Shown here: positions 1-44,252 of the stretch, in pieces
Position numbering within the stretch: position 1 is the first letter of the stretch
Layout of the letters: each line of letters starts with the position of its first letter
Assembly: GCA_947623875.1 (NCBI GenBank)
Contig: CANQII010000004.1
Location: 1 to 44,252 of the forward strand
DNA length: 44,252 bases
Source of the DNA: an uncultured Oscillospiraceae bacterium
GTDB lineage: Bacteria > Bacillota > Clostridia > Oscillospirales > Oscillospiraceae
Reading direction: 5' to 3'
Program-made: the position numbers and the translations under genes
The notes under the pieces: model-generated
Told to the model about the DNA's origin: nothing
The model's input: only the letters and a program-made list of their open reading frames with translations
The model's database searches: none

Positions 1-666
1 CAGGCAGGCGGCAAGCTGATGCCCGAACTTCACAAGAAGTTTGCTGAGTTTGCCGCAGAGAAGGGCATGAAGTTTGTGGTGATGTACGGCCAATGTGAGG
101 CGACTGCTCGCATGGGGTATCTTCCCGCAGATAAAGCAGCGGAACGGTGTGGCTCTATGGGGATCGCAATCCCTGGTGGTACATTCCGGCTTGTAGATGT
201 CAATGGTGAGACGATCACAGAACCTTTTTTAACTGGCGAACTGGTTTATGAAGGTCCGAACGTGACTCTGGGCTATGCTGAGTGCGGTGCTGATCTTGCT
301 AAGGGTGATGAACGCCACGGTGTGCTGGAGACCGGGGACATGGCCCAATTCGATGAGGATGGCTTCTACTACATCGTAGGCAGGAAGAAACGATTCCTGA
401 AAATCTACGGCAACCGCGTCAATCTGGACGAAGTGGACAGGCTCGTGAAAGCAGCCTTCCCGGGCAAGGAGTTTACCTGTGCGGGCGTAGACGATCACAT
501 GTACCTGTTCGTCACGGATGGTGAAATTGCAGATGCTGTAAAGAGCTTTGTGGTATCAAAGACTGGATTGAATCCAGTTGCCTTCAAGACGGTTCAGATC
601 AGTGAAATTCCGAAGAATGATGCCGGGAAGACGCTGTATCAGGAATTGAAGAAGTACTACGAATGA
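1..666 (+). CDS. AMP-forming acyl/amino-acid ligase, C-terminal part (5' end outside window)
   Basis: The frame is open at the first base, so the gene begins upstream and only the last ~221 codons are present. It is an ANL-superfamily adenylate-forming enzyme, which activates a carboxylic acid as an acyl-AMP and passes it to a thiol. Visible family motifs in order are YGQCEAT (the core Y-G-x-x-E motif), GELVYEGPNVTLGY, TGDMAQFDEDGFYYIVGRKK (ribose-binding Asp and hinge) and the C-terminal PKNDAGKTLY with the catalytic lysine near the end. The downstream LuxE-like and LuxC-like genes suggest it supplies an activated acyl group to a reduction or tailoring pathway. The substrate cannot be read from this fragment. 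Its stop codon overlaps a possible ATG by four bases (ATGA), as in a compact operon. Family call is secure; pathway is inference. Confidence 0.85.
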   Translation, partial: QAGGKLMPELHKKFAEFAAEKGMKFVVMYGQCEATARMGYLPADKAAERCGSMGIAIPGGTFRLVDVNGETITEPFLTGELVYEGPNVTLGYAECGADLAKGDERHGVLETGDMAQFDEDGFYYIVGRKKRFLKIYGNRVNLDEVDRLVKAAFPGKEFTCAGVDDHMYLFVTDGEIADAVKSFVVSKTGLNPVAFKTVQISEIPKNDAGKTLYQELKKYYE

Positions 667-892
667 AGCTGTTCGCCTTTCCGTTTGCAGGTGTGCAGTG
701 CTCTTTACCAACTTGGAGTATCACCTGCTACGATTCTGGCAGCCTGAATTTACGCAGAGAAAAGGGTTCTTGAAAACAGGTGAAAGGTTTGGTCCTCTTT
801 TCTGGTGGTGCAACCTTAAGTCCGAAGAGAGCCTATTTTCTAAATCGTTTTCAAGAAGTGTGGAAATAATCAAGGAGAAGTACCTTAGATGA
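663..892 (+). pseudogene. Type II thioesterase remnant (decayed)
   Basis: An ATG overlapping the ligase stop (ATGA) opens a frame that begins MKLFAFPFAG, the classic start of type II (GrsT-like) editing thioesterases. It stops after 36 codons at 771-773. In another frame, 792-869 reads GGATLSPKRAYFLNRFQEVW, resembling the C-terminal G-G-x-(F/Y)-x-L-N...E-V region. A third frame ends SVEIIKEKYL just before the next gene. An intact family member is about 230-250 residues, but only ~230 bases remain, so the catalytic Ser and Asp regions are gone and the frame is broken. Inference: internal deletion plus frameshifts in an editing thioesterase that once belonged to this acyl-activation cluster. 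A spurious 64-codon frame (698-892) crosses the same DNA. Homology is judged by eye. Confidence 0.5.
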
Positions 893-1980
893 GCTTGGAT
901 AACTTTTTATCAATTGCGCCGTATTCTCTGGGCCATGAGGAGAAGGAGAAACTGCTTACAAACAGGCTTCTTGAACAGACAACTCACCACAGGGAAAAGT
1001 GCCCGGAGTATGCCCGTATCCTCGATGCAGTTGGTTTTGATGCAGCGCAGGTGACAACCCCGGCCGACATCCCTTTTCTGCCGGTGCGGCTTTTCAAGGA
1101 ACTGTCTCTGAAGAGCATTGGGGATGACGAGATCGTTAAGACTATGACGTCATCCGGAACATCCGGCCAGGCGGTGTCGAGAATCTATCTAGACCGTGAG
1201 ACATCCTCCAACCAGCAGAAGACGATGGTGAAGATTGTTTCGGATTTCACTGGATCCACCCGTATGCCCATGATCATTCTGGATTGTCCCTCTGTGGTGA
1301 AAGATCGTAAGATGTTCTCTGCCCGCGGCGCCGGTATCTTAGGCTTCTCTATCTTCGGCTCAAAACGGATCTATGCGCTCAACGATGAGATGCAGTTGGA
1401 TGTGGAGGGGCTTCAAGAGTTCCTGGAGAAATACAGCAATCAGCCCATTTTGCTGTTTGGATTCACGTTCATGGTTTGGCAGCACTTCTATCAAGAACTG
1501 GTGCGCCTGCGTGAGCAGGGTGTGGTGTTCGATCTCTCCAACGGTATTCTGATTCACGGGGGAGGGTGGAAGAAGCTGGTCAACGAATCGGTGAGCCAGG
1601 AGGAATTCCATCGGCGGCTGCAAGATGTGTGCGGTCTGCATCACATCCATGACTACTACGGAATGGTGGAACAGACCGGCTGCATCTACATGCAATGTGA
1701 GTACGGCCACCTTCATGCCAGCATTTTCTCAGACGTGATCATGCGCCGTCCCATCGACTTTGGCGTGTGTGAAGTAGGGGAGCCGGGAATCATCCAAGTG
1801 GTCTCCAGCATACCGGAGTCCTATCCGGGTCACTCTCTCCTGACAGAAGATGAAGGTATCTTGTTAGGCGAGGACGACTGCCCCTGCGGACGGAAGGGCA
1901 AGTATTTTAAAATCAACGGACGGTTGAAAAATGCGGAGATACGGGGGTGCAGCGATACCTATGCAGCAAAGTTTGGCTAA
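889..1980 (+). CDS. LuxE-like acyl-protein synthetase
   Basis: This 363-residue protein matches the LuxE acyl-protein synthetase family. In luciferase systems LuxE activates a fatty acid with ATP and transfers it through a cysteine to the LuxC reductase. Visible signatures are TSSGTSGQ at residues 87-94 (the phosphate-binding loop of adenylate-forming enzymes), HDYYGMVEQTGCIY mid-protein, and a C-terminal CPCGRKGKYFKINGRLKNAE stretch. The start ATG at 889 has AAGGAGAAG just upstream. The 3' end overlaps the next gene, a LuxC-like reductase, consistent with the two proteins working as a complex. No luciferase genes (luxAB) are in view, so the product is more likely an aldehyde or alcohol in a lipid, peptide or glycan pathway. 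The family call is firm and the substrate is unknown. Confidence 0.85.
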   Translation: MSLDNFLSIAPYSLGHEEKEKLLTNRLLEQTTHHREKCPEYARILDAVGFDAAQVTTPADIPFLPVRLFKELSLKSIGDDEIVKTMTSSGTSGQAVSRIYLDRETSSNQQKTMVKIVSDFTGSTRMPMIILDCPSVVKDRKMFSARGAGILGFSIFGSKRIYALNDEMQLDVEGLQEFLEKYSNQPILLFGFTFMVWQHFYQELVRLREQGVVFDLSNGILIHGGGWKKLVNESVSQEEFHRRLQDVCGLHHIHDYYGMVEQTGCIYMQCEYGHLHASIFSDVIMRRPIDFGVCEVGEPGIIQVVSSIPESYPGHSLLTEDEGILLGEDDCPCGRKGKYFKINGRLKNAEIRGCSDTYAAKFG

Positions 1981-3178
1981 GGCTCCGGAAGGGATCCGCT
2001 ATTTGGTTGGGAATCGCGAGATTCTAGAGCATATGGAACGAAGCATCCCCAAGAAGCCGTTTGCAGACGATGTATTGGACTTCTTGAACGAAGTGTCCAG
2101 AGCCGTGATGGCGGACCCTCGCGCCAGACAGTACTCCGATGTGGTCACTTTTGCATTTTGGATCCGCAAGGGTTCCACCTCTAAGCTGAGAGAACAATAT
2201 ATCCAAAAAGACGGCAACATTAGGCTGGGGCGAGGAGTGGCGTTTCACATTGCGCCGTCAAACGTGCCAGTGAATTACGCATATTCCCTTGTAACCGGGC
2301 TGCTGTGCGGGAATGCCAATGTGGTCCGTATCCCATCCAAAGCGTTCCCGCAGGTGGAGATCATCAACAATGCGATTCAAAAAGTGCTGGATTTGGACGC
2401 CTATCGGCACATGCAGGATTATATCTGCCTGATTCGATATGGCAGGGAACAGGCGATCAACGACTATCTGTCTCAGATCTGTGATGTCCGGGTCATTTGG
2501 GGCGGCGATGGAACCATAGCAGAGATTCGCAAATCGCCGCTGAAACCACGGGCTGGCGAGATCACATTTGCAGACCGCTTCTCCATTGCAGTCATAGACA
2601 GTGGCGCGTACATGTCGTTGGCGGACAAGCATAGGACAGCAGAAGACTTCTATAACGATACCTACTTCTCAGACCAGAATGCCTGTACCAGCCCACGCAT
2701 TGTCGTGTGGACAGGGAGTAAGATCGCTGAGGCGAAGCAGATATTCTGGGAGGAACTGCACGCTGTGGTAGCCCGAAAATACCAGTTCCAGTCCATCCAG
2801 GCGGTGAACAAGCTTACCAGCGCCTATCTGCTGGCAGCAACCCACAGTGGTATCACGGTGGTGCCGCATGCAGATAATCTGATTGTCCGGTGCGTGCTTC
2901 AGACACTACCTGAGGACTTGATGGATTGCAAGGACAACTCCGGCTATTTCTTTGAGTATGACTGTGCCGATATCATGGAACTGCGTACTCTCTGCAATGA
3001 TACACGCTGCCAGACGGTGGCTTGCATCGGGGACACAGAGATGCTTAAGCCTTTGCTGGAAACAGGGGTAAAGGGAATAGACAGAGTTGTTCCGGTGGGC
3101 AAGACAATGGACTTCGACCTCGTGTGGGATGGATATCAACTTTGTGAGCGGATGACAAGAATACTGAGACTATCGTGA
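1961..3178 (+). CDS. LuxC-like acyl-CoA/acyl-protein reductase
   Basis: An NADPH-dependent reductase of the LuxC family, related to aldehyde dehydrogenases, which reduces an acyl thioester to an aldehyde. The expected nucleophile is the cysteine in DQNACTSPR (Cys242 with this start). GRGVAFHIAPSNVPVNYAYS is the N-terminal substrate/cofactor region typical of the family. The ATG at 1961 is preferred, giving 405 residues and a 20-base overlap with the LuxE-like gene, because a G-rich stretch precedes it; an in-frame ATG at 1931 adds ten residues but lacks a ribosome binding site. The overlap implies translational coupling with the LuxE-like partner. It marks the right end of the acyl-activation cluster, since the next gene differs sharply in base composition. 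Confidence 0.85.
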   Translation: MQQSLAKAPEGIRYLVGNREILEHMERSIPKKPFADDVLDFLNEVSRAVMADPRARQYSDVVTFAFWIRKGSTSKLREQYIQKDGNIRLGRGVAFHIAPSNVPVNYAYSLVTGLLCGNANVVRIPSKAFPQVEIINNAIQKVLDLDAYRHMQDYICLIRYGREQAINDYLSQICDVRVIWGGDGTIAEIRKSPLKPRAGEITFADRFSIAVIDSGAYMSLADKHRTAEDFYNDTYFSDQNACTSPRIVVWTGSKIAEAKQIFWEELHAVVARKYQFQSIQAVNKLTSAYLLAATHSGITVVPHADNLIVRCVLQTLPEDLMDCKDNSGYFFEYDCADIMELRTLCNDTRCQTVACIGDTEMLKPLLETGVKGIDRVVPVGKTMDFDLVWDGYQLCERMTRILRLS

Positions 3179-3255
3179 AAAGGCACTATTTTAGTGTTAA
3201 GTCTCTGGCAATTTGTAACCTTGCAGAGAAAACAAATAAGTGCGGAGATGATAAA

Positions 3256-5316
3256 ATGGGTAAAATTTTAAACGATGTAAAGGACAATTATCTGCCAAGA
3301 CACGATGATCAGCGAGATATGCTGAAACCGTTCCTACACGGATTCGATATTACTTACGCAGAAGAGGTTCATAGTAATAATACGATCATTTTTATTTATC
3401 TATTAAAACCAGAGAAGCACATGGAAGATTCTTTTGGGTTTAGCAGAGAAATGGTAATGGCGTATTCGCAGTATGACGAATTTCAGCCAAGAGCTTTGCA
3501 GGCAATTAACTCGATTTTTGAGAAGCCTACGTTTAAAAACAGAGTAGATACGTTGAACTGCTTTGTGATCTCCAAGGATCCAAACGTAATTCATAATGCA
3601 GGCGTTGTATATTTTGAAGGCAATTGGTGCCGATCAATCATTCCAATCGTATATAATGATGTCATCGAAAACAAAAACGATGCATATTATATACGAAACA
3701 AGCTAAGGGAAAACTTGTATGGAATTGATCTATTCGGAAATATGCTTCCACTGAAAGATGACACATCTTTCTTTGGAAGACAAAGAGTTGTTGCTAGGTA
3801 TGTTGATTCGGTAAAACGAGTTGAGAACAGAGGCCTATTTGGACTTAGAAAGACAGGAAAAACGTCTTTGCTATTTAAAATCCAACGTGTCATAGAAGAA
3901 CAAAATCTTGGAAAAGTGTTGTATTATGATTGTAAAGATCCATCGTATCGAAATCTACATTATTATGAGTTTTTGTCAGTTATTGCAGAAGATATATCAA
4001 ATGAACTCGAGATTCAAAATGAGAAAGCCTCTGGGAAAAGTGAAATTATCAAGAAATTCAAAAAAGTTATAAGATTCGCTTATAAAAAGGGCATCAAAAT
4101 AGTTATCATGTTTGACGAGATAGAATATATCTCTTTCAATTCAATAACGGATGAGCATTGGAAAAATGAATTCATAGATTTTTGGCAGATAATGTGGTCT
4201 GTACAAAGCACAGATAGGAATTTAATGTTTATTCTGTCCGGGGTTAATTCCAGCATATCAGAGACGGATGTGATAGGAAATGTACAAAATCCGCTCTTTA
4301 GTATTGTTGAAGCTGAATATTTGCAAGGCCTAGAATACGAGGATGCAAAAAACATGATACGTACTCTGGGAAAACGAATGGGCTTAGACTTTGAATACGA
4401 TGCTATTGATTTATTGTACAATCAATACAATGGTCATCCAATGCTGATGCGTTTAGCATGCAGTTATATTAATAAACAATATACAACAGAAAAAAGACCT
4501 ATTGATATAACCAAGCAAAAGATAGAAAGAATACAAGATGATATAGATGTAGAACTTTCTTATTACTTTAAGCATGTTGTTTCGGAAATTGAGCTGTTTT
4601 ATAAAGATGAATATGACCTTTTTGGTATGCTTGCGTCAGGACAACGAAAAGATTTTATAGAATGTTCGGAGTTGGCTGATTCAGGAAAACATTTGTATGA
4701 TTATGGGCTGGTGGCAAAAGATAAAAATGGAAAACCCTATGTTAAGCTTCCTGTTGCTGGTAGATATGTTGCAATGCAATTAGCAAAAAAAGAAAACCGG
4801 ACTTCACTTTACAAGATAGTGGAAAGAGACAAAAGAGCAAATTGGATAAAGGACATCGCAAGTTCAATTTTGCGTGATTTTCGACAACTTGAAGTATACA
4901 TACAGGATAAGAAAATGCCAAGCTTATTCGGGGATAATTCCTTTCCAGAAGCAGACAAGTTTTCTCAAGTTAAACCAGTAGAAGTAGAGGATGACTTTGA
5001 CAGGTTTATTAATGTGTGTAATAGATGCTTTGTTGAGTCCATAAAAAATTATGGAAAGAGTGTTGGAAATGACGGCTACTTGGACAGCAAAATAAAAGAA
5101 AACTATCCTTCACTATATGCCCTGATAGACAAAATCAGAACGTACAGAAATAAGTCTGATCATCTAAAACTTACTTCAAAAAACGTTGAAAAGTATAGGA
5201 TTTATTGGAATGAAGATACAAAAGGAATTCATGAAATTGACGGTATTTATTTTGCTGTACAGCAGAAACTTCTTGAAGATTTACTAGAAGCGATTCATGA
5301 TGAACTGGATATATAA
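3256..5316 (+). CDS. STAND/AAA-like NTPase with C-terminal HEPN-type RX4H domain; candidate defence protein
   Basis: A 686-residue protein in three parts. Residues 1-170 form an N-terminal domain I do not recognise. An archaeal-ATPase/STAND-like NTPase follows, with an FFGR entry motif near residue 172, Walker A GLRKTGKTS at 196-204, Walker B IVIMFDE at 282-288, and a winged-helix-like region (GLVAKDKNGKPYVKLP). The C-terminus (about 550-686) contains RTYRNKSDH, where R631-N632-x3-H636 fits the HEPN RNase signature. In STAND systems, NTP-driven oligomerisation switches on an effector; here the effector would be a HEPN RNase. The ATG at 3256 has CGGAG eight bases upstream; an in-frame GTG at 3175 overlaps the previous stop but lacks a site. 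The DNA is visibly AT-rich compared with both flanks, suggesting transfer. The defence role is inference. Confidence 0.75.
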   Translation: MGKILNDVKDNYLPRHDDQRDMLKPFLHGFDITYAEEVHSNNTIIFIYLLKPEKHMEDSFGFSREMVMAYSQYDEFQPRALQAINSIFEKPTFKNRVDTLNCFVISKDPNVIHNAGVVYFEGNWCRSIIPIVYNDVIENKNDAYYIRNKLRENLYGIDLFGNMLPLKDDTSFFGRQRVVARYVDSVKRVENRGLFGLRKTGKTSLLFKIQRVIEEQNLGKVLYYDCKDPSYRNLHYYEFLSVIAEDISNELEIQNEKASGKSEIIKKFKKVIRFAYKKGIKIVIMFDEIEYISFNSITDEHWKNEFIDFWQIMWSVQSTDRNLMFILSGVNSSISETDVIGNVQNPLFSIVEAEYLQGLEYEDAKNMIRTLGKRMGLDFEYDAIDLLYNQYNGHPMLMRLACSYINKQYTTEKRPIDITKQKIERIQDDIDVELSYYFKHVVSEIELFYKDEYDLFGMLASGQRKDFIECSELADSGKHLYDYGLVAKDKNGKPYVKLPVAGRYVAMQLAKKENRTSLYKIVERDKRANWIKDIASSILRDFRQLEVYIQDKKMPSLFGDNSFPEADKFSQVKPVEVEDDFDRFINVCNRCFVESIKNYGKSVGNDGYLDSKIKENYPSLYALIDKIRTYRNKSDHLKLTSKNVEKYRIYWNEDTKGIHEIDGIYFAVQQKLLEDLLEAIHDELDI

Positions 5317-5357
5317 TGCATAGTATGTGATTGGTGGATATGTTGGAATATATAGAG

Positions 5358-5774
5358 CTATATTGCTACATCATATATCTCTATTTTTGCAATATCATCA
5401 ATCTTTATCACTGTGTTGGCTTGAAAAATTAATGTTCCTGTAAGCGAATTTATCGAATTTAGTATCTCTTTAACGGTTGCATATGCGCCCCCAGCCTTAC
5501 GGCTGTCCGGCACAAAGTAGGTCACAGACACCTCGGGATGTTCATCCAGATGATCCCTCAGATACTGCAGTTTCTGATCGATCATTGCCTTGGCCTCTTC
5601 TGTGAGTTCTATCCGCTCCTCCGTCAGTCTTGCTGTCTCCTCTACGGCATCCCCATATCCTGTTAGAGCTGCAAACGGCATAAACTGCGCTGCTCTGGCT
5701 GATACAGGCATATGGGGATGCCTTGTGGATTGGTGGTGGGGAAGATGAATGATATCCTCATAGCTGCTTGCCAT
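5358..5774 (-). CDS. YolD-like protein, partner of Y-family polymerase
   Basis: A 138-residue YolD-like protein. Its N-terminal part carries the family features ARAAQFMPFAALTGYGDAVE and a charged helix (ETARLTEERIELTEE), and it ends in a small beta region. In Firmicutes such genes usually sit beside UvrX/YqjW-type translesion polymerases, as here (polymerase stop at 5790, 15 bases away). The YolD product is thought to act with that polymerase in the damage response. The ATG at 5774 is chosen because AAGGAGG lies ten bases upstream; a GTG at 5783 touches the Shine-Dalgarno sequence. The last ~40 codons (roughly 5358-5475) are AT-rich while the rest is GC-rich, so the gene looks like a mosaic joined to the neighbouring AT-rich insert. 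The encoded tail still resembles the family tail. Confidence 0.8.
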   Translation of the reverse strand: MASSYEDIIHLPHHQSTRHPHMPVSARAAQFMPFAALTGYGDAVEETARLTEERIELTEEAKAMIDQKLQYLRDHLDEHPEVSVTYFVPDSRKAGGAYATVKEILNSINSLTGTLIFQANTVIKIDDIAKIEIYDVAI

Positions 5775-5789
5775 CTGTAGCACGCCTCC

Positions 5790-7313
5790 TTATGCTCTGT
5801 GTCCGCCGATCTGCTGATTGCGCTCTTTTGCTGTTGCGCCTTCTTCCAGGCTGGTGCCTTTCAAGATGGCGTTCTTCCCGAACTTCCGGCGGATCTCCAA
5901 TACCGCCTGCTGTTTACTCTTCTCCTTGGCCTGTGCAGCCTTTTTCTGCTCTTTCTCTTTTGCTAGGGCCTCATAGTCCGTGAAAAGGTCCAACTGTTCT
6001 GGCTCTTCTGTGGGCACATCAGATTCCCGGATCACATGGTTGGCCCCCAGATACAGCTGTCGTATCAAGAGGTTTCGGTCTGTGATCTGCTCATAGAGGG
6101 ATACCGCTGCCGAGACGATCTTCTTGTCGGAAGAGGTGTGTCCGCCAGGAATGTTGAAACTTCCATGGGAGGATTTTGGGATATCCCGTCCGTAGCGGTC
6201 CTGGGATACCGCTCCGTGATAGGCCTTTCTCCGGTTGGGATCCTGCAGCACGGAGTTGTCATAGCGGACGGACAGTGTCAGCTGATCGGTTACCAACCCT
6301 TTCTCCGCCAGATCCAGGGTCATCATGTCTGCCATCTCCCGGACCACCAATCGCGCCTTCTCGAAAGAGTAAGGACAAGGAAGCACTTGTCCGCTGCTCA
6401 CACTGTTGTTCTCCGGTTCATAGGCTTGAATGTCTGCAATGGTGCAAGGCTCCCAGCCCCAGGCATGATCAATGAGAAGCTCTGCGTTTACCCCGAACAT
6501 CTTGTACAGAAGTTCTTCGTTGTAGAAATCAGCGCTGGTGCCGAGAGAGCATCTTGCGATATCGCCCATGGTGTGCAGTCCCACAGATTCCAGCCGTTTT
6601 GCATACCCTCGTCCAACCCGCCAGAAGTCCGTCAGAGGAGTATGAGACCAGAGTTTCTCACGGTAGGACATCTCATCCAGTTCGGCGATCCGCACGCCGT
6701 TCTTGTCCGGCGGGATGTGCTTTGCCACGATGTCCATGGCAACCTTGCAGAGGTACAGGTTGGTCCCGATGCCTGCTGTAGCGGTGATGCCGGTGGTCTT
6801 CAAGACATCTGCGATGATCCTCTGGGCCAGTTCTTTCACTGTGCAGTGATAGGTGGCGAGATAGTGGGTCACATCCATAAACACCTCATCGATGGAGTAC
6901 ACATGGATGTCCTCTGGTGCCACATACTTCAGGTAGATTTGGTAGATCTCCGTGCTGCGCTTCATATAGAGGGCCATCTGCGGCCTGGCTACCACGTACG
7001 AGAGCGATAGTCTCGGATCCGCTGCCAGGGCAGGGGCGTTAGAGGATTCCCCGGTGAACTTGTGTCCCGGGGCTTTCGCCAGTCTTCCGGAGTTGATCTC
7101 TCGTACCTTTTGTACCACCTCAAAGAGCCGGCATCTTCCAGGCAGACCATATGCCTTCAGCGATGGTGTTACCGCCAGACAGATGGTCTTCTCTGTCCGG
7201 CTTTCGTCTGCCACTACAAGATGCGTTGTCAGGGGATCCAGACCCCGCTCCAGACACTCCACGGAGGCGTAGAAGCTTTTGAGGTCGATGGCGATACAGG
7301 CACGCTGCGGCAT
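5790..7313 (-). CDS. Y-family translesion DNA polymerase (UvrX/DinB-like)
   Basis: A 507-residue Y-family polymerase that would replicate past damaged bases. The catalytic palm shows AIDLKSFYASVE with Asp10 and the Phe14/Tyr15 steric-gate region, and YSIDEVFMDV with Asp142-Glu143 as metal ligands. ITATAGIGTNLYLCKVAMD is the usual thumb/palm motif. A C-terminal QLDLF at 440-444 is a textbook sliding-clamp binding peptide, followed by a lysine-rich tail. The ATG at 7313 has GGAGGC a few bases upstream. The YolD-like gene follows 15 bases after the stop, so the two are probably cotranscribed. No obvious LexA/DinR box was found upstream. This two-gene cassette is common on mobile elements and in accessory islands of Clostridia, and may be cargo of the region on its left. 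Confidence 0.93.
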   Translation of the reverse strand: MPQRACIAIDLKSFYASVECLERGLDPLTTHLVVADESRTEKTICLAVTPSLKAYGLPGRCRLFEVVQKVREINSGRLAKAPGHKFTGESSNAPALAADPRLSLSYVVARPQMALYMKRSTEIYQIYLKYVAPEDIHVYSIDEVFMDVTHYLATYHCTVKELAQRIIADVLKTTGITATAGIGTNLYLCKVAMDIVAKHIPPDKNGVRIAELDEMSYREKLWSHTPLTDFWRVGRGYAKRLESVGLHTMGDIARCSLGTSADFYNEELLYKMFGVNAELLIDHAWGWEPCTIADIQAYEPENNSVSSGQVLPCPYSFEKARLVVREMADMMTLDLAEKGLVTDQLTLSVRYDNSVLQDPNRRKAYHGAVSQDRYGRDIPKSSHGSFNIPGGHTSSDKKIVSAAVSLYEQITDRNLLIRQLYLGANHVIRESDVPTEEPEQLDLFTDYEALAKEKEQKKAAQAKEKSKQQAVLEIRRKFGKNAILKGTSLEEGATAKERNQQIGGHRA

Positions 7314-7354
7314 ATGCGGGGCCTCCTTTCCAAATGGACCATACCAATCTGTTT

Positions 7355-7389
7355 ACACCGGCCAGCCGTGAGGCTGGCCGGTGTCTTTT
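7355..7389 (+). terminator. Perfect hairpin, possible terminator
   Basis: ACACCGGCCAGCC at 7355-7367 pairs perfectly with GGCTGGCCGGTGT at 7372-7384 around a GTGA loop, and CTTTTG follows on the plus strand. No plus-strand gene ends here, and on the minus strand (between asnB and the polymerase) no T-run follows. It may instead be a leader hairpin ahead of the polymerase gene or may insulate it from asnB read-through. Confidence 0.45.
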
Positions 7390-7406
7390 GAAATTGGTTT
7401 ATTTTT

Positions 7407-7436
7407 ATTGTATTCTTATTGTCTGCTGTATCACAA
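7407..7436 (-). promoter_or_regulatory. Candidate sigma-A promoter for the polymerase-YolD pair
   Basis: Reading the minus strand, TTGTGA (7431-7436) and TACAAT (7407-7412) are separated by 18 bases and lie about 95 bases upstream of the polymerase start. The rest of the 310-base gap 7314-7623 is AT-rich and holds nothing else recognisable except the hairpin at 7355-7384. Confidence 0.4.
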
Positions 7437-7623
7437 TCAGGCAAACTTTAGCTCTGTTCAGTCCAAGTGAGTTTCCCTCTCGGCTGCACATAGTTTGCAC
7501 GGAGTATCGAGATGCTGCTGAAAGAATATATGAAGCAAAACATCAGACAACGAAAAAGGACTAATTTTATTTAGCTTGCTGTATTTTGTTTTACAATATG
7601 CTTTCTGACACAACAAATCTTGC

Positions 7624-9501
7624 TTATGCGCTCCGCCGTACCGGCTCCGGAGGCACAAAGGGCTCTGCGCCGCACTCCTCGGGGAAGTACACTCGATACC
7701 AGATGAGGAAGGAGAGCACTGTGTAGAGCTTGCGGTGCTCATAGCTCTGCCCGTTGTAGTGACGATCCAACATGTCCAGAAGGGCCTTCTGATCGAAGAA
7801 CCGAGCAGTGTAGTCTGCTTGGATGATCTCCTTGGCCCAGTTGTAGTACTTCTCCTCCCGAAGCCATGCGATGAACGGGACAGGGAAGCCCTTCTTGGGG
7901 CGGTTGATCCACTCGTCCGGCAGCACCGGTTTGGCGGCCTCCCGGAGGGGTACCTTGGTCACCATCTTGCCGGTCATCTTCTGCTTGCTGGGGATGTCCC
8001 GGGCTACTGCCCATACTTCCCGATCCAGATAGGGGACACGGAGCTCCAGGGCATTGGCCATGGTCATACGGTCTGCCTTGCGGAGGATGTCCAGCGGCTG
8101 CCAGAGGTGCAGGTCCAGATACTGCATCTGCACCAGGTCGTCCTGGTCCTGGACGGCATCGAAGTAGGGGGCTGTTACATCACGCCAGGTAAGTCCGCCC
8201 TGGAACTCTGGGGTGAGGATCTTCTCCGCCTCATCCTCATCGAAGATAAAGGCCTGTCCCACAAAGTACTCCCGCACGTCCTGAGATGCCTTGATCAGGA
8301 AGCCCTGGCCGTGGAATTGGGGCAGTTTCTTGGCCACGCCGGCTGCTGCCTTCCGGATGGCTTTCGGCATCTTCTTGTAAGCCCGGAAGAGCCTGGTGGT
8401 GTGGTAGAGCTCATAGCCGGCGAAGAGCTCATCGGCCCCTTCGCCAGACAGCACTACCTTCACGTCCTTGGAAGCCAGCCTGGAGAGGAAATACAGAGGA
8501 ACGGTAGAGAGGTTGGCATTGGGCTCATCGGCAAAGTACTGGATGGCAGGGAGGATGTCAAAGAACTCCTGGGCGGTGATCACCTCAGAGTAGTTCTTCA
8601 AGCCGATCTCTTTGCAGAGTGCCTGCGCCTCAAAGGTCTCGTTAAAGCCCTCCCGCTCAAAGCCCACGGAGTAGGTCTTATCTGGCCTAGATAAAGCTGC
8701 GATCAAGCTGGAGTCGATACCGCCAGACAGGAAGGACCCCACCTCCACATCGCTGATCTCGTGTGCCTTAACAGACTCCTTTACGGTGTCCAGGATCTGC
8801 TTGGCCCGGTCCTCCAGGGGCATATCATGGGGATCGAAAGTCAGCTGGGCGAAATGGTAGAACTCGGTGCAGCCGTCCCGGTGGAGGAAATAGTGACCGG
8901 GCAGCAGCCGATAGACTCCCTTCAGAAAGGACTCTGTCAGGGCGGAGTACTGGAAGGTGAGATACAGCTTCAGGGCGTCCTTATTCAGTTCCTTGTGGAA
9001 CGCCGGATGGGGCAGAAAGCTCTTCAGCTCAGAGCCGAAGAAGAAGGTGTCTCCCATGGTGGCGTAGTACATGGGTTTGATACCAAACGGATCCCTGGCG
9101 CCGTATAACTCCTGTTTCTCCTTGTCCCAGATCACAAAGGCAAACATGCCCCGGAGTTTCTCAGACACATGGACGCCCCATTGGGCGTATCCCTGGAGGA
9201 TAACCTCGGTATCGGAGTTGGTGGCAAAGGTTCTTCCCTGGGCCTGCAGTTCCGCCCGCAGTTCCTGGAAGTTATAGACCTCGCCGTTGTATGCGATGAT
9301 ATATCTGCCGTCTGCGGTCTGCATAGGCTGGCTGCCGCCGGCGATATCGATGATAGAAAGTCTGTGGTGGGCGATGGCGCAGTGATCATCCACGTAGTAT
9401 CCTTTGCCGTCTGGGCCTCTGTGGCGGATGGTGTTTCCCATGGCCTCCAGAACCTTGCGGTCCGGGGCAGAGCGGGAAACGAAACCGGTGATGCCGCACA
9501 T
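7624..9501 (-). CDS. asnB: Asparagine synthetase (glutamine-hydrolysing)
   Basis: A 625-residue class II asparagine synthetase, which makes asparagine from aspartate, ATP and glutamine-derived ammonia. It starts MCGITGF, so Cys2 is the N-terminal nucleophile of the glutaminase domain (residues 1-~210: RHRGPDG, YNGEVYN, SDTEV, RDPFGIKP). The synthetase domain follows, with the pyrophosphate loop SGGIDSS at 259-265 and LSGEGADELFAGY further on. Length is normal for bacterial AsnB. GGAGG lies about nine bases before the start. A strong promoter (9617-9645) leaves a leader of about 105 bases with a hairpin. No T-box elements were seen, so regulation by tRNA-Asn is not supported. AsnB-like enzymes also amidate peptidoglycan or other substrates in some clusters, so housekeeping asparagine synthesis is likely but not certain. 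Confidence 0.95.
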   Translation of the reverse strand: MCGITGFVSRSAPDRKVLEAMGNTIRHRGPDGKGYYVDDHCAIAHHRLSIIDIAGGSQPMQTADGRYIIAYNGEVYNFQELRAELQAQGRTFATNSDTEVILQGYAQWGVHVSEKLRGMFAFVIWDKEKQELYGARDPFGIKPMYYATMGDTFFFGSELKSFLPHPAFHKELNKDALKLYLTFQYSALTESFLKGVYRLLPGHYFLHRDGCTEFYHFAQLTFDPHDMPLEDRAKQILDTVKESVKAHEISDVEVGSFLSGGIDSSLIAALSRPDKTYSVGFEREGFNETFEAQALCKEIGLKNYSEVITAQEFFDILPAIQYFADEPNANLSTVPLYFLSRLASKDVKVVLSGEGADELFAGYELYHTTRLFRAYKKMPKAIRKAAAGVAKKLPQFHGQGFLIKASQDVREYFVGQAFIFDEDEAEKILTPEFQGGLTWRDVTAPYFDAVQDQDDLVQMQYLDLHLWQPLDILRKADRMTMANALELRVPYLDREVWAVARDIPSKQKMTGKMVTKVPLREAAKPVLPDEWINRPKKGFPVPFIAWLREEKYYNWAKEIIQADYTARFFDQKALLDMLDRHYNGQSYEHRKLYTVLSFLIWYRVYFPEECGAEPFVPPEPVRRSA

Positions 9502-9537
9502 ATCCTGAATCCTCCTGTATCTTGCGGTGTATGGGTA

Positions 9538-9557
9538 CCGAAGGTATTATCCTTCGG
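9538..9557 (-). other. asnB leader hairpin
   Basis: CCGAAGG at 9538-9544 pairs with CCTTCGG at 9551-9557 around a six-base loop, within the presumed asnB leader and about 35 bases before the start codon. It could tune translation or transcript stability. No known riboswitch or T-box motif was recognised around it. Confidence 0.35.
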
Positions 9558-9616
9558 ATTGGTATCCAATTGGGGATGGCTGCTGTCCTATTGGAACAGG
9601 TCTCAATCCGTTTGCT

Positions 9617-9645
9617 AGTATACACAGATTTTTCTGGATTGGCAA
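9617..9645 (-). promoter_or_regulatory. asnB promoter
   Basis: On the minus strand TTGCCA (9640-9645) and TATACT (9617-9622) are 17 bases apart, a near-consensus sigma-A promoter. It lies about 115 bases upstream of the asnB start and downstream of the terminator of the preceding glycosidase gene. Together these account for most of the 407-base gap 9502-9908. Confidence 0.7.
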
Positions 9646-9745
9646 GTGTAATATGCAAAATGGTTCAGCAGGGGAATACGCCGGAAAAGTTCCAAATCGG
9701 ATGGAATCTATGCTGGAAATGGCGCATTTCTGCTGTACTCCGTTT

Positions 9746-9788
9746 AAAAAGACGGCCCGCACCGCTCATCTGGGGCAGCGGTGCGGGC
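9746..9788 (-). terminator. Rho-independent terminator after the GH4 glycosidase gene
   Basis: A 12-bp perfect stem (9755-9766 with 9777-9788) with a ten-base loop is followed on the minus strand by CGTCTTTTT. It lies about 120 bases past the glycosidase stop and separates that gene from asnB. Confidence 0.75.
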
Positions 9789-9908
9789 AAGGATTTCTTT
9801 TGCAGTGTGGTTGGTCCGGCGTGCGAATGGGTGCAGAGGACTAAATAGAACTGTGTTTAGAACAGCTAAAGTATTTTTAGAAGGTAAATAAAGATAATAC
9901 AATTCCAA

Positions 9909-11228
9909 TCAGAACACCGGGTAGCCTGCTGCGGTGTGGGCAGCGATCAGGTCATCGCAGAGGGACACGATCTCATCGGTGCCCAGATTGGCCCCGCAGA
10001 CAGGATCCATCATGGCGGCCATGATGGCCTTCTCTCGGCTCTGCTCCACAGCTGCTTCGATGGTGAGCATCTGGCAGTATATGTTGGTGCTGTTCATGGC
10101 GGCAAGCTGCGTGGGCAGCGGGCCTACCATGGTGGGGGTGATGCCGCTGTTGTCCACCATGCAGGGGACTTCCACGCAGGCGTCCCAGGGCAGATTGGAT
10201 ATGGCTCCGTGGTTCAGCACGTTGCCGCCGATGCGGTAGGGACGACCGGTCTGGATGGCCTCCATGATGTGGGATGCGTACTCGGTAGAGCGGGTGTGCT
10301 GTACCTTGCCGCCGGCCATGATCTCCTGATACTGCTTCTCCCAGCCGTTGATCTGGTTCACGCAGCGCCGGGGATACTCGTCCAGGGGAATCCGGAAGTG
10401 CTCCACCAAGTCCGGACGGTTGGGTTTCAGGTAGAAGGAATTGTACTCGGCATTGTGCTCGGAGCTCTCGGTGCAGTAGTAGCCGAGCTTCGCGATGTAG
10501 TCGTAACGGACCATGTCCAGGTGATCCCGGCGGGCGTTGGCCTCGGCAGCCCGGCGGCGGATCTCGGGGTACAGGTCATAGCCGTCTTTGTCCCGGATCT
10601 CCAGCAGCCACGCCATGTGGTTGATGCCGGCGATCTTCTCAGAGCGGCCCTCCAGTTTGTCCTCCATGCCCAATTGCTTCAGCAGGTGGGAAGTGCAGAC
10701 TTGCACGCTGTGGCATAGGCCCACGGTCTTTACATGGGTGAACCGCAGCATATAGCCTGTGAGGATGGCCATGGGATTGGTGTAGTTCAGAAACCATGCA
10801 TCCGGACAGACTTCCTCCATGTCCCGGGCGAAGTCCTTCAGCACATGGATGGTGCGCAGGCCCCGGAAGATGCCGCCGATGCCCAGGGTATCACCGATGG
10901 TCTGGCGCAGTCCGTACTTCTTGGGTACCTCGAAGTCAATGATGGTGCAGGGGTCGTAGAGGCCTACCTGGATGGCATTCACCACAAAGTCCGCGCCCCG
11001 CAGGGCATCTTTCCGCTGCTCCACACCCAGGTATTGGCGCACCGTGGCCCGGCCCTGATTGATGGTGTCGTTCATGGCCGTCACCATGGCATAGGACTCC
11101 TGCAGGCGCTTGGCGTCGATGTCGTATAGGGCGATCTCCACATCGTGGAAGGGGTCTGTCAGCATGGTGTCGCCGGTGATGTTTTTGGCAAATACGGTGC
11201 TGCCAGCACCCAGGAAAGTGAGTTTCAT
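9909..11228 (-). CDS. Glycoside hydrolase family 4, alpha-galactosidase-like
   Basis: A 439-residue GH4 enzyme. The family hydrolyses glycosides by an NAD+- and Mn2+-dependent redox mechanism and acts in the cytoplasm on imported sugars. The N-terminal Rossmann motif reads FLGAGSTVFAKN; GLCHSVQ and GINHMAW are GH4 metal/substrate motifs typical of MelA/LplD-type alpha-galactosidases and alpha-glucuronidases. LNYTNPMAI is another family block. The start has AAAGGCGG upstream, and a good promoter lies at 11261-11289. It stands alone with its own terminator and no sugar transporter beside it, so its substrate importer is elsewhere. Alpha-galactosidase is the best guess, but GH4 specificity (galactoside or glucuronide) cannot be settled from motifs alone. 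Confidence 0.88.
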   Translation of the reverse strand: MKLTFLGAGSTVFAKNITGDTMLTDPFHDVEIALYDIDAKRLQESYAMVTAMNDTINQGRATVRQYLGVEQRKDALRGADFVVNAIQVGLYDPCTIIDFEVPKKYGLRQTIGDTLGIGGIFRGLRTIHVLKDFARDMEEVCPDAWFLNYTNPMAILTGYMLRFTHVKTVGLCHSVQVCTSHLLKQLGMEDKLEGRSEKIAGINHMAWLLEIRDKDGYDLYPEIRRRAAEANARRDHLDMVRYDYIAKLGYYCTESSEHNAEYNSFYLKPNRPDLVEHFRIPLDEYPRRCVNQINGWEKQYQEIMAGGKVQHTRSTEYASHIMEAIQTGRPYRIGGNVLNHGAISNLPWDACVEVPCMVDNSGITPTMVGPLPTQLAAMNSTNIYCQMLTIEAAVEQSREKAIMAAMMDPVCGANLGTDEIVSLCDDLIAAHTAAGYPVF

Positions 11229-11260
11229 ATTGCTTGCCGCCTTTCCGGTATGTTGCTCTC

Positions 11261-11289
11261 ATAATACCGGCAGCGGGGACAAAGTGCAA
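11261..11289 (-). promoter_or_regulatory. Promoter of the GH4 glycosidase gene
   Basis: On the minus strand TTGCAC (11284-11289) and TATTAT (11261-11266) are separated by exactly 17 bases, 33 bases before the start codon. This is a sigma-A-type promoter with a short leader. Confidence 0.65.
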
Positions 11290-11355
11290 GACACAATCGG
11301 CTATAAAATCCGCAGGATCGTCCAGAAAAGGGAAAATAGACGGGGATACAGGCCT

Positions 11356-11523
11356 TTAGACGGTGTCTGCTTCCGGATCAGGTTCGGTGTCGGGCTCCTG
11401 GTGCAGCGCCTCCTGCAGTACCTGGACGGCCTTAGCAGCCTCCTCTGGGGACTGGGCGGGCAGCCACACATGTTTTGCCGGCACCGGGCCTACGGACTCA
11501 GACCAGGGTGATGTAGTCTGCAC
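11356..11523 (-). CDS. Small overlapping ORF after the amidase (55 aa), or frameshifted amidase tail
   Basis: A frame in the +1 register relative to the amidase runs through its stop codon and ends at 11356. Its second half (PAKHVWLPAQSPEEAAKAVQ, then an acidic DTEPDPEAD tail) looks like real protein. The GTG at 11523 has AGGAGG nine bases upstream, inside the amidase gene; an ATG at 11529 is only three bases from the same site. This would give a 55-residue translationally coupled product. The alternative is that it was once the C-terminal extension of the amidase and a frameshift detached it. No slippery sequence like the prfB site is seen at the amidase stop. No known family recognised. Confidence 0.35.
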   Translation of the reverse strand: MQTTSPWSESVGPVPAKHVWLPAQSPEEAAKAVQVLQEALHQEPDTEPDPEADTV

Positions 11524-12238
11524 TGGCATAGCCCTCCTGGCCATCGAAAGAAACCAGATACCAGCCCTCATAGCGGTTCAGAATGGTCAGTCGGGTACCA
11601 TCATAGGCCTTGGCGATCACCGGGGCACTGGTGCTGGGCTTGGACCGGATGTTCAGATATCCCCAGTCCACGTCTACGATCCCTTTCCGGGGCTCTGCTG
11701 GGTTCAGGAACGGGATGCCGAAGTACTCACACAAACCCAGGACGATGGCTCTGGCGGCCTCATTGATGTGGTTCTTGATCCAGGTGGCATCATCCGGGTT
11801 ATCGTGATAGCCCAGCTCGATGAACACAGACGGCGCTCTGGGCTGCCGGACCTCGCCGATGGCGGTGGTGGCCTCCAGACGGACCTGATTGGGCAGTGGA
11901 TAGACCTCCTTCAGGTTCAGCGCCACCAGATCGGCTGCTCGCCGGCCATTGGTGCTGCCGGGGTAGTAGTAGATCATGATCCCACGGTGCTGGCCGTAGC
12001 TGGAAGCCGGGGATGCATTGGAGTGCAGGGCCAGATGTAGGTCGTAGTTGCCGGCGTTGGATGCCCGGATGGATGAAGCAGCTGTCATATCGGGGGTGTT
12101 GCGGGTAAAGCGGATGCCAGAAGCGTTGAGATAGGGCACCATGGCATCCGCCAAACGGTTCATCCACTCCTCTTCGGTGCCGCCGTTGACGTACTCGTTG
12201 GCCTCCTGGGTGGATGGGGACAGATAGATGTTTGGCAT
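11498..12238 (-). CDS. N-acetylmuramoyl-L-alanine amidase with C-terminal SH3b domain, no signal peptide
   Basis: A 246-residue protein with an Amidase_3-like domain (residues 3-~175) and an SH3b cell-wall-binding domain (~190-246: GYLNIRSKPS, EGWYLVSFDGQEGYA). It should cut the amide bond between MurNAc and the stem peptide. HSNA at 72-75 holds a zinc-ligand His, EEE at 22-24 supplies an acidic ligand and Glu141 in VFIELGYHDN is the catalytic Glu. The first zinc site, normally D-x-G-H, reads LSPSTQE here. There is no signal peptide, as in mother-cell lysis or phage-type amidases. The ATG at 12238 has GAGGAGGG nine bases upstream; the frame extends further up but without protein-like sequence. 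A role in mother-cell lysis is inference from the missing leader and the sporulation background. Confidence 0.85.
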   Translation of the reverse strand: MPNIYLSPSTQEANEYVNGGTEEEWMNRLADAMVPYLNASGIRFTRNTPDMTAASSIRASNAGNYDLHLALHSNASPASSYGQHRGIMIYYYPGSTNGRRAADLVALNLKEVYPLPNQVRLEATTAIGEVRQPRAPSVFIELGYHDNPDDATWIKNHINEAARAIVLGLCEYFGIPFLNPAEPRKGIVDVDWGYLNIRSKPSTSAPVIAKAYDGTRLTILNRYEGWYLVSFDGQEGYASADYITLV

Positions 12239-12283
12239 AGGAAAAACCCTCCTCGGGTGTATCCTATGCAGCGGGGACGGGTT

Positions 12284-12314
12284 TGGACAGCGGCAGGGGA
12301 CCTGCCGCTGTCCA
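12284..12314 (-). other. 14-bp perfect hairpin in the amidase leader
   Basis: TGGACAGCGGCAGG at 12284-12297 pairs perfectly with 12301-12314 around a GGA loop, about 45 bases upstream of the amidase start. No T-run follows on the minus strand, so it is not an ordinary terminator. It may control expression or mRNA stability of the amidase. Confidence 0.5.
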
Positions 12315-12421
12315 GGCACACCGAAGGCCTGCTTGCCCATTGGAATGCAGGGAACAGCGGGGAAAATGGCACAAACTATCCTTTCGCCGGATTGCTGGGT
12401 GGAAGGCTGTACCTGGTGCCA

Positions 12422-12480
12422 ATAGACTGTCTCCTGGATACGGCTGCACACAGTACAGCTTCTCTTACCCAGCAGTCTAT
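12422..12480 (-). other. Inverted repeat in the amidase upstream region
   Basis: ATAGACTG at 12422-12429 and CAGTCTAT at 12473-12480 form an 8-bp perfect stem closing a 43-base loop. With the hairpin at 12284-12314 this suggests a folded leader. I do not recognise a known riboswitch class; the conserved core of the cyclic-di-AMP riboswitch, common before amidases, was not seen. Confidence 0.3.
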
Positions 12481-12720
12481 GGGAGGAATCCTCAGCCTGC
12501 TGTGTACGATGGTGAAATGCTCTGGTATACGATGCCTGGAGTCATCAAGCATGACTGAAATGGATTGGTTGTAAAAATTACAAGAGAATTTTGGCTGGAT
12601 GAGCACATGCAGAGATTCCGAATGCAAACGACTTGCAAAAATTTCGAGCGCTGTCATTTCACAAGGTGCAATGCTTCTGATTGTAATAATTACAGGCACT
12701 AACCTTTGGCGAACATCCGA

Positions 12721-12762
12721 AGAAAAAGGTTTGCTGTGCCGGGGCTCAGAACAGCAAACCTT
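12721..12762 (-). terminator. Terminator-like hairpin at the left end of the array region
   Basis: AAGGTTTGCTGT (12726-12737) and ACAGCAAACCTT (12751-12762) form a perfect 12-bp stem with a 13-base loop. On the minus strand it runs into TTTTTCTTC. No gene ends nearby on that strand, so it would end transcripts coming from rsmA (stop at 13550) or from an unannotated RNA in the array region. Confidence 0.65.
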
Positions 12763-12990
12763 AGAAAGTGCTTTGGGTGTATAGAGGGAGAAGTGTAGGA
12801 AGAGGACAGATGCAGTACAAAGGTGGAAGACGCGGAAGAAACGGGAAGCGGTTGGACGGGACTCTGACTCAGATGGAAGCAGTGCAAAGCAGAGACAAGC
12901 ACCTGGTTGGGATAGGTCGATACTGAATCTTCTGGCTGGAGTTGGCCTAATGTGCTATGCCGCTGTTCTATTTTGTCAGACACAGGAAAA

Positions 12991-13148
12991 ATAGGCGAAT
13001 TGAACCAGATCTCAGCTGAGATTGATGTCGTCTCGCTTAAGCTGGCCTACCCGCCTATACAAATGCAGAACCGCGATACGCTATGCCAAAAATTCCTGTA
13101 AAGGAGTGGTACTTTACAACCGATCTGGGCTGACCCAGGAATACCACT
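12991..13148. other. Cluster of inverted repeats (possible structured RNA)
   Basis: ATAGGCG (12991-12997) pairs with CGCCTAT (13052-13058), enclosing the palindromes ATCTCAGCTGAGAT (13009-13022) and GCTTAAGC (13035-13042), like a multi-branch fold. A second fold pairs AGTGGTA (13105-13111) with TACCACT (13142-13148) around an inner CTGGG/CCCAG hairpin (13125-13138). Both lie between the terminator-like hairpin at 12726-12762 and the phased 15-mer array, and may belong to a non-coding RNA. The direction of transcription is uncertain. Confidence 0.4.
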
Positions 13149-13549
13149 TGTAATAATTACGAGAAGCTGTCTATAAGTGTTCCTATAAAAACATGCTAAG
13201 TGTGCTACCGATTTTGCAAAATGTACTTACTTCTGACATTGTATGTAAAAACTACGAGTATCCGGTATTTGCAAAAATTACGAAAATCAATCTGTACATA
13301 CATCTACAGGAATATTCTGAGCATGCTATCAATTTCATAGAACAAGCCCGTTATAGGCACAGTATGTAAAAATTACAATAATAAACCGCTTGTAAAAATT
13401 GCGAATGATCTGAGAAAAGTGGAGGCACATGAGAATACCATGCACACAGTCAGTGTAACAAAAATAGCCTGTTTATCGCAATACTTGTAAAAATTGCAGG
13501 CGCCGATCACCTGCAATAATTACGAATGACAACGAAAAAGTTCCGAAAA

Positions 13550-14398
13550 TCACTGCATTTGGATAGCTAAGTCTGAGAATTGCTCCAGGGACAGTGCCTC
13601 TCCCCGGATGTTCTCCGGTAGTCCGCAGCTGATGAGAATCTCCCGAATCTGATCTTTTGTGTGTCTGGTGCCATAGGCAGAGAAGAGAGCATTCAGCAAG
13701 GTTTTTCTCCGCTGTCCAAAGGCTGCCCGAACAACAGGGAAGAGAATATCGGGCTCAGCCGGTACGATTGGTGCCTCCCGCAGCACCATGTGCACTACGG
13801 AAGAGGTCACTTTGGGGGGCGGCAGGAAACAGCCAGGCGGGACGTCAAAGAGGGAAGTGCACTCTGCGTGATACTGACACAGCAATGTAAAAGCGCCGTA
13901 GTCTGCTGTGCCAGGAGCAGCACAGATCCTTCTCGCCACTTCTCGCTGTACCATCACGGTAACGGAGTGAAACAGCCCGCTTTTCAGAATGTGGGTGAGC
14001 ACTGGGGTGGTGATATTATAAGGTAGATTGGCACAGACATGAGGTCTTAGTCCAGGCAGGTGGGTCTCTACCAGTTCCTGCAGATCCAGCTTCATCACGT
14101 CTCCGGATACTACCTCAGCATTAGGAAGATCAGATAAAGTCTCCGCCAATACCGGCAGCAGAGTCTTATCCAGCTCTACCGATACCACTTTCTCGGCTCG
14201 CTTTGCCAGTTCCCGGGTCAGGCAGCCGATGCCGGGACCGATCTCCAGAACCCCATCTCCCGGGCCCAGGTCGGCGCTCTCAGCGATCTTCCTGGGTACC
14301 CAGTCTGCAATGAGAAAGTTCTGCCCCATGGACTTGGAGAAGTGAAATCCGTGGCGGCCCAGCAGGTCTCGGATCTCATGGATGTCTGTGAGGTTCAT
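13550..14398 (-). CDS. rsmA: 16S rRNA dimethyladenosine transferase RsmA (KsgA)
   Basis: A 282-residue RsmA/KsgA. It dimethylates two adjacent adenosines in helix 45 of 16S rRNA using S-adenosylmethionine, a late step in 30S assembly. Motifs: KSMGQNFLIA at the N-terminus, the SAM loop VLEIGPGIGCLT, the catalytic block NLPYNITTPVL, and the C-terminal FGQRRKTLLNAL. Length is typical. Its ATG overlaps the stop of the trmD-GNAT gene by four bases (ATGA), so it is translationally coupled as the last gene of rimM-trmD-rsmA. In many Firmicutes rsmA lies near the origin with rnmV, so this placement is a local rearrangement. No terminator follows directly; the phased 15-mer array begins 25 bases past the stop. 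Confidence 0.96.
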   Translation of the reverse strand: MNLTDIHEIRDLLGRHGFHFSKSMGQNFLIADWVPRKIAESADLGPGDGVLEIGPGIGCLTRELAKRAEKVVSVELDKTLLPVLAETLSDLPNAEVVSGDVMKLDLQELVETHLPGLRPHVCANLPYNITTPVLTHILKSGLFHSVTVMVQREVARRICAAPGTADYGAFTLLCQYHAECTSLFDVPPGCFLPPPKVTSSVVHMVLREAPIVPAEPDILFPVVRAAFGQRRKTLLNALFSAYGTRHTKDQIREILISCGLPENIRGEALSLEQFSDLAIQMQ

Positions 14399-15720
14399 TC
14401 CCGTCTCTCCTTTGGCCGCTTGATTCGCTTCTCGTAGGCCACTCTCCGAGGATCGTGGCCTTCCTGCACGGATACCAGGACATTGCCCCGATACTGCAGG
14501 TTGTGCCGCCGCAGCAGGGCCTGCATAGGCTTGTTCTTCTTGTGGGTGTCTGCCCGGAGCCAGTGAATGTCCGCATTCCAGGCGATGCGCTCTGCCTCCA
14601 GGATCATCTTATCTGCCAGGCCGGTACCCCGCCAGCGGGCAGCTACGGCACTGCGGTGGATGGTGGCATAGGGTTCCTCAGAGGCCCATTTCCCGTCTGT
14701 GATAGCGGCGTAGTTGGGGTCCGGCTGGGTGGTGAGGGTAAAGAAAGCGCTAATCTCATCCCCGCAGAGCAGTACATACAGTTCCCCTCGAGCCATATCT
14801 GCCGTAAAGTCCTCAATGCCGGGATAGGGAATCGGGCCGCCCCATTGGTCTACGCCGTGGCTGTGGAGGTATTCCCGGGCGTCTTCTGCGATGACTTCCA
14901 TGGCGGGGAAATCTCCTTCGCACGCCTTCCTGCAGACCACTTGCGCCGGCAGGGAAGGTCTGGACAGTTCCTTGTCCAGTTCTGCCAGAAGGGCCTGATC
15001 TTCCTTTGAGGATAGATCCAGCTTTGCAAAGAGATCCGGTCTCCGCTCCCGGGTGCGCAGCAGGGACTGTTTTCTTCGCCACCGCTCTACCGAAGCGTGG
15101 TTGCCCTCCAGCAGCACCTCTGGTACGGGCATGCCGTGCCAGACCTCAGGCCGGGAGTACTGGGGATACTCCAGGGTGTTGTTCCAGTGGCTCTCGTTCT
15201 CAAAGCACTCCGGATCAGAGAGTACACCAGGGATCAGGCGGGATACGGCATCCGCCACCGCCATAGCTGCGATCTCTCCGCCTGTCAGGACAAAATCTCC
15301 CAGGGAGATCTCCTCGTCCACGCAGGCATCGATAAAGCGCTGGTCTACGCCCTCATAGTGGCCGCAGACCAGGATCAGATGGCTGTGTTCCCAGGCCAGA
15401 CGCCGGGCGTCTGCCTGGGTGAAAGTCTTCCCGCAGGGGCTGAGAAAGATGGTGTGGGGACGGACATCCGGCTCTGCCTGGGATGTGAGGTGCTCCCAGC
15501 AGCGGTACAGGGGATCTGCCTGCAAAATCGCCCCGTGACCGCCTCCATAGGGGTAGTCGTCCACCTGCTTCTGCTTGTTCACCGTGTAGTCCCGGATCTG
15601 GTGGGTCTCGATGCGCAGATAGTCCCGCTCCTGGGCTCTCCCCAGGATGGATTCGCCGAGCACATCGCCCACGGTGTCCGGGAAAAGGGTCATGATATCG
15701 ATGCGGTACAGGGCCCTCAC
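14395..15720 (-). CDS. trmD: tRNA (guanine37-N1)-methyltransferase TrmD fused to a GNAT acetyltransferase domain
   Basis: One uninterrupted 441-codon frame holds two enzymes. Residues 1-252 are TrmD, which makes m1G37 in tRNA and prevents +1 frameshifting: RIDIMTLFPD, YPYGGGHGAILQADPL, the trefoil-knot SAM site CGHYEGVDQRF...GDFVLTGGE, LEYPQYSRPEVW and RRKQSLLRTRERRPDL. The position of the usual catalytic Asp reads as Glu176 in ENESH. Residues ~260-430 look like a GNAT N-acetyltransferase (CRKACEGDFPAMEVI at the start, HRSAVAARWRGTGLADKMI as the acetyl-CoA loop, then LRADTHKKNKPMQALL). A standard TrmD ends near residue 245. The GTG start at 15720 overlaps the rimM stop; upstream extension of the frame is a shadow of rimM. 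What the GNAT domain acetylates is unknown. Confidence 0.9.
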   Translation of the reverse strand: MRALYRIDIMTLFPDTVGDVLGESILGRAQERDYLRIETHQIRDYTVNKQKQVDDYPYGGGHGAILQADPLYRCWEHLTSQAEPDVRPHTIFLSPCGKTFTQADARRLAWEHSHLILVCGHYEGVDQRFIDACVDEEISLGDFVLTGGEIAAMAVADAVSRLIPGVLSDPECFENESHWNNTLEYPQYSRPEVWHGMPVPEVLLEGNHASVERWRRKQSLLRTRERRPDLFAKLDLSSKEDQALLAELDKELSRPSLPAQVVCRKACEGDFPAMEVIAEDAREYLHSHGVDQWGGPIPYPGIEDFTADMARGELYVLLCGDEISAFFTLTTQPDPNYAAITDGKWASEEPYATIHRSAVAARWRGTGLADKMILEAERIAWNADIHWLRADTHKKNKPMQALLRRHNLQYRGNVLVSVQEGHDPRRVAYEKRIKRPKERRE

Positions 15721-16199
15721 ATCCCTTCGATGAGATGCACTTTCATGGTGCGGCTCTGGATATCTACGTTCAACACAAACTCCGGGACGGCGGGGATTAT
15801 GATCTCCCGCTCTCCCCGGACCAGGTAGATGTTCTGGGCGGAAGGAGAAAGGATCTCCTCCAGGGTGCCTAGGTCCTTGCCGTCCTCGTCTATCACCTGG
15901 ATGCCGATGAGATCTGCCAGGAAATAGCGGCCCTCTGGCAGATGGACGTCGCTGCGGCGGAGAGATACCACTTTGTCCCGCAGCTGCATGGCGGCCTCTA
16001 CGGTATCTAACCCGGCAAACTGGACGATGTTGCTGCCCTTGTGGACCCGGCAGGACCGCACTTCCATGGGCTTGCCGTCCAGGTACAGCGTCTTCAGCCG
16101 GCAGAGAAACTCCGGGCTGTCTGCCCAGGGGACAATGCGGACTTCTCCGTGGATGCCGTGGGTGTTCACCACCTGGCCGCATTCTAGATATTCGTTCAT
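15717..16199 (-). CDS. rimM: Ribosome maturation factor RimM
   Basis: A 160-residue RimM, the 30S maturation factor that binds ribosomal protein uS19 and helps fold the 16S rRNA head. The N-terminal RimM barrel shows GQVVNTHGIHGEVRI. The C-terminal PRC-barrel shows GRYFLADLIGIQVIDEDG and ends IIIPAVPEFVLNVD. The ATG at 16199 has GGAGG six bases upstream. Its stop overlaps the GTG of trmD by four bases. The 160-base space before it contains a terminator (16321-16343) and a second long hairpin. Either a weak promoter not recognised here or read-through from rpsP-khpA must therefore drive rimM-trmD-rsmA. Confidence 0.95.
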   Translation of the reverse strand: MNEYLECGQVVNTHGIHGEVRIVPWADSPEFLCRLKTLYLDGKPMEVRSCRVHKGSNIVQFAGLDTVEAAMQLRDKVVSLRRSDVHLPEGRYFLADLIGIQVIDEDGKDLGTLEEILSPSAQNIYLVRGEREIIIPAVPEFVLNVDIQSRTMKVHLIEGM

Positions 16200-16274
16200 A
16201 GATACCTCCGTATGTATGCTGCAGGATGTGAAAAGGAAAACGGCTGAAATTGCCGCATTGTGTTGTTCGTTTGG

Positions 16275-16316
16275 AATTTTCTATCCTGTGCCGGCCCGTA
16301 GCCGGCACAGAATAGA
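16275..16316 (-). other. Second long hairpin between khpA and rimM
   Basis: About 16 base pairs with one mismatch form around 16276-16292 and 16300-16317: a TTCTAT arm, then CTGTGCCGGC pairing with GCCGGCACAG. It follows the terminator at 16321-16343 on the minus strand and lies in the space before rimM. It may be part of a read-through or processing signal that adjusts rimM-trmD levels against rpsP. Edges are approximate. Confidence 0.45.
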
Positions 16317-16343
16317 AAAAGGGCGGGGACAGCGTCCCCGCCC
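16310..16343 (-). terminator. Terminator after rpsP-khpA
   Basis: GGGCGGGGAC (16321-16330) and GTCCCCGCCC (16334-16343) form a perfect 10-bp GC stem with an AGC loop. On the minus strand it is followed by TTTTTCTATTC. It should end much of the transcription from ylxM-ffh-rpsP-khpA. Confidence 0.75.
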
Positions 16344-16362
16344 GGCCGGTGTGAAAACAGGC

Positions 16363-16590
16363 TCAGATGATGTCCACCGTGAGCTTAATGCCCTGGCGCT
16401 GGGCAGCTGAGCGCATCAGCGTCCGAATCTCCTTGGCGATGCGGCCCTGCCGTCCGATAATCTTGCCCATGTCATCCGGGGCCACCCGAAGCTCCAGGAT
16501 TATGCCGGCGGGGGTCTCGTACTCTTCTACGGACACCGCTTCCGGATTGTCCACCAGGCTCCGGGCGATATAATTGAGCAGTTCCTTCAT
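16363..16590 (-). CDS. khpA: KH-domain RNA-binding protein KhpA
   Basis: A 75-residue single KH-domain protein with the GxxG RNA-binding loop in GKIIGRQGRIAKEIRTLMR. KhpA forms a complex with KhpB/EloR and binds small RNAs and mRNAs, affecting cell elongation and division in Gram-positive bacteria. The ATG at 16590 is chosen because GGAGG lies just before it; an in-frame ATG at 16602 adds MGGH but overlaps the Shine-Dalgarno region. It follows rpsP by 18 bases, the conserved rpsP-khpA order of Firmicutes, and is followed by a terminator. Length and motif are typical for the family. Confidence 0.93.
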   Translation of the reverse strand: MKELLNYIARSLVDNPEAVSVEEYETPAGIILELRVAPDDMGKIIGRQGRIAKEIRTLMRSAAQRQGIKLTVDII

Positions 16591-16608
16591 GTGGCCTCCC
16601 ATCCGGTA

Positions 16609-16845
16609 TTACAGGCCGGCCTTTTTGAGCAGGTCGCGCACCGTGTCCGTGGGCTGAGCGCCGGTCTTGATCCAAGCCTGCGCCCGCTCGATGTCGATGT
16701 TGATGGCGGCAGGAGTCTGACGGGGATCATAGGTACCCAGCTCTTCGATAAAGCGTCCGTCCCGCGGATAACGGGAGTCTGCCACTACAACGCGGTAGAA
16801 GGGAGCCTTCTTAGCACCCATGCGGCGAAGTCTGATTTTCACCAT
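16609..16845 (-). CDS. rpsP: 30S ribosomal protein bS16
   Basis: A 78-residue bS16, which binds 16S rRNA in the lower body of the 30S subunit and is needed for assembly. The N-terminus [20 protein letters not shown] and the following [21 protein letters not shown] are near-universal for the family. A GGAGG site precedes the ATG. It lies 65 bases downstream of ffh and 18 bases before khpA in a co-oriented set of translation and secretion genes. Nothing unusual. Confidence 0.97.
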
Positions 16846-16910
16846 GGTATATTCACCTCCAGAAAAGATGTTTGCTTAGGTTATGGCCAATGCCCGGAGG
16901 GCACATACCA

Positions 16911-18257
16911 TCAGAAGGGGAGTTTCATGCCTCTGAACCGGCTCAGTAATCCCTTGGCTTTCTTGGGATTCACCAGTTGCTGGGTCATCTTTTGCAGCAT
17001 ATCAAACTGCTTCAGCAGGCGGTTCACGTCCTGCACCTGTGTGCCGGAGCCCATGGCAATGCGTCTTTTGCGGCTGGAGTTCAGCACATTGGGGTTTTCC
17101 CGCTCATAGGGGGTCATGGACTGGATGATGGCCTCTACCTGGGTGAGCATCTTGGTGTCCAGACTGGCGGAGTCCAGCTTCATGCCCTGCATCCCGGGCA
17201 TCATCCCCAGGATGTCCTCCATGGAACCCATGCTCTTGAGCTGGGTGAGCTGGTCGTAGTAGTCGTTCAGGGTGAACTTGTTTTTGCGGAGCTTTTCCAT
17301 CTGCTCCATGGCCTTTTTCTCATCGACAGTCTGCTGGGCTTTTTCGATGAGGGTGAGCACATCGCCCATACCCAGGATGCGGCTGGCCATGCGGTCCGGG
17401 TGGAATACCTCGATCTGGTCCAGTTTCTCGCCGGTGCCGGCAAACTTGATGGGCTTGCCGGTGACAGACCGTATGGAAAGGGCAGCACCGCCTCTGGCAT
17501 CGCCGTCCAGTTTGGTGAGCATCACGCCGGTGATGTCCAGCGCCTCATCAAAGGCCTTAGCGGCGGTGACAGCGTCCTGGCCGATCATGGCGTCTACCAC
17601 CAGCAGAATCTCATCCGGATTCACAGCTGCCTTGATGGCCCTGAGCTCATTCATCAGGGCCTCGTCCACATGCAGCCGTCCGGCGGTGTCGAGGAACACC
17701 ATGTCGTTGCCGTGCTTCTTGGCGTGGGCGATGGCGGCCTTGGCGATGTCCACGGGATCGGACTGGCCCATCTGGAAGACGGGCACATCCAGCTGTCCGC
17801 CTACCACTTCCAACTGGGTGATGGCGGCGGGGCGGTAGATGTCGCAGGCGGCCAGCAGCGGCCGCTTGTTGTTCTGCTTCTTCATCATACCGGCGAGCTT
17901 CGCGCCATTGGTGGTCTTACCGGCGCCCTGCAGGCCTACCAGCATGACTACTGTCGGGGGCGAAGAAGAGATATTCAGCTTGCTGTCTCCGCCGCCCATC
18001 AGGGCAGTGAGCTCTTCGTTGACGATCTTGACGATCATCTGGGCGGGGGTGAGGGACTCCAGAACTTCCTGTCCCACGGCCCGCTCGGACACGGTGGCGA
18101 TGAAGCTCTTTACCACCTTGAAGTTGACGTCCGCCTCCAGAAGGGCCATCTTGATCTCCTTCATGGCCTCCTTGACATCGGACTCCTTCAGGTTGCCCTT
18201 ACCGCGCAGCCGTTTGAATACGTTGGAAAGCTTCTCGGTTAAACTCTCAAATGCCAT
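16911..18257 (-). CDS. ffh: Signal recognition particle protein Ffh (SRP54)
   Basis: A 448-residue Ffh, the GTPase of the signal recognition particle. It binds signal sequences together with 4.5S/scRNA and delivers ribosomes to FtsY at the membrane. The N domain (MAFESLTEKLSNVFKRLRGK) is followed by the G domain with GLQGAGKTT near residue 107, DTAGRLH near 190 and TKLDGDARGG near 248. The methionine-rich M domain contains the RNA-binding stretch RRIAMGSGTQVQDVNRLLKQ. It follows ylxM by 33 bases, the usual Firmicutes pairing, and is driven by the strong promoter before ylxM. Length is typical. The separate scRNA gene was not found in this window. Confidence 0.97.
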   Translation of the reverse strand: MAFESLTEKLSNVFKRLRGKGNLKESDVKEAMKEIKMALLEADVNFKVVKSFIATVSERAVGQEVLESLTPAQMIVKIVNEELTALMGGGDSKLNISSSPPTVVMLVGLQGAGKTTNGAKLAGMMKKQNNKRPLLAACDIYRPAAITQLEVVGGQLDVPVFQMGQSDPVDIAKAAIAHAKKHGNDMVFLDTAGRLHVDEALMNELRAIKAAVNPDEILLVVDAMIGQDAVTAAKAFDEALDITGVMLTKLDGDARGGAALSIRSVTGKPIKFAGTGEKLDQIEVFHPDRMASRILGMGDVLTLIEKAQQTVDEKKAMEQMEKLRKNKFTLNDYYDQLTQLKSMGSMEDILGMMPGMQGMKLDSASLDTKMLTQVEAIIQSMTPYERENPNVLNSSRKRRIAMGSGTQVQDVNRLLKQFDMLQKMTQQLVNPKKAKGLLSRFRGMKLPF

Positions 18258-18290
18258 AGTGTTCTCCTTGCAGCCTGCAGGATAGCGCAG

Positions 18291-18665
18291 TTACTGCTCT
18301 TCCCGCAAGGTGGTGACGTGTTCCTTCAGGGCACGGCCGATGCCGTCCAGCATGTAGTCGTCGTAACGGCGCTGGTCCACGGCCTCCAGCAGCTGATCTG
18401 CCAGGGCGTCTATGGCATCGATCACAGCGGAAGAGTGCTGGAAGCGCTTGATGATGTGGGTCTTGTCCTCCATCTCGGTCATGACGGCCTCGGCGCGGAC
18501 AATCACATCCCGCACACCTTGCCGGGAGATGCCGTAGTTCTCTGCGATCTCTGCCAGGGAGAGGTCATCGTTGTAGTAGAGGTCAAAGAACTCCCGCTGC
18601 CGTTCGGTGAGCAGATCGCCGTAGAAATCGAACAGCATCGACATACGGTATGCCTGATTCTTCAT
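18291..18665 (-). CDS. ylxM: YlxM-like helix-turn-helix protein of the SRP operon
   Basis: A 124-residue YlxM (UPF0122). It contains a sigma-70 region-4-like helix-turn-helix (LSLAEIAENYGISRQGVRDVIVRAE) after an N-terminal helix (LLTERQREFFDLYY). YlxM lies just before ffh in most Firmicutes and is reported to modulate SRP assembly or expression. The ATG at 18665 is chosen because GGAGG lies eight bases upstream; an in-frame ATG at 18686 lacks a site. A near-perfect promoter lies at 18722-18750, so this is the first gene of ylxM-ffh-rpsP-khpA. Confidence 0.92.
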   Translation of the reverse strand: MKNQAYRMSMLFDFYGDLLTERQREFFDLYYNDDLSLAEIAENYGISRQGVRDVIVRAEAVMTEMEDKTHIIKRFQHSSAVIDAIDALADQLLEAVDQRRYDDYMLDGIGRALKEHVTTLREEQ

Positions 18666-18721
18666 GGGCAGCGCCTCCAACAACATCTTGTGTGTAAAGC
18701 GGGGATGCTTTACAAAAAGGA

Positions 18722-18750
18722 ATTCTAACAGATGGGGGAGAGGCTGTCAA
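18722..18750 (-). promoter_or_regulatory. Promoter of the ylxM-ffh-rpsP-khpA operon
   Basis: On the minus strand TTGACA (18745-18750) and TAGAAT (18722-18727) are separated by exactly 17 bases, about 57 bases before the ylxM start. This is close to the sigma-A consensus and fits a highly expressed operon. Confidence 0.85.
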
Positions 18751-18872
18751 GAGAAATTTGCAGGATTTTTCGAAAAAGTGAATCGCAGTTTGGCCGAAAT
18801 ATCCCGAAAATGCCCTGGATTCTTTTGGCGGTTTCCACAGAGGACAGCTGGACAGCGGTTGATGGAAAGCCA

Positions 18873-18901
18873 GCAGCCTGCATCGGGGGGATGCAGGCTG
18901 C
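18873..18901 (-). terminator. Terminator-like hairpin after the tandem paralogs
   Basis: GCAGCCTGCAT (18873-18883) and ATGCAGGCTGC (18891-18901) form a perfect 11-bp stem with a G-rich seven-base loop, 37 bases past the stop of the second paralog. Only a weak TTT follows on the minus strand, so efficiency is uncertain. Confidence 0.55.
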
Positions 18902-18937
18902 CGGGCGATTGCCATTGGGAACGGCGCCGTCATGGCA

Positions 18938-19378
18938 TCAGACCACATTGCGCACATCGCTCTCAATGATGTTGAACCGCAGGAACTCTGGGATGGCCTC
19001 CTGCAATGCCTGCTTCTTAGGCTCATCGGACTTGAAAGCAAAGCACTTGCAGAGGATGCCATTTGGGTAAATTGGCTTAGCAAACTTGCATTGGCGCAGA
19101 TCATTGTAATCCGTACATAGCGGGATCTGATTCACGCGGCTGATATAGTCCACCATGCCCAGCAGATAAAGACTTTCAGCATAGTCCTTGCGATCAAAGT
19201 AACAGCGGATCGTGTCCTTTGAGAGGACTTCCATCAAAAAATCGATGTCTCCCAGTGCTTTCAAACGGTGGCAGACATTGCTTTTGAAGAGCTCGAAGCT
19301 GTTGTGAAGCGGGACATTCTGGAACTGCAGTTCTGCTGTTGTATCTGATGGAATACAGACTCTTTCGTTAGACGACAT
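18938..19378 (-). CDS. Conserved protein of unknown function, second tandem paralog
   Basis: A 146-residue protein of no family I recognise. About 120 residues match the gene just upstream: FELFKSNVCHRLKALGD, an ESLYLLGM(V/L)DYISR block, IPLCT-Y-DLRQ, and a closing EAIPEFL-FNI-ES-V-NVV. The predicted make-up is mainly helical with several cysteines, and there is no signal peptide or membrane segment. The ATG at 19378 overlaps the previous stop by 11 bases and has GAGG seven bases upstream, so it is coupled to its paralog. DNA identity between the copies is high in places (around 19255-19305 versus 19680-19730), pointing to a tandem duplication. Function unknown. Confidence 0.75.
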   Translation of the reverse strand: MSSNERVCIPSDTTAELQFQNVPLHNSFELFKSNVCHRLKALGDIDFLMEVLSKDTIRCYFDRKDYAESLYLLGMVDYISRVNQIPLCTDYNDLRQCKFAKPIYPNGILCKCFAFKSDEPKKQALQEAIPEFLRFNIIESDVRNVV

Positions 19379-19994
19379 TGTGTACCTCACTTTCCACGAT
19401 GTTGAACTGCAGAAACTCCGGAATGGCCTCCCGCAATGTCTGCACCTTGGGTTCCTCAGACTGCAGGGCATGGCAGAGACACAGGATGCTGGCGGGGTAG
19501 ATCAGTTCGGGGAGTTTGTACTGGCGCAGATCGTCATAGGCGGTGCAAAGGGGGATAGTGTTCAAGCGGCTGATGTAGTCCAGCATACCCAGAAGGTACA
19601 GACTCTCCCGGTAGCTGCCCTCCTCAAAGAAGCGGCGGATGGTGTTCTGCGCGAGCAGATCGACCACAAAGCCGGTGTCTCCCAGTGCTTTCAGACGGTG
19701 GCAGACGTTGCTTTTAAAGAGCTCGAAGGGGATGCGGGCATGCGCTTGATCCTCTTGGGGCTGCGTATCTGCCGCTGCAGCAACGAAATACACTTCGGAC
19801 TGAGCGGTCAGGTGCAGCGCTTGCTCTATGGGCGCCTGTGCGGGCTGGTCTCTTCCCTGGCATATGGTCTGTCCTATGATCTGGCCCATCTGATCTGTTT
19901 GGCCTGTCTGGCTGTGTTCAGACTGCAGTGTTTCTATGGCATCTGCCGGTATCTCGTGATTGTACTGCTCAGGATGAGACGTATTGTATTCCAT
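19368..19994 (-). CDS. Conserved protein of unknown function, first tandem paralog with low-complexity N-terminus
   Basis: A 208-residue protein. The first ~88 residues are rich in Gln, His, Glu and Thr (for example QTGQTDQMGQIIGQ) and look disordered. The remaining ~120 match the following gene throughout (SNVCHRLKALGD, LYLLGMLDYISRLN, IPLCTAYDDLRQ, FNIVESEVHNVV). ATG at 19994 is preferred, with GGGG nine bases upstream; a GTG at 20003 is possible. A promoter with a perfect TATAAT lies at 20018-20047, and lgt is divergent. The paralog pair may be stoichiometric partners or a recent duplication. No domain recognised and no function assigned. Confidence 0.75.
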   Translation of the reverse strand: MEYNTSHPEQYNHEIPADAIETLQSEHSQTGQTDQMGQIIGQTICQGRDQPAQAPIEQALHLTAQSEVYFVAAAADTQPQEDQAHARIPFELFKSNVCHRLKALGDTGFVVDLLAQNTIRRFFEEGSYRESLYLLGMLDYISRLNTIPLCTAYDDLRQYKLPELIYPASILCLCHALQSEEPKVQTLREAIPEFLQFNIVESEVHNVV

Positions 19995-20017
19995 CTGAAA
20001 CACCCCATTCCGCAGTG

Positions 20018-20047
20018 ATTATAGCATGACAGGATACCAGAAAGCAA
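20018..20047 (-). promoter_or_regulatory. Promoter of the tandem paralog genes
   Basis: On the minus strand TTGCTT (20042-20047) and TATAAT (20018-20023) are 18 bases apart and 23 bases before the chosen start codon. The rest of the ~300-base divergent gap (19995-20310) holds the lgt promoter and nothing else recognised. Confidence 0.6.
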
Positions 20048-20208
20048 TAGGACGGACCGGTTGCCAGCGGCTTCGATGTAGCGGCTATACAGCAGTCTAT
20101 CCTCCGGCATCAGATCTATCACCAGAAGTCGGGCAGGCATACTGCATGGGCAGGTTCGCCTCGTTTGCGTGATTTCTATGACGCTTTTCTAAAGTTTCCA
20201 GTATTGCA

Positions 20209-20237
20209 TTGAAATTATGCCGCAGATCCGGTATAAT
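20209..20237 (+). promoter_or_regulatory. lgt promoter
   Basis: TTGAAA (20209-20214) and TATAAT (20232-20237) are separated by 17 bases, with the lgt start about 70 bases further on. A good sigma-A match, divergent from the paralog promoter. Confidence 0.75.
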
Positions 20238-20310
20238 ACCGCATGCAGCTTCCGGCAGCGGCATATCATAGCCGCGCAAGATGGAAGCGCGGAAGGAAAG
20301 TGGCGTACGC

Positions 20311-21402
20311 ATGACAAGTGTAGTGACGTTTCCAGGCCTGGGTCTGGAATTTGAACTAAACCGGGTGGCGTTCAACCTCTTCGGCAAGGATATCTATTGG
20401 TATGGCATTATCATCGCCTGCGGCTTTTTGCTGGCGGTCTCCTACGGTATGTGGAAAGCACCCAAGTACCATATGGACCGGGATCAGATCATCGACATGC
20501 TGCTCTTTGCGGTGCCGCTCTGCATCATCGGCGCCAGAGCCTACTATGTGATCTTTGAGCCCTCCATCTGTTTTGACAGCGAAGGACGGTTCAGCTTCTA
20601 CCGGATGATCGCCATCTGGGACGGCGGCCTCGCTATCTACGGGGCAGTCTTAATGGCCATCGTGGTGGTGCTGATCTTCTGCAAGGTGCGGGGTGCCTGC
20701 TTCTGGGACTACGCAGACCTGGGCATTCTGGGCGTGATGATCGGCCAGATGGTGGGACGCTGGGGCAACTTCGTAAACGTGGAAGCCTACGGCGGCCTCA
20801 CAGATGCCCCCTGGCGGATGTGCTCGGAAACCATTGCCAACTGGCTCTGGGGACAGGGACAGATCACCTCTATGGAGCAGTACCAGGCGATTATAGACGG
20901 AACACTGGGGGTACACCCCACATTCTTCTATGAGTCCATGTGGAACCTCATCGGCTTCATCCTGCTGGCATTGATCGCCCGGAAGCGCCGTGTAAAGGGC
21001 CAGACCTTTGCAGGCTATCTCATCTGGTACGGTCTGGGCAGAGCGGCGATTGAGGGCCTCCGGACAGACAGCCTCTATTTCTTCGGTACCGGCATCCGCT
21101 CCAGCCAGATGTTGGGCCTGATCTCTGCGGTGATCGGCGTTATCATGCTGATCGTCCGCTTCCGCCAGGCCAAGACGGATCCCATGGTGCTGCCGGAAGA
21201 ACTGCGGCCGGTACCGGTAGCGGAAGCAACTGCACCGGTGGAAGCAATAGATGCGGTATCTGATGCAGCAGAAGCTGAGGACGGTGCAATAGACAACACG
21301 GCAGAAGATGCAGATGGCGATGCACCGCAGGCAGACAATCCAGATGCAGATGACTCAAACACATCTGCACAGGAAGATGAAAGGGACCAAGAAAACGAAT
21401 AA
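20311..21402 (+). CDS. lgt: Prolipoprotein diacylglyceryl transferase Lgt with long acidic tail
   Basis: A 363-residue membrane enzyme that transfers diacylglycerol from phosphatidylglycerol to the lipobox cysteine of prolipoproteins, the first step of lipoprotein maturation. Seven or so hydrophobic segments are visible, and the family signature reads GRWGNFVNVEAYG. HPTFFYES and GLRTDSLYF are further conserved blocks. The last ~65 residues, after the final membrane segment (VIMLIVRFRQAKTD), form an acidic Ala/Asp/Glu-rich tail absent from typical Lgt (~270-300 residues). ATG at 20311 is preferred, with GGAAGGAAAG upstream; an ATG at 20281 would add ten residues without a binding site. The CapA-like lipoprotein in this window is a likely client. 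Confidence 0.93.
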   Translation: MTSVVTFPGLGLEFELNRVAFNLFGKDIYWYGIIIACGFLLAVSYGMWKAPKYHMDRDQIIDMLLFAVPLCIIGARAYYVIFEPSICFDSEGRFSFYRMIAIWDGGLAIYGAVLMAIVVVLIFCKVRGACFWDYADLGILGVMIGQMVGRWGNFVNVEAYGGLTDAPWRMCSETIANWLWGQGQITSMEQYQAIIDGTLGVHPTFFYESMWNLIGFILLALIARKRRVKGQTFAGYLIWYGLGRAAIEGLRTDSLYFFGTGIRSSQMLGLISAVIGVIMLIVRFRQAKTDPMVLPEELRPVPVAEATAPVEAIDAVSDAAEAEDGAIDNTAEDADGDAPQADNPDADDSNTSAQEDERDQENE

Positions 21403-21418
21403 TAGGCCAATAGCCTAC

Positions 21419-21531
21419 TCAATGAAAGTCAAAGAAACCGAAGATGGTTAAAAGTGGCCTGCGAAAGGACTCGGAAAGTGAGTGTTGCGTCTTTTCCGAG
21501 CGGGAACCATTGAAGTTTTGGCTTTCATTGA
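21419..21531 (+). other. Nested RNA structure between lgt and folD (candidate cis-regulatory RNA)
   Basis: Three nested stems can be drawn: an outer ~15-bp stem (21419-21433 with 21517-21531, one G-U), a middle ATGGTT/AACCAT stem (21444-21449 with 21505-21510) and an inner CTCGGAAA/TTTCCGAG stem (21470-21477 with 21493-21500). They enclose unpaired G/A-rich stretches such as GCGAAAGGA. I do not recognise it as a THF, ZTP or other known riboswitch. Downstream, TCCGA/TCGGA (21571-21585) competes with CGGAGG/CCTCCG (21582-21608), which would allow a switch before the folD ribosome binding site. Confidence 0.5.
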
Positions 21532-21652
21532 ACTGGAAAAGTAAGATAAAGACACTGAAAATCGTGCACATCCGAGCTTATCGGAGGAACGAGACCGGAT
21601 TGCCTCCGTTGCTGATACAGGATCCACACATTATACTGAGGAGGAGTACTAT

Positions 21653-22495
21653 ATGGCGGCGACAATCATAGACGGAAAGGCCTTGGCCACCCAGGTGAAG
21701 GCGCAGGTGCGGGAAGAGGCGGCAAATCTCGCCCGGAAGCCCGGCCTGGCGGTGATTTTGGTGGGGGACAATCCCGCCTCAAGGGTGTATGTCACAAGCA
21801 AGCGGAAAGACTGCGAGGAGTGCGGCTTCCTCTCTGAGGAGTTTGCACTGCCGGCCACCACCACCCAGCAGGAACTGCTCACTCTCATAGACCAGCTGAA
21901 CCATCGCGCTGATATTGACGGCATTCTGTGCCAGCTGCCGCTGCCAAGGGGCCTCAATGAGCGGGAAGTGCTGCTGGCCATAGACCCTGCCAAGGATGTG
22001 GACTGCTTCCATCCTTATAATGTAGGGCTTCTCACCATTGGCGAGCCGCGGTTCCAGCCATGCACCCCCGGCGGCGTGATGGAGATGCTGAAGGCCTATG
22101 ACATCAACCCCGCAGGGAAGCGCTGCGTGGTATTGGGCCGCTCCAATATTGTGGGGAAGCCCATGGCACTGCTGCTGCTCCACGCCCACGGGACTGTCAC
22201 AGTATGCCACTCCAAGACTCCCAACATGGCAGAGCTGGCAGCGGAAGCGGATATCCTGGTGTCTGCTGTGGGGAAGACGGGATTGGTCACGGCAGACATG
22301 GTAAAGGAAGGCGCCGCGGTGATCGATGTGGCCATGAACCGGAACGAAGCCGGAAAGCTCTGCGGCGATGTGTGCTACGCCGAAGCCGCTGAGAAGGCCT
22401 CCTTTATTACACCGGTGCCCGGCGGGGTAGGGCCCATGACAAGGGCCATGCTGATGCGGAACACCCTCACCGCAGCCAGGATGCACCTCGGCTGA
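21653..22495 (+). CDS. folD: Bifunctional methylene-THF dehydrogenase/methenyl-THF cyclohydrolase FolD
   Basis: A 280-residue FolD. It interconverts 5,10-methylene-, 5,10-methenyl- and 10-formyl-tetrahydrofolate with NAD(P)+, supplying one-carbon units. Visible motifs: YVTSKRKDCEECGF with the catalytic Lys, GILCQLPLPRGL, PCTPGGVMEML and the nucleotide-binding VVLGRSNIVGKPMALLL, ending TPVPGGVGPMTRAMLMRNT. The ATG at 21653 is preceded by GAGGAGGAG. The 250-base leader holds nested RNA stems that may regulate it. Length and motifs are typical. Confidence 0.97.
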   Translation: MAATIIDGKALATQVKAQVREEAANLARKPGLAVILVGDNPASRVYVTSKRKDCEECGFLSEEFALPATTTQQELLTLIDQLNHRADIDGILCQLPLPRGLNEREVLLAIDPAKDVDCFHPYNVGLLTIGEPRFQPCTPGGVMEMLKAYDINPAGKRCVVLGRSNIVGKPMALLLLHAHGTVTVCHSKTPNMAELAAEADILVSAVGKTGLVTADMVKEGAAVIDVAMNRNEAGKLCGDVCYAEAAEKASFITPVPGGVGPMTRAMLMRNTLTAARMHLG

Positions 22496-22578
22496 CCGGC
22501 TGGGAAGACAACCGCTCTTGGCAAGGCAACCGGGCTGCAATCCATCTCACTCGACCTGCCGCACAAACATCCTCTCCC

Positions 22579-22611
22579 GATCCACGGGGCAGCCTCGCTG
22601 CCCCGTGGATC
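22579..22611 (+). terminator. Hairpin after folD
   Basis: A perfect 15-bp stem (22579-22593 with 22597-22611) with a CTC loop lies 84 bases after the folD stop. No T-run follows, so termination may be weak. The remainder of the 428-base gap up to the yceD start contains only the yceD promoter; a 64-codon open frame at 22675-22869 looks random. Confidence 0.55.
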
Positions 22612-22865
22612 GCCTTGCCCAATATCTTCCTTTCAGTATAACCGAGGCCGCAGGGGTGAACTGCCTCACTTGAGATGGACTATCTTGACCGGGAGAAAAT
22701 CGCCTTGTTCGGGAGAAACCGTCAAAGTGCTATGGGAAGACCCCAAAGATCTCGAAAAATTGGTGGTTCTTCTATGAGGAAAATTGGCGGGAGTTGTGGT
22801 AAACTACACCGGATCTGCTGGTGGAAGATTTCCCGGCGGAATTTCGGAAAAACCGAAAAAACCGT

Positions 22866-22894
22866 TTGACAGCGGCGGGGTAATTTGCTAAAAT
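22866..22894 (+). promoter_or_regulatory. Promoter of yceD-rpmF
   Basis: TTGACA (22866-22871) and TAAAAT (22889-22894) are 17 bases apart, about 30 bases before the chosen yceD start. The transcript would begin after the upstream in-frame codon at 22885, which supports the shorter protein. Confidence 0.8.
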
Positions 22895-22923
22895 GCCATC
22901 CGTGCCATAATGCGAGGTGTGTC

Positions 22924-23430
22924 ATGAGACTGGATTTGAAGCAGGTCGCCCGGGAGCCGGGCGCAATATTGCCCTTTTCCATGGACTTGGATCTGTCTGA
23001 TCTGGACTGGAACGGCGTGTCGTGCTTTACCCAACCCATCCATGTGGAAGGACGGGTGCGGAACATGGCCGGTGCGCTGCTGCTTACTGCCAGTCTTCAC
23101 ACTGTGCTGTCCCTGGTCTGTGACCGGTGTGCCAAACCCTTCACCCGTGAGAAAACGGTATCGTACGAGACGCTGCTGGACTTTGAACTGGCCAACGGCG
23201 AGAGCGATGACATCGTGCTCCTGGACGAAGACGGTACCCTGGAATTAGACGGGCTGATGCGGGACACCTTCCTGCTGGAGATGGACACGAAGAACCTCTG
23301 TGCAGAGGACTGCAAAGGGATTTGCCCCGGGTGCGGCGTAGATCTCAACGTAGAGCCGTGCCGATGCAAGAGGGAACCAGATCCCAGGCTGGCAAAGCTG
23401 GCCCAGCTGCTGCAAAGCGAGGATCGATGA
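22924..23430 (+). CDS. yceD: YceD/DUF177 family protein upstream of rpmF
   Basis: A 168-residue DUF177 protein, whose relatives sit directly before rpmF in most bacteria and have been linked to 23S rRNA accumulation or ribosome assembly. Four paired cysteines are visible: LVCDRCAKPF near the middle, and DCKGICPGCGVDLN with EPCRC near the end, a zinc-ribbon-like arrangement matching the family. The ATG at 22924 has GAGGTG eight bases upstream and follows the promoter at 22866-22894. A longer frame starting at 22885 overlaps the -10 box and is rejected. It is cotranscribed with rpmF, 32 bases downstream. Confidence 0.9.
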   Translation: MRLDLKQVAREPGAILPFSMDLDLSDLDWNGVSCFTQPIHVEGRVRNMAGALLLTASLHTVLSLVCDRCAKPFTREKTVSYETLLDFELANGESDDIVLLDEDGTLELDGLMRDTFLLEMDTKNLCAEDCKGICPGCGVDLNVEPCRCKREPDPRLAKLAQLLQSEDR

Positions 23431-23462
23431 GAACGCTTGAAGACCAATAAGGAGGTGTCAAT

Positions 23463-23642
23463 ATGGCCGTCCCTAAGAGTAAGATCTCAAAGCAGCGCAG
23501 AAATAAGCGCCGCAGTTCCGTTTGGAAGCTGGTGGCTCCTGCCGTGAGCAAGTGCCCGAATTGCGGCGCCCCGTGCCTGCCTCACCGGATGTGCAGGAAC
23601 TGCATGCAGTACAACGGACATGAGTTTAAGACCGAGGAGTAA
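23463..23642 (+). CDS. rpmF: 50S ribosomal protein bL32
   Basis: A 59-residue bL32 of the large subunit. It reads MAVPKSKISKQRRNKRRS at the start, a basic rRNA-binding stretch, then a zinc ribbon CPNCG...CRNC with four cysteines, and ends HEFKTEE. AAGGAGG lies just upstream of the ATG. The four-cysteine form needs zinc; no cysteine-free paralog is in this window. It follows yceD in the usual order and is closed by the terminator at 23650-23691. Confidence 0.96.
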   Translation: MAVPKSKISKQRRNKRRSSVWKLVAPAVSKCPNCGAPCLPHRMCRNCMQYNGHEFKTEE

Positions 23643-23649
23643 TGGAATT

Positions 23650-23697
23650 GGGCTGCCGATAAGCGACAATCGCTTGGAGGCGGTCCTTTTTCTTTCT
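23650..23697 (+). terminator. Terminator of yceD-rpmF
   Basis: GGGCTGCC (23650-23657) pairs with GGCGGTCC (23679-23686) with two wobbles, an inner AAGCGA/TCGCTT stem closes a CAA loop, and TTTTTCTTTCTC follows. It lies eight bases after the rpmF stop. Confidence 0.75.
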
Positions 23698-23850
23698 CAC
23701 AGTCTCCGCGGTTTTCCAATGCTCCGGGAATGGAGGGAAAACCGCGAAATTTTTCAAATATTCCCAAAAGAGTGCTGCATTCTGCACCCTTTTGTGGTAT
23801 CCTATAGAGCAGTTCCCGGGCTCGCGCCCGGCAGATGAGGAGGGACGTTC

Positions 23851-25179
23851 ATGGCGAAACCCCTGGTGGCCATCGTAGGGCGGCCGAACGTGGGAAAATC
23901 CATGTTGTTCAATAAATTAACCGGGAAGCGCCTGTCCATTGTAGAGGACACCCCGGGTGTGACGCGGGACCGACTGTACGCCGAGGCTGAGTGGCGGGGC
24001 AGAACCTTCCGGATCGTGGATACCGGCGGTATCGAACCGGGCACCGATGATCAGATCCTGGCGTTCATGCGGGAACAGGCGGAGATCGCCATCGAGTCCG
24101 CCGATGTCATCGTCTTTGTCTGCGACATCCGCACCGGTATGACCGCCGCCGATCAGGAAGTGGCCAATATGCTTCAGCGCTCCGGAAAGCCGGTGGTGCT
24201 GGCGGTGAATAAGATGGACTCCACCGGCCACACGGATCCCGATATCTATGAGTTCTACAACCTGGGCCTGGGGGATCCCTATCCGGTGTCTGCCGTCCAC
24301 GGCCACGGCACCGGCGATCTCCTGGACGCCTGCAACCAGTACTTTCCCCCGGAAGAGGAGGAAGGGGAAGAGGAAGATGTGGTCAAGGTGGCCATCATCG
24401 GCAAGCCCAACGTGGGCAAATCCTCTCTGGTGAACCGGATTCTCGGGGAAGAGCGGGTGATTGTCTCCGATGTGGCGGGCACCACCCGGGATGCGGTGGA
24501 CACCTACTTTGAGAACGATCACGGCAAGTACCTCATCATCGATACCGCCGGCATGCGAAAGCGCTCCAAGGTGGACGATCGGGTGGAGAAGTTCTCCGTC
24601 CTTCGGGCTGCCATGGCCATTGAGCGCAGTGACGTCTGTGTCATCATGCTGGACGGCAGGGACGGGGTAACCGAGCAGGATACCAAGGTTGCCGGCATGG
24701 CCCATGATGCGGGCAAGGCCTGCGTCATCGTGGTGAACAAGTGGGACATCGTAGAGAAGGACGACAAGACCATGCAGCGGATGGAGGAGTCCATCCGCCG
24801 GGACCTCTCCTATATGACCTACGCCCCCATTCTCTTCATCTCCGCCCTCACGGGACAGCGGACAGACCGCCTCTTCGACTATATCGATGCGGTCTATCAG
24901 AAGTCTGTGCTCCGGATCCCCACCGGCATGCTGAACGAGGTGCTCTCAGACGCCCAGGCCCGTGTCCAGCCCCCTACAGACAAGGGCCGGCGGCTGAAGA
25001 TCTTCTATATGACCCAGGTAGGGGTGAAACCGCCCCACTTTGTGATCTTCTGCAACGATTCCCGGCTCTTCCACTTCTCCTATCAGCGCTATATCGAGAA
25101 CCAGATCCGCAGTACCTTCGATCTCACCGGGACCCCTGTTCGCATCACCATCCGCCAACGGGGCGACAAGGAGGAATGA
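23851..25179 (+). CDS. der: Ribosome-associated GTPase Der (EngA)
   Basis: A 442-residue Der/EngA with two GTPase domains in tandem, needed for 50S subunit maturation. First domain: GRPNVGKS (residues 10-17), DTGGIEPGT, NKMD. Second domain: GKPNVGKSSLVNR, DTAGMRKRSK, NKWD. A C-terminal KH-like domain follows (RRLKIFYMTQVGVKPPHFVIF is its signature region; shorter blocks GVKPPHFV and FSYQRYIENQIR are clear). It starts 27 bases past a possible -10 element; the promoter is not clear. It is followed after three bases by plsY and then gpsA, a Firmicutes order that groups ribosome assembly with phospholipid synthesis. Confidence 0.97.
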   Translation: MAKPLVAIVGRPNVGKSMLFNKLTGKRLSIVEDTPGVTRDRLYAEAEWRGRTFRIVDTGGIEPGTDDQILAFMREQAEIAIESADVIVFVCDIRTGMTAADQEVANMLQRSGKPVVLAVNKMDSTGHTDPDIYEFYNLGLGDPYPVSAVHGHGTGDLLDACNQYFPPEEEEGEEEDVVKVAIIGKPNVGKSSLVNRILGEERVIVSDVAGTTRDAVDTYFENDHGKYLIIDTAGMRKRSKVDDRVEKFSVLRAAMAIERSDVCVIMLDGRDGVTEQDTKVAGMAHDAGKACVIVVNKWDIVEKDDKTMQRMEESIRRDLSYMTYAPILFISALTGQRTDRLFDYIDAVYQKSVLRIPTGMLNEVLSDAQARVQPPTDKGRRLKIFYMTQVGVKPPHFVIFCNDSRLFHFSYQRYIENQIRSTFDLTGTPVRITIRQRGDKEE

Positions 25180-25182
25180 GCC

Positions 25183-26346
25183 ATGTTTTCTCACTTTCTT
25201 ACCGACGCCGGCGTAGAAGCATACTGGCTTCTCATCGCGGCAGTGGGAATCGGCGCGATTTCCTATTTCCTGGGCTGTTTTAACGGATCCGCCATGATCT
25301 CCCGGTATATCCTCCGGGACGACATCCGCAATCACGGCAGCGGCAATGCGGGCCTCACCAACTTCTACCGCACCTTCGGCGGACCGCTCACCTTTGCGGT
25401 GATCGCCTCGGATGCGGTGAAGGCCATTATCGCCATCCTCTTTGCCAGCTATATCGGGGGCCTGATGTCCCCGGAACTCATCGTGCCGGCAAAGTACTGG
25501 GCGGGGACGTTCTGCCTTCTGGGCCACATCTTCCCCTTTAACTTCCAGTTCAAAGGGGGAAAGGGGATTCTCTCCGGCGGCACCATTATCATCATGATGG
25601 ACTGGCGGATCGCCCTTGCGGCCTGGGCAGTGTTCATGATCCTGGCCATCAGCACGAAATACGTGTCTCTGGGCTCCTGCTGCGCTGCGGCCACCTTTCC
25701 CATCAGCACCTTCCTGGTATTTCGGGACGGCTTCTGCACCGTCCTCGCCATCTTCCTGGCGGGCCTTGTGATCTGGAAGCATAGGGGGAACATCCAGCGC
25801 CTTCTCAACGGCACGGAATCCAAGTTCTCCTTCCACCGGAAGCAGGAGGCCACGAAAGATACCGGCGAGAAATGGGCTACCAACAAGCCGGTGAAGGATA
25901 TGATCGAAGAGGAAGACGAGGAAGCGGCGTCTGCCGCCGAGCATCAGGACAGCAGTGCACCGGAAGATACGGGCGGAGCAGCAGTGGATGCTCCTGCAGA
26001 AAATGAGAGCACTGCGGATACGGAAGTGCCGGCAGAGAAGTCTGCACCCGAGAAGCCAGTACCGGAGCAATCTGCACCCGAGAAAGCCGCTGAGGAGAAG
26101 AAGTCTGGGGCCAAGAAACAGGACCAGCAGAAGAAATCCTCCAGCGGCATGGAGACCAAAGTGATCACCATCGATGCCAAGAAGGGCGGCAGCAAGAAGA
26201 ACTCCAATGGGTCTGGCAAGTCTTCCGGGAAGTCCAACTCCAACAAGGGCGGCTCCGGCAAGAACAGCGGCAGCAGCAACAGCGGCAAGAAGTCTGGCGG
26301 CAAGTCCAACAAGAACCACGGCAAAAAGGGAGGCGGCAAGACTTGA
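25183..26346 (+). CDS. plsY: Glycerol-3-phosphate acyltransferase PlsY with long disordered tail
   Basis: A 387-residue protein whose first ~205 residues are PlsY, the membrane acyltransferase that makes lysophosphatidic acid from acyl-phosphate and glycerol-3-phosphate. Motifs: GSGNAGLTNFYRTFG (the S-G-N-x-G-x-T-N-x-x-R block) and FKGGKGILSGG, within five hydrophobic segments. Typical PlsY ends near residue 200. Here ~180 more residues follow: first acidic (EEEDEEAASAAEH), then repeats of PEK/APEK type, then a Lys/Ser/Gly/Asn-rich stretch (KSSGKSNSNKGGSGKNSG). The tail is likely cytoplasmic and unstructured. It lies three bases after der, and its stop overlaps the TTG start of gpsA, which makes glycerol-3-phosphate, its substrate. 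The tail's role is unknown. Confidence 0.92.
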   Translation: MFSHFLTDAGVEAYWLLIAAVGIGAISYFLGCFNGSAMISRYILRDDIRNHGSGNAGLTNFYRTFGGPLTFAVIASDAVKAIIAILFASYIGGLMSPELIVPAKYWAGTFCLLGHIFPFNFQFKGGKGILSGGTIIIMMDWRIALAAWAVFMILAISTKYVSLGSCCAAATFPISTFLVFRDGFCTVLAIFLAGLVIWKHRGNIQRLLNGTESKFSFHRKQEATKDTGEKWATNKPVKDMIEEEDEEAASAAEHQDSSAPEDTGGAAVDAPAENESTADTEVPAEKSAPEKPVPEQSAPEKAAEEKKSGAKKQDQQKKSSSGMETKVITIDAKKGGSKKNSNGSGKSSGKSNSNKGGSGKNSGSSNSGKKSGGKSNKNHGKKGGGKT

Positions 26347-27353
26347 GAGCTGCAGTGATCGGCAGCGGTGCCTGGGGCACTGCGCTGGCCATGGTGCTGC
26401 TGCAGAACGGCCATGAGGCCGTTCTCTGGAGCTACACCAAAGAGGAGAGCGAGGCCATCCGCACCCGGGGAGAGAATCCCATGCTGCCTGGGGTCCCCAT
26501 CCCGGATAAGCTCCAGCTCACCTGGGATCTCCAATGTGCCAAAGATTGTGAAGTGGTGGTCCTTGCCACCCCGTCCTTTGCGGTGCGCAGCACCGCAAAG
26601 GCACTCCACGATGTACTGCCCCCCAAGGTGCCGGTGATCCTGGTGTCCAAGGGAATTGAGAAGAACACCTCGCTGCTGCTCCACCAGGTGGCAGAGCAGG
26701 AACTGCAGGGCGGACATCCAGTGGTGGTGCTGTCTGGGCCATCCCACGCAGAAGAGGTGGGCCGTGGGGTACCCACAGCGGTGGTGGTGGCCTCGGAGGA
26801 CCGGCAGGCGGCGGAGCTGGCCCAGGACCTCTTTATGAACAGCCGCTTCCGCATCTATACATCCCCGGACATCATCGGGGTAGAGATCGGCGCGGCCCTG
26901 AAAAACGTCATCGCCCTCTGTGCCGGCTGCTGCGATGGCATGGGCTTTGGGGACAACACCAAGGCCATGCTCATGACCAGGGGTCTCACGGAGATCGCCC
27001 GCCTTGGTGTGGCCATGGGTGCTCGGAAAGAGACCTTTGCGGGCCTCGCCGGTGTGGGAGACCTGATCGTCACCTGCACCTCCATGCACTCCCGGAATCG
27101 CCGGGCAGGAATTCTGCTGGGCAAAGGGAAGACCATTCAAGAGGCCATGGAGGAGCTGGGCGGCGCGGTGGTAGAGGGATACTTCGCCGCTGCCAGTGCC
27201 CGGGAGATGGCAGAGAAGGCCGGGGTCGAGATGCCCATCGTCTCCGGCGCCTGCGCGGTACTCTATGAGGGGATGGATCCCCATATGGTGCTGCAACAGC
27301 TCATGTGCCGGGAGAAGCGGGGCGAACTGGAAGAAGAGCAGAGCTGGATCTGA
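26343..27353 (+). CDS. gpsA: Glycerol-3-phosphate dehydrogenase [NAD(P)+] GpsA
   Basis: A 336-residue GpsA that reduces dihydroxyacetone phosphate to glycerol-3-phosphate for phospholipid synthesis. The N-terminal Rossmann loop reads VIGSGAWGTALA. SGPSHAEEVGRG, the catalytic-lysine region GAALKNVIALCAG and TRGLTEIARLG are family blocks. The TTG start at 26343 overlaps the plsY stop (TTGA), so the two are coupled and the product feeds PlsY directly. A terminator follows at 27387-27417. Length is standard. Confidence 0.96.
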   Translation: MRAAVIGSGAWGTALAMVLLQNGHEAVLWSYTKEESEAIRTRGENPMLPGVPIPDKLQLTWDLQCAKDCEVVVLATPSFAVRSTAKALHDVLPPKVPVILVSKGIEKNTSLLLHQVAEQELQGGHPVVVLSGPSHAEEVGRGVPTAVVVASEDRQAAELAQDLFMNSRFRIYTSPDIIGVEIGAALKNVIALCAGCCDGMGFGDNTKAMLMTRGLTEIARLGVAMGARKETFAGLAGVGDLIVTCTSMHSRNRRAGILLGKGKTIQEAMEELGGAVVEGYFAAASAREMAEKAGVEMPIVSGACAVLYEGMDPHMVLQQLMCREKRGELEEEQSWI

Positions 27354-27386
27354 GAAGGCTTCCCAATACTGACGGACAGACAATGG

Positions 27387-27422
27387 CGCCCGGCCGCATC
27401 AAGGATACGGCCGGGCGTTTCC
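27387..27422 (+). terminator. Terminator of der-plsY-gpsA
   Basis: CGCCCGGCCG (27387-27396) and CGGCCGGGCG (27408-27417) form a perfect 10-bp stem with an 11-base loop followed by TTTCCT. It lies 33 bases after gpsA and faces the rpmB terminator from the other strand. Confidence 0.7.
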
Positions 27423-27453
27423 TGCCTGAAGAAAAAGCGCTGATTGGTGAGGG

Positions 27454-27489
27454 GAAAAGAAAACACCCCGCACCAGCGGTACGAGGTGT
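27454..27489 (-). terminator. Terminator of rpmB
   Basis: A 12-bp stem (27463-27474 with 27478-27489, including G-U pairs) with a three-base loop is followed on the minus strand by TTTTCTTTT. It lies 15 bases after the rpmB stop and is a textbook Rho-independent terminator. Confidence 0.85.
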
Positions 27490-27504
27490 CTTTGTCTCCA
27501 TGAA

Positions 27505-27693
27505 TTACACAGCGCGGGTAACCTTGCCGGAACGGAGGCAGCGGGTGCATACGTAGACGTGACGGGGAGCGCCATCCACCACAGCCTTGACCCGCTTTAC
27601 ATTGGGCTTCCAGGGGCGGTTGGAACGACGGTGGGAGTGAGATACCTGGATCCCAAAGTTCACGCCTTTGCCGCAGAACTCGCACTTGGCCAT
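27505..27693 (-). CDS. rpmB: 50S ribosomal protein bL28
   Basis: A 62-residue bL28 of the large subunit. MAKCEFCGKGVNFGIQVSHS is the conserved N-terminus, and a second pair of cysteines appears in VCTRCLRSGKV, forming the zinc-binding four-Cys version. GGAGG precedes the ATG. It is a single-gene unit with its own promoter (27746-27774) and terminator, convergent with der-plsY-gpsA and divergent from hprK. Confidence 0.97.
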   Translation of the reverse strand: MAKCEFCGKGVNFGIQVSHSHRRSNRPWKPNVKRVKAVVDGAPRHVYVCTRCLRSGKVTRAV

Positions 27694-27745
27694 ATTGACA
27701 AACCTCCTCGCTGGTTAGAAATCGCTTGGTCGCGTTAACCCCGCT

Positions 27746-27774
27746 ATACTAGCAGATTGCGCCGATAAAATCAA
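27746..27774 (-). promoter_or_regulatory. rpmB promoter
   Basis: On the minus strand TTGATT (27769-27774) and TAGTAT (27746-27751) are 17 bases apart, about 53 bases before the rpmB start. For hprK on the other strand, TACAAT at 27822-27827 is a possible -10 with only a poly-T -35 region. Confidence 0.6.
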
Positions 27775-27859
27775 GAGTCAAATTCCCGGAATCTGCACTT
27801 TTTTTTCAGCCGTTTCTGTGCTACAATAGCTCATTCCATCAGAGGGGAGGCTGGGTGCC

Positions 27860-28804
27860 TTGGCAGAGAAAAGGGCAATTGCTCTGGGCACCATCATAGA
27901 CCGATTTCACTTGGAGGTGCTCTACGGCCCGGACAACTACCGGGACCGGAAGATTTCCATCGAGCATGTGGACCGTCCCGGACTGCAGCTCACCGGATAT
28001 TTCGACTACTTTGACCGCGAACGGATTCAGCTCATCGGACTGGTAGAGACGTCGTATTTGAAGGGGCTCACCGCAGAGGAGCGGGAGCAGCGCTTTGATC
28101 AGCTGTTCTCCTATCATCCGCCGGCGGTGATCTTCGCCCGGAATCTGGAGCCCTATCCGGAGTGCATGGCCATGGCCCAGAAGCACGGCCAGGTGATCCT
28201 CCGCAGCGGCGAGAACACGGCGGACATCATGAGCACCATGATCGCCTTTCTGCGGATGGCATTATCTCCTACCATCACCCGTCCCGGGGTGCTGGTGGAG
28301 GTATACGGCGAGGGCGTCATGCTCACGGGAGAGTCCGGCATCGGCAAGAGCGAGACGGCCATTGAGCTTGTGAAGCGCGGCCACCGGCTCATCGCAGACG
28401 ACGCAGTGGAGATCCGCAGAACGCCGGACCACACCCTCATCGGCACAGCGCCGGAGCTGATTCGGCACTACATCGAGCTCCGGGGCATCGGCGTGGTGGA
28501 CATCCGGGCCCTCTTCGGCATGTCTGCTGTGAACTTTGATAGCACCATAGACCTGATCATCCGGCTGGAGAACTGGGTGGAAGGGAAGCTTTACGACCGT
28601 CTCGGCACCGACGACCTCTTTACCACCATGCTGGGGGTGGAGGTGCGCACCATCACCATCCCGGTGAAGCCCGGACGGAACCTGGCGGCGATCATCGAAG
28701 TGGCGGCTATGAACAACCGCAACCGGCAGATGGGGTACAACGCCGCGCTGGAGTTCTCCAGAAAGGTGGACCAGCACATCAACCAGCAGGCTGGCTTGCT
28801 GTGA
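27860..28804 (+). CDS. hprK: HPr kinase/phosphorylase
   Basis: A 314-residue HprK/P. It phosphorylates Ser46 of HPr when glycolytic intermediates are high and removes the phosphate otherwise, which drives CcpA-dependent catabolite control in Firmicutes. The C-terminal kinase domain has Walker A GESGIGKS at 157-164, the catalytic Asp pair in IADDAVEIR, and the family signature RGIGVVDIRALFG. The N-terminal domain spans residues 1-~130. The TTG at 27860 is used, with GGGGAGG nine bases upstream. glmS follows after 41 bases. Confidence 0.95.
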   Translation: MAEKRAIALGTIIDRFHLEVLYGPDNYRDRKISIEHVDRPGLQLTGYFDYFDRERIQLIGLVETSYLKGLTAEEREQRFDQLFSYHPPAVIFARNLEPYPECMAMAQKHGQVILRSGENTADIMSTMIAFLRMALSPTITRPGVLVEVYGEGVMLTGESGIGKSETAIELVKRGHRLIADDAVEIRRTPDHTLIGTAPELIRHYIELRGIGVVDIRALFGMSAVNFDSTIDLIIRLENWVEGKLYDRLGTDDLFTTMLGVEVRTITIPVKPGRNLAAIIEVAAMNNRNRQMGYNAALEFSRKVDQHINQQAGLL

Positions 28805-28845
28805 TCTGAACTGATATTCTGATAGGTATTTAGGAGTGATGTTCC

Positions 28846-30675
28846 ATGTGTGGAATTGTTGGATTTGTGGGCAGGGAGGAAGCTGCTCCCATTCTATTGG
28901 ACGGCCTGGCGCGGCTGGAGTACCGCGGCTACGACTCCGCCGGTGTGGCGGTTCTGGACGGGCAGAAGCTGCGGGTGGCCAAGGCAAAGGGCCGTCTCCG
29001 GGTACTGGCGGACATGATACAAAACGGCCACGCCATTCACGGCACGGTGGGCATCGGACACACCCGGTGGGCTACCCACGGGGCGCCGTCTGACGTGAAT
29101 GCCCATCCTCAGGTGAGCCGCAGCGGCAAGATCGCTGTGGTGCACAACGGCATCATCGAAAACTACGCCCAGCTGAAGGAGTTCCTCATGGCCCGGGGGG
29201 TGGACTTCGCCTCCGAGACGGACACGGAAGTGGTGGCGCAGCTCATCGAGCACTTCTATGACGGCAACCTGCTGGATGCGGTGGCCAAGGTGCTCCACCG
29301 GATTGAGGGCGCCTATTCCCTGGGAATTGTGTGCGCCGATGAGCCGGATCAGCTCATCGCGGTGCGGAAAGACAGCCCCCTGATCCTGGGTCTGGGGGAT
29401 GGATTCTCCTTCCTGGCGTCCGATGTCACCGCCATCATCAAGCACACCCGGGACGTGATGTACATGGAGGACGGGGAGATCGCCGTTCTCACCCGGGACG
29501 GCATCCACGTCTATGACTCCTTCCTGCAGCCTGTGGAGAAGGCCATCGCCCGTGTGGACTGGGAGATCGATGCGGCCGAAAAGGGCGGATACGAGCACTT
29601 CATGCTGAAAGAGATCATGGAGCAGCCGGACGCCCTGCGGAAAGCCATCTTCCCCCGGATTCGGGACGGGGAAGTGGTGCTGGAGGACTTCGGCCTCACA
29701 GACGAGTACATCCACCAGATGGAGAAGATCTTCATCGTGGCCTGCGGCTCCTCCTATCATGTGGGCATGGTGGGGAAATACAACCTGGAGCAGATGTTGC
29801 GTATCCCCGTAGAGGTGACACTGGCCTCGGAGTTCCGGTATATGGACCCCATCGTCACGGAGCACACCCTGGTGATTGTGATCAGCCAGTCCGGCGAGAC
29901 CTTGGACACCATGGCAGCTTTGCGGGCCGCCAAGGGACTGGGGGCCACCATTCTCTCCATCGTGAACGTGGTGGGCTCCTCCATCGCCCGGGAGTCCGAC
30001 ACGGTGCTGTACACCTGGGCGGGACCCGAGATCGCCGTGGCTACCACCAAGGCCTACTCCACGCAGCTGGCTGTCCTGGACCTGCTGGGCCTCTACTTTG
30101 CCCGCAAACTCGGCACCCTGCCGGAGGAGCGGTACAAGAGCGTGATTCAGGCCCTTCTGCTGCTGCCCTCCCAGATGGAGCAGGTGCTGGAGTCTCAGGC
30201 CAACATCCAGTACCTGGCCTCCCAGTACTTCAACCACGACAGCATCTTCTTCATCGGCCGCAACCTGGACTACGCCCTGGGCCTGGAGGGTTCTTTGAAG
30301 TTGAAGGAGATCTCCTATATCCACTCCGAGGCATACGCCTCCGGCGAGCTGAAGCACGGCACCATCTCCCTCATCGAGGATGGGACCCTGGTGGTAGCCG
30401 TGGCCACCTATGCCCGCCTCTTCGACAAGGCCATGAGCAACGTGGTAGAGGTGAAGAGCCGGGGCGCAGATGTGCTGGCCCTCACCAACGAGGACAACGC
30501 GGAAGCCATGGAGAAGTACGCCAACGGCATCATCACCATCCCCGAGACGGATGAGATGTTGCGCCCCTCCCTGGGGGTGGCGCCGCTGCAGCTGCTGGCT
30601 TATTACATCGCCCTGATGCGGGGCTGCGATATCGACAAGCCCCGGAATCTGGCCAAGTCCGTGACGGTGGAGTGA
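28846..30675 (+). CDS. glmS: Glutamine-fructose-6-phosphate aminotransferase GlmS
   Basis: A 609-residue GlmS that makes glucosamine-6-phosphate from fructose-6-phosphate and glutamine, the entry to cell-wall precursor synthesis. Cys2 of MCGIVGF is the glutaminase nucleophile; RLEYRGYDSAG, GHTRWATHG and HNGIIENY are glutaminase motifs. Two SIS sugar-isomerase domains follow (CGSSYHVG near residue 300, SQSGETLDT, then EISYIHSEAYASGELKHG), and the end DKPRNLAKSVTVE is universal. AGGAGTG precedes the ATG. Only 41 bases separate it from hprK, which leaves no room for the glmS ribozyme found before this gene in many Firmicutes; control must be different here. Confidence 0.97.
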   Translation: MCGIVGFVGREEAAPILLDGLARLEYRGYDSAGVAVLDGQKLRVAKAKGRLRVLADMIQNGHAIHGTVGIGHTRWATHGAPSDVNAHPQVSRSGKIAVVHNGIIENYAQLKEFLMARGVDFASETDTEVVAQLIEHFYDGNLLDAVAKVLHRIEGAYSLGIVCADEPDQLIAVRKDSPLILGLGDGFSFLASDVTAIIKHTRDVMYMEDGEIAVLTRDGIHVYDSFLQPVEKAIARVDWEIDAAEKGGYEHFMLKEIMEQPDALRKAIFPRIRDGEVVLEDFGLTDEYIHQMEKIFIVACGSSYHVGMVGKYNLEQMLRIPVEVTLASEFRYMDPIVTEHTLVIVISQSGETLDTMAALRAAKGLGATILSIVNVVGSSIARESDTVLYTWAGPEIAVATTKAYSTQLAVLDLLGLYFARKLGTLPEERYKSVIQALLLLPSQMEQVLESQANIQYLASQYFNHDSIFFIGRNLDYALGLEGSLKLKEISYIHSEAYASGELKHGTISLIEDGTLVVAVATYARLFDKAMSNVVEVKSRGADVLALTNEDNAEAMEKYANGIITIPETDEMLRPSLGVAPLQLLAYYIALMRGCDIDKPRNLAKSVTVE

Positions 30676-30681
30676 AAAGAA

Positions 30682-30713
30682 GACGGCAAGGCGCCCCGTG
30701 GCGCCTTGCCGTC
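30682..30713. terminator. Hairpin shared by glmS and sigK ends
   Basis: GACGGCAAGGCGCC (30682-30695) and its perfect complement (30700-30713) enclose a CCGT loop. On the minus strand TTCTTTTC follows, so it fits best as the end of the sigK transcript. It also lies six bases after the glmS stop and could act in both directions. Confidence 0.7.
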
Positions 30714-30855
30714 TATCCGGATCTGGGAAAGCTGGTTGGATTGCCAGTCTCCTGGGAAACCGGCATGCTGCCGGGATAGACCAGCCCGCCCGGCTTCTCT
30801 TCCTGCAGTTTCATACCCGCCTGCAGGGAGGCAGGTGGGCAATGCATGGGTGTAC

Positions 30856-31158
30856 TGCCCAAAACCAAGGGGGGAGTGCTGCCCAAAGCCGGCAGGGAAC
30901 CTCATCCAAAAACAGGAGGTATGTGCTGCCCAAGGCCAGGCGGCAGGCACCGTCCAGGACCAGGTTAGAAACCGTCCAAGGGGAGTTCTTAGCCGTCCGA
31001 AACCAGGGGGCACCGCCTTATACCAGGGGTGGGCTCCCTCCAGAGCCAGGCGTTGGCATTGTCCAAGATCATGGCTGGGAACTGTCCAAGACCAGCGTTG
31101 AGAGCCGTCCGAGAGGGAAGCCTGGAGAAAGGCACTGCCCAAGGTCAGGGCTGGGAGC
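30856..31158. repeat. Degenerate tandem repeat (~23 bp) behind sigK
   Basis: About 13 diverged units with a core like TGYCCAAGACCAGG start near 30856, 30880, 30903, 30927, 30951, 30973, 30994, 31014, 31037, 31060, 31083, 31106 and 31136. Spacing is mostly 20-24 bases. The units fill most of the 469-base gap between glmS and sigK and the last reaches the sigK stop. Units vary at many positions, so this is an old array. The long minus-strand frame here (repeating W-S-W-T-V-P) is just its translation. As minus-strand RNA it would form the sigK 3' untranslated region. Confidence 0.7.
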
Positions 31159-31843
31159 CGTCATAGGCGTCCCGCAGCTTCTCCAGGGCCCGCTTCTCGA
31201 TCCGGGACACGTAGCTCCGGGAGATGCCGCACTGGGCGGCGATCTCCCGCTGGGTCCGGGGCGGCTGGTCGTCCAGGCCGTAGCGCATGCGGATGATCTC
31301 CGCCTCCCGGTCTGTGAGGCAGGTGTCCACGCACTTGCGGATCTTGCTGCAGGCCTCCCGGAGGTCCAGGTCGTCCAACATGGTGTCGTCCACTGCCACC
31401 ACGTCCATGAGAGACAGGGAGTCCCCCTCGCTGTCTCCGTTGTCCAACGAGTCTGAGAGGGACACATCCCCCTGGAACTTCCGCTGGGAGCGAAAGTACA
31501 TCAGCACCTCGTTTTCGATGCACCGGCTGGCGTAGGTGGCAAGGCGGATATTCCGGTCCGGCCGGAAGGTGGATACCCCTTTGATGAGGCCGATGGTGCC
31601 GATGGAGATCAGGTCGTCCTGGTCTCCGGTGGCGGTGTAGTACTTCTTTACGATGTGCGCCACGAGACGCAGGTTGTGTTCGATGAGTTTATCCCGGGCT
31701 GCGGTATCGCCCTGGGCCATCCGCTCCAGGCAGTCCTGCTCCTCTTCCCGGGACAGCGCCTTGGGAAAGGAACCGGTATTGCCCGCGAGACGCAGGGAGA
31801 AGAACAGTCCGTTCAGTGCTAGGGTGAGCCATGCTGTCCACAT
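31145..31843 (-). CDS. sigK: RNA polymerase sporulation sigma factor SigK (intact)
   Basis: A 232-residue SigK, the late mother-cell sigma factor that directs coat and cortex maturation and mother-cell lysis. The first ~20 residues (MWTAWLTLALNGLFFSLRL) form the hydrophobic pro-sequence. Sigma region 2 reads NLRLVAHIVKKYY and DDLISIGTIGLIKGVSTF...ATYASRCIENEVLMYFR; region 4 reads TQREIAAQCGISRSYVSRIEKRALEKL. There is no skin element interrupting it. The ATG at 31843 has GGAGG eight bases upstream; the frame continues upstream only as unrelated sequence. A sigma-E-like promoter is visible at 31861-31891. Closely related SigE would lack the adjacent context; the pro-sequence supports SigK. Confidence 0.9.
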   Translation of the reverse strand: MWTAWLTLALNGLFFSLRLAGNTGSFPKALSREEEQDCLERMAQGDTAARDKLIEHNLRLVAHIVKKYYTATGDQDDLISIGTIGLIKGVSTFRPDRNIRLATYASRCIENEVLMYFRSQRKFQGDVSLSDSLDNGDSEGDSLSLMDVVAVDDTMLDDLDLREACSKIRKCVDTCLTDREAEIIRMRYGLDDQPPRTQREIAAQCGISRSYVSRIEKRALEKLRDAYDGSQP

Positions 31844-31860
31844 ATAGACACCTCCAGCGA

Positions 31861-31891
31861 AGTGTATGCGGCTGCGGTTTGTCCCTATTTC
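31861..31891 (-). promoter_or_regulatory. Sigma-E-like promoter of sigK
   Basis: On the minus strand GAAATAGG (31884-31891) is followed after 15 bases by CATACACT (31861-31868), close to the mother-cell sigma-E pattern (-10 CATACA-T). It lies 18 bases before the sigK start. Control of sigK by sigma-E is established in Bacillus and Clostridia; the match here is by eye. Confidence 0.5.
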
Positions 31892-32000
31892 CCGGGACGG
31901 GCTCTTTGCACGCAGAGGATTTCCAAAAGACGGGGAAGAGACAGCAGGATCAACAGGTCCGGTATGGCAGCTGGACAGAGACAATGGGGAGAGAATCGAA

Positions 32001-32831
32001 ATGGCCAGAGTGATCGAGATCACGGATATCCATATGGCGGAACTGGCGCCCTATACCGCACTCACCGAGGCGCAGCTTCGAAACCGGCGGCATCCGGAAC
32101 AGGGGATCTTTCTCGCCGAGAGCGGCAAGGTGATCCAGGTGGCGCTGAATGCCGGACTCACCCCAGTCTCCATGCTGATGGATCATCGGCACCTCCGGGG
32201 ACAGGGCGGACAGCTGGCGGAGCAGTGCGGGGATATCCCGGTGTACACCGGATCAGACGAGCTTCTGAAGGACCTCACCGGATACCAGATCAGCCGGGGC
32301 TTCCTCTGTGCCATGAAGCGGCCGGAGCCGAAGCGCGTGGAAGAGGTCTGTGCGGGAGCCAGTAGAGTGGCAGTTCTCGAGAGCCTCACCGATGCCGCCA
32401 ATCTGGGGGCTGTCTTCCGGTCTGCCGCCGCCCTGGGGATGGATGGGGTATTGCTCAGTCCCAGCTGCTGCGATCCTCTGAACCGCCGCACCGTCCGGGT
32501 GAGCATGGGCACCGTCTTTCAGGTGCCCTGGGCCAGATTGGGGGAGAATGTCTCCCGGTGGCCGGAAGCTGGACTGGAGCGGCTCCGCAACCTGGGATTT
32601 CGCACCGCTGCCCTTGCCCTCACAGATCAGGCGGTCTCCATCGAGGATCCCGCTCTCATGGCAGAGCCGAAGCTGGCGATTCTCTTGGGCACGGAAGGGG
32701 ACGGCTTGATGCCGGCCACGGTGGACGCCGCAGACTATGTGGTGCAGATTCCCATGGCCCACGGGGTGGATTCCCTGAATGTGGCCGCCGCAGCGGCGGT
32801 GGCCTTCTGGCAGCTGCGGAGGAGATTGTAG
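32001..32831 (+). CDS. SpoU-family RNA 2'-O-methyltransferase
   Basis: A 276-residue TrmH/SpoU methyltransferase. The N-terminal substrate-binding part (~1-110) is followed by a SPOUT knot domain with LTDAANLGAVFRSAAALGMD (motif 1: N-x-G-x-x-x-R), ILLGTEGDGL (motif 2) and IPMAHGVDSLNVAAAAAV (motif 3). The family methylates ribose 2'-OH in rRNA or tRNA; the exact target cannot be read here, and the usual rlmB/trmL genes have the same motifs. The ATG at 32001 has GGGGAGAG upstream; the longer frame from 31866 overlaps the sigK promoter on the other strand and lacks a site. Confidence 0.88.
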   Translation: MARVIEITDIHMAELAPYTALTEAQLRNRRHPEQGIFLAESGKVIQVALNAGLTPVSMLMDHRHLRGQGGQLAEQCGDIPVYTGSDELLKDLTGYQISRGFLCAMKRPEPKRVEEVCAGASRVAVLESLTDAANLGAVFRSAAALGMDGVLLSPSCCDPLNRRTVRVSMGTVFQVPWARLGENVSRWPEAGLERLRNLGFRTAALALTDQAVSIEDPALMAEPKLAILLGTEGDGLMPATVDAADYVVQIPMAHGVDSLNVAAAAAVAFWQLRRRL

Positions 32832-32967
32832 GGCAGAGAACGAGAGACTGTATCCGCCGGCAGACATTGCAGACCCCTGAAGAAACCTTGGCAGCCCCGC
32901 CGCAGCTCAGGTGTGGACTCTTCAAGCAGAGTATAACAGAATTTACTTTTTGTTTACTGATTTGGGG

Positions 32968-32996
32968 TTGCACTTGTACGGCGGATGTGGTAATTT
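32968..32996 (+). promoter_or_regulatory. Candidate promoter of the CapA-like gene
   Basis: TTGCAC (32968-32973) and TAATTT (32991-32996) are 17 bases apart, about 158 bases before the start codon at 33154. Apart from this, the 322-base gap 32832-33153 holds nothing recognised. Confidence 0.4.
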
Positions 32997-33153
32997 TCGG
33001 GTATCGCAGGTCGATCCGCGCCGATTTCTGCTGAAGTATGGCAGAACGTGCGGTATCTTGCACGGGAATTTCTTGTGCTGCACGGTTCGGATGGGCCTGC
33101 CTGCAGAAACCGGCGAGAGAAAGAGCATGCTGGTCTCAGGAGGATATAGAGAG

Positions 33154-34275
33154 ATGCGCATTCAGATACTACTGGCCATTTGCTTGGCATTGGTGCTGCT
33201 TCTGGCAGCCTGCGGGGAGCCGGCCGAGGTCGAGACGCCGGAGCCTACCCCCACGCCCACGGAATCCATACCGGATCCCACCCCAACCCCTACCCCTACC
33301 TACTACAGCGATGTCATCACACGGGATTCCTACGTGAAGAAGTCCGGGAAGACGGAAGGAACCTCCAGCGTCACCCTCACCATTCTGGGGGACTGCGCCA
33401 TCGGCACCAACATCAACACCGAAGGGGGCTTCAACGCCACGGTTGCCGAGACAGAGAACCGGTACTTCCTCTCCGGTGTGTATGAGGTAACCTCCCAGGA
33501 CGACTTCACCATCTGCAACGTGGAGACCACCCTCTCAGACAGAGCCTTGGACCCGGTGTACAAGGACTACGAGCCGGCATACTGGTTCAAGGGGCCTGCC
33601 GCCAACGCCATGATCCTCACCGAGGGCAGTGTAGAGGCGTGCAGCGTCTCCAACAACCACACCGGGGACTACGGAGATGAGGGATACGAAGACACCCAGC
33701 AGGCTCTCCGGAATGCGGCGATGCTGGTGGGGTCCCATGAAGAGACCGTGTACCTGGAGAAAGACGGGTTCCGGATCGCGCTGATCTGTGATGGTCTCTG
33801 GAGCATCTACCAGGCGGACTACATCATAGACCGGGTGAAGGCGGCCAGCGAGCAATCCGATTTCCAGATCATCTACTTTCACGGCGGCACGGAGTTCACC
33901 TACGAGCCGGACGATTGGAAAGTGGAGGCCTGCCACCGGATCGCAGACGCCGGGGCAGATCTCATCATCGGCAATCACCCCCATGTGCTGCAGCCCCATG
34001 AGGTATACAACGATGTGCCCATCGTGTACTCCATGAGCAACTTCCTGATAGGCACTTTCACCACCTGCGACAAGCCCACCGCCATCTGGCAGGTCCAGAT
34101 CGACTTCGAGATCGGCAGCAACAAGATCACCAACTTCATGGAGTGGCTCACGCCCTGCTACGTGTACAGCGGCATCCTCAACGACTACCGCCCTGTGATC
34201 ATCACAGACCGGAATGCCGAGCAGCAGGTGCTGGACTTCATGTACGGCAGGGCAGACAACCCCAACCTGCAATAG
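33154..34275 (+). CDS. CapA-like lipoprotein (poly-gamma-glutamate synthesis type metallophosphatase domain)
   Basis: A 373-residue lipoprotein. The signal peptide MRIQILLAICLALVLLLAAC ends in a lipobox with the lipidated Cys20. A Pro/Thr-rich linker follows (TPEPTPTPTESIPDPTPTPT), then a CapA/PGA_cap domain of calcineurin-like fold: TILGDCAIGTN, CNVETTLSD, VSNNHTGDYGDEG, YFHGGTEF and IIGNHPHVLQP. The D, N-E, N-N-H and G-N-H-P-H positions are the expected metal or active-site residues. Relatives take part in poly-gamma-glutamate capsule or cell-wall polymer metabolism; the substrate is unknown here. AGGAGG lies nine bases before the ATG at 33154. Lgt, elsewhere in the window, would anchor it. 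Confidence 0.88.
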   Translation: MRIQILLAICLALVLLLAACGEPAEVETPEPTPTPTESIPDPTPTPTPTYYSDVITRDSYVKKSGKTEGTSSVTLTILGDCAIGTNINTEGGFNATVAETENRYFLSGVYEVTSQDDFTICNVETTLSDRALDPVYKDYEPAYWFKGPAANAMILTEGSVEACSVSNNHTGDYGDEGYEDTQQALRNAAMLVGSHEETVYLEKDGFRIALICDGLWSIYQADYIIDRVKAASEQSDFQIIYFHGGTEFTYEPDDWKVEACHRIADAGADLIIGNHPHVLQPHEVYNDVPIVYSMSNFLIGTFTTCDKPTAIWQVQIDFEIGSNKITNFMEWLTPCYVYSGILNDYRPVIITDRNAEQQVLDFMYGRADNPNLQ

Positions 34276-34315
34276 GACAAAGACGCGATAAATCAGACAA
34301 GAAAGATATCCGGCA

Positions 34316-34342
34316 GCAGGCAGATCTGAGGGATCTGCCTGC
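34316..34342 (+). terminator. Hairpin after the CapA-like gene
   Basis: GCAGGCAGATC (34316-34326) and GATCTGCCTGC (34332-34342) form a perfect 11-bp stem with a five-base loop, 41 bases past the stop. No T-run follows. Its arms closely resemble those of the terminator at 35561-35593. Confidence 0.5.
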
Positions 34343-34474
34343 GGGCGGGAAATGCAGTTTCAGCCGGCTTTGAGCTGGCGGCGGACGGGATTCGCAGGGG
34401 ACGCGCTGCACCTGTCCGGAAAACCCATTGGACTGCTGCATGGGAAGCAGGGAAAAGCAAGGAGAACGTACCAA

Positions 34475-35467
34475 ATGAGCGAGAAGAAAGCCGGCACCGG
34501 CGGGGAGCGCTATGTCCCGTACGCTGAGCGCACCGGCAATGAGAGCATCGTCTACTTTACCCGGGATCTCTCTCCTGAGGGGATCGCCAAGGTCTATCGG
34601 CAGGTATCGGAGCACATCGGCGGCAAGGTGGCCATCAAGCTGCACACCGGGGAGCCCCACGGACCCAACATCATTCCGCCGTCCTGGGTGAAGCAGTTCA
34701 TGGAGAGCGAATTGCCGGACGCCACCATCATCGAGACCAACACCTTCTACGGCGGGGATCGGTCCACCACCGAGCGGCACCGCCAGACCCTGGCAATCAA
34801 CGGCTGGACAGCTTTCACCACCGTGGACATCACTGATGAGCACGGCACCGTGATGCTGCCGGTGCATGGCGGCAAGTGGTTCACCGAGATGTCTGTGGGC
34901 GCCTCTCTACCCTCCTATGATAGCCTTGTGGTGCTCACCCACTTCAAGGGCCATCTGATGGGCGGCTTCGGCGGCTCCAACAAAAACATCGGCATCGGCT
35001 GCGCAGACGGCAAAATCGGCAAAGGCATGGTCCACGGCAAGGACAGCATCGGCTGGGGCGCCAGTGAGGAGGAGCTGATGGAGCACATCTGCGAGTCCAC
35101 CAAGAGCGTGCTGGACTACTTTGGGGACAAGGCGGTGTTCATCAACGTCCTTCGGAACATGTCCGTCTCTTGCGACTGCGAGGGTGTGGACGCCATGCCG
35201 GTGACCACACCCAACGTGGGGATTCTCGCCAGTGTGGACATCCTGGCGGCAGACCAGGCCAGTGTGGATATGATCCACGCCATGAAGCCGGAAGACAATC
35301 ACGACCTTGTGGAGCGGATGCAGAGCCGGCACGGCTATCGGCAGCTCACCTATATGAAAGAGCTTGGCATGGGCAACGACAGATACGTCCTCATCGATCT
35401 GGACAACAACGGCCAGCGCATCGACGCCGCCCAGGCGGTGACCGGGGTGGTGCCATTCCAGGGCTGA
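34475..35467 (+). CDS. DUF362 domain protein
   Basis: A 330-residue DUF362 protein, a family of uncertain function, often linked to iron-sulfur proteins in anaerobes. Visible blocks: VAIKLHTGEPHGPN, IIETNTFYGGDRSTTERHRQ, LVVLTHFKGHLMGGFGGSNKNIG (kept here in shorter form: THFKGHLMGGFGG) and IGCADGKIGKG. No CxxCxxC ferredoxin motif is present, although longer DUF362 proteins carry one. The ATG at 34475 has AAGGAGA ten bases upstream. It is followed by a clear terminator. No neighbour explains its role. Confidence 0.85.
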   Translation: MSEKKAGTGGERYVPYAERTGNESIVYFTRDLSPEGIAKVYRQVSEHIGGKVAIKLHTGEPHGPNIIPPSWVKQFMESELPDATIIETNTFYGGDRSTTERHRQTLAINGWTAFTTVDITDEHGTVMLPVHGGKWFTEMSVGASLPSYDSLVVLTHFKGHLMGGFGGSNKNIGIGCADGKIGKGMVHGKDSIGWGASEEELMEHICESTKSVLDYFGDKAVFINVLRNMSVSCDCEGVDAMPVTTPNVGILASVDILAADQASVDMIHAMKPEDNHDLVERMQSRHGYRQLTYMKELGMGNDRYVLIDLDNNGQRIDAAQAVTGVVPFQG

Positions 35468-35560
35468 GGACCAGGTCCTTTCCCTTCTCAGATCGTGAAT
35501 CCGGCAGGAAATTGGACGCGCAGATCTAGGCTGAGCAACAACATATCACGGCATAAGGAA

Positions 35561-35593
35561 GCAGGCAGGATCGGACGATCCTGCCTGCTTTTC
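35561..35593 (+). terminator. Terminator of the DUF362 gene
   Basis: GCAGGCAGGATC (35561-35572) and GATCCTGCCTGC (35577-35588) form a perfect 12-bp stem with a GGAC loop followed by TTTTC. It stands between the convergent DUF362 and ABC exporter genes. Confidence 0.8.
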
Positions 35594-35639
35594 AAGTGCC
35601 TGTGTCAGCTTTCCTGGACTGATCTTGGGGTTTCAACGA

Positions 35640-37304
35640 TCAACCGTGGAAGTGCGAGTCATACCGGGGACGATCCTGTGTGTTCTCCAGGGACAGGGCT
35701 TGAATGTCCAGTTTTCCCTGGGGATCCAGCTGCTCCAGCCCCGCATGGGACACCAGCAGGATCGGCTTTTGCTGTACAGTGAGAAAGCTTGTCAGGGACT
35801 GTGTTCCCTGGCTGTCCAGGTGATTCAGTGGCTCATCCAGGACCAGAATGGGGGCATCCTGAAAGAGGGTTCTGGCCAGGGTGAGCTTCTTCCGCTCTCC
35901 CGGGGAAAGATTGCCGCCGGCCTCGGATACGGGATAGTCCAAGGGCTTGTTGAAGCCGCTGTCCCGGAGAAACGCTGCAGCATCTGGGAGCTTCTCTGGT
36001 GGGAGAAACAGGTTGTCTTGTACGGTGCCGGAGAAGACCGGGGCATCCTGCGCCAGAAGAGCCACGCTGGCCCGCAGGTCTCCCAGAGTGAGCGGGGTGC
36101 CGTTCTCATCCTGGACCATACCGCTATCTGGCGGGCGCAATCCTGCCAATAGGCTCAGCAGTGTGGACTTTCCGCAGCCGTTGGGGCCGGTGATATGGGT
36201 GATGCCCTGGAGTGGAATGGTGCAGTTGAGATCCTGAAATACCGGCTTAGACGGTGTCTCCGCTGTCTGCGGCCAGGTGAAGGAGAGGTGCTGGATGCGG
36301 AGTTCTCTGGGAGTGCGGACGTTACCTGGCTGCTCCGGGTCTTCGTAGAGAAACACCAGCTTGTCCCGGACCACCGGCTCCTCCTGCCGCTGGAGTACCA
36401 GTCCCTCTGCATAGCGGTAGAAGGTGGTTACAGTGGGGAGGATGAGAAAGCCTGCCAGCAGCATGCCCATCTCCAGAGTACCGGCTGCCATCCGGATGGC
36501 CCCTACGGCGAAGATCCCCAGGGGAATCCCATAGGTGCAGAGGTACTGGAACATGGCATCTGCGCCGTCTAGACTGTCCTGCCGGGTGCCGGTCTCGGCA
36601 GAATAGGTCTCATACTGCCGGTGCATCCGCCGGATGTGGGCCTTGCCGATGCCAAAGCCCCGGAGAAAGTCTCGGCTTCGGAAAAGGGAATACTCCATCT
36701 GCTCCCGGGTCTCCTCATACCGGCGCCGGGCGGCCTTCTGGGCCGCCTTGGCCTTGGCGTTCCAGCCGGCCCGCACCAGCGGGACGGCTGCCAGAAGGAG
36801 TATGGTGCCGAGAAAGAGAAGGTCCGTCTGGCGCAGGGCGAAGAAGACTGCCATAAGGACGCAGTAGATGGCCATGGTACAGGGCCGGGTGTACTTCTTC
36901 ATGAGCAGGAAGTAGTAGTCCGTGCTGTCCACATCAATGCGCTGCACCAGTGCTGCGGTGTCCAGAGACTGGGCGGTCTTCAATGGCAGGTGCAGGAACT
37001 TCCCATACAGGAAGTTGCCATAGGCAAAGCCCAGGCGGGTGAGCAGCCGGTTCTCCCAGAGGCACACCAGGGGCTGGACAAAGACGTTCAGAAGGAAGGC
37101 CAGGACAAAGAGGACAAAGCGGCTCTGAATCTGGCTGATATCCAGCTGCAGCAGGGCATCTGCCATGTCTCCGATCATCCAGGAGGACACCGCCGGCAAG
37201 GTGAGGGCCAGCATCTCCCCGATGAAGTGGAGCAGAAAGCAGGGGAGCATCAGCCGGACACAGTCCCCCTCGATCTGGCGGTTCACGCTTTTGGGGTCTC
37301 TCAT
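35640..37304 (-). CDS. ABC exporter half-transporter, second subunit
   Basis: A 554-residue half-transporter with an N-terminal membrane domain of about six helices (residues ~15-290) and a C-terminal ATPase. Walker A is GPNGCGKST, the signature region reads LSPGERKKL rather than LSGGQ, Walker B is LVLDEPLNHLD and the switch His lies in LLVSHA. The ATG at 37304 overlaps the stop of the partner gene (ATGA), so the two are coupled and should form a heterodimer exporting a drug, lipid or peptide. The frame extends upstream as a shadow of the partner. Exporters of this size (~550) are typical. Substrate unknown; the divergent XRE-type regulator is a candidate controller. Confidence 0.9.
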   Translation of the reverse strand: MRDPKSVNRQIEGDCVRLMLPCFLLHFIGEMLALTLPAVSSWMIGDMADALLQLDISQIQSRFVLFVLAFLLNVFVQPLVCLWENRLLTRLGFAYGNFLYGKFLHLPLKTAQSLDTAALVQRIDVDSTDYYFLLMKKYTRPCTMAIYCVLMAVFFALRQTDLLFLGTILLLAAVPLVRAGWNAKAKAAQKAARRRYEETREQMEYSLFRSRDFLRGFGIGKAHIRRMHRQYETYSAETGTRQDSLDGADAMFQYLCTYGIPLGIFAVGAIRMAAGTLEMGMLLAGFLILPTVTTFYRYAEGLVLQRQEEPVVRDKLVFLYEDPEQPGNVRTPRELRIQHLSFTWPQTAETPSKPVFQDLNCTIPLQGITHITGPNGCGKSTLLSLLAGLRPPDSGMVQDENGTPLTLGDLRASVALLAQDAPVFSGTVQDNLFLPPEKLPDAAAFLRDSGFNKPLDYPVSEAGGNLSPGERKKLTLARTLFQDAPILVLDEPLNHLDSQGTQSLTSFLTVQQKPILLVSHAGLEQLDPQGKLDIQALSLENTQDRPRYDSHFHG

Positions 37305-38800
37305 CGCAGCATCCCTCCCTCCACGGTACAGATCTTGTCCCAGCGGGTGAGGGACTGGGCGGTGTGGGATACGCAGAGCACTGCCCCGGGATAGGTCTGG
37401 AGCAGATTTTGCAGGGCATCCATGCCTGCCTGGTCCAGGTGGTTTGCCGGCTCGTCCAGAATCAGCAGGTTGGCATCTTTGGCGAAGGCGGCTGCCAGGC
37501 AGAACTTCTTCCACTGTCCCATAGACCAGTTTGAGAGGGGCTGCACCAGGGTGTCTTGGGTGAGCTGAAAGGCGGCAAGGAGGGAGGAGAAGGTCTCGGC
37601 ATGGATCCCGCCAGCAGCCAGCAGATCCTCCTGCAGTTCCAATCCGGTCTCCGGTAGGTCCGGTTCCTCCTGCAGAGCGTAGGCGGTGCGGCTGGGGTCC
37701 ATAAAGACGCTGCCCTGGTATGGTTCCAGGATACTCAGAAGGACTTTCAGCAGGGTGCTCTTCCCGCTGCCGTTCTCCCCCCGGAGCAGTACCTTCTCTC
37801 CGGGATGGATGGTGAGGGAGACATCCTGCAGTATGGTCTTGTCTCCATAGCGGTACTGGACATGGGACAGAGCAGCAACTTGATCGATAGGTGCATCCGG
37901 CTGAGACCTGGATACAACGGCCAGGTGTTCCAATGCCGCCTTGTACTCCGCATGCTTTTCCAGTCCCTCCAGGATGGGCGGGACAGCCCCGAAGAGGTAT
38001 CCGGAGAGCACCAGCAATACCGGGGTGTCCTGGAGGGCCAGATTCCCATACAACACAAAGAGTCCGATCACCACATAGCTGCCGTACCGGAGCAAGTCCC
38101 CGATGAATTGAGAGACGATCTCCTCCACGGTGCTGGCCTGCTCCCCTTGGATGCCGGCGCGGACCATGCCCACGGTGATCTCGTCCAGCTTCTGGAGAAA
38201 CCAGTTCTCCTGGCGGAAGGACTTCAATGCGGCGATGCCGTCTGCCCCCTGGATGAGAAAGCCGTCGTAATGGGTCTCGGCATCTGAGGTGGCCTCGAAG
38301 ATCTCCTTCACCCACTTCGTGTATACAACAGAGGGGATGAGCTGCAAGAGGGCCATGGCAGAGAGCAGCAGTCCCAAGGGAAGATGGGTGAGACAGAGCA
38401 GAATGCCAGACCCCAGGAGGATGCCGGCGTTCTGGATGGCGGTGGGGAGGGATTCCAGGCAGAAGTCTGAGGCCGCATCCGCATCGTTGGAGAGACGCAC
38501 ATCCAGTTCTCCGGTGGAGTCCACTGCAATTTCCCGCTGGAGAATCCTTTCATACAGGTACTCCCGCCAACGCTGCCGGTCCCGGCGGAGGAGACTTCCC
38601 AGGGCCCGGCGGAAACAGTATGTGAGGGGCACGCAGACAGCGAGGAGGATGGCGAGATGGACGGCGGTTCCTGTAACAGCGGTGCCGGCGAGGGCGTTGT
38701 CCAGCAGCTCTGAGACCAGCTGTCCGCCGGCGAGGGTGAAGAGGAAGAGAAAGACGTGATAGGCGGTGCTGCAGAGGGCAGACCGGGGAAAACGGCGCAT
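37301..38800 (-). CDS. ABC exporter half-transporter, first subunit
   Basis: A 499-residue half-transporter, somewhat short for the class. The membrane domain starts MRRFPRSALCS and spans about 285 residues. The ATPase has Walker A GENGSGKST, Walker B LLILDEPANHLD and the switch region VLCVSHT. The ABC signature is degenerate (LSNWSMGQWKK), suggesting an asymmetric heterodimer in which one ATP site is impaired. The ATG at 38800 has AAGGGGG eight bases upstream. A promoter lies at 38833-38861, back to back with that of the XRE-type regulator. Its stop overlaps the partner's start. Confidence 0.9.
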   Translation of the reverse strand: MRRFPRSALCSTAYHVFLFLFTLAGGQLVSELLDNALAGTAVTGTAVHLAILLAVCVPLTYCFRRALGSLLRRDRQRWREYLYERILQREIAVDSTGELDVRLSNDADAASDFCLESLPTAIQNAGILLGSGILLCLTHLPLGLLLSAMALLQLIPSVVYTKWVKEIFEATSDAETHYDGFLIQGADGIAALKSFRQENWFLQKLDEITVGMVRAGIQGEQASTVEEIVSQFIGDLLRYGSYVVIGLFVLYGNLALQDTPVLLVLSGYLFGAVPPILEGLEKHAEYKAALEHLAVVSRSQPDAPIDQVAALSHVQYRYGDKTILQDVSLTIHPGEKVLLRGENGSGKSTLLKVLLSILEPYQGSVFMDPSRTAYALQEEPDLPETGLELQEDLLAAGGIHAETFSSLLAAFQLTQDTLVQPLSNWSMGQWKKFCLAAAFAKDANLLILDEPANHLDQAGMDALQNLLQTYPGAVLCVSHTAQSLTRWDKICTVEGGMLR

Positions 38801-38832
38801 AGGAGATTCCCCCTTTCGATGGAGTCTGGGCA

Positions 38833-38861
38833 ATTGTATCGCAGAAGAGGTCTGCTGTCTA
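38833..38861 (-). promoter_or_regulatory. Promoter of the ABC exporter pair
   Basis: On the minus strand TAGACA (38856-38861) and TACAAT (38833-38838) are 17 bases apart, 33 bases before the first subunit's start. It is divergent from the regulator promoter 34 bases to the right, so one protein could control both. Confidence 0.65.
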
Positions 38862-38894
38862 TGGAGCAGATAGAGCGCTTTTCGCAACGCATCA

Positions 38895-38923
38895 TTGCTT
38901 TTTGACTGGCAATCCGGTACAAT
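38895..38923 (+). promoter_or_regulatory. Promoter of the XRE-type regulator gene
   Basis: TTGCTT (38895-38900) and TACAAT (38918-38923) are 17 bases apart, 28 bases before the regulator start. It faces away from the exporter promoter. Confidence 0.6.
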
Positions 38924-38950
38924 ACCCCACAATGAAAGGGGCAATTGGAT

Positions 38951-39766
38951 ATGAATCTGCAGTACAAGCTCCGGCAGCTCCGCCGGCAAAACGGCTTCAC
39001 CCAGGAGGACCTGGCAGAGGCCCTGGGGGTGACGAGACAGACGGTGTCCAAGTGGGAGAATGGGTGCTCTGCCCCAGACCTCTCCTTAATCCCAGCCATC
39101 GCGGCCTTCTTTGGTGTCTCTACAGATACCCTCTTCGAGTACGACCTCCTCCAGAGCAAGCGGATGGTGGAGGATATCGTGAAGAGAGCGGCGGACATCC
39201 GGGTGGAGCGTCCGGCGGAGGCAGAGGCCATCATCCGGGACGGGCTGAAGAAGTATCCCGGCAACGACATCCTTCTAAACAACCTCCTGTACACCATGGA
39301 CCGGGAGACAAGAGCGGAGGAGATGATGGAGGTGTGCCAAGGGCTCATCGCTGTCACGAAGGATGACGAGGTCCGACTGGACGCCCTCCGGATTCTGGCA
39401 GAGCTCTATCACCAGAAGGGGGAGAACACCCTCTGTGCCGAGACCCTGGAGATGATCCCGGAGATCTATTTCACGAAACTGGAGCTCATGGCAGAACTGC
39501 TGGACGGAGAGACCTCCCGGGATGCGGCGGAAGGGCAGTGCCTTCTGAACCTGGAGTCCACCTTTCAGATGGCGCGGGTACTGGTAAAGCGGTACCGGGA
39601 GATGGGAAATGCCAGGGAGATAGAGCGTTGGCAGAGTGTCTCGGAGAGGCTCATTGCGCTGGTGCAGGACCTGCTGCCGGAGTTTGCAGATAGCGGTCGT
39701 CTGCAGAGATACCTGATCCCTGTGGGGGTGCACAAACCCCAGGACGGAGAGACGCATCCCCAGTGA
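38951..39766 (+). CDS. XRE-family transcriptional regulator with TPR-like C-terminus
   Basis: A 271-residue regulator. Residues 5-60 form a helix-turn-helix (LRRQNGFTQEDLAEALGVTR then QTVSKWENG). The remaining ~200 residues are helical and TPR-like (ADIRVERPAEAEAIIRDGLK; LDALRILAELYHQKGE), probably sensing a signal or peptide. ATG at 38951 is preferred, with AAAGGGG ten bases upstream; a TTG at 38945 would be too close to it. The divergent ABC exporter is the most likely target, though the two-component operon downstream is also possible. This architecture is common in Clostridia for regulators of exporters. Confidence 0.88.
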   Translation: MNLQYKLRQLRRQNGFTQEDLAEALGVTRQTVSKWENGCSAPDLSLIPAIAAFFGVSTDTLFEYDLLQSKRMVEDIVKRAADIRVERPAEAEAIIRDGLKKYPGNDILLNNLLYTMDRETRAEEMMEVCQGLIAVTKDDEVRLDALRILAELYHQKGENTLCAETLEMIPEIYFTKLELMAELLDGETSRDAAEGQCLLNLESTFQMARVLVKRYREMGNAREIERWQSVSERLIALVQDLLPEFADSGRLQRYLIPVGVHKPQDGETHPQ

Positions 39767-39883
39767 GGATACCCTGCGAAATGCGGGTGTCCGTCACGGA
39801 GTTGTAATTTTGGGGTGGTATGATACCATTGGGGGAGGACCAAACATCCCGTATCCCCATCACATGCTGGGAGGAAGATTGCC

Positions 39884-40555
39884 TTGACGGACCTATTCTA
39901 CATCGAGGATGACCTTGCCATTGCCCTTGCCGTGCGGGACTACCTGAAGACCAAGGGCTATGCAGTAACCATCTGCACCACCCACGCCGAGGCTCGACAG
40001 AGGCTGCTCCGCAGTGTTCCCTCCTGTGTGCTGCTGGATTGGAATATGCCAGATGGCAGGGGAGATCTGCTGTGCCAGTGGATCCGCAGCAATTGGAGAG
40101 ATTTGCCGGTGCTCTTTCTCACCGTCCGCAGCGACAGCGCCGATATTGTGGCGGGCTTTCGTGCCGGTGCCGATGACTACCTCTCCAAGCCCTTCGAACT
40201 GGAGGTGCTGTATGCCCGGATCCAGGCGGTGCTCCGGAGGACTGGGAATGTGGCGGAGCAGTACCTCTCCTGCGGCGGCATCCGGATGGATCAGAACCGG
40301 CACATTGTATACTGCCAGGAGGACGAGGTTCCATTGAGCGAGGCGGAGTACCAGCTGCTGCTGTACTTGATGCAGAACAAGGGGCGGACGGTCACCCGAG
40401 ACAAGATCCTCACCCATGTGTGGGATCTGAACGGCAAGTTTGTCAACGACAACACCCTCACCGTCACCATGAAGCGGCTCCGGGATAAGCTCCACCAGCC
40501 CGCCTGCCTGAAGACCGTCCGCAGTGTGGGGTACCGGATGGAGGAAGCGCCGTGA
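39884..40555 (+). CDS. OmpR/PhoB-family response regulator
   Basis: A 223-residue response regulator. The receiver domain has acidic residues in YIEDD, the phosphorylated Asp52 in LLDWNMPDG, Thr in FLTVRSD and Lys in LSKPFE. The C-terminal winged helix reads YQLLLYLMQNKGRTVTRDKI...VNDNTLTVTMKRLRDKL and ends VRSVGYRME. The TTG start at 39884 has GGGAGGAAG upstream. It overlaps the kinase start by four bases (GTGA). With the kinase, ABC ATPase and permease downstream it forms a Bce-like antimicrobial peptide sensing and resistance module. A direct repeat at 41735-41751 is its likely binding site. Confidence 0.93.
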   Translation: MTDLFYIEDDLAIALAVRDYLKTKGYAVTICTTHAEARQRLLRSVPSCVLLDWNMPDGRGDLLCQWIRSNWRDLPVLFLTVRSDSADIVAGFRAGADDYLSKPFELEVLYARIQAVLRRTGNVAEQYLSCGGIRMDQNRHIVYCQEDEVPLSEAEYQLLLYLMQNKGRTVTRDKILTHVWDLNGKFVNDNTLTVTMKRLRDKLHQPACLKTVRSVGYRMEEAP

Positions 40556-41742
40556 ACAGCAGAAAGCATATCGCCATCACCGCAGGTCTGGTGGTGTCTC
40601 TGTGCCTCATCGCCGCTGCGGTCTCTGCCTTGTTGGTCTCCTGGCAGTCCAGCCAGATCTCCTTTGACATTCTAAACACTATCTGCGGGGAGATGATCGA
40701 ACAGGATCCGGAGGCCTATGGGACCGTTGCAGCTGCCTTGAAGGAGTATACCACAGAAAACCGGTCCGGGGCGGTAAGAGACGATGTGTTGGTCTCCCTG
40801 GGGTATGGGGTATCAGACTTCTCCGGGATTCCAACAGCCTGGATTGCTGGATCTGCCGCAGTGGGATTGGGTACAGGCTTTATCCTGTTCGCCGTCACGT
40901 TTCTCGCCCGGAACAAGGCGGAGCGCCGCCGGATCCGGGAGCTGGCAGCCTATCTGGAGCAGGCAAACCGGGGGAAGGCGCCCATTCTCTCTGCTTTTGG
41001 AGAGGACGAATTCTCCAAACTGGAGGACGAGATCAGCAAGACCGTGACCTACCTCTATCAGACCCGGGAACAGGCAGTCCAGGCCAGAAACGGCTTTGCG
41101 GAGAACCTCTCCAACATCGCCCACCAGATCAAGACGCCCATCACCGCCATCTCCCTGGCGGCCCAGCGAATGCGGCAGAGCGCTGGAGTAGAGAAGCAAC
41201 CCCTTGATCAGATTGAAAAGCAGATTGCTCGGCTCACCTATCTGGAGGAATCCCTGCTGCTCCTGTCTCGCTTGGATGCCGGGGCGCTCCCTTTCCAGAA
41301 AGCACAGACCGACGTCTTCACCCTCCTCACCCTGGCGACGGACAACCTCCAGGAGCTCTTTACAGCCTCCGGCACCGGTCTGGACATCCCGGAGCAGGGG
41401 GAGATGTGGATCAATGTGGATCTGGAGTGGACCATGGAGGCTCTCATGAACCTCATGAAGAACTGCATCGAGCACAATCCCGGCGGAGTGGTCCACTGCT
41501 CCTATACCCAGAATCCGCTGTATACGGAGGTCCTGATCTGGGATGAGGGGGATGGCTTTGACAGGGAAGACCTGCCCCATCTCTTTCAGCGCTTCTACCG
41601 AGGCAAGAAGGCCGGGGATGGGGGCATCGGCATCGGCCTGGCCCTGGCCAAAGAGATCATCGAAGGGCAGAACGGCACCATCCGGGCCAGCAATCGGCGG
41701 TCCGGCGGGGCCTGTTTTGAAATTCGCTGGTACCGTCACTGA
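40552..41742 (+). CDS. Sensor histidine kinase
   Basis: A 396-residue membrane kinase. Two membrane helices (about 8-30 and 97-120) flank an external loop of ~65 residues. HisKA follows with the phospho-acceptor His191 in NIAHQIKTPI. The ATPase has the N-box MNLMKNCIEHNPGG, G1 WDEGDGFD, the F-box LFQRFYRGK and G2 GIGIGLALAKEI. The GTG start overlaps the regulator stop. The external loop is longer than in BceS-type kinases, which lack one, so it may sense its ligand directly or with the permease. It should phosphorylate the preceding regulator. Confidence 0.92.
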   Translation: MNSRKHIAITAGLVVSLCLIAAAVSALLVSWQSSQISFDILNTICGEMIEQDPEAYGTVAAALKEYTTENRSGAVRDDVLVSLGYGVSDFSGIPTAWIAGSAAVGLGTGFILFAVTFLARNKAERRRIRELAAYLEQANRGKAPILSAFGEDEFSKLEDEISKTVTYLYQTREQAVQARNGFAENLSNIAHQIKTPITAISLAAQRMRQSAGVEKQPLDQIEKQIARLTYLEESLLLLSRLDAGALPFQKAQTDVFTLLTLATDNLQELFTASGTGLDIPEQGEMWINVDLEWTMEALMNLMKNCIEHNPGGVVHCSYTQNPLYTEVLIWDEGDGFDREDLPHLFQRFYRGKKAGDGGIGIGLALAKEIIEGQNGTIRASNRRSGGACFEIRWYRH

Positions 41743-41766
41743 GCTGTCACTTTCGCATGCTATACT
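41735..41766 (+). promoter_or_regulatory. Candidate response-regulator site and promoter of the ABC genes
   Basis: GTCACT occurs at 41735-41740 and again at 41746-41751, 11 bases (one helical turn) apart, and TATACT at 41761-41766 is a good -10 box. No -35 box is present at the right distance; the repeat occupies that place. This is the usual layout of an OmpR-family activated promoter. It straddles the kinase stop codon and precedes the ATPase gene by about 80 bases. Confidence 0.5.
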
Positions 41767-41846
41767 GGCAGTAGAGAGGGACCGGGACGGGTTCTTCTGC
41801 AGCAGGATCAAGGCTGAAGACACATGCAGAGAGGAAGGACAGCGCG

Positions 41847-42527
41847 ATGGAGATTCTACGATGCGAAGGGGTCCGAAAGATATACGGAGACCGGGACAAT
41901 CCGGTGATCGCCCTGGACGGGATCAATCTCACCGTGGACAAGGGGGAGTTTGTGGCCATCCTGGGGACCTCCGGGTCCGGTAAGTCCACACTGCTCCACA
42001 TTCTGGGCAGTGTGGATCGCCCCACAGAGGGCAAAGTCTATGTGGACGGCACGGACCTCTCCCAGCTGAACCAGACCCAGGCGGCCATCTTTCGCCGGCG
42101 CAAGGTGGGACTGGTATATCAGTTCTACAATCTCATCCCCACCCTTACGGTGCGAAAGAACATCCTGCTGCCCCTATCCCTGGACAAGAAGAAGCCGGAT
42201 CCGGGGTACTTTGAGGAGATCGTGAGTACCTTGGGCATCGGTGAGAAGCTGGAAGCACTGCCCCATCAGCTGTCTGGCGGCCAGCAGCAGAGAGTGGCCA
42301 TTGCCCGCTCTCTCATATACCGGCCGGCGCTGCTCCTGGCAGACGAACCCACGGGAAACCTGGACCAGAGAAACTCCAAAGAGGTGGTGGACATGCTGAA
42401 GCTGTCCAACCGGAATCTGGAGCAGACCATCCTCCTCATCACCCACGATGAGAAGGTGGCCATGGAGGCGGAGCGCATCATGGTGCTGGAAGACGGGCGC
42501 ATTGTCTCCGATGAGCGGCGGAGGTGA
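41847..42527 (+). CDS. ABC transporter ATPase (antimicrobial peptide/lipoprotein type)
   Basis: A 226-residue ATPase of the LolD/MacB/BceA type. It has Walker A GTSGSGKST, the Q-loop VYQFYNLIPTLT, the canonical signature LSGGQQQRVAIARSL, Walker B LLLADEPTGNLD and switch ITHDE. It powers the FtsX-like permease encoded immediately downstream (ATG five bases past its stop). In Firmicutes such pairs next to a two-component system detoxify or sense cell-wall-targeting peptides. The promoter region 41735-41766 with its direct repeat suggests induction by the adjacent regulator. Confidence 0.95.
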   Translation: MEILRCEGVRKIYGDRDNPVIALDGINLTVDKGEFVAILGTSGSGKSTLLHILGSVDRPTEGKVYVDGTDLSQLNQTQAAIFRRRKVGLVYQFYNLIPTLTVRKNILLPLSLDKKKPDPGYFEEIVSTLGIGEKLEALPHQLSGGQQQRVAIARSLIYRPALLLADEPTGNLDQRNSKEVVDMLKLSNRNLEQTILLITHDEKVAMEAERIMVLEDGRIVSDERRR

Positions 42528-42532
42528 GAGAT

Positions 42533-44252
42533 ATGTGGCGGGACTACACATCCAGTTCTCTGAAGCACAACCGCTCTGCCGGCTTATCTATCACCATCGC
42601 GGTATTGATTGCAGCCCTGCTTTTATCCCTTCTCTGCGCTCTCTTCTACAACCTCTGGAAGTACGAGGTGGAGCGGATCACCCTGGAAGAGGGAAACTGG
42701 CACAGCAGAATCCTGGGGGAATTCTCTACCGAAGATCTGGAGACCATCCGGAACTTTGCCAATGTACAAGATGTTCAGGCGAATGAGACAGGGGATAAAG
42801 GGACTGGTCCTGCGGTGGACATCACCTTCCGGGACATGCGGGCGGTCTTTCCCGATATGCCCCAGATCGCAGAGCAGCTTGGGATTCCAGAGGAGCGGAT
42901 ACAATACCACTACGCGCTTCTGGCCCTGTATCTCATCCGGGATGCCAGCGATCCTGCCCCGCGGCTGCTGTTTCCGGCGTTTCTTCTGATCACCTTGATC
43001 GCCTCCTTCTCTCTGATCCTCATCATCCACAACGCCTTTGCGGTCTCTATGCAGGCCAGAGTCCATCAGTTCGGGATCCTCTCCAGCATCGGCGCCACCC
43101 CCAAACAGATCCGGACTGGTCTGCTCCAGGAGGCTGCGGTGCTCTGTGCGGGACCGGTTCTGGTGGGAAACTTGTTGGGCATCGCTATCAGTGCCGGGAT
43201 CACCGTCCTCAGCAATACAGCCCTTGGGGACGCAGAGACAGGACGGCATATGGCAGTATTCGGCTATCATCCTGTGGTGCTGCTGCTCACGCTGTTGGTT
43301 ACTGTACTCACTATCTGGATCTCCGCCTGGATTCCAGCAAGAAAACTCAGCAGGCTTATACCTTTGGAGGCGATCCAGAACACCAGTGAGCTGCAGCTGA
43401 AGCGAAAGAAGAACTCAAGATTGCTCTCTCTGCTCTTCGGCATTGAGGGGGAACTGGCGGGGAATGCCCTGAAAGCCCAGAGGAAGGCATTGCGCACGGC
43501 ATCCCTGTCTCTGCTGCTCTCCTTCCTGGCCTTTTCCATCATGCAGTGTGTCTTTACCCTCTCCCAGATCAGCACCAGGGAGACGTACTTTGAGCGCTAT
43601 CAGGATGTGTGGGATATCCAGACTACCCTGAAGAATACAGGCATAGCCCAGTTTGCTGAGACAGATGCCATCCGGGAACTGGACGGGGTAGAGAGCGTTA
43701 TTGCCTATCAGCGGGGTATGGCAATGTGCCGGATCCCAGAGGAAGCGCTCAGCGAGGATATGCTGTCTCTCGGCGGATTCAGCGGGGCATCTTCAGAGGA
43801 AGCTGTTCCTGTGAACGGCGGCTGGCTGGTGCATGCCCCGATGGTGATCCTGGACGATCAGAGTTTCTCTGCCTATTGTGAGCAGATTGGTATTGCACCT
43901 CGGCTGGATGGGGCGGTGGTGCTGAACCAGATCCGGGACGTCACCAACCCGGACTTTCGGCATCCCGAGTTCCTGCCGTATCTGAAAGAGAGCAGCGGTG
44001 TATCGGTGCTGCAGCAGTCTGGCGGTGCGTCTGAGACGATAGAGATTCCAGTGCTGGCCTACACCCAGCAAGTGCCCCCGCTGCGGGAGGAGTATGCCAA
44101 GGAGGACTACTACGAGCTGGTGCACTTTGTCCCGGTGTCCCTCTGGAGAGAGGTTCGAGGACAGATTGGGGGAATCCTAGAAGACAGCTGTATCTGCATC
44201 CGCGGCAGGGAAGGCGTCACTCTGAAGGAACTGACTGAGATCCAGGACGAGG
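42533..44252 (+). CDS. FtsX-like ABC permease, N-terminal part (3' end outside window)
   Basis: An open frame from ATG 42533 (after GGAGGTGAGAG) to the window end, 573 codons without a stop, so the gene is incomplete. It starts MWRDYTSSSLKHNRSAG followed by a membrane helix (LSITIAVLIAALLLSLLCAL). A ~100-residue external region follows, then three helices of an FtsX domain with the family motif QFGILSSIGATPKQIRTGLL, and further on a second membrane region after KLSRLIPLEAIQ and a large external domain. This matches the permeases paired with BceA/MacB-type ATPases. It probably continues with a second FtsX domain beyond the window. Confidence 0.88.
   Translation, partial: MWRDYTSSSLKHNRSAGLSITIAVLIAALLLSLLCALFYNLWKYEVERITLEEGNWHSRILGEFSTEDLETIRNFANVQDVQANETGDKGTGPAVDITFRDMRAVFPDMPQIAEQLGIPEERIQYHYALLALYLIRDASDPAPRLLFPAFLLITLIASFSLILIIHNAFAVSMQARVHQFGILSSIGATPKQIRTGLLQEAAVLCAGPVLVGNLLGIAISAGITVLSNTALGDAETGRHMAVFGYHPVVLLLTLLVTVLTIWISAWIPARKLSRLIPLEAIQNTSELQLKRKKNSRLLSLLFGIEGELAGNALKAQRKALRTASLSLLLSFLAFSIMQCVFTLSQISTRETYFERYQDVWDIQTTLKNTGIAQFAETDAIRELDGVESVIAYQRGMAMCRIPEEALSEDMLSLGGFSGASSEEAVPVNGGWLVHAPMVILDDQSFSAYCEQIGIAPRLDGAVVLNQIRDVTNPDFRHPEFLPYLKESSGVSVLQQSGGASETIEIPVLAYTQQVPPLREEYAKEDYYELVHFVPVSLWREVRGQIGGILEDSCICIRGREGVTLKELTEIQDE

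Follow-up and report, generated by a model that had tools for sequence, protein, structure and literature searches.

Clustered directed repeats are typical of partition and replication loci, a DnaA box has the sequence TTATCCACA, and a CRISPR array combines near-identical repeats and unique spacers of like size with cas genes. In the chromosome of E. coli, DnaA titration is linked to datA, DARS and a high-density DnaA-box region, according to an excerpt of PMC12371093, and synthetic decoy sites can regulate genes by titration in E. coli, according to an excerpt of PMC7826281. Here, a cluster of 15-bp sites was analyzed in the gap between rsmA and an amidase gene of an uncultured, gut-type Oscillospiraceae bacterium, in a window of 44,252 nucleotides (the whole stretch of DNA analyzed). 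The initial annotation had set this cluster apart from CRISPR, and we agree, since its 15-bp words are variable, its spacers measure 11 and 80 bp, and the 80-bp ones are related to each other. No cas genes were seen by eye among the open reading frames of the window.

Ten clear copies of the 15-mer were found in the gap, all on the plus strand when read with the consensus of the initial annotation; about eleven had been counted, and a candidate eleventh copy, at 12607, scores only 2.1 bits (Table 1). Allowing up to three mismatches on both strands of the window, 15 matches were obtained, some places being counted twice (both strands), against a mean of 2.28 and a maximum of 6 in 100 shuffles. 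The exact spacings reported for these copies were reproduced, with 121-bp steps between 13148, 13269, 13390 and 13511 and between 13243, 13364 and 13485, and 26-bp steps in the pairs 13243/13269, 13364/13390 and 13485/13511, so that the sites are spaced by 26, 95 or 121 bp. The G+C content is 45% in the gap and 35% in the block from 13148 to 13525, compared with 56% in the window. Open reading frames lying wholly inside the gap reach at most 107 amino acids and overlap across both strands, and the gap was judged by eye to be noncoding. Elsewhere in the window, an imperfect 24-bp tandem repeat occupies positions 5363 to 5408 and contains a two-mismatch match to the 15-mer at 5378 on the minus strand.

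Table 1. Features of the array locus, leaders and island genes (window coordinates unless a locus or contig is named; G000 is this genome and G012 its nearest relative)
Feature	Position	Strand	Basis or remark
N-acetylmuramoyl-L-alanine amidase with SH3 domain, neighbor	11498..12238	-	control by the array hypothetical
rsmA-amidase gap	12239..13549	.	1,311 bp, amidase start to rsmA stop, the start at 12238 being an ATG picked by eye in a frame still open up to a GTG at 12451
Site 1, out of 121-bp register	12569..12583	.	pattern match and matrix score
Site 2, out of 121-bp register	12633..12647	.	pattern match and matrix score
Site 3, out of 121-bp register	12681..12695	.	pattern match and matrix score
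Intrinsic-terminator-like element	12726..12762	-	12-bp perfect stem, then T-rich tail; fold z -2.9
121-bp unit 1	13148..13268	.	site 13148-13162, 80-bp spacer, site 13243-13257, 11-bp spacer
121-bp unit 2	13269..13389	.	site 13269-13283, 80-bp spacer, site 13364-13378, 11-bp spacer
121-bp unit 3	13390..13510	.	site 13390-13404, 80-bp spacer, site 13485-13499, 11-bp spacer
Lead site of truncated fourth unit	13511..13525	.	pattern match
rsmA (ribosomal RNA adenine dimethylase), neighbor	13550..14398	-	PF00398, E 2.5e-55; same strand as amidase
Leaders, L009	1-240, 4117-4356		sequence alignment
Leader, L010	3172-3419	-	sequence alignment
Leaders, L048	4595-4850, 5569-5815, 7077-7330, 11087-11345		sequence alignment
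Island, L009 (G000:C273)			Pfam and PADLOC
Island, L048 (G012:C117)	4852-13720		Pfam and PADLOC
First gene	C273 site 1		Sel1 repeats (Pfam)
First gene	C273 site 4137		cut by contig end
First gene	C68 site		Sel1 repeats (Pfam)
First gene (G012)	C117 site 4615		DuOB (Pfam)
First gene (G012)	C117 site 5589		Sel1 repeats and GreA_GreB N-terminal domain (Pfam)
First gene (G012)	C117 site 7097		Sel1 repeats (Pfam)
First gene (G012)	C117 site 11107		no Pfam family

As seen from the comparison of the units, the 121-bp register is one two-site unit present three times head to tail, in copies that have diverged. Whole units are identical at 69/121 (units 1 and 2), 63/121 (units 2 and 3) and 57/121 (units 1 and 3) positions, that is, 47 to 57%, and they keep the purine/pyrimidine class at 106, 90 and 95 of the 121, respectively; the other top-listed places in the window do not exceed 48/121 identical positions or a class agreement of 85. 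The 80-bp spacers, which had been described as not obviously similar, are identical in register at 41/80, 35/80 and 31/80 positions where about 21 are expected, values attained by none, 0.055% and 0.64% of 20,000 letter shuffles and by 0, 0 and 1 of the 80 other offsets. Their summed identity of 107 compares with 64.4 +/- 6.7 in dinucleotide shuffles, 0 of 5000 of which attain it. The earlier description does hold for the 11-bp intervals (2/11, 3/11 and 3/11 identical). With the sites masked, lag 121 was the best of the tested lags between 13100 and 13550 (z of 5.4, the next being 2.9), and over 12540 to 13550 only lag 679, based on fewer positions, gave a higher fraction. The similarity between units spans from near 13130 to near 13530. 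Tandem Repeats Finder at a minimum score of 40, which needs copies about 70% alike, did not report the array. Since a diverged tandem duplication explains the period, the geometric constraint invoked in the initial annotation is not needed.

A gapped alignment is slightly better for units 2 and 3 (29 versus 25) and for units 1 and 3 (16 versus 13), with gaps equal on both sides, indicating that only the net unit length was kept; the 121-bp register itself served to recognize the units, which bears on the constancy of that length. Between the spacers of units 1 and 2 (13163-13242 versus 13284-13363), 30 transitions and 9 transversions were counted, the class being kept at 71/80 positions. Transition-only mutation was considered as a general rule and dropped, given that units 2 and 3 (18 transitions and 27 transversions) and units 1 and 3 (27 and 22) are rich in transversions.

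The sites are better conserved than the sequence between them. In-register pairs are identical at 111/135 positions in the sites and at 107/240 in the spacers (Fisher P of 6e-13, or 2e-7 when only adjacent units are compared); the test counts nonindependent pairs as independent, so the P values are too small, while the difference itself is large. This contrast suggests that purifying selection may have acted on the sites while the spacers drifted. At 10.5 bp per turn, steps of 26, 95 and 121 bp correspond to 2.48, 9.05 and 11.52 turns, and the values of 2.48 and 11.52 disfavor cooperative binding on the same face of the helix. Of the proposal that the array reflects cooperative protein binding or DNA wrapping, the part that survives is a cluster of binding sites, which is supported by the occurrence of the motif at promoters, whereas same-face cooperativity is not favored by the spacing.

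To place the 15-mer in its genomic context, the assembly was searched with the pattern of the initial annotation; the assembly comprises 392 contigs and is 75% complete, so that sites may be missing from it. With up to one mismatch, eight places were found, six in the array and one each on contigs C273 and C68, compared with one for the reversed control. Both places outside the array lie at promoters of the island type described below, and a further copy at base 1 of C273, where the contig breaks, marks a third island promoter, which is cut. At up to two mismatches on both strands, 37 matches were obtained versus 13 for the reversed control, and the array formed the densest group; the 15-mer is thus not equally frequent throughout the genome, a possibility that the initial annotation had left standing against the array.

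Together with four sites on contig C117 of the nearest relative (G012, whose RsmA is 91% identical), seven promoter sites were available, three of them in this genome. At all seven, a -10-like hexamer (TATAGT, TATACT, TATACT, TAAATT, TACTAT, TATGAT and TATCAT) follows the 15-mer after exactly 20 nt and agrees with TATAAT at 4 or 5 of 6 positions; ATTACAAGT is invariant across the seven sites, and no clear -35 element was seen by eye. The composite pattern ATTACAAGT-N18-TATAMT gave five matches with up to one mismatch in 42 genomes of the genus, all at island promoters, and two mismatches added the other two known promoters, with matches elsewhere no commoner than in the reversed control. Among the four loci with the next-closest ClpP genes (in G023, G043 and G042 and a second one in G012), the promoter arrangement was absent, and only G023 had candidate sites, two in number, with 3 and 4 mismatches. 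Separately, a two-mismatch copy of the 17-mer at L240:950-966 (contig C130 of this genome) is followed about 20 nt later by what was judged by eye to be the start of an exported-looking frame; this copy is possibly another operator, or a match by chance.

Behind each of the seven promoter sites runs a conserved leader of roughly 150 to 200 nt, with invariant blocks that include GCGTGCCAAGG and AACGCC. The leaders are homologous, with 79% and 76% identity to the leader query within this genome, and the fixed 20-nt spacing therefore does not amount to seven independent facts. RNAalifold predicted 30 pairs in the leaders, 3 of them with two-sided changes, and a covariation term of +2.04, so that a structured leader RNA is possible; Rfam gave no credible match in the leader loci L009 and L010. 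A search of the window, the gap and the two island contigs with Rfam likewise returned no match at the gathering score and none that was credible, the gap showing two weak microRNA-family matches up to an E value of 2, both in 12279-12319, outside the array. This result, and the position of the word upstream of the -10 at seven promoters, where it would therefore go untranscribed, argue against the earlier idea of repeated RNA modules. A reading of the 15-mer as an RNA hairpin was also dropped, because on each strand some copies lose the pairing, judged by eye.

The genes served by these promoters begin with a Sel1-repeat gene at 4/7 promoters, and in both genomes the island also holds ClpP, a TraG/VirD4-like ATPase and two DUF488 proteins. 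In G012, PADLOC assigned PDC-M45A to the DuOB protein (E 1.1e-13) and PDC-M45B and PDC-M45C to the DUF488 proteins (2.4e-47 and 1.9e-43), so that all three parts are present. In this genome, PDC-M45B (9.8e-49) and PDC-M45C (2.2e-53) were assigned, and the A part was not seen on the short contig. A PDC label denotes a predicted rather than a tested defense candidate. Two frames of 377 amino acids (L048 11331-12464 and 12587-13720) had no Pfam or PADLOC family at an E value of 0.001. Searches with island proteins did not place the island, the TraG-like protein giving 2169 plasmid records, all below 60% identity, and a DUF488 protein giving one phage record at 27%. Among the literature matches listed, none described a Sel1/ClpP/DUF488 island or such an array, which is weak evidence of absence.

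The array and the island promoters share one motif. A scoring matrix built from the seven promoter sites alone, without the array sites, gave 9/10 array sites higher scores than any non-site position of the window, the best of which, 19104, reached 12.1 bits; the remaining site (13243) scored 11.5 bits, above the next non-site position at 10.3. At a threshold of 10.6 bits, letter-shuffled gaps gave a mean of 0.37 matches and a maximum of 4 in 300 shuffles. The same independent-site matrix favors the plus strand at 7/10 array sites and the minus strand at 3/10, which does not bear out the earlier claim that all copies share one orientation; a minus-strand promoter orientation of the array, which had been considered, was dropped once these mixed strands were obtained, and no promoter direction is claimed for the array. 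At 20 nt beside the array sites, on either strand, no hexamer matched TATAAT at more than 3/6 positions. At 19 or 21 nt, 5/40 positions reach 4 or 5 of 6, where 4 is attained at about 5% of positions in the gap. The best -10 candidate in the array is TATAAA (5/6), 21 nt after site 13148 on the plus strand, and one array promoter is possible there.

Next, the array was sought in relatives. Using the amidase start signature, which was sought after the rsmA stop in 29 other loci of the genus and recognized in 21, the rsmA-amidase gap was found to measure 49 to 267 nt in 20/21 loci, 1251 nt in G012 and 1311 nt here. Since a long gap occurs only here and in G012, either more than 1 kb was gained in their line or the gap became shorter in the other lines. 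Similarity between these long gaps is confined to the part beside the amidase (best windows of 57/60 and 42/60, compared with 34/60 at best elsewhere), and the G012 gap (L074) holds no site cluster, its best score with the promoter-only matrix being 6.9 bits. G012 thus has four such promoters in its island and lacks the array, indicating that the system does not need the array. Terminator-like stems lie past the rsmA stop in both long-gap species, at about 790 nt here (12726-12762) and about 375 nt in G012 (L050, about 9432-9475, by eye). These stems suggest an unannotated transcript or an extended 3' region. A simple terminator scan restricted to loops of 3 to 8 listed none, not even the element at 12726-12762.

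In a DNA search of 40 genomes, this one included, G012 matched over the amidase-side end of the gap (query 1-183) and G016 over a stretch of 57 letters adjoining the amidase, and no part of the array was recovered in relatives. In the same number of relatives, again including this genome, the one-mismatch pattern gave scattered sites and no array with the same spacing; clustered matches were found in two genomes, with two or three within 2.3 kb (G034 C13 and G025 C27). The 26-bp paired-site pattern occurs at three places in this genome, and in 299 other genomes of the family (without G012) it matched one lone 3-mismatch pair (G060), compared with two control matches. Apart from that pair, the spacing is not shared by any other of the genomes searched, the outcome that the initial annotation had named as counting against it. 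A scan of up to 1.5 kb past rsmA covered 29 other genus loci (L074-L102), rsmA having been found in 37/42 genomes, of which 30 loci, the present one among them, were listed; in L080, L084, L087 and L102, which are truncated by contig ends, the scanned stretch includes part of rsmA. At 10.6 bits, 25/29 loci had no site, L096 and L101 had one, and L079 and L093 had two, compared with ten in the window, and no cluster was found; the L079 pair, past a short rsmA-amidase gap, was not the 15-mer on reading. The best lag windows in the 29 loci reach 75 to 96/200, versus 110/200 at lag 121 here. In viral contigs, the exact pair pattern gave 0 matches and the exact 17-mer 10 single ones. Overall, one incomplete genome among those searched carries the array.

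Taken together, we favor a reading, at a probability of about 0.4, in which the ten array sites are tandem-duplicated operators of the island's putative regulator, most likely used for titration. One dimeric DNA-binding regulator would bind the ten array sites and the same motif at the Sel1-repeat, ClpP, TraG-like and PDC-M45 (DuOB/DUF488) island promoters. There, the operator is placed just upstream of the -10 at a fixed distance, suggesting that the regulator probably activates island transcription; a dimeric activator would fit this fixed distance, the dyad form of the site and the absence of any obvious -35. In the rsmA-amidase gap, a two-site stretch of 121 bp was copied in tandem, about three times over, after which the spacers drifted and the sites were presumably kept by selection. 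Since the array has no -10 at the island spacing, it probably does not start transcription in the island's manner. It might instead hold regulator molecules, as datA does, and lead to a sharper or delayed switch-on of the island, and a sink that lowers the free regulator seems to us the simplest promoter-free use of such an array, which offers ten operators compared with the three promoter copies found in the assembly. A stricter version, in which the array is a dedicated chromosomal sponge for the regulator of a candidate anti-phage island, with ten operators that lie mostly in tandem-duplicated units of constant length on another contig than the island, and in which the island fires only when the regulator exceeds the sink, strikes us as unlikely.

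Among the alternatives, the one that we would rank next, though we doubt it, is local regulation, in which the cluster controls a nearby transcript (for example an unannotated RNA ending at the terminator-like stem 12726-12762) or the amidase 330 to 1290 bp away via looping or cooperativity. The array is upstream of both the amidase and the minus-strand terminator-like stem, and the gap of G012 is also long and has a GC-rich palindrome followed by Ts (by eye); nevertheless, promoter-like sites between 12200 and 13650 are not clearly above chance (4 versus 2.4 +/- 1.6), the array sites lack the -10 at 20 nt, the G012 amidase has no upstream array and shares similarity only in the part of the gap beside it, and 20 other loci of the genus manage with their short gaps. 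The excess of more than 1 kb over those loci, the restriction of the array to one species among those searched, the strong divergence of the spacers and the sites at 12569-12695 standing out of register would also be expected of a relic, that is, a duplicated operator region that perhaps arrived with the gap-widening DNA and is now functionless and decaying. We regard this as rather unlikely, given that the sites are conserved well above the spacers and that nothing resembling the island leader turned up on the array contig C4, the three matches to the leader query lying elsewhere in the genome.

The word can also be written as a 7-1-7 dyad, which raises the question of Zur, PerR or another regulator of the Fur family. 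Site 13148 and some island sites are nearly 7-1-7, site 13148 differs by one base from TCGTAATNATTACGA, which we take to be the Bacillus subtilis Zur box, and each of the two genomes has one Fur-family gene. However, that sole gene lies beside phosphate-transporter-like genes (by eye) with no good site there in either genome, the only listed nearby match (2 mismatches, about 1 kb off, in G012) is inside a probable coding sequence (by eye), and several array sites break the dyad (by eye), leaving this identification improbable. Far less credible still is a partition or replication element (parS, iterons or a TubC-like locus). Although repeats in clusters invite that comparison, and the initial annotation had proposed a centromere-like or iteron-like locus, nothing was found in its support: among the open reading frames of the contig, which has housekeeping genes, no partition gene was seen by eye, and the same motif stands singly at promoters elsewhere.

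With the preferred reading of the array as operators of the island's regulator, an orphan noncoding array is now linked to a regulon, and its tandem descent removes the false puzzle of a geometric constraint. It further suggests that binding-site duplication elsewhere in the chromosome could set the threshold of a candidate defense island, and the array offers a defined DNA bait for finding the putative regulator.

Compared with described systems, the array resembles a minisatellite or VNTR in its head-to-tail 121-bp copies and differs in that these are 47 to 57% identical, escape Tandem Repeats Finder and embed sites that are better kept. Class II activator promoters of the CRP/FNR type are like the island promoters, whose sites end 20 nt before the -10 with no clear -35 (by eye), and unlike the array copies, which are without that -10. 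With Fur-family operators (Zur, PerR and Fur boxes), as far as an excerpt of PMC4324032 describes them, the sites share an AT-rich core and, in some copies, a 7-1-7 near-palindrome, whereas the array has asymmetric arms, forms a tandem cluster away from the promoters found and shows no link to the single Fur-family gene. Finally, in relation to the excerpt of PMC12371093, the array differs from datA-type loci in that its motif is not a DnaA box, its units are diverged tandem copies and it is absent from the nearest relative; what it has in common with them is the clustering on a chromosome of sites for a single regulator, here a putative one, whose titration is the role proposed.
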